Shown here in pieces: positions 1-34,854 of a DNA stretch of 34,854 nucleotides. The notes below the pieces were generated by a model. That model had not been told where the DNA came from. It did not search any database and saw only the letters and a program-made list of their open reading frames with translations. Location of the stretch: assembly GCA_030145085.1 (NCBI GenBank), contig JAQYWG010000006.1, positions 3,043-37,896 of the forward strand, read 5' to 3'. Positions within the stretch are counted from its first letter, which is position 1. The number at the start of each line of letters is the position of its first letter. The position numbers and the translations under genes were made by a program. Origin of the DNA: Thermodesulfobacteriota bacterium. GTDB lineage: Bacteria > Desulfobacterota > BSN033 > WVXP01 > G020346125.

Positions 1-1228
1 CCGGGGAAGGATAATACCATTCCTGGGTGAAGGTGAATACGACCCCCTTTCGAGCGAGTTTCATATTCTCAAACTGATCCTTCCTTCGACAGTTGGGGCA
101 AACCCGTAACGCCAAGGTGGTGATATATCCGCAATTCTTGCATTTTCCCCCCAAGAGCCGCGAAAATCGGTCCCTTTCCCTAAAGAGTGCCGCTGTTGAC
201 GAATAATAGTCCTGGGATTCCGCCTCAAAAGTCTTTTTGAAGGCCAGATATTTCGTATAGCTTGATATCAATTCCTTCCGATCTAGGAGGACTGTAAAAT
301 CATCCCTTTCCTGAAAGGCCGGCAAGGCATCGGTAGCCTCGAAGATGAGAATATCGCTCCCGTCACCATAGCTTGCCAGGAGAATCTTATCTCCGGGCTT
401 GACCCCGCCCAAAGCCGCCACGAGCATTACGAAGGGGTGGGCCGTCCCGAGGGAACCGGTAAAGCCAAGGAGAGGATCCTGCACCTGGGTCTCCCCATCG
501 AACCCAAACTTCCTCATGAGGGCCTGGTGGCTCCTGAGGTCAGGTGTATCCACCACGACCTTGGCGAAATCAGCGGGCTTATACTGGGTTTTTCTCAGGA
601 TATTCCCTATGGACGCCTCCATGATGCGGGCGTAGCCCATCACCTGGGGAAACCGGATATCCTCGTATTTCATGTAGCGGTCATCCGCCCGGCGCCAGAA
701 GTGGGTGAGCCCATCGGAGTAACAGTAGTGGTGGAGAAGGTCCAAGATGACATTCTCCTTCCCAATGGCCAGTGCTGCAGCGCCATCCCCCCATGTTGCC
801 TCGTTTGGGCCACCGGGTATTTCAAGCCGGCCACAATCCGACGCTACCACAAGGGCACTCTCACGGGAACCCGCCTTCACGGTCTCCATGGCGGATAGAA
901 GGGCGCTCGTTCCTGCCCTGGTGGAATTTCCGATATCGAGGGTGCGGGCTTCTGGGGAAAGGTTAAGGATCATGGCCATTTCCGTTGAGGTCAACTTTTC
1001 CCTATAGGGAGAGGTAGTGGAAGCGAAGTACAGGGCCTCCGCCTTTTCGATGGCATCTCCCGAAAGGCAGTTATATACTGCGGAGAGGCCCATGGTTAGA
1101 CTATCCTCGTCAAAGGAACCGACGGCCTTCTCCCCTCGACCGCCGGGCTTCCCCCAGGCCTCGTTAATCATCCTTGCCGTTAACCGATATCGCGGGAGGT
1201 AGGCCCCGTAAGCCGTTATTCCGGTCAT
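1..1228 (-). CDS. HMG-CoA synthase-like (thiolase superfamily) protein with C-terminal DUF35-type zinc ribbon/OB fold; 3' end truncated by window edge
   Basis: Manual reverse-strand translation from ATG at 1226-1228: MTGITAYGAYLPRYRLTARMINEAWGKPGGRGEKAVGSFDEDSLTMG...TLDIGNSTRAGTSALLSAMETVKAG...CGRLEIPGGPNEATWGDGAAALAIG...GFTGSLGTAHPFVMLVAALGGVKPGDKILLASYGDGSD...CKNCGYITTLALRVCPNC. Open to the edge, so absent from the ORF track. Confidence 0.85.
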   Translation of the reverse strand, partial: MTGITAYGAYLPRYRLTARMINEAWGKPGGRGEKAVGSFDEDSLTMGLSAVYNCLSGDAIEKAEALYFASTTSPYREKLTSTEMAMILNLSPEARTLDIGNSTRAGTSALLSAMETVKAGSRESALVVASDCGRLEIPGGPNEATWGDGAAALAIGKENVILDLLHHYCYSDGLTHFWRRADDRYMKYEDIRFPQVMGYARIMEASIGNILRKTQYKPADFAKVVVDTPDLRSHQALMRKFGFDGETQVQDPLLGFTGSLGTAHPFVMLVAALGGVKPGDKILLASYGDGSDILIFEATDALPAFQERDDFTVLLDRKELISSYTKYLAFKKTFEAESQDYYSSTAALFRERDRFSRLLGGKCKNCGYITTLALRVCPNCRRKDQFENMKLARKGVVFTFTQEWYYPSP

Positions 1229-1285
1229 CTCTTACCTCCTTCCGCCGCTTCACCGTGTTCCGGGGGTATCCCATACCCGTGCGCG

Positions 1286-2911
1286 CTAAAAAATTCTTGG
1301 TTCCTTGAACTCCCCATACACCTCCTTGAATACCCGGGTCATTTCCCCCATGGTGGCATAAGCCCTGACCGATTCAAGGAGATAGGGCATGAGATTCTCC
1401 CCTTTTCTGGCAGCCCTTTCCAGATCCCTAAGGGTACTGACAACTTTTCTCTTGTCCCTTGTTCTGCGGACCTCATTGAGGGAGGTTATCTGCGCCTCTG
1501 CTGCTGCAGGCTTATATTCATGCAGCTGAACCTCTTCTTCGTCCTCTCCTTCGCTGTAGATGTTCACCCCTACCTTATGAACCTCTCCCTCTTGGAGAGC
1601 CTTTTCATAGAGGTAGGCCTGCTTGGCCACTTCTCGCTGGATATAGCCCATCTCCACAGCGTGGGCCATCCCCCCCATTTTTTCAACCTTCTGCATCTCC
1701 TCGGTTATCCTCTCCTCCATCTGGTTGGTAAGGGATTCTACATAATAAGATCCTCCCAGGGGATCCACCGTATCCCTCAGGCCCATCTCCTCCTGCAGGA
1801 TTTGCATGGTTCGAAGGGAAATGATGGCAGCTTGAGGTGTTGGAATCGTGTAGGCCTCGTCATAGGAACAGAGGGCCATGGTTTGGGTTCCGCTGAGGGC
1901 CGAAATGAGGGCGTAATAAGCCCCTCTGGCGATGTTGTTCAATGGCTGTTGTTTCGTCAGTCCTCCGCCGCCTCCCCCAAAGAGCCCCCGCAACCACATG
2001 GACCTAGGATTTTTGGCCTTGTATCGCTCCTTCAGCAACTTAGCCCAGAGCCTCCGGGCAGCCCTGAACTTTCCTACCTGTTCGAAGATATTTCCGAAAA
2101 TATCGAGGTTGAAGGAAATCCTGGGGGCAAAATCATCGATGTCCATCCCCCTTTGGAGCACATGGTCGATATAGGTCATGGCGATCTCGAAGGCATAGGC
2201 GATCTCTTGAGCCGGGGTGCATCCAGATTCCCGCATGTGGTACCCACAAACGCTCACAGGGTTTGTCCTGGGCATAACCTTTGCGGAGTATTCGATAGTA
2301 TCGCCGATGAGGCGAATGGATGGTCCCACGGGAAAGATCCAGTTTCCCCTGCTAACCATCTCCTTCAGGATATCATTCTGAGGGGTAGCGCTAACTTTGT
2401 CCAAGGCAAACCCATACTTTTCCGCCGTGGCCTGGAACATGGCGAGGATGATGCTGGCAACGGCGTTAATGGTCAATCCGGTACCGATTTTATCGAGGGG
2501 TATATCGGCAAAGGCAATCTCGAAATCCCGCAGGGTATCCACGGCCATGCCGACGCGACCCACCTCTCCTTCGGCAAGGGGATCATTGGAATCCAAGCCC
2601 AATTGGGTGGGCAGGTCGAAGGCTACGTTCAACCCCGTCTGACCATGAGCGATGAGCAATTTGAACCGCTCATTGGTCTCATAGGGGGTGCCAAAGCCGG
2701 AATACTGGCGCATTGTCCAAGGACGCATCCTGTACATACCTGGATGAATACCCCTAGTGAATGGATACTCCCCGGGATTGCCCAAATCCCTTCTATAGTC
2801 GAGGTCCGCAAGGTCCTCCGGCCCGTACACCGGCTTCACCTTCACCCCTGACTGGAGGGTGACTTCCTCTATTTCCCCCCTCTCATTCTTGACATAGGTA
2901 GCGCCGCCCAT
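1286..2911 (-). CDS. Methylmalonyl-CoA mutase-like acyl-CoA mutase, large (catalytic) subunit
   Basis: TMRQYSGFGTPYETNERFKLLIAHGQTGLNVAFDLPTQLGLDSNDP, QNDILKEMVSRGNWIFP, GYHMRESG, FRAARRLWAKLLKERYKAKNPRS, DTVDPLGGSYYVE. Confidence 0.95.
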   Translation of the reverse strand: MGGATYVKNERGEIEEVTLQSGVKVKPVYGPEDLADLDYRRDLGNPGEYPFTRGIHPGMYRMRPWTMRQYSGFGTPYETNERFKLLIAHGQTGLNVAFDLPTQLGLDSNDPLAEGEVGRVGMAVDTLRDFEIAFADIPLDKIGTGLTINAVASIILAMFQATAEKYGFALDKVSATPQNDILKEMVSRGNWIFPVGPSIRLIGDTIEYSAKVMPRTNPVSVCGYHMRESGCTPAQEIAYAFEIAMTYIDHVLQRGMDIDDFAPRISFNLDIFGNIFEQVGKFRAARRLWAKLLKERYKAKNPRSMWLRGLFGGGGGGLTKQQPLNNIARGAYYALISALSGTQTMALCSYDEAYTIPTPQAAIISLRTMQILQEEMGLRDTVDPLGGSYYVESLTNQMEERITEEMQKVEKMGGMAHAVEMGYIQREVAKQAYLYEKALQEGEVHKVGVNIYSEGEDEEEVQLHEYKPAAAEAQITSLNEVRRTRDKRKVVSTLRDLERAARKGENLMPYLLESVRAYATMGEMTRVFKEVYGEFKEPRIF

Positions 2912-2972
2912 GGTAACGATCCTCCCTCCATTACCTCCCTGAACCTTCCATCACCGCCCGTTGAAGGTAATT

Positions 2973-3371
2973 CTATTTCACGTTCTCACGAATAAATCGG
3001 ATAAATTCCTCAAAGTTTGTGCCTCCGGGAAATACCCCCCCTATTCCCATATCTCTCAATTTTTGGACATCCCTTTTCGGGATAACCCCTCCGACGACGA
3101 CCATGATATGGGATAGATTTTCTTCCCCCAGTCTCCGCATCAATTTCTCACAGAGGGGGATGTGGGCCCCGGAGAGAATGGATAGACCTATAACATCCGC
3201 ATCCTCTTGGATGGCAGCGTTGACGATTTGATCTATGGTTTGGTGCAAGCCCGTATAGACTACTTCCATTCCGGCGTCCCTCAGTGCCTGGGCAACCATT
3301 TTAGCTCCCTTGTCGTGTCCATCGAGCCCGGGTTTGGCTACCAGTACCCTTATCCTCTTTCCCTTCACCAA
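2973..3371 (-). CDS. Cobalamin-binding small subunit of acyl-CoA mutase
   Basis: VLVAKPGLDGHDKGAKMVAQALRDAGMEVVYTGLHQT: DxHxxG B12-binding motif. Directly upstream of the large subunit. Confidence 0.95.
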   Translation of the reverse strand: MVKGKRIRVLVAKPGLDGHDKGAKMVAQALRDAGMEVVYTGLHQTIDQIVNAAIQEDADVIGLSILSGAHIPLCEKLMRRLGEENLSHIMVVVGGVIPKRDVQKLRDMGIGGVFPGGTNFEEFIRFIRENVK

Positions 3372-3834
3372 AACCCCCTCCCATCGCTCAGACGGTCCCC
3401 TTCTCGAACCCCCTCAGGACGATCTCCTTTCCCCTCAGGATGTGCTCCCTTACCAATCTCTATCCAAAAAACCGCCTCCACTATACGAATAGGACAACCC
3501 CACTGTCAAGGAGATTTTGGTCTGAAGATCCCTCCCTTTTATGGGAAGTATTTTTGTAACTTGTTGATTATATAGGAACTCAGGGGCTTTGACCCAACTG
3601 GAAGACTCGAATGGTAGGGTAAGAAGAAAAACAAAAATCCTGTTGTTTCCGATTTTGATGCCCATTATTCCACTATTGCAACAATCCATCATTCCAATTC
3701 CCCAAAAGATTACGCTCAGGGACAACGGGATTCCCCAGAACATCAGAAATTCCAGTCCCGATACTGTTGACATGCCAGGTTCGTTATGATAGGGGGGATT
3801 GTAAGAAACGGATACACTTAACGGAGGATTTGCC

Positions 3835-4689
3835 ATGACTATTCGGAAAATCGGCGTAGTAGGTGCGGGGACTATGGGCAGCGGGATTGTTCAGGTGGCG
3901 GCTCAAATTGGGTGTAATGTGCTTATGCAGGATGTCGCGGATGAGTTCGTGCAAAAAGGGCTGGACGCCATTGACAAGTTTCTCACTAAAGGCATCGAGA
4001 GAGGGAAGGTTACCGAGGGGCAGAAGAGGGAGGTGTTGGGCAGAATCAAGGGGACGACTCAGATCGAGGAATTGAAGGATGCCGACTTCATTATCGAGGC
4101 TGTCCTCGAGGATTTAAAGATTAAACAAGACGTCTTTGAGAAACTTGACGCCCTCGTTGCCCCTGAGGTCATCATCTGTACCAACACCTCTTCCATCTCC
4201 ATCACCGAAATGGCCTCGGCTACCAAACGCCCGGACAAGGTTGCCGGAATGCATTTCTTCAATCCCGCTCAGCTCATGAGGCTCGTGGAGGTTATTCGAG
4301 GTCACTATAGCTCCGATGAGACCATTAAGACCGTTATCGATTTGGCGAAGAAGATGGGAAAAGAACCTATTGAGGTCAAAAAGGATTCCCCGGGCTTTGT
4401 GGTTAATCGTATTATGATTCCCCACTTCATCGAGGCCATTAAAATCGTGGAGGAGGGCATTGCCACGGCCGAAGATGTCGATAAAGCGGTCAAATTGGGA
4501 TTAAACTACCCCATGGGCCCCTTTGAACTGATGGACTTAACCGGCAACGATATCGGTTACCATGTAATGGAGTATCTCCACAGGGAGCTCACCAAGGAAT
4601 TGAAATGGTCCTCACCTAGCTTGCTCAAGACCCTCATCAGGGCCGGCCGCTTGGGAAGGAAAACGGGGGGTGGGTGGTACGACTACTGA
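3835..4689 (+). CDS. hbd: 3-hydroxybutyryl-CoA dehydrogenase
   Basis: IGVVGAGTMGSGIVQVAA Rossmann motif; NTSSISITEMA; HFFNPAQLMRLVEVI; DSPGFVVNRIM; GRLGRKTGGGWYDY. Confidence 0.93.
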   Translation: MTIRKIGVVGAGTMGSGIVQVAAQIGCNVLMQDVADEFVQKGLDAIDKFLTKGIERGKVTEGQKREVLGRIKGTTQIEELKDADFIIEAVLEDLKIKQDVFEKLDALVAPEVIICTNTSSISITEMASATKRPDKVAGMHFFNPAQLMRLVEVIRGHYSSDETIKTVIDLAKKMGKEPIEVKKDSPGFVVNRIMIPHFIEAIKIVEEGIATAEDVDKAVKLGLNYPMGPFELMDLTGNDIGYHVMEYLHRELTKELKWSSPSLLKTLIRAGRLGRKTGGGWYDY

Positions 4690-4705
4690 GGACAAAAAGC
4701 TCACT

Positions 4706-7444
4706 TCATGACGACAAAAATTTCCGCCTGAGGAATTGACCCGTATGTGACTGCTCGCAGGCCATCACTTCGTCTATCCCTCCGGAGACCACAACCCTTC
4801 CTCCGTTGTCTCCTCCTTCCGGGCCAAGGTCAATAATATAGTCCGCATGGAAGATCAAATCTAAGTTGTGTTCGATTATGACCAGGGAGTGACCCTGATC
4901 CAACAGTCTGTTGAAGGTTTTGAGCAACGAGTCGATATCCGCGAGGTGGAGCCCGGTTGTGGGTTCGTCGAAGATAAACAGGTTCTGGGATTTCTCGGCA
5001 TTGGCGATATAATGGGCCAACTTCAGCCTCTGTGCCTCGCCCCCGCTGAGGGTGCTGGTAGGTTGCCCAAGGGTCAGGTACCCTAGTCCCACGCCCGCAA
5101 AGACCCGGAGCTTCGAGGCAATCTTCTCATTATCGCGGAAGGATTCAAGGGCCTCATCGACGGTCATATTAAGGACGTCATGAATGGTTTTATCCCGATA
5201 GCGGATTTTGAGGATGTCTGGGTGGAAACGTTTCCCTTGGCACTGCTCACATGTTACCGCGACGTCCTCCAAGAATTGCATGTCCAGGATGACCATTCCC
5301 GCCCCTTTACAGCTTTCACACCTCCCCCCCGGAACGTTGAAGGAAAAATGCCCCGCTCTTAAGCCAGCCCTTCTGGCCGCCCTGGTATTGGCAAAGAGGT
5401 TTCGGATCTCCCCAAAGGCTCCGATGTAGGTTGCGGAGTTGGATCTGAGGCTCTTGCCAATCGGCGATTGGTCGACCATGATGATATCCTTAACCTGGTT
5501 GAACCCTTCAATGGCGTCGAAGGCACCCTTTTCGTACCTGCCGTCATTGAGGCCTTTGACTCCCGCGTAAAGGATGTTATTGACCAGGGTTGTCTTCCCG
5601 GCACCCGAGACCCCCGTTACACAGACCATTACCCTTAGAGGAATCGTAACATCCATATTTTTCAAATTATTCTCCCTGGCGTTGCGGATATGGATAAATT
5701 CCGTGGGCTTCCGTACGGGCGGTTTATTTGAGAGGCTTCTCCTCCGCCTCAAATACTGGGCGGTTTTCGACTTCTCCTGTCTTAAGAGTTTCCGGTAATT
5801 TCCCTGAAACATCAGGGCTCCGCCATTTCTCCCGGCTCCAGGGCCCAAGTCGAGGATCTCATCGGATTCCCGGATGATATCCGAGTCGTGTTCCACGACG
5901 ACGATGGTATTGCCCCCATCCCGCAGGCTCTTGAGGACCTCCAAGAGCCTCCAGTTGTCCCGGGCATGAAGCCCTATGCTCGGTTCGTCCAGTACATAGA
6001 GTGTATCCGTGAGGGCGCTCCCGAGGGCCCTGGCGAGGCTAATCCTTTGGAACTCCCCGCTGCTTAAGGTCCGGGTCTGCCGGTGAAGGGTGATGTAACC
6101 CAATCCTACATGGTAGAGGTATCGGATCCGATTTCGAATCTCCTTGAGGATTCTCCCCGCGACCTCCCCCTTCAACGGATCCAGCTTCAGCATCGTAAAG
6201 AAGTCGTGAAGATCTTCAATGCTCATGTGGCAGAGTTCTGCAATGTTCTTATCGGAAATTCGGACATTCAGGGCGTCCTCCCTCAGACGGGTCCCGTGGC
6301 ATTGTTCACACGTCGTGTAGGCCCGGTATTTGCTGAGAAAAACTCTCACATGGACCTTGTACCGTTTGGTCTCCATCCACTGAAAGAAATCATCGATTAC
6401 AGATATAACCACATCCTGTTGCTTTCGGGACAACTGGCTGAAAGGCTTTCCCATCGGTACCCGGTTTTTCCGACACCTTTCCCAAAGATAATCGTAGCCT
6501 TCACAATAGGCGGGCGAGTTCCACGGGGCAATGGGCCTCTCCTTGAGGGCCTTCCCCTTATCGGGGATAACCTTTTCCAAATCAACACCGATGACCCTGC
6601 CGAACCCCTGACAGGCAGGGCATGCCCCCAATGGGTTATTGAAGGAAAAGAGCAGTGGCTCCGGCTTGGGAAATTTCCTGTTGCACCGGTTGCAGACGAA
6701 TGCCTGGTTGAATCTGACTACTACCCCCTGTTCCCCAACTACTTCGGCCACTCCCTTTCCCTGGACAAAGGCGTTTTGCAAAGCTTCGGCCAACCGCCCT
6801 TCATCTCCCTTCTTGACCGCAACACGATCAATCAGGAGGCGAATAGACCCCTCGGCCTTCAATTCATCGACGGATAATGAGGTAATATCCCCCACCCCGC
6901 CTTCATCAAAGATCCTGAAAAAGCCACCCTTGGCCAGTTGCTTCATCTCAACAGCAGGGTCGCACCCTTTTTTGATCTCCCGCGGGGAGATGATGTGGAC
7001 TCGCTGATTCTCGAATCGGTCGATAATCCGCTGAACCGATGTGGGGATAGTGTCGGAAGAAATCGTTTCTCGACAATCGGGACAGGTGGTATCGCCTATT
7101 TTGGCAAAAAGGAGCCGAAGATAGTCGTACAGCTCCGAGGCCGTCCCCACCGTAGATCGGGCGTTCTTTACCGTATTCCGCTGCTCGATTGCAATTGCTG
7201 GTGGAACACCCACAATGGCGTCCACATCGGGACGATCCATCTTCTCCAGAAATTGCCTGGCGTAGGTGGAGAGGGATTCGACATACCTCCTCTGTCCCTC
7301 GGCGAACAGGGTATCAAAGGCCAGGGTGGACTTCCCCGACCCCGAGACTCCCGTTATTACCGTGATCTTTCCCCGAGGGATCTCGCAATGAATGTCCTTT
7401 AAGTTATGGGATCGGGCCCCGATGACCCGAATAGATCTCTCCAC
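4706..7444 (-). CDS. uvrA: Excinuclease ABC subunit A; ORF track extends to 7507 from a TTG, but GTG at 7444 (MERSIRVIGARSHNLKDI) fits UvrA N-termini better
   Basis: GARSHNLKDI; GVSGSGKSTLAFDTLFAEGQRRYVESLS; zinc-finger CNRCNRKFPKPEP; LSSGEFQRISLARALGS; LSGGEAQRLKLAHYI. Confidence 0.96.
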   Translation of the reverse strand: MERSIRVIGARSHNLKDIHCEIPRGKITVITGVSGSGKSTLAFDTLFAEGQRRYVESLSTYARQFLEKMDRPDVDAIVGVPPAIAIEQRNTVKNARSTVGTASELYDYLRLLFAKIGDTTCPDCRETISSDTIPTSVQRIIDRFENQRVHIISPREIKKGCDPAVEMKQLAKGGFFRIFDEGGVGDITSLSVDELKAEGSIRLLIDRVAVKKGDEGRLAEALQNAFVQGKGVAEVVGEQGVVVRFNQAFVCNRCNRKFPKPEPLLFSFNNPLGACPACQGFGRVIGVDLEKVIPDKGKALKERPIAPWNSPAYCEGYDYLWERCRKNRVPMGKPFSQLSRKQQDVVISVIDDFFQWMETKRYKVHVRVFLSKYRAYTTCEQCHGTRLREDALNVRISDKNIAELCHMSIEDLHDFFTMLKLDPLKGEVAGRILKEIRNRIRYLYHVGLGYITLHRQTRTLSSGEFQRISLARALGSALTDTLYVLDEPSIGLHARDNWRLLEVLKSLRDGGNTIVVVEHDSDIIRESDEILDLGPGAGRNGGALMFQGNYRKLLRQEKSKTAQYLRRRRSLSNKPPVRKPTEFIHIRNARENNLKNMDVTIPLRVMVCVTGVSGAGKTTLVNNILYAGVKGLNDGRYEKGAFDAIEGFNQVKDIIMVDQSPIGKSLRSNSATYIGAFGEIRNLFANTRAARRAGLRAGHFSFNVPGGRCESCKGAGMVILDMQFLEDVAVTCEQCQGKRFHPDILKIRYRDKTIHDVLNMTVDEALESFRDNEKIASKLRVFAGVGLGYLTLGQPTSTLSGGEAQRLKLAHYIANAEKSQNLFIFDEPTTGLHLADIDSLLKTFNRLLDQGHSLVIIEHNLDLIFHADYIIDLGPEGGDNGGRVVVSGGIDEVMACEQSHTGQFLRRKFLSS

Positions 7445-7509
7445 AACGGCCTTCCATCCCCTGAATCTCTCGACGAGCTTCACAATGGGGTTCTTGGGGA
7501 ACGTCAATA

Positions 7510-7515
7510 ATTATA
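7510..7515 (-). promoter_or_regulatory. Candidate -10 element (TATAAT) for uvrA
   Basis: ATTATA at 7510-7515 reads TATAAT on the minus strand. Transcription would begin near 7503, consistent with a 7444 start. The -35 is weak (TGGACT). Confidence 0.4.
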
Positions 7516-7637
7516 CCACGAAAAAGCCCTCAGTCCATTTTCCCCTTGATGTCCAAAGCGGTTTATAATACCTTATCGGGGCCCATGGAAACATCGATCC
7601 TCGCAAATCACCACGGGGGGAAGCCTGTCTTCTAAAA

Positions 7638-7657
7638 TGGTCTTCCTTCGAAGACCA
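7638..7657. repeat. Perfect 8-bp inverted repeat with 4-nt loop (TGGTCTTC-CTTC-GAAGACCA) in the leader of the MFS gene
   Basis: Direct reading; GAAGACCA is the exact reverse complement of TGGTCTTC. Confidence 0.75.
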
Positions 7658-7704
7658 CATGGGCTTTTCTCCAGAATTCACGCATCGCGAAGGGCTGGAC
7701 CCGC

Positions 7705-8847
7705 TTGAAACGGAGAGTCTTCGTCGTCCTCTTTTTCTCCATTTTCTCATCAATGTTGGGGATCGGAATCATCGTCCCCCTCCTTCCCATTTACGCCGAA
7801 AGCCTGGGCGCATCGGGCCTTTGGATCGGGGTCATCTTTTCTGGATTTTCTATCTCCCGCTCCCTTTTCATGCCTATTGTGGGTCGATGGTCGGACAGAA
7901 AGGGAAGAAAGATCTTTATCGCCGCTGGTCTGTTTATTTACGCTATCATTTCTCTCGGGTATGTCCTTTCCGATAGCGTGGCCGCCCTTGTAATGGTTCG
8001 GTTCATCCAGGGTTTCTCCGCTGCTATGATCATTCCCATTGCCTTTGCCTATATTGGGGATATCTCTCCAAATGGCAGAGAAGGTGGTTACATGGGGATT
8101 TTTTCCGTATCCCTCTTTGCCGGGTTCGGTTTAGGCCCTGTGCTGGGGGGGGTTATGAAGGATCGGTTCGGCCTCAATGCCGATTTCTATGCCATGGGAG
8201 GGCTCTGCTTGTTTGCCTTCTTCTTGGTGTTGCTTTACCTTCCAGAGCTCCACCTCTATAGGAAGTCTGAGCAGTCCCGACCCTATAGGGAAATTATGCG
8301 AAGTCCAGTGACCAAGGCGCTCATCGCCTTTCGATTCGGCAATGCCTTCGCAAGGGGTATCCTCATGAGCTTTGTTCCGCTCTTTGCTCATGGAACCCTT
8401 GGGCTCACCGCATCCGAGATCGGAATCATTCTATCCTTCAATATCCTGTCAACCTCCCTGCTTCAGGCTCCCTTTGGCTATATCGCGGATCGCTTAACGA
8501 GAAGAGGTCTTGTATTTTGGGGTAGTTTTTGGTTTGGCCTCTGTATCGCACTGATCCCCCACATGAGGAGCTTCGCCCACATTTTTGCCTTAAACGCCTT
8601 CCTTGGGACAATGGGTGCGCTTGCCCTTCCGGCTGCCAATGCCCTCGTCGTTGAAGAGGGGAGGAGGTTCGGCATGGGAGCCATGATGGGGATTTTTAAC
8701 CTGGCAATGAGCCTTGGGTTGGCAGTGGGTCCCATCCTGGGGGGTGTAATCGCCGACCGATGGGGTTGGCCCGCCATTTTCTATTTCGCCAGCCTCGCCG
8801 GTTCAACTGGGGCTGCGGCTTTTGCGGGATTCTCAAAGCGAGGGTAG
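7705..8847 (+). CDS. Major facilitator superfamily transporter (TTG start)
   Basis: 380 aa, many hydrophobic segments; MFS loop motif GRWSDRKGRKIFIAAGL; repeated GPVLGGV/GPILGGV. Confidence 0.9.
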   Translation: MKRRVFVVLFFSIFSSMLGIGIIVPLLPIYAESLGASGLWIGVIFSGFSISRSLFMPIVGRWSDRKGRKIFIAAGLFIYAIISLGYVLSDSVAALVMVRFIQGFSAAMIIPIAFAYIGDISPNGREGGYMGIFSVSLFAGFGLGPVLGGVMKDRFGLNADFYAMGGLCLFAFFLVLLYLPELHLYRKSEQSRPYREIMRSPVTKALIAFRFGNAFARGILMSFVPLFAHGTLGLTASEIGIILSFNILSTSLLQAPFGYIADRLTRRGLVFWGSFWFGLCIALIPHMRSFAHIFALNAFLGTMGALALPAANALVVEEGRRFGMGAMMGIFNLAMSLGLAVGPILGGVIADRWGWPAIFYFASLAGSTGAAAFAGFSKRG

Positions 8848-8966
8848 GATCCATTCCCTTTAACGGTGCCGTGGAGGCAATCTGGGTATGAACGGAAATT
8901 CGATACGTGTTGTGGTGGGAATTTACGTGGCCCTCAGGGTCGACGTAACAGGAGGTGGGCTGATCA

Positions 8967-9935
8967 TCAACACGGAAAGAGGATGAGCTGTTTTTTCCCT
9001 TGAAGCCGCCCCGGGATGGCTTTTCTTACCCTTGCGGGCACGCAGATCTCCCCGTTTAGATCCGGGTTCTTACACCTACAAATAACCGCTGAAATGCCGT
9101 GCGTCTGGGCGCTTGTCTTCATCCTTCCATATCCGTTCTCCCTCACCCTCTTCGGGAGGAGCTTTGTCTTTGTGGACAACCCCACCTCAACCCAACTTTG
9201 ATTTTCGAAGCAGCTTTCCAGGAGTTTCCGGTGGAGGGACGGGAGTTCCGCCCTGAGTTGTCTTTGGATGGCCGGACGGAGGTGGAGGTAGCTGACCGAA
9301 GCATTTCGAATTCCCCTTTGACCGAGGGCTTTGAACAGGACCTCGACTTCCTCTCGGGTATCGCTCACAAAGGGTATGATGGGATCAATTCGAACCTGTG
9401 TGTCTATTCCTCCTGCAATGAGCCTTTCGATATTTTCCAGTTTTTCCCGGGGCGATGCAACACCGGGTTCATAGGTCCTCCAATACCCCTCCGAAAGCGA
9501 GACTAATCCGATTTGAGCGTGGACACTCTCCCGATATCCCTTGAAGAGCTCGATAAACCGCTGAGGTATGAATCCCTTGGTGAGAAAAGAGATGTTGATT
9601 CCCCTCTCCAAAAGGATGGTCATGCTCTGGTACGTGACCTCAAGGATATCCGGGTGCGGCTGGAAACAGTCGGTGGCAGTGTTGAAAATAACCATGCCCG
9701 GAAGCCATCTGCGTCTATTACGATCCAGTTCCTTGCGAAGCAACTCGGGGACATTAATGAAAAGGTAAACATCCCCCCTCGGGGGTGCAGTGGCATACCC
9801 CCGTGCATAACAATAAGCACATGAGAGTCCACACCCCTGGGTGACATTTATGGTAAAAGCCCCCTGGAGACAGCCAAATGTCCCAGGGCTGAGGGCCTTG
9901 CTCTTTCTCTCCCTGGGGATAACTCGAAGGGACAT
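8967..9935 (-). CDS. SPL-like radical SAM protein
   Basis: TQGCGLSCAYCYARG (Cx3Cx2C); C-terminal ICRCKNPDLNGEIC cysteine cluster. Confidence 0.85.
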   Translation of the reverse strand: MSLRVIPRERKSKALSPGTFGCLQGAFTINVTQGCGLSCAYCYARGYATAPPRGDVYLFINVPELLRKELDRNRRRWLPGMVIFNTATDCFQPHPDILEVTYQSMTILLERGINISFLTKGFIPQRFIELFKGYRESVHAQIGLVSLSEGYWRTYEPGVASPREKLENIERLIAGGIDTQVRIDPIIPFVSDTREEVEVLFKALGQRGIRNASVSYLHLRPAIQRQLRAELPSLHRKLLESCFENQSWVEVGLSTKTKLLPKRVRENGYGRMKTSAQTHGISAVICRCKNPDLNGEICVPARVRKAIPGRLQGKKQLILFPC

Positions 9936-10049
9936 AAGGAGAATCCAAGGATCATTTTATGGCAAATGCTTGAAGGGCTGAGGGATCATGGAATCTCCGT
10001 GTTCGCCTCGGCCTCCCAGCAGTTAAAGCGGTTGACGAGAACCGATTGA

Positions 10050-11477
10050 TCACCTGTTTCCCGGAGGTGTAGAATACGAAACGTTATCCAAAGGGGAATC
10101 GTTGAGCCTCAACCCCCCCTCGGAATTCCTCACGCGCAACTTTAACTCTTGTAGGTCTTCCCACGTAAACCCCTCCCAACGACAGGGGAGTATCGAATTG
10201 TTGTGAAAAAGGGGTTCACCCTGCAGATCGAATTCTGAAACCCTCGAGGCGACTCCCCATAGCGGGGTTTGGGGAATGGGGGAATATTCGGCCAATTTGG
10301 GAGTCGCCCCACATGCCCGGACAAATCGTATGCTCTCCTCCACCTCTGATACCCGTTGGCCCGGCAGACCTGCCAGAACATAAACCCCTATGTCCTCTCC
10401 TGAAAATCCGGCTTCCCTCAAACATGTAATAGCCCTCTCCATCTCCCTGTTCGTAATTTTATTCCCAATTCGATTTTGCCTGATCGGATCGCTTGTCTCT
10501 AAACCAAGGCGAACGGTTTTGAATCCCACCTCGTACATCAAACTCGCGATTTCATCGGACACCTCCCTACCATGGATACCATTGGGGGTATGGAAGCGGC
10601 ATCGCATGCCCCTTCGTAAAAGCTCCCTTGCCATGGGCATGAAATGCTTTTCCGAATCAACCAACAACGCATCGTCGTAAAAAGCGATATCATGGATCTC
10701 GAAGGTGCTCGTCCAGTGTTCAATTTCATCCACTACCCTTTTGGGATCACGGTGACTGAACCTACCGGGAAGCTTCCATGCCGCACAATAGTCGCATCTG
10801 TACGGGCATCCGATGGAGGTTAATATGCAGCAGTAATCGAGAATTGAGTAGAGATCGAAGGCTGGATAGGGCAGGTTATCTATATCGCAGCCCTGGGGAA
10901 TCCGGTGTGATGGAACCCCCAAGAGTTCGTCTACAATGGTCAAGATCTTGGCGAATCCCTCTCCCGGCAAAACATAATCCGCCTTTGAGTATCTGCGGGC
11001 ATGATCGGAACACAGAGTCGTATAGATACCCCCGATTACCACGAAGGATTTTGGGAATCGCTCTTTGACCAGGCGAATCACATGGAACGGCCCCGGATAC
11101 CAATACGTCATTATGGATGTGACCAAGACAACCTTGGGCTCGTTTAGGGCCTCCAATTGCTCTCTAAATGTCTCCTCGGAGATGCCGTACCGACTATATT
11201 TCCTGGGTATATTTTCAAGTGTTGGGGGTTTATCGACATTCTCCTTCAGGAAATGGCCCTGGTGGTATCGTCTCCGTTTCGGAAGTCCTTTTTCCCGAAC
11301 CATCGTGGGGTGGTGGATATCCAAACAGTCGATATATTCGACCCCATGCCCCCCATGCCTCAGCAATGCCACGATATAGAGAATTCCCAAGGGTTTCGCC
11401 CAAAGGTCAAAGGCGGCAAAATCGTAAATCCAGGGGTTAATGAGCAGTATCGATCCATTTTGTTTCACGTGAAACAT
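10050..11477 (-). CDS. B12-binding-domain-type radical SAM protein
   Basis: N-terminal ILLINPWIYDFAAFDLWAKPLGILYIVALLRHGGHGVEYIDC; VVIGGIYTT; GCPYRCDYCAAWKLPGRFSHRDPKRVVDEI (Cx3Cx2C). Confidence 0.88.
   Translation of the reverse strand: MFHVKQNGSILLINPWIYDFAAFDLWAKPLGILYIVALLRHGGHGVEYIDCLDIHHPTMVREKGLPKRRRYHQGHFLKENVDKPPTLENIPRKYSRYGISEETFREQLEALNEPKVVLVTSIMTYWYPGPFHVIRLVKERFPKSFVVIGGIYTTLCSDHARRYSKADYVLPGEGFAKILTIVDELLGVPSHRIPQGCDIDNLPYPAFDLYSILDYCCILTSIGCPYRCDYCAAWKLPGRFSHRDPKRVVDEIEHWTSTFEIHDIAFYDDALLVDSEKHFMPMARELLRRGMRCRFHTPNGIHGREVSDEIASLMYEVGFKTVRLGLETSDPIRQNRIGNKITNREMERAITCLREAGFSGEDIGVYVLAGLPGQRVSEVEESIRFVRACGATPKLAEYSPIPQTPLWGVASRVSEFDLQGEPLFHNNSILPCRWEGFTWEDLQELKLRVRNSEGGLRLNDSPLDNVSYSTPPGNR
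11461..11476. promoter_or_regulatory. parS: parS centromere site, ParB-binding palindrome
   Basis: Exact TGTTTCACGTGAAACA, a perfect 16-bp palindrome identical to the widely conserved chromosomal parS sequence, about 5-8 kb from the predicted origin. Confidence 0.93.
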
Positions 11478-11478
11478 C

Positions 11479-12867
11479 TCATTTCCCGATACAAAACTCG
11501 TTAAAAATACACTCCAACACTTCTTCCGCCGTTGTCTCCCCCCCTATCTCACCTATATCGTCGAGACACGACCTTAATTCCAAGGCCACAAGCTCAAAGG
11601 GAATCTTTCCCTCCATCCCTTCCCGTGCCCTTCGAAGGCATTGCAGTGATCCTTCAAGCGCCTTCTTGTGTCGGGCATTTACGACCACCACTTCTCCCGT
11701 ATCGAGTCCAATCCCATCTCTTGTTAGCATAGAGTAAAGGCATTCCTTCAATTTGCCGATTCCCTCGTTCTTGAGGGCGGAGATTTCCACTGCCCTTGTC
11801 TTCGGAAGGGCCCCTTGAATCTGCTCCACGGAGACCTTGATGGGGAGATCCCTTTTGTTGAGGACCACAACCGTCTTCTTCTCCCTAACTTCATCGATGA
11901 TCTCCCAATCGTACCTATCTAACCTTCTGCTACCATCAATCACCAACATCACCACATCTGCCTCGGCCACCTTGCCCTTGGCCAGTCTTACACCTTCCCT
12001 CTCAATGGGATTGGATACCCGCCTCATCCCAGCCGTATCCACCAGCCGAATGGGAATGTCATGTATAGTAACGATCTCCTCAATTACATCTCGCGTAGTT
12101 CCCGGTATGGGTGTAACAATAGCTCTATTCTCTTGCAGGAGGACGTTCAAGAGGCTGGATTTCCCCACATTGGTCTTTCCCGCGATGCTAACTGATACAC
12201 CATCCCTGTAGATTCTCCCCTCCTCATAGGAGTCGATTAATCCCTTCACTCTCCTCTCGCATTCCACCAGATTCATCCCTGTCATATCCTCGTCCACTTC
12301 GATATCTTCATCCGGAAAATCTATTAAAGCCTCAACGTGGGCCAAACTTCTGACCACCCTCGCCCTCAACTCCTCAACCTCATGGGAAAGATTTCCCCTC
12401 AGCTGTTCATGGGCCATCTTAAGGCTTTTTGCCGTCTTTGCCCTTATCACGTCGATCACGGCCTCGGCTTGGGAGAGATCGATTCTCCCATTCAAAAAAG
12501 CCCGCTTGGTAAACTCCCCAGGCTGGGCCAGCCGGACCCCTTGCCCCAGAACTCCCTCCAAAACCCTCCTTAACACCAAATATCCACCGTGGCAGTTAAT
12601 CTCTAAGACATCCTCCCTGGTATAGGTCTTCGGCTTCCGCATCAGGGTAAGGAACACCTCATCCAGCGCCTTTCCATTCTCCGGATCGACGATTTCTCCG
12701 TAATAGAGTTGGTGGGATCTTAAGCGAGCAGTTCTCTTCTTGGGGCGAAATAATCTCGCGGCCACCTTCTCTGCCAAGGGACCACTGATTCGTACGATAC
12801 CAATTCCGGATTCACCGAGTGGTGTCCCGATAGCCGCAATGGTATCCCTTTCGCCATTAAGGAACAT
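11479..12867 (-). CDS. mnmE: tRNA modification GTPase MnmE/TrmE
   Basis: MFLNGERDTIAAIGTPLGESGIGIVRISG; GKTNVGKSSLLN; DTAGMR; NKRD; C-terminal CIFNEFCIGK. Confidence 0.97.
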   Translation of the reverse strand: MFLNGERDTIAAIGTPLGESGIGIVRISGPLAEKVAARLFRPKKRTARLRSHQLYYGEIVDPENGKALDEVFLTLMRKPKTYTREDVLEINCHGGYLVLRRVLEGVLGQGVRLAQPGEFTKRAFLNGRIDLSQAEAVIDVIRAKTAKSLKMAHEQLRGNLSHEVEELRARVVRSLAHVEALIDFPDEDIEVDEDMTGMNLVECERRVKGLIDSYEEGRIYRDGVSVSIAGKTNVGKSSLLNVLLQENRAIVTPIPGTTRDVIEEIVTIHDIPIRLVDTAGMRRVSNPIEREGVRLAKGKVAEADVVMLVIDGSRRLDRYDWEIIDEVREKKTVVVLNKRDLPIKVSVEQIQGALPKTRAVEISALKNEGIGKLKECLYSMLTRDGIGLDTGEVVVVNARHKKALEGSLQCLRRAREGMEGKIPFELVALELRSCLDDIGEIGGETTAEEVLECIFNEFCIGK

Positions 12868-12899
12868 TGTGTGAGATGGGAACAGCCTGGGGAATTCTT

Positions 12900-13532
12900 T
12901 TAGTCCTTGCGTCCCGTCGATTTGGGCGTAATTACGAGTTTCTTGTAAAACCCCTCCCCTTCGCTTTCCGTTCGAACATTTTCATCTCCGCTCAAGGTGA
13001 TATGAATGATTCTTCGATCCTGGGGATTCAGGGGTCCAATGGTTACGGCCTTCTTCAATTTCTTGACCTTTTCCCCCATGCGAAGTGCCATGTTCTTAAG
13101 AGCCTCAACCCTTCTACCACGATAATTCTCCGTATCCAGAATAACCTTTTCCTTCAACTCCCTGTACCTATTTGCGGCAATTTTATTCAGGATATATTGC
13201 AGGGCATCAAGGGTCTGACCCTGCTTCCCAATGATGAGGCCACCTCCATCGCCTTTGATTTCGAAAAAAATCTTCCCTTCCCTTCTTTGTGCCTCTACAT
13301 GAGCGTTGATCCCTATCAACTCTATGATCTCAGTTAGGGTCGTTCTCAGCCACGTCACCCTCTTCTCCCTTTCGTCCTCTTCCTTCCCGGGGATGGACTT
13401 CTCCCAATACCCTTTTTCCTCAAAGCGAAAGGGCTTTTCAGGGCTATTCAAAGATCCCTCCCCTTCCCCCTCCCTATGAACCTCGTCTTCCCTTCCTTCT
13501 TCCCCTTCCAAATCCTGGTCTTTCCACTCCAT
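12900..13532 (-). CDS. jag: Jag/KhpB-like KH-R3H RNA-binding protein
   Basis: GGGLIIGKQGQTLDALQYILNKIA (KH); YRGRRVEALKNMALRMGEKVKK (R3H); located between yidC and mnmE. Confidence 0.9.
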   Translation of the reverse strand: MEWKDQDLEGEEGREDEVHREGEGEGSLNSPEKPFRFEEKGYWEKSIPGKEEDEREKRVTWLRTTLTEIIELIGINAHVEAQRREGKIFFEIKGDGGGLIIGKQGQTLDALQYILNKIAANRYRELKEKVILDTENYRGRRVEALKNMALRMGEKVKKLKKAVTIGPLNPQDRRIIHITLSGDENVRTESEGEGFYKKLVITPKSTGRKD

Positions 13533-13545
13533 CTTCTTTGCTCTC

Positions 13546-15315
13546 TCATTTCAGCATCTTGTTGGTGAGATGCTGTTGACCTATCGTTAAAACATTGCTA
13601 ACCAGCCAATAGACAACCAGCCCCGAAGGGAAACTCAAAAAGAGAAAGGTAAAGATGATGGGCATGAACATCATCATCTTCGCCTGTCTCGGATCTCCCA
13701 TTGTCGGGGTCATCTTCTGCTGCCAGAACATTGATGCACCCATCAAAAGGGGTGAAACGTAAATGGGATCCCGGTAAGATAAATCCTTGATCCAAAAGAT
13801 AAAAGGGGCGTGTCTCAATTCAATAGAACCCATCAGGCCCCAATAGAGGGCGATGAAAATCGGTATCTGAACCACCATTGGAAGGCATCCGCCCACTGGG
13901 TTAACCTTCCTTCTTTTATAGAGATCCATCATCTCCCTATTGAGGCGGGCCTTGTCGTCCTTGTACCTTTCCCGTAGCATTGCCATTTCCGGCTGTACCT
14001 TCTGCATCTCCTTCATCGACACATGGCTCTTTTTCGTCAAGGGCCAAAATAAGATCTTCAATAAGATGGAGATAATGATAATATCAACTCCATAGTTCTT
14101 GGTAACCTTGTGGGTAAGATTCACAAAGTAAAGCAATATCTTGGCAACGGGCGTAAACCATCCATACCGGACAACCTCCTCCGCCCCAACGTTCAATTCC
14201 TTGAGAAGGGCAATAACCTTTGGGCCGAGATAAAGCTCGTAGGAATATACCGCCTCTCCTCCGCCGGGGATACTGCGGGCAGGAGAGACGGCCCGGCTAT
14301 ACATGACCTTCTCATCTTTCATCCCTATTTTCAGGTTTAATCCCTCGCTCTCCTTCGGCACGATGAGGGAGAGGAAAAAGGGTTTTCTCATTTTCTCGTC
14401 TTCCACGTTCCCTTCAGCCATGGAACTCCCAAACCACTGAATATCACCTGATACCAACACCTCTTCGCCTTTCTCGAACTTCTTCTTTATTTCCTTCTTC
14501 TTTATTTCCTCCACCTTTCCATTTACCATCGCCACGGGACCGGCAAAAGCCCGAGACCGGGACACCATCATCCTTTCAAGCCACACCAGTGCTACCTTCA
14601 CTTTCCTGGACTCTGCCCGTCGGTTTTTGATTCGAACTTCCATGTCGACCCGATACTCATCATCGAAAAACCTATATTCCCTGGATACGTCGAGACCCCC
14701 GGGAGAACTTCCCCTGAACAAAAGCGTCCCCTCCCTCACATTACCCCTCAAAAAGATCGAATCAGTGTCAACATCCATAGGGGCAAAGTGGACATTCCCG
14801 CCCTCATCCGCGATCTCGATTGTTAAAGGAAGGTTCTTTACCGCCTCTGTTGTCACCAGCTCAACCGGTTCGGGCTTCCCCTCGGCAAGCGCTTTTCCTC
14901 CAAATCCCAAGAGTCCCTTGACCTTTCTTTCCGTCTCCTGAAACCACCGGACGAACCGCCCGTATTCAATTACGTTCATATAGTGATTTAACCTCCAACT
15001 CTTTAACCGTCCGCCGTAACTCGAGAAGGTAGCCGAATATAATCTCGTTTCAACGGTCACATCCCTGACGCTTTTCCTTTCCTCTTCCTCTGCCCTCTTC
15101 GATACAAATCCTTCTCCTTCTCTTCCTCCCGGCCCCGGGTGCAAGTGCCCTTTACCTCCCCTTTCGGTCACTTCTGGACCGCGCGCTATCGGTTCAACTC
15201 TCTCTCTCTCCGTTGGCTCCACTCGCTTCTTGGGCTGTTCTTTTAGAAACCATTTTTGATAAAAAATGAGAACGAGCATTGATAAAACGATGGCTATAAT
15301 CGCCCTTTTTTCCAT
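13546..15315 (-). CDS. yidC: Membrane protein insertase YidC (Gram-negative form with periplasmic domain)
   Basis: N-terminal TM; KNYGVDIIIISILLKILFWPLTKKSHVSMKEMQKVQPEM; NPVGGCLPMVVQIPIFIALYWGLMGSIELRHAPFIFWIKDLS. Confidence 0.97.
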   Translation of the reverse strand: MEKRAIIAIVLSMLVLIFYQKWFLKEQPKKRVEPTERERVEPIARGPEVTERGGKGHLHPGPGGREGEGFVSKRAEEEERKSVRDVTVETRLYSATFSSYGGRLKSWRLNHYMNVIEYGRFVRWFQETERKVKGLLGFGGKALAEGKPEPVELVTTEAVKNLPLTIEIADEGGNVHFAPMDVDTDSIFLRGNVREGTLLFRGSSPGGLDVSREYRFFDDEYRVDMEVRIKNRRAESRKVKVALVWLERMMVSRSRAFAGPVAMVNGKVEEIKKKEIKKKFEKGEEVLVSGDIQWFGSSMAEGNVEDEKMRKPFFLSLIVPKESEGLNLKIGMKDEKVMYSRAVSPARSIPGGGEAVYSYELYLGPKVIALLKELNVGAEEVVRYGWFTPVAKILLYFVNLTHKVTKNYGVDIIIISILLKILFWPLTKKSHVSMKEMQKVQPEMAMLRERYKDDKARLNREMMDLYKRRKVNPVGGCLPMVVQIPIFIALYWGLMGSIELRHAPFIFWIKDLSYRDPIYVSPLLMGASMFWQQKMTPTMGDPRQAKMMMFMPIIFTFLFLSFPSGLVVYWLVSNVLTIGQQHLTNKMLK

Positions 15316-15330
15316 GCTGTAATGATCCCT

Positions 15331-15564
15331 CTAGGTTTTTCCCCTGCCACCCCGAACCGGATCATAACCGCCAGGATGAAAGGGATGGCACCTTAGAATT
15401 CTCAGCAACCCAAGCCAAACGCCCTTTAGAAGCCCACATTCCTCAATGGCATCAATGGTATATTGAGAGCAACTTGGCATAAAGCGGCAGGTAGGCCCCA
15501 AAAGAGGTGATAATATGTATTGATAAAGCCGAATTGAAAGAAATGCTGCCCTCCTCATCCTCAA
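15331..15564 (-). CDS. yidD: Membrane protein insertion efficiency factor YidD
   Basis: [59 protein letters not shown]. Confidence 0.96.
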
Positions 15565-15591
15565 TTCCCTAGCTCCTTGCGTAATCCCCGG

Positions 15592-15921
15592 CTAATTGAA
15601 TATGACTTTCAATTCCTCAAATACCTCTCGATAACCCTTGATTGAAATTTTCTCCTTCGCCAAAACAATGAAATCTGATGATTCGGGCATCTTCTCCTTG
15701 TTTAATCTAAAGAATTCCCTGACCAATCGTTTGATCCGGTTTCTCGAAACCGCCCCCCCCACCTTCCTTCCCACGACAAGCCCCAACCTCTTCGCATCCT
15801 TATCGTTTTTCCTCAAGACGAGGGTAAAATGCTCGGTCTTAAACTTCTTTCTTCTCCTAGGATCTTTCCAAAAATCGATCTTTCCCGCGATTCTATTTTC
15901 CCTTCCGTATGACCTCCTCAT
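15592..15921 (-). CDS. rnpA: Ribonuclease P protein component; exact start uncertain
   Basis: FKTEHFTLVLRKND...RLGLVVGRKVGGAVSRNRIKRLVREFFRLNK; located between yidD and rpmH. Confidence 0.93.
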   Translation of the reverse strand: MRRSYGRENRIAGKIDFWKDPRRRKKFKTEHFTLVLRKNDKDAKRLGLVVGRKVGGAVSRNRIKRLVREFFRLNKEKMPESSDFIVLAKEKISIKGYREVFEELKVIFN

Positions 15922-15960
15922 CGCCGAACGAGACCCATTTTAGTGTTTTCCCTATATCCA

Positions 15961-16095
15961 TCAAACGGCTAACCGTTTCCTCCCCTTACTGCGTCTCCTT
16001 CTTAAAATTTCCCTTCCATTCTTGCTGCGCATTCGAGCCCTAAATCCAAACCTCCTTTTCCTTTTCGTATTGCTCGGCTGGTATGTCCTCTTCAT
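15961..16095 (-). CDS. rpmH: 50S ribosomal protein L34 (44 aa; ORF-track start at 16158 is too long)
   Basis: [44 protein letters not shown]. Confidence 0.97.
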
Positions 16096-16147
16096 GCCCG
16101 CTCCCAAAGGCTCAAAGTCATCACCAAAAAAGTGCCTAAATGTCCTA

Positions 16148-16175
16148 AATAAACACAATTTTCACTTTTTGTCAA
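16148..16175 (-). promoter_or_regulatory. Candidate sigma70 promoter for the rpmH operon
   Basis: Minus strand TTGACA (16175-16170), 16-nt spacer, TTTATT (16153-16148). Confidence 0.6.
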
Positions 16176-16405
16176 TACCATTGGTCCCCCAAAATTGGAC
16201 ACAGAAATTGGAATGGTCGCTGCTTTGGCTACTCAAGAGTACTTAAGCTCCTTGATATCCACAGGTTAACCCTTGTCGAGTCAGGCAAAGTTACTTTTGA
16301 GGGCAAACCATCGATTTTCCCCCTTCCCGGGTCAAGCAGCAGGATACCTCGATGGAACGAATCCGAACCCTAGCGGTTCTATCTTAGGGGGGGGCCCCAA
16401 TGCGG

Positions 16406-16434
16406 TTGACAATCATGTCTTTCTATTCTAAATT
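16406..16434 (+). promoter_or_regulatory. Candidate sigma70 promoter for gyrA
   Basis: TTGACA (16406-16411), 17-nt spacer, TAAATT (16429-16434), about 45 bp before the gyrA start. Confidence 0.55.
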
Positions 16435-16477
16435 ATTATTTACTGATTCAAATTTGCAGGGTTGAGGAGACAAGCCA

Positions 16478-18901
16478 GTGGAGCAAGCAAATATTCCTAT
16501 AAACATCGAAGATGAGATGAAAACCTCTTATATGCAGTATGCCATGAGCGTCATCGTGGGCCGCGCATTGCCGGACGTCCGGGATGGCCTCAAACCCGTT
16601 CACCGGCGAGCCCTATACGCCATGTATGAATTGAAAAATCATTGGGATAGACCCCACAAGAAGTCGGCCCGCGTTGTCGGCGATGTAATCGGAAAATATC
16701 ATCCCCATGGGGAAGGAGCTGTCTATGATTCCATCGTGAGAATGGCACAGGACTTCTCGTTACGCTACCCTCTGGTGGACGGGCAGGGGAACTTCGGCTC
16801 CATCGATGGGGATTCCCCTGCCGCCATGAGATATACCGAAGTGAGGATGTCCAAACTCGCTGCGGAATTGCTGGCAGATATCGACAAGGATACGGTAGGA
16901 TTTATTCCAAATTATGATGAGTCCCTCAGGGAACCCCTCATCCTACCCGCGAAATTTCCAAACCTCCTCGTCAATGGATCTTCGGGAATTGCGGTAGGGA
17001 TGGCCACGAATATTCCCCCTCATAGCCTTTTTGAAACTATTGATGCCGTCATCGCCCTCATCCGCAATCCTCAGATTGATATTCACGAGCTTTTGAAAAT
17101 AATCCCCGGCCCCGACTTTCCAACGGGAGGTCTTATCCTTGGCCACCAGGGCATTAGATCGGCATATGAAACGGGAAAAGGTATTATGAGAATAAGGGCT
17201 CGGGTTATTATAGAAAAGCCAAAAAAAACGGATCGCCCCTGTCTCGTGATCACCGAGCTTCCATACCAGGTAAATAAATCCCGCCTTATCGAGCGGATTG
17301 CCGAGTTAGTCAGGGAAAAGGTAATCGAGGGTATCTACTCCTTAAGGGATGAATCCGATCGAGAAGGCATGCGTGTCGTTATCGAATTGAAGAAAAATGA
17401 GGTTCCCCAAGTCACCCTCAACCAGCTCTTTAATCATACTCAAGTAGAGATCTCTTTCGGAATCATCATGCTCGCGGTGGTCGACAATCAGCCAAGATTA
17501 CTCAACATTAAGGATATGCTTTCCCTTTTTATCGAGCATAGGAGGAACATTGTAACAAAGAGGTGCCGATTCGAACTCGATAAGGCTGAGTCCAGGGCGC
17601 ACATCTTGGAGGGCCTAAAGCTTGCTCTTGAACGACTCGACTCCGTGATTACCATTATAAAACAATCCAAGAATCCCCAAGATGCTCGGGATGGATTAGT
17701 GAGGAAGTTGTCCTTATCCAGAGAACAGGCTCAGGCCATTTTGGACATGAGGCTCCAAAGGCTTACCGCTCTAGAGAGAGAAAAGATTTTGGAGGAATAC
17801 AAGGAGGTAATAAAGAACATTGCCCGATTGAGGGAAATTTTGGCTCACGATAACTTGATTCTCAACATCATTGTTGAGGAACTCTCGGCAATTCGGGACA
17901 AATTCAGCGATGAACGCAGAACGGAAATTATCGGGGAAATCTCGGAAATTGATCTAGAGGATATGATTGCAGAAGAGGATATGGTGGTAACGATTAGCCA
18001 CAGGGGTTATATAAAGAGAAATGCTCTTAGTCTTTACCAATCTCAGCACCGGGGGGGAAGGGGAAAAATTGGCATGACCACAAAAGAAGGAGATTTTGTG
18101 GAAAACCTGTTCATTGCTAGTACACATAGTTACATCCTCTTCTTCACCAACTATGGAAAGATTCATTGGCTTAAGGTCCATGAACTTCCCCGGGGTGCAA
18201 GGGCTTCGCGCGGGAAGGCAATAGTCAATTTACTCAATTTGGCCCCAGAGGAAAAAACTACCGCCATCCTCCCGTTAAAGGATTTTTCATCGGGGAAATA
18301 TATCGCCTTCGCAACTAAGCGGGGATTCGTCAAAAAAACGGAACTGTCAGCCTTCAGCAAACCAAGGGCGGGCGGGATCTTAGCAATCCACTTAGATCAG
18401 AACGATGAACTTATCTCCGCTAAATTAACCGAAGGAGACCAACAAATTCTTTTGGGAACTAAATCCGGAAGGGCTATACGCATGTTGGAGAAACGGATCC
18501 GCTCAATGGGAAGAACGGCAAGGGGGGTCAAGGGAATCGCTGTCAATGGGAGCGAGGTCGTGGGAATGGAAATCGTTAAAGAAGGTACAACTATTCTGAC
18601 CGTTACGGAAAACGGCTTCGGAAAACGGACAAAAACCTCTGCATATAGGACACAGAACCGGGGAGGCAAGGGAATCATTACCATCAAAACAACCGAGCGA
18701 AACGGCAGCGTAATGGGAATTAAGCAGGTTGATGATGATGATGAACTTGTCCTCATAAGCACAAAGGGTAAGATTATTCGGCTCCGGATTTCGGATATAT
18801 CCGTAATGGGGAGAAATACGCAAGGCGTTACATTGATCGGTATGGATGCTGGCGAGACTGTGGTCGGCACCGCAATATCTTCCTCAAAGGAGCTGATTTA
18901 G
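16478..18901 (+). CDS. gyrA: DNA gyrase subunit A (GTG start)
   Basis: [47 protein letters not shown]; GyrA-box-like QHRGGRG. Confidence 0.97.
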
Positions 18902-19054
18902 AAGGGACTTTTTATTTCAGAAAGGAGAAGCACCCAGGTGTTTGTGAACCCCTGTGAGTAGATCCTTGTTTTCCTATCTGATTGAAAATAATGGTCTTTC
19001 TCAATTTCGAGGCCGGACCCTTTGGGAAATTGATAGGGGTTATTTCAAAAAGGC

Positions 19055-19083
19055 TTGATCTCCGATTTATTTTGTGGTATCTT
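19055..19083 (+). promoter_or_regulatory. Candidate dnaA promoter
   Basis: TTGATC (19055-19060), 17-nt spacer, TATCTT (19078-19083). Confidence 0.4.
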
Positions 19084-19160
19084 GTTTATTATCCTTCTAT
19101 CCTCAAGTCCGTGCTGGGCATTCTTTAGAAATATCAGATTTCCTTTATTTATCCCTCTCT

Positions 19161-19202
19161 TTCTCCACAGGGAGGATTTTACTTATCCACAATTGTGGAT
19201 AT
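19161..19202. other. oriC: Candidate oriC DnaA-box cluster upstream of dnaA
   Basis: TTCTCCACA (19161-19169, 8/9), TTATCCACA (19183-19191, 9/9) and inverted TGTGGATAT (19194-19202, 8/9). Strand switch and dnaA context. Confidence 0.7.
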
Positions 19203-19257
19203 TTCTGTTGAAAACCTAAATCAGTCCCGTTTTACCTTTCATTGACCAATCCATCGT

Positions 19258-20601
19258 ATGCAACCCGTCATTATGGAAGCCATCTGGAACGCGGTCCTTA
19301 ACTATGTCAAGGATAAAGTCGCCCCTAGCGATTACCAAGTGTGGATTGAGCCCATTACTCCGCTTTCCCTTGGGGAAAAAACCATGGAGGTTGGGGTTCC
19401 AAACAAATTTTTTGAAGATTGGCTTAGGAAGAATTACCTTTTCCTCATAAGGGAAGCTTTATTGCTCGCAGTGGGGAGGGAATGTGACGTCGTTTTTAAA
19501 GTAAAAAGGAATCCTTTACCCCAAGGCACCAAAAGACCATTATCATCAATAGATAAACGAGTTCAATCAGAGCATGTTCAGTTTAATAAAAAATATACCT
19601 TTGATAATTTCGTCGTGGGACCTAGCAATCAATTCGCCAATGCTGCATGTCAGGCCGTCGCCAGCTTACCCGCAAAGAATTACAATCCTCTCTTCATTTA
19701 TGGGGGTGTCGGCCTCGGTAAAACACATCTCTTAAACGCTATTGGAAATTATCTAATACAGAATCCAATTATTCAAGATTTCAGCAAAATTTGCTATGTC
19801 TCCGCCGAGGAATTTACGAATGAGCTCATCAATTCAATCCGATATGAAAAGATGGATGAATTCCGAGAAAAATTCAGAAGCATGAACATGCTCCTCATAG
19901 ACGACATCCAATTTATTGCCGGAAAAGAGAGAACCCAGGCGGAGTTTTTTCACACGTTTAACTCTTTGTACGAAGCAAGGAGACAGATTGTAGTAACAAG
20001 CGACAAATTTCCAAGGGATATCACCGCTTTTGAAGAACGCCTTCGTTCACGATTCGAATGGGGGCTCATAGCGGACATTCAACCCCCAGACATTGAAACA
20101 AAGGTTGCAATACTGAAGAAAAAGGCTCAATTAGAAGCAATCTCAATTCCCAATGATGTGGCTTTCTTCTTGGCCTCGAATATCTCTTCTAATATAAGGG
20201 TATTGGAGGGATCCCTTATAAGAATAGTTGCTTTTTCAAACCTTACGCGAACTGATATAACATTGGATTTGGCAAAGGATGTTTTAAAAAATATTATCAA
20301 AACAGAGGAAAAACCTGTTCCCATTGAATCTATTCAAAAGGCCGTTGCTTCTCATTTTAATCTCAAGGTTTCGGATTTGAAGGCTAAAAGGAAAACCAAG
20401 CAGATTGTTCTTGCACGGCAAATAGCAATATATCTGTCCAGGAGACTCACTAAATCCTCCCTCGTTGAAATAGGTGAACGTTTTGGAGGAAAGGATCATT
20501 CAACAATTTTACACGCGATTAATAAGATTAAGGAACAAATGCAAATTGATCAAAAGATTGTCCAAATCATTCAGAGAATTGAATCAAGACTAAACACCTA
20601 A
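19258..20601 (+). CDS. dnaA: Chromosomal replication initiator protein DnaA (alternative ATG at 19273)
   Basis: NYNPLFIYGGVGLGKTHLLNAIGN; LLIDDIQFIAGKERTQAEFFHTFN; GGKDHSTILHAINKI. Confidence 0.98.
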   Translation: MQPVIMEAIWNAVLNYVKDKVAPSDYQVWIEPITPLSLGEKTMEVGVPNKFFEDWLRKNYLFLIREALLLAVGRECDVVFKVKRNPLPQGTKRPLSSIDKRVQSEHVQFNKKYTFDNFVVGPSNQFANAACQAVASLPAKNYNPLFIYGGVGLGKTHLLNAIGNYLIQNPIIQDFSKICYVSAEEFTNELINSIRYEKMDEFREKFRSMNMLLIDDIQFIAGKERTQAEFFHTFNSLYEARRQIVVTSDKFPRDITAFEERLRSRFEWGLIADIQPPDIETKVAILKKKAQLEAISIPNDVAFFLASNISSNIRVLEGSLIRIVAFSNLTRTDITLDLAKDVLKNIIKTEEKPVPIESIQKAVASHFNLKVSDLKAKRKTKQIVLARQIAIYLSRRLTKSSLVEIGERFGGKDHSTILHAINKIKEQMQIDQKIVQIIQRIESRLNT

Positions 20602-20720
20602 AAGATTTTTACAATTCTCTTACACTGAAAAACTTTTATTTATCAACTACTTATATTACTTTTAAACAATTCTACGATCTTATATTACTATTATTATAAG
20701 AATATATAAGGAGGTTAATA
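20602..20720. other. Strongly AT-rich dnaA-dnaN intergenic region, candidate DNA-unwinding element
   Basis: Composition visible by eye (ttttatttatcaactacttatattacttttaaac...tatattactattattataagaatatataa). Ends in a strong dnaN ribosome-binding site, AAGGAGG. Confidence 0.4.
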
Positions 20721-21833
20721 ATGGAATTCCAAATTGAAAAGAAACACTTTTCGCAATCTCTCAGTATCCTCCAAGGAATTGTTGAAAGACGGAGTAGTAT
20801 TCCTGCTCTAGGCAATATCCTCATGGAATCGGAGAATAATCAACTCCGTCTATCTACAACTGATCTTGAAACTGCCTTAATCTGCGATCTTTCCTGTTCG
20901 CTTAAACAAGAAGGGAAAATTTGTGTGTCTGCGCGAAAACTGTATGATATCATTAGGGAACTTCCCGACACGGAAATTTCTATAGAGGGAATGGAAAACA
21001 ATTGGGCAAAAATAACTTGTCAAAATGCGATCTTTAACCTGAGTGGGCTTGATCCGATGGAGTTTCCCACTTTGCCATCATACTCCGATGATGCTCTTAT
21101 TGTAATAAAATCATTTGATTTGAGGGAAATGATCGACAAAGTTATTTTTGCTGCGTCAACAGAGGAATCGAGATATAATCTCAATGGAATCTTCTTTGAA
21201 GTCAATGCTTCCGGGGATAAAAATATTGCGAAAATGGTAGCGACGGATGGCCACAGGCTTGCTCTCATTGAGAGAGAAAGTCCGGAATTCTCAGGTATTG
21301 AAAAAGGAGTAATAATTCCGAAAAGGGGCTTAAACGAGGTTAAAAAAATAGTCGCCGAAAATCCAGGAGAAATGAGAATCGCTATAAGTGAAAATAGTTT
21401 TGTACTCAAAGCGGGTCCATTTGTTGTAATCATTCGGTTGATCGATGGGGAATTTCCGGATTATAAACAGGTGATACCAACAGAGAATGACAAAACACTA
21501 AAGTTGAGCAACAGAGAGTTTTCCTCTTGTTTGCGGAGGATATCTGCGATATCTACTGATAGGGTTGAAGGGATAAAGTTTAGCCTTAAACAAGGGGCTA
21601 TAGAATTGTACTCTTCTACTCAAGATATCGGTAATGCAAAAGAGGTATTTCCAGCAATTTATGACGGAAGCGAGGTAAATGTTGGGTTTAACGCAAGATA
21701 TATTCTTGATGCCCTAAATGCAATCGATGAAGACGAAATTTTGATGGAATTAAAGGACGAAACAAACGCGGCTGTTATCAAGCCAGCCATTGGAGAAAAT
21801 TCCTTATATGTAGTCATGCCAATGAGGGTTTAA
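20721..21833 (+). CDS. dnaN: DNA polymerase III beta sliding clamp
   Basis: MEFQIEKKHFSQSLSILQGIVERRSSIPALGNILMES; C-terminal YVVMPMRV; located after dnaA. Confidence 0.97.
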   Translation: MEFQIEKKHFSQSLSILQGIVERRSSIPALGNILMESENNQLRLSTTDLETALICDLSCSLKQEGKICVSARKLYDIIRELPDTEISIEGMENNWAKITCQNAIFNLSGLDPMEFPTLPSYSDDALIVIKSFDLREMIDKVIFAASTEESRYNLNGIFFEVNASGDKNIAKMVATDGHRLALIERESPEFSGIEKGVIIPKRGLNEVKKIVAENPGEMRIAISENSFVLKAGPFVVIIRLIDGEFPDYKQVIPTENDKTLKLSNREFSSCLRRISAISTDRVEGIKFSLKQGAIELYSSTQDIGNAKEVFPAIYDGSEVNVGFNARYILDALNAIDEDEILMELKDETNAAVIKPAIGENSLYVVMPMRV

Positions 21834-24245
<2,412 letters not shown>

Positions 24246-24290
24246 GGAAAACGTTCCAACGTAACTCCCACCTGGAACAATTCGAAGGAA

Positions 24291-24944
24291 ATGTTGACCA
24301 TTGGATTGACAGGAGGCATTGCCAGTGGCAAAAGTACCGTATCTATGGAATTTGAGAAGTTGGGCGCCATTGTTATTGATGCTGATCAAATCGCAAGGGA
24401 ATTGATCCGCCCCCATGAACCCCTTTGGAGGGAGATTATCGCCTACTTCGGGAGGGAGATTCAGAGAGAGGACTTGACCATTGATCGGTTTAGATTGGGC
24501 GAAAAGGTCTTTGCCGATGAAGCCGAAAGGGCAGTATTAAATAAAATGATACATCCCGAAATTAAGAGGGAGATAGACAGGAGGCTTAAAGAGATTGGGA
24601 AAGAGCATCCCGATGCGGTGGTCTTGGTCGATGCCGCCCTGTTAATCGAAACGGGAACCTTCAGGGAAATGGACAAAATAATCGTTGTTTCGGCCAGTAA
24701 AAGAAACCAGATAGAACGGTTGATGGATAGAAATAGTCTCAGCATAGAAGCGGCGAAGGGTCGGATAAGGGCACAGATGCCGTTAGAGGAGAAACGGAAG
24801 TACGCCGACTATGTGATAAATACGGACGGATCCCGGGAAGAAATAAGGAAACAGGTGAGAAGGGTTCATGAGAAATTGATGGCGATAAGGGCAAAAGGGG
24901 GCGTTTCATCACAGTGTTCCCATGCCCCAACTCGGAACGACTAA
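24291..24944 (+). CDS. coaE: Dephospho-CoA kinase
   Basis: [39 protein letters not shown]. Confidence 0.95.
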
Positions 24945-24946
24945 AG

Positions 24947-26218
24947 ATGAGGGTAAAGGAGCAACAGATGAATTTGAATGAGTTAAAAAAGAAGAAGATT
25001 GGAGAACTCACAGAAATCGCCAAAGAGCTCAAGGTAGAAGGTGCTGGTGGAATGGTGAAGCAAGAGCTTATTTTCTCCGTTTTGCAGGCTCAAACGGCAA
25101 AAAATGGTTTGATTTATGGGGAGGGAGTTCTGGAAATTCTGCCCGACGGATTCGGGTTCTTAAGGGCCCCCGATTACAGCTATTTGCCCGGACCTGACGA
25201 CATTTATATCTCACCTTCCCAGATACGGCGATTCAACTTGAGAACGGGAGATACGGTATCGGGACAGATTAGGCCGCCGAAGGATACGGAGAGATATTTT
25301 GCAATGCTCAAGGTTGAGGCCGTCAATTTCGAAAATCCAGAGGTGGCAAGGGAGAAGATTCTCTTCGATAATCTGACTCCCATGTATCCCGAAGAAAGGA
25401 TTAAATTGGAGACGGGCGAACCGGAAAACCTTTCCGCGAGGGTAATGGACCTACTCACCCCGATTGGTAAAGGACAGAGAGGATTAATCGTCTCGGCACC
25501 AAGGACGGGGAAAACGATGCTCTTGCAGAATATCGCCAACAGCATTACCAAAAATCATCCGGAGATCATCTTAATTGTATTGCTCATCGACGAGAGGCCC
25601 GAAGAGGTGACGGATATGGAACGATCGGTTGATGGAGAGGTGGTTAGCTCGACTTTCGATGAACCAGCCCAGAGACATGTCCAGGTGGCGGATATGGTCA
25701 TTGAGAAGGGAAGGAGATTGGTAGAACATCATAAAGACGTGGTAATCCTCTTGGATAGCATTACGAGATTGGCACGGGCCCATAATGCCGTCGTTCCCCC
25801 CAGCGGAAAGGTCCTTTCTGGCGGGGTGGATTCCAATGCCCTTCACCGGCCGAAACGATTTTTCGGAGCAGCAAGAAATATCGAGGAGGGGGGGAGTTTG
25901 ACGATAATCGCAACGGCCCTGGTCGACACGGGCAGTCGAATGGATGAGGTTATCTTTGAGGAATTTAAGGGAACGGGGAATATGGAGATTCTCCTAGACA
26001 GACGATTGGTTGACCGAAGGGTTTTTCCCGCCATCGACATTCAACGTTCAGGAACGCGAAAGGAGGAACTCCTCTTGGACGAAAATGACCTGAATAGAGT
26101 TTGGCTTTTACGAAAGGTATTTCAACCGATGAATACCGTGGAGAGCATGGAATTTCTGCAGGAGAAGATGAGGGATACCCGGAACAACAGGGAGTTTCTT
26201 GATAACATGAATCAATAG
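24947..26218 (+). CDS. rho: Transcription termination factor Rho (start 24947 or 24968)
   Basis: [72 protein letters not shown]. Confidence 0.97.
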
Positions 26219-26301
26219 AGCTATGAGAGGCGGAAAAGGGTTGAAATAGCCGGCTTATTTGATATAGTAACACGCGTTTCAATTCCATATGGAGGAGACG
26301 A

Positions 26302-26529
26302 ATGAAAAAGGAGATTCACCCAAAGTTATTTAAAACCACCATCCGCTGCGCATGCGGAGCTACCCTTGAAACTATGACCACGAAGGAAAAGATTAGGGTC
26401 GAGATCTGTTCCCAATGCAACCCGTTCTTTACCGGGAAACAGAAATTCCTCGATTCGGCGGGGAGGATCGAGAAGTTTGAGAGAAAGTATGCGAATACAG
26501 GGGAGAAAAAGCCGCGGAAGAGCAAGTAA
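26302..26529 (+). CDS. rpmE: 50S ribosomal protein L31 (zinc-binding Cys form)
   Basis: [48 protein letters not shown]. Confidence 0.96.
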
Positions 26530-26593
26530 GATTGGGAAAGGGTTGGATCATCCCTCCGCCCACGTATTTCCGGCTTGAGATGGAGTGGAAATA

Positions 26594-27679
26594 ATGCAAC
26601 AAATGCTTGAAGAAGTCGAGCAGCGTTTTGCTGAATTGGATCGGATGCTGGGCGACCCAGAGATTACCAGGGACCAGAAAAGGCTTCATAAGATCGCGAA
26701 AGAACACGCTGATCTAAGGAAGGTTGTTGATTTTTATCGGAAATTGAAGAGATTGGAAGCAGAGATCGAGGAGAATAGACACCTGCTTTCGGAAAAGGAT
26801 GAAGAGATCAAGAAATTGGCAAAGGAGGAGATTAACTACCTCACTCAGGAGAGAGAGAGAGTCGAGGGAGAAATAAAGAACTCCCTCATACCGAAAGATC
26901 CCAATGATGAGAAAAATATACTTATCGAAATTCGCGCGGGAACAGGAGGAGATGAAGCTGGCTTATTCGCCTCCGATATGTTTCGCATGTATGCTAAATT
27001 CGCCGAAGTGAACGGGTGGAAAGTTGATATTCTCAGTCGAAATTTTACCGGAGTCGGAGGATTTAAGGAGATTATTGCATTGATTGAAGGGGATAAGGTC
27101 TATAGTAAGCTGAAGTTCGAAAGTGGCGTCCATCGCGTACAGAGGATTCCGGAAACGGAGTCTCAGGGGAGAATACATACCTCGGCGGTTACGGTAGCTG
27201 TTTTACCAGAAGCCGAGGAGATTGAGGTTGAGATTGATCCGGATGACCTGAGGATAGATGTCTTTCGATCTTCCGGCCCCGGAGGACAGAGCGTCAACAC
27301 AACGGACTCGGCAGTTCGTATAAGCCATATTCCCACCGGGCTGGTGGTAACCTGTCAAGATGAGAAATCGCAACACAAGAATAAGGCCAAGGCGATGAAG
27401 GTTTTAAGGGCCAAGCTCCTCGATAAGTTCGAGAGGGATCAGCAAAGGGAGATATCGGAGAAGAGGAGAGGTCTCGTGGGAAGTGGCGATCGATCCGAGC
27501 GTATCAGGACGTATAATTTCCCCCAGGGAAGAGTGACGGATCATCGGATCGGTTTGACCTTGTATAGACTGGACGAGATCTTGGAGGGCCATATCCAAGA
27601 GCTGATCAGCTCTCTCAATGCCCACTACCAAGCAGAAGCCCTTCGAGGTCAACAGGCGGAAAGAAAACCGAGTTCATGA
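26594..27679 (+). CDS. prfA: Peptide chain release factor 1 (ORF track starts at 26585)
   Basis: [42 protein letters not shown] (GGQ motif). Confidence 0.97.
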
Positions 27680-27731
27680 TCTGCAACTTTTCAGATTACC
27701 TTCCGAATCCACTGTTAAACACGTCCTTATC

Positions 27732-28607
27732 ATGTCAAAGGCCGAGCGGACCATTTCAGGGGCATTAAATTGGGGAACCCGCCTCCTCAGGAGAAGGGGG
27801 ATCGAAACCCCCCGGGTGAATGCAGAACTTCTCTTGAGAAAAGCCCTGGGGATCGATCACGTCGAGGTATATCTTTACAACGATCGGGTCCTAACCCAGC
27901 CCCAGTTCACCTCCTATAAATCCCTGATGGATAAGAGAATCAAGGGTGAACCGACCCAGTATATTCTCGGGAGCCGGGAGTTTTGGTCGTTGGACATTAG
28001 GGTGACCCCCGAGGTCCTCATCCCGAGGCCCGAGACGGAGCTCCTGGTGGAGGAGACGCTGAAGATATTCAGCGACAAAAGAGACCTCAGCCTCCGTTTC
28101 TTAGAGGTGGGGACGGGGAGTGGGGCAATTGCCATTGCGTTGGCAACGGAGCTAGAGAGGTGTTTTATTTTGGCAGAGGATATATCTTGGAGGGCCCTTC
28201 TTGTTGCGAGGGAGAATGCCAGGATTCAGGGGGTATCGGGGAACATCCATTTTTTTGCTGGAGACCTTTTTTCGTCCCTTAGGGAGGGCAGCTCCCATTT
28301 CGATTTGATTCTATCCAATCCACCCTATGTTCCGAGTACAAAGATAGGAACTCTACCGAAGGAGATAGCGGAATTCGAACCCAGAATCGCCCTGGATGGT
28401 GGTCCCGATGGGCTCGAACTTTTCAGGAGAATAGTCATGGAATCTGGATCATTTCTCAAGGATGGGGGGTGGTTGATGCTGGAATGTGGTGAAGGTCAAG
28501 GGGAAACTGTTGCGGAGATGATTCGGAATACCGGTTTTTTCGCATCCCCTTGCATCATTAAGGATCACTCGGGGGTAGATAGGGTTATTCGGGCTCGCAA
28601 GGGATGA
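27732..28607 (+). CDS. prmC: Release-factor glutamine methyltransferase (ORF track starts at 27618; ATG at 27732 fits better)
   Basis: MSKAERTISGALNWGTRLLRRRGIETPRVNAELLL; EVLIPRPETELLVEE; LEVGTGSGAIAIAL; SNPPYVPS. Confidence 0.95.
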   Translation: MSKAERTISGALNWGTRLLRRRGIETPRVNAELLLRKALGIDHVEVYLYNDRVLTQPQFTSYKSLMDKRIKGEPTQYILGSREFWSLDIRVTPEVLIPRPETELLVEETLKIFSDKRDLSLRFLEVGTGSGAIAIALATELERCFILAEDISWRALLVARENARIQGVSGNIHFFAGDLFSSLREGSSHFDLILSNPPYVPSTKIGTLPKEIAEFEPRIALDGGPDGLELFRRIVMESGSFLKDGGWLMLECGEGQGETVAEMIRNTGFFASPCIIKDHSGVDRVIRARKG

Positions 28608-28636
28608 AGAAGGCGTGATTCAAGGGGAGGGCCGGT

Positions 28637-29893
28637 TTGGATAAGATCCTCATTCAGGGTGGGGAGAGATTAGTGGGTGAGGTAATCGTTAGCGGATCCA
28701 AGAATGCCACTTTGCCCATCTTTGCATCGAGTCTCCTCGCAGAGGGGGAGAATCGATTTCATGGGGTCCCGGATCTCAAGGACGGTAAGACCATATGCGA
28801 GGTCCTAAAGAAGTTGGGAGTTAAGATTGGACGTGGACAAGAAGGGGAATATTTGCTCGATGGCACGGAGCTCGTTGGATACGAAGCCCCTTACAACCTG
28901 GTTAAGACCATGAGGGCCTCAATACTGGTACTGGGCCCATTGGTCGCCAGGGCGAAAAAGGCTATAATATCGCTGCCCGGAGGATGTGCCATCGGAGCCC
29001 GGCCCGTTGACCTCCATCTAAAGGGCTTGGAAAAATTGGGGGCCGAAATTCAATTAAGGCACGGCTATATTGAGGCCAAGACAAAGGGATTGAGGGGTGC
29101 AGGCATTTACCTCGACGGGCCAACGGTAACAGGAACGGAGAATCTCATGATGGCAGCAGCCCTGGCTAAAGGGGAAACAGTGATCGAGAATGCTGCCGCG
29201 GAGCCGGAGGTAGTGGAATTGGCAGAGGTGCTCAATAAGATGGGGGCCAAGATTTCAGGGGCTGGATCAAATATTATAAGGATAAAAGGGGTAAAAAAGT
29301 TGACGGCAACGGAACACACCATCATCCCGGATCGAATTGAGGCGGGAACGTTTATGATAGCCGCTGGTGTTACCAGGGGGAATGTCCACATCCGAAACTG
29401 CAACTTGGATCATATGGAGGCCGTCGTCAACAAATTGAGAGAAGCGGGTATGGAGATACAGCAAGAGGATGATGGGGCGAGGGCGATTGGAAGTAAAAGG
29501 ATTAAGAGTGTCGATGTTAAAACCCTCCCCTATCCAGGTTTTCCCACGGATATGCAGGCTCAGATTATGGTCCTTATGACATTGGCTAAGGGATTAAGCG
29601 TGCTCTCTGAAACAATTTTCGAGAACCGATTCATCCACGTTGATGAACTCAGGAGGATGGGGGCCGACATCAAGGTTGAGCGAGACAGTGCCATCGTCAA
29701 CGGAGTCAAAGGCCTCAGCGGGGCTCCAGTGATGGCAACTGACTTGAGGGCCAGTGCGTCATTGATCCTCGCTGGGCTGGCGGCTGAGGGGCAAACAGAG
29801 ATTTCCCGGGTTTACCACCTAGATAGGGGCTATGAGAAGCTGGAGGAGAAGTTAGCAAGGCTAGGGGCTCATATCAGGAGGGTTAAGGGGTAG
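28637..29893 (+). CDS. murA: UDP-N-acetylglucosamine 1-carboxyvinyltransferase (TTG start)
   Basis: [78 protein letters not shown]. Confidence 0.97.
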
Positions 29894-31261
29894 ATGAGGA
29901 TACTCAGGAGCGGGAATAAGGACTTCGAGAAACAGTTCGAAATGGTGATCAATAGGGGAAGGGAGGACCCGGAGGCGGTGGAACGGTTGGTCCAGGGCAT
30001 TTTGGGGGCGGTGAAGGCCAAAGGGGATGAGGCGGTTCTCGAATATACGAGGCGTTTTGACGGCGTGGAGCTTTCTCCTTCGCAGCTCCGGGTCTCCCGA
30101 GAGGAGATCGAAGAGGCCTATGAGAAGGTTCCGAAGGAGGATTTGGAGGCGCTGAAACTGGCCTCAGAGCGCATAGAATCCTTCCACCGAAGGCAGTTGG
30201 TGAACTCTTGGTTTGAATCAACGGCAGATGGGATCGTACTGGGCCAGATCGTAACGCCCCTTAAACGGATAGGGGCGTACATCCCGGGAGGGGAAAATCC
30301 CTATCCTTCCACCGTGTTGATGACTCTCATTCCGGCTAAAATTGCGGGCGTCAGCGAATTAATCGTGGCTTCTCCAACCTATGGAGGCAGAGGAAGCGCC
30401 CATGTATTAGCGGCAGCGGGGTTAGCTGGGGCTTCCTCAATCTTTAGGGTGGGAGGTGCCCAAGGAGTGGGGGCCCTCGCCTATGGTACCGAGTCTATCC
30501 CCAAGGTGGACAAGATAGTGGGTCCGGGAAATGTCTATGTAGCCACTGCCAAGAAGATGGTCTTTGGTGAAGTGGGAATTGATATGGTGGCGGGCCCAAG
30601 CGAAATCTGTATTTTTTCGGACGGGCATACTGCTCCTTCCTCTGTCGCTGCAGACCTGCTTTCCCAGGGGGAGCACGATGAGAAGGCGTTATTGGTTCTG
30701 ATTGTGCTATCCGAGGCTTATGCCCACGCTGTTAATGGTGAAGTTGAGAGGCAGGTGAAGGAACTAAAGAACAAGGAGGTGGTTGAACGATCATTGAGCA
30801 GTTGTAGCGCCATCATCATTGTGCGGAGCTTTGGTGAGGCCATTGATCTCATCAATGAGCTCGCCCCTGAACACCTTGAGCTCATAGTGGAGACTCCATG
30901 GGATTTGGTTGGCAGAGTTCGGAATGCCGGAGCGATATTTTTGGGTCCCTTCACCCCGGAAACGGTTGGGGATTACCTGGCGGGGACAAATCATGTACTG
31001 CCAACCGGGGGGACATCGCGCTTCTCTTCCCCCTTAGGGGTTGAGGATTTCTTGAAAAAATCTAATATAATCTCCTTCTCTCAAGAGGCACTGTCGGAAT
31101 TTAGGGAACACATCCTGAGAATGGCAGCGATGGAGGGTTTTGATGCCCATGCCAGGGCTGTGGAGATGAGATTTTCGGAGAAAAAGGGTGACGGGAGAGG
31201 AAAGGGTCGGAGAAAAAAGGGATTAAGGAGGAGGAATGGGCAGGAAGGGAGAGGTTACTAG
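29894..31261 (+). CDS. hisD: Histidinol dehydrogenase
   Basis: IGAYIPGGENPYPSTVLMTLIPAKIAGV; KVDKIVGPGNVYVATAKKMVFG; ELAPEHLELI; NHVLPTGGTSRFSSPLGVEDFLKKSNII. Confidence 0.97.
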   Translation: MRILRSGNKDFEKQFEMVINRGREDPEAVERLVQGILGAVKAKGDEAVLEYTRRFDGVELSPSQLRVSREEIEEAYEKVPKEDLEALKLASERIESFHRRQLVNSWFESTADGIVLGQIVTPLKRIGAYIPGGENPYPSTVLMTLIPAKIAGVSELIVASPTYGGRGSAHVLAAAGLAGASSIFRVGGAQGVGALAYGTESIPKVDKIVGPGNVYVATAKKMVFGEVGIDMVAGPSEICIFSDGHTAPSSVAADLLSQGEHDEKALLVLIVLSEAYAHAVNGEVERQVKELKNKEVVERSLSSCSAIIIVRSFGEAIDLINELAPEHLELIVETPWDLVGRVRNAGAIFLGPFTPETVGDYLAGTNHVLPTGGTSRFSSPLGVEDFLKKSNIISFSQEALSEFREHILRMAAMEGFDAHARAVEMRFSEKKGDGRGKGRRKKGLRRRNGQEGRGY

Positions 31262-31823
31262 GAAGACGAAGGAGACGAGGATCATCCTCAGGCTTGACCT
31301 CGATGGGTTTGGCGAGCATTCCATCTCTACGGGGATTCCCTTTTTCGACCATATGCTGAGCCTATTTGCCATGCATGGATTTTTCGACCTTCATATCGAA
31401 GCCGAAGGCGATATCGGAGTTGATTTTCACCATACCGTGGAGGATGTTGGGATATGCCTGGGGGATGGATTCAAAGAAGCCATAGGGGATGGGAAGGGAT
31501 TGCGGAGGTATGGAATGGCTATTATCCCCATGGACGAAACCTTGGTCTCCGTGGCATTGGATTTATCAATGCGGCCCTACCTGGTCTACCACCCAGGGTT
31601 GAAGAAAAGGAAGATTGGGTTATTCGATTTGGATTTGATCGAGGAATTCTACAGGGCTTTTGTAAACCATAGCGGCATTACCCTCCACATTAACACGCTG
31701 TACGGGAGGAATACCCACCATATTATCGAGGCAATTTTCAAGGGGGTCGGGAGGGCCTTGGATATGGGCAGTTCACTCGATCAGAGGGTAAGGGGGGTCA
31801 TGTCGACAAAGGGGAGGTTGTAG
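31236..31823 (+). CDS. hisB: Imidazoleglycerol-phosphate dehydratase
   Basis: STGIPFFDHMLSLFAMHGFFDL; DFHHTVEDVGICLGDGFKEA; NTLYGRNTHHIIEAIFKGVGRAL. Confidence 0.97.
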   Translation: MGRKGEVTRKTKETRIILRLDLDGFGEHSISTGIPFFDHMLSLFAMHGFFDLHIEAEGDIGVDFHHTVEDVGICLGDGFKEAIGDGKGLRRYGMAIIPMDETLVSVALDLSMRPYLVYHPGLKKRKIGLFDLDLIEEFYRAFVNHSGITLHINTLYGRNTHHIIEAIFKGVGRALDMGSSLDQRVRGVMSTKGRL

Positions 31824-31838
31824 GGAAAGGGATGAGAT

Positions 31839-32516
31839 ATGGGTGGAAGCAGGCTCAGGACATTCGTCTGGATTTTTCTCGGTCTCTGTCTGGGCAGTGG
31901 TTGCACGAAGTCTGTATTGCGGGTTGAACGGCCCGTACGATCGGTCGCAGTTGTCCCCTTTTCCATAAAGGGCCCCTCAGGAGAGGGAAGAAGATTTGTC
32001 GAAGACCCCATCAGTGGCCGGAACTTTGTGGCAGGGGAAATCACCCCCGGTGCACGGGGGGACCTAACGGGTCTCCTCTATCAAAAAATGACGGAATTTC
32101 CCCAACTGGATGTCGTTCCCCTGAAGGAAGTGGAGAAGGTCATGGAGAGGGGGAATTTCAAGAAGGAGCCCATAGCCTCAGCGCGAAAGACAGGGGAGAC
32201 ATTTGATGTGGACGGAGTTGTGTTGGGGTGGGTTTTTCGATACGAGGAGCGAATTGGGAATGCTATTTCGGTGGAACGGCCTGCCTCGGTCTCCTTTGTC
32301 ATCCATTTAGTTGGCGTGGAAGAGGGCTCTATGCTTTGGAGTGGCCGATTCCAGGAGACCCAACAACCCTTAAGTGAAAATGTATTGAAACTCGGCTCCT
32401 TTTTCCGCAGGGGAGGAGTTTGGCTAAAAGCCAAGAGCTTGGCGGGCGTGGGGATGGATGAAGTATTGGTTTCCTTTCCGGCCTCGAGGGAAGGGCCGGA
32501 ATCCGAGGGGGAATAA
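31839..32516 (+). CDS. Predicted outer-membrane lipoprotein, possibly LpoB/FlgO/CsgG-like fold
   Basis: Signal peptide RLRTFVWIFLGLCLGSGC with lipobox-like LGSGC; VRSVAVVPFSIKG followed by LTGLLYQKMTEFPQLDVVPLKEVEKVM, resembling the N-terminal pattern of those folds. Confidence 0.65.
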   Translation: MGGSRLRTFVWIFLGLCLGSGCTKSVLRVERPVRSVAVVPFSIKGPSGEGRRFVEDPISGRNFVAGEITPGARGDLTGLLYQKMTEFPQLDVVPLKEVEKVMERGNFKKEPIASARKTGETFDVDGVVLGWVFRYEERIGNAISVERPASVSFVIHLVGVEEGSMLWSGRFQETQQPLSENVLKLGSFFRRGGVWLKAKSLAGVGMDEVLVSFPASREGPESEGE

Positions 32517-33271
32517 TGGACATCATCCCGGCCATCGACCTTAAGGGGGGTAAATGTGTTCGGCTTGTTCAGGGACGACGGGATCAGGGGACGGTTTTCT
32601 CGGATCGGCCTTGGGAGGTTGCCCAGAGGTGGGAAGACGAAGGGGCAGGGAGGTTGCATGTGGTCGATTTGGATGGTGCCTTTTTCGGGAGGCCGATCCA
32701 TGAGAGGGAGATCGAGCGAATCGTAACATCGGTTGGCATCGCCGTCCAGGTAGGAGGAGGGATGAGAAGCCTGGAGGCGATGGAGCGTTATTTGTCCGTG
32801 GGGGTGGATCGTTTTGTCTTGGGGACTATGGCCCAACGATTCCCTGATTTTGTGAGACAGGCCTGCTCCGCATTTCCGGCCAAGGTTATGGTGAGTGTCG
32901 ATGCGAGGAATGGAAAGGTGGCCGTTGAGGGATGGAGGGAAATGACATCAGTTGAGGTGATACCCTTGGCCCATCGTTTAGAGGGAGAAGGCGTTGCGGC
33001 CATTGTGTTTACGGATATCGGGCGGGATGGGACCGAGAAGGGGGTCAACCTTAAGCAAACACGAAAACTCGCGGAATCTATTGATATTCCCGTGATTGCA
33101 GCGGGAGGGGTTTCTAAGCTCGAGGATATTGAGGCCCTGTTAAAGATGGAACAGCTCGGGGTGACCGGTGTGATCATAGGAAAGGCCCTCTATTCAGGCA
33201 GTATTCATCTCAAGGAGGCTTTGGCGCTGTCATTGGGCGCAAGGCCGTCGGAGAGCAGCGGATTTCCATAA
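32516..33271 (+). CDS. hisA: ProFAR isomerase (HisA)
   Basis: MDIIPAIDLKGGKCVRLVQGR; LHVVDLDGAF; VQVGGGMRS; VFTDIGRDGTEKGVN; VIAAGGVSKLEDI. Confidence 0.96.
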   Translation: MDIIPAIDLKGGKCVRLVQGRRDQGTVFSDRPWEVAQRWEDEGAGRLHVVDLDGAFFGRPIHEREIERIVTSVGIAVQVGGGMRSLEAMERYLSVGVDRFVLGTMAQRFPDFVRQACSAFPAKVMVSVDARNGKVAVEGWREMTSVEVIPLAHRLEGEGVAAIVFTDIGRDGTEKGVNLKQTRKLAESIDIPVIAAGGVSKLEDIEALLKMEQLGVTGVIIGKALYSGSIHLKEALALSLGARPSESSGFP

Positions 33272-33277
33272 GGGGCG

Positions 33278-33739
33278 GTGTTGAAAAGGATAGTCGTCTT
33301 CTTAGCCACGGGGTGCTATGTTGGTTATTCTCCGTTAGTTCCGGGAACAACGGGGACACTGGCATCGATTCCTCTCTACTTAATCCTCTCCCATCTCTCC
33401 CCGCTTTATTACATGGCCATCCTGCTAGGTTCCATATATATTGCGATATGGGCATCGGATGGGGCGGAAGTGCTCCTTCAATCCAGGGATTGCAAACATA
33501 TCGTCATTGATGAGATGATTGGATTTCTCGTGGCCATGTTTATGATTCCCCCAACGGTGAGGAATATCATTCTGGGCTTTCTCATGTTCCGTGCCTTCGA
33601 TATCATTAAACCCTTTCCCATTAGGACCCTCGAGGAGAGGGTGAGGGGAGGATACGGGGTGGTCCTTGACGATATTCTTGCCGGCATCTACACCAACCTC
33701 ATCATTCATGTTCTTCTCTTTACCATGCTCAAGGGGTGA
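33278..33739 (+). CDS. pgpA: Phosphatidylglycerophosphatase A (GTG start)
   Basis: ATGCYVGYSPLVPGTTGTLASIPLYLIL; IVIDEMIGFLVAMF; FRAFDIIKPFPIRTLEERVRGGYGVVLDDILAGIY. Confidence 0.95.
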   Translation: MLKRIVVFLATGCYVGYSPLVPGTTGTLASIPLYLILSHLSPLYYMAILLGSIYIAIWASDGAEVLLQSRDCKHIVIDEMIGFLVAMFMIPPTVRNIILGFLMFRAFDIIKPFPIRTLEERVRGGYGVVLDDILAGIYTNLIIHVLLFTMLKG

Positions 33740-33740
33740 C

Positions 33741-34244
33741 ATGGCAATACGGGAAGGCAAGACCCCCGAAGAGAAAATCGGAATTCTCTTAAGGAGAAGA
33801 AAGCTTAGCCTTTCCTTGGCTGAGTCGTGTACGGGGGGATTGATTGCCCATCGGATAACCAATGTATCGGGAAGCTCGGATTATTTTAAGATGGGAATTG
33901 TGAGCTATAGCAATGGGAGCAAAGTGGGGTTCCTGGGTGTCCCCTCGAGAGATATTGATTGTTATGGAGCGGTGAGTCGTCAGGTGGCGGAAAAGATGGC
34001 CCAGGGGATCCGTTTGAAGGCTAAAACGGACATTGGGTTGGCTACCACGGGCATCGCTGGCCCCCAGGGGGGGACTTGGGAGACGCCGGTGGGGACCGTC
34101 TTCATCGGCCTGGATCACCAGGGGGGAACTGAGGTTAGGGAATTCCGGTTTGACGGGAACCGGGAGGAGATTAAGGAAAAGGCCTCCCAGAAAAGTCTTG
34201 AGATACTCATGGACTACCTCATGGGAAAGAATACGAGCAAATAG
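33741..34244 (+). CDS. pncC: CinA C-terminal-type nicotinamide-nucleotide amidohydrolase (ORF track start 33666 too early)
   Basis: SLSLAESCTGGLIAHRITNVSGSSDYFKMGIVSYSNGSKVGFLGV; IGLATTGIAGPQGGTWETPVGTVFIGL. Confidence 0.93.
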   Translation: MAIREGKTPEEKIGILLRRRKLSLSLAESCTGGLIAHRITNVSGSSDYFKMGIVSYSNGSKVGFLGVPSRDIDCYGAVSRQVAEKMAQGIRLKAKTDIGLATTGIAGPQGGTWETPVGTVFIGLDHQGGTEVREFRFDGNREEIKEKASQKSLEILMDYLMGKNTSK

Positions 34245-34431
34245 TAAATTCTAAACTCTAAACAAATTCAAATGACCCAAGGTGAAAAATCAAAACAGCG
34301 TGATATGGAGGAGCGAATTTTGCTACAGAGCTTATGAAAAATTTGGGTTCTATGGTAGAAAAGGTAGAATAAAATTTTGGTCATTTGGGTTTAGATATTG
34401 TTTCGCGTTTAGTGCTTCGGATTTAGGATTT
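34245..34431. repeat. MITE-like/interspersed palindromic element with imperfect inverted-repeat ends
   Basis: Left end TAAATTCTAAACTCTAAACAAATTCAAATGACC; right end reverse-complements to AAATCCTAAATCCGAAGCACTAAACGCGAAACAATATCTAAACCCAAATGACC. AAATGACC/GGTCATTT arms are perfect; CTAAACTCTAAACAA vs CTAAACGCGAAACAA is 13/15. Confidence 0.65.
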
Positions 34432-34501
34432 GGCCTTCTTTGAGATATTCACAACTACTTGAGGCACTACAGGTAATTTTTATTCCAATTATTTTCCCTT
34501 C

Positions 34502-34854
34502 ATGATGGAACGTGTTCACGACTTCCGACTGCTTTCTCGCTGCCATGCTCTAATCGAGGAGATACGGGCAGATCCTCATCCGAGGATCCTTCTTATCTCG
34601 AGGTCCAAAGGAGCGGTGGAAAGGCGGGAGAAAGATGTTGGAATTTTCCCCTCCTCCTTCAACCCCATTACTCAAGGACATATGGCGATTCTCCATAGGG
34701 CAGCCGGGATCAAGGGCTTTCAGGAGGTTTTCGTGGTCCTGGATACGGAGGCGATGGATAAGGAGATTTTGGGGGCCACCCTGGTAGATCGGCTCTTGAT
34801 GTTACAGTTCCTCTTTGAAGATGAACCCTGCTTTTCCGTTGGGGTGAGCAATCG
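34502..34854 (+). CDS. NadD/nicotinate-nucleotide adenylyltransferase-like nucleotidyltransferase, 3' truncated
   Basis: Manual translation MMERVHDFRLLSRCHALIEEIRADPHPRILLISRSKGAVERREKDVGIFPSSFNPITQGHMAILHRAAGIKGFQEVFVVLDTEAMDKEILGATLVDRLLMLQFLF: GxFxPxxxGH-like motif. Open to edge, so absent from the ORF track. Confidence 0.75.
   Translation, partial: MMERVHDFRLLSRCHALIEEIRADPHPRILLISRSKGAVERREKDVGIFPSSFNPITQGHMAILHRAAGIKGFQEVFVVLDTEAMDKEILGATLVDRLLMLQFLFEDEPCFSVGVSN

Follow-up and report, generated by a model that had tools for sequence, protein, structure and literature searches.

An origin-proximal parS site that appears to double as the start of a radical SAM gene in a Thermodesulfobacteriota bacterium

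The stretch of DNA analysed here (34,854 nucleotides, hereafter the window) carries a single perfect parS site near the probable replication origin, and this site contains the start codons available to a gene for a radical SAM protein. It is highly likely that the site is an origin-proximal centromere whose parS doubles as the start of the radical SAM gene, the DNA being kept for ParB while the encoded peptide is a passenger.

The parS site, the origin region and the partition proteins

The site (TGTTTCACGTGAAACA, positions 11461-11476) was originally predicted to be a perfect palindrome identical to canonical parS, and sequence search confirmed both its identity and its exact position. It agrees with the chromosomal consensus TGTTNCACGTGAAACA at 16 of 16 positions and is a perfect palindrome. 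When the window was scanned with up to 2 mismatches allowed it was the sole match (0.05 expected from shuffles). A scan of the genome, a draft of 3.14 Mb in 480 contigs that is 99% complete and whose gaps could hide further parS sites, returned this one site with 0 or 1 mismatch and no one-mismatch copy; there is a single copy, not the many random ones that the whole-genome search proposed at the outset might have revealed. By chance an exact 16-mer is expected about 0.0007 times in 3.14 Mb (3.14e6/4^16). The four sites with 2 mismatches are background, because a reversed control pattern yields more (7).

The site lies within an origin cluster, rnpA-yidC-jag-mnmE / gyrA-dnaA-dnaN-gyrB. On the parS side, all on the minus strand, are mnmE for a tRNA modification GTPase (11479-12867; Pfam PF12631, PF10396, PF01926), jag/khpB (12900-13532; Pfam R3H and KH), yidC (13546-15315; Pfam 60KD_IMP, YidC_periplas) and rnpA (15592-15921; Pfam PF00825). 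On the opposite side, on the plus strand, are gyrA (16478-18901), dnaA (19258-20601; Pfam PF00308, PF08299), dnaN (20721-21833) and gyrB (21837-24245). The sign of the GC skew switches near 16.5 kb, on the upstream side of gyrA, and a perfect DnaA box (TTATCCACA, 19183-19191, plus strand) is found in the gyrA-dnaA gap, a candidate oriC region. Gene cluster, skew switch and DnaA box together therefore identify the window as the origin region, the position of oriC itself being putative. The distance between parS and the probable origin is about 5-8 kb. As far as a draft genome with a putative oriC allows, this matches the few copies near oriC typical of chromosomal parS, with one copy and dnaA about 8 kb away. 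A UvrA-like ABC protein of 933 aa is also encoded near the origin (4706-7507, minus strand).

As originally predicted, parAB is missing from the window, and it is missing too from the contig, which the window nearly fills. The suggested genome search located a chromosomal ParB (210.9 bits to TIGR00180) and ParA on contig C55, in the gene order rsmG-parA-parB-bactofilin; the genome scan found no perfect parS near parAB. The description of the site as lying without parAB nearby is thus true, but the situation is ordinary: the relatives checked, from the genus, the family and the class, likewise have parB and mnmE-parS on different contigs, so that separation of parAB from parS is normal for the group.

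The ParB carries a GERRWRAA motif and the parS-type contact residues Q162, G170, K171, R173, N178, G201 and R204 (Caulobacter numbering, placed by spacing; residue list from PMC7383237), with D at residue 172 where S is usual. Position 184 is K, the permissive state; about 28% of ParBs have K or R at 179 or 184 (PMC7383237). With R173 and G201 present, and with a score of 258.6 bits against a cut-off of 315 for the Noc model TIGR04285, the protein is of the parS type and not of the Noc type. A Noc-binding site was also rejected for the window, since positions 1 and 6 set such sites apart from parS (PMC7383237) and the window sequence is parS at both. The genome encodes a second ParB/Noc-like protein, divergent and about 200 aa long, at a contig end (G000, C164:3071-3589; L009:1501-2019); it scores below the TIGR00180 cut-off and may represent a plasmid gene, contamination or a Noc-like paralogue.

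Because the window holds the sole perfect site near dnaA, ParA and ParB are present, and the ParB has canonical parS residues, the site is, on sequence grounds, very probably a working chromosomal centromere.

Start of the radical SAM gene and its conservation

The gene behind mnmE (10050-11477, minus strand) encodes a B12-binding radical SAM protein of 475 aa with the predicted N-terminus MFHVKQ (Pfam PF04055, PF02310); in a profile search for its subfamily no NCBIfam model scored over its cut-off. The reading frame opens ATG TTT CAC GTG AAA CAA, which is A followed by parS. The ATG (11475-11477), the first in-frame start, takes its TG from parS and its A from the adjoining base, while codon 4, at the centre of parS, is an alternative GTG start in the same frame (11466-11468). 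No in-frame start lies upstream of the ATG in the window gene, and from parS to the conserved ILLINPW strand neither this gene nor the parS-start orthologs have an in-frame ATG, GTG or TTG beyond the central GTG. The available starts are thus all in parS and in frame with the gene. Since the only in-frame starts sit inside parS, the first residues are predicted to be parS codons, and the original reading of MFHVKQ as translated parS is supported. Judging from these reading frames, parS-start genes have just two places at which to initiate, the -1 codon (ATG, GTG or TTG) and the central GTG. Among the distinct parS-radical SAM genes tested, start codons lie solely within parS in all but G004.

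The mnmE TGA (11481-11479) is followed by one base and then the radical SAM ATG, and parS begins two bases past the stop. The site had been said to cover the Shine-Dalgarno and start region together with the first codons; it covers the start codon (minus its A) and codons 2-6, but a Shine-Dalgarno sequence is not clearly covered, the mnmE TGA lying upstream. A second radical SAM gene, weakly similar to the Rv2578c/PA0069 families, is found downstream (8967-9935, minus strand) and also adjoins the first gene in G003.

Perfect parS-type sites, mostly one or two per genome, are present in 50 of 59 relatives. Gene mapping around the sites showed that the anchor shared by parS sites in this class is the mnmE 3' end, and a sample of 395 genomes from the phylum includes 30 in which parS lies at most 31 bases from that end, with differing genes behind. 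The radical SAM gene starts on parS in twelve relatives (G002, G003, G008, G009, G011, G012, G014, G016, G018, G022, G033, G044); G045 also keeps the overlap, with mnmE on another contig. In G006, G010 and G019, whose radical SAM gene lies elsewhere, parS is still directly behind mnmE. In G004 and G005, which belong to the same taxonomic order, parS is out of frame or too far upstream and the gene uses its own start downstream, so embedding in parS is not obligatory. G004 has a perfect parS on either side of the radical SAM gene (C18:36306 and 37718; L091:6307, 7719).

In the 395-genome sample, NPW codons follow parS within 8-38 bases at 16 sites in 15 genomes. At 16 of 16 sites parS and NPW share one reading frame (31 gap lengths allowed), with distances of 35, 38, 41 and 44; these sites come from related genomes and are not independent trials, and all length changes are of whole codons. 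One bin, G105, contains two mnmE-parS-radical SAM copies (L239 on its contig C55, L242 on C98), both in frame and likely from two strains (5% contamination).

Codon-by-codon comparison of the parS-start orthologs found TTT CAC GTG AAA invariant in 13 of 13, from five families, whereas codon identity is about 48% where orthologs share an F, H, V or K elsewhere (pairs with <65% protein identity). Displaced orthologs begin MGTKHSPH, MVAEKHSPH or MVTGKHSPH, keeping the KH(S/T)PH tail and lacking FHV; that FHV decayed after displacement is a reading of history from few genomes of one genus. Orthologs without parS also have no N-terminal extension. The proposed check on conservation of MFHVKQ thus showed that this N-terminus is confined to orthologs whose DNA is parS at that place, and MFHVK was rejected as a conserved protein motif. 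Because the parS codons are invariant and FHV is lost off parS, selection appears to act on the DNA site, with the peptide a probable by-product. As to whether parS is translated in the radical SAM orthologs, the in-frame NPW spacing, the lack of another start and the decay of FHV on displacement together say yes, as far as sequence comparison can tell.

parS at gene starts in other bacteria

Across diverse bacteria, 183 parS sites were sampled, giving 366 strand readings. Read from the preceding base, parS has one frame that is open on both strands; this frame includes GTG, and also ATG when an A precedes parS, which is the case for 202 of the 366 readings. At 71 of the 183 sites A and T flank parS on both sides (the 18-bp palindrome ATGTTTCACGTGAAACAT; L110-L226), against about 56 expected. 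Since A occurs on both sides of the same site above expectation, the flanking A fits a preference of ParB or of base composition better than selection for a start codon.

Clear parS starts in this sample include those of mnmG and parA in one zetaproteobacterium, rsmG in Tomitella and mnmG at L201. A probable further case is a radical SAM gene of another kind, which begins MFHVKH on parS in an Erythrobacter MAG (L111:3670-4764, minus strand), and parS also fronts a gene for a YkgJ-like protein. Where mnmG is downstream of parS, about 1/3 of sites are open in the start frame, as chance predicts, and a general enrichment of parS as start codon was rejected on this basis; many of these mnmG genes start downstream of parS, the parS frame being shifted or stopped. 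The lack of a clear preference in the mnmG frames suggests that the general pattern is opportunistic. The parS start of the radical SAM gene looks inherited. No earlier report of MFHVK, or of parS over a start codon, was found in the open-access literature; subscription papers were outside the scope of the search and may contain an earlier mention.

Mechanism, alternatives and known systems

We suggest that ParB, made from the parAB operon elsewhere in the genome, would load at parS as a CTP-dependent clamp and slide to adjoining DNA, and that ParA would move ParB so that sister origins separate. The parS, anchored just behind mnmE, carries in its frame, (A)TG TTT CAC GTG AAA CA, a potential ATG and a central GTG, which would explain why the radical SAM start lies in parS: the gene takes one of the two. 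Translational coupling to the mnmE stop probably aids initiation. Purifying selection for ParB binding would preserve the DNA, and MFHVKQ would be a tolerated passenger. The dual use is most likely an economical packing of genes rather than a new control circuit.

The persistence of the overlap across several families, and its retention in G045 where mnmE is on another contig, might instead reflect regulation, with ParB at parS blocking transcription from mnmE or hindering initiation, radical SAM expression tracking the segregation state, and the overlap selected for that; a parS over the promoter -10 box before gidB has been proposed to be regulatory in mycobacteria (PMC2346475). We consider this unlikely, as the overlap has been freely lost in G004, G005, G006, G010 and G019, and parS fronts the unrelated mnmG, parA, rsmG and YkgJ-like genes, which argues against a gene-specific circuit. 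Moreover, chromosomal ParBs mostly affect parS-adjacent genes weakly or not at all, and ParB loss leaves such genes unchanged in B. subtilis and S. pneumoniae (PMC7022226). Modest ParB silencing has been reported in P. aeruginosa. The coupling of segregation to radical SAM expression through ParB that was originally suggested is therefore possible but unsupported, and a stricter form, in which ParB loading directly gates transcription or translation of the gene, tying the timing of a metabolic gene to origin segregation, with the overlap kept in several families to that end, seems quite improbable.

Starts downstream of a shifted or stopped parS frame, as in G004, G005 and many mnmG genes, could mean that here too the true start is elsewhere, parS is intergenic and MFHVKQ is an annotation accident. 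This is very improbable for the window gene, in which no other ATG, GTG or TTG is available in frame on either side of parS before the first conserved strand, and in whose family the spacing to NPW varies by whole codons only. That the 16-mer matches parS by chance, or is bound by a different regulator, is a reading for which no supporting point was found, and it can be dismissed as extremely improbable given the expected number of exact matches, the origin-proximal position, the same location in many relatives and the encoded ParB.

If parS is a centromere that a packed gene has adopted, one stretch of DNA is under two constraints, as centromere and as start codon plus N-terminus. Any gene packed behind parS can adopt it, as parS offers potential starts in one frame on both strands. 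N-termini of the form MFHV(K/E)(H/Q) that recur on proteins of origin regions should accordingly be read as centromere and not as protein motif, and a parS-start gene provides a natural test of the effect of ParB occupancy on expression.

Among known systems, the parS sites of mycobacteria at gidB and in parA are likewise near the origin and overlap coding sequence or signals for expression, and regulation has been proposed; they overlap a promoter -10 box and the parA coding region and are not described as start codons (PMC2346475). Thermus thermophilus parSc is, like the window site, a single chromosomal parS in a coding gene, with tRNA/rRNA-modification and par genes in the neighbourhood (PMC4409726). 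Its host gene gidB encodes an rRNA methyltransferase directly upstream of parA, and the passages of that report on parSc describe no start-codon role. With the chromosomal parS of ParABS in B. subtilis, Caulobacter and many other bacteria the window site shares the identical 16 bp, an origin-proximal position and a genome that encodes ParA and ParB, but it is a single site, lies away from parAB and doubles as a translation start. The parS itself is ordinary; its conserved dual use is what is unusual.
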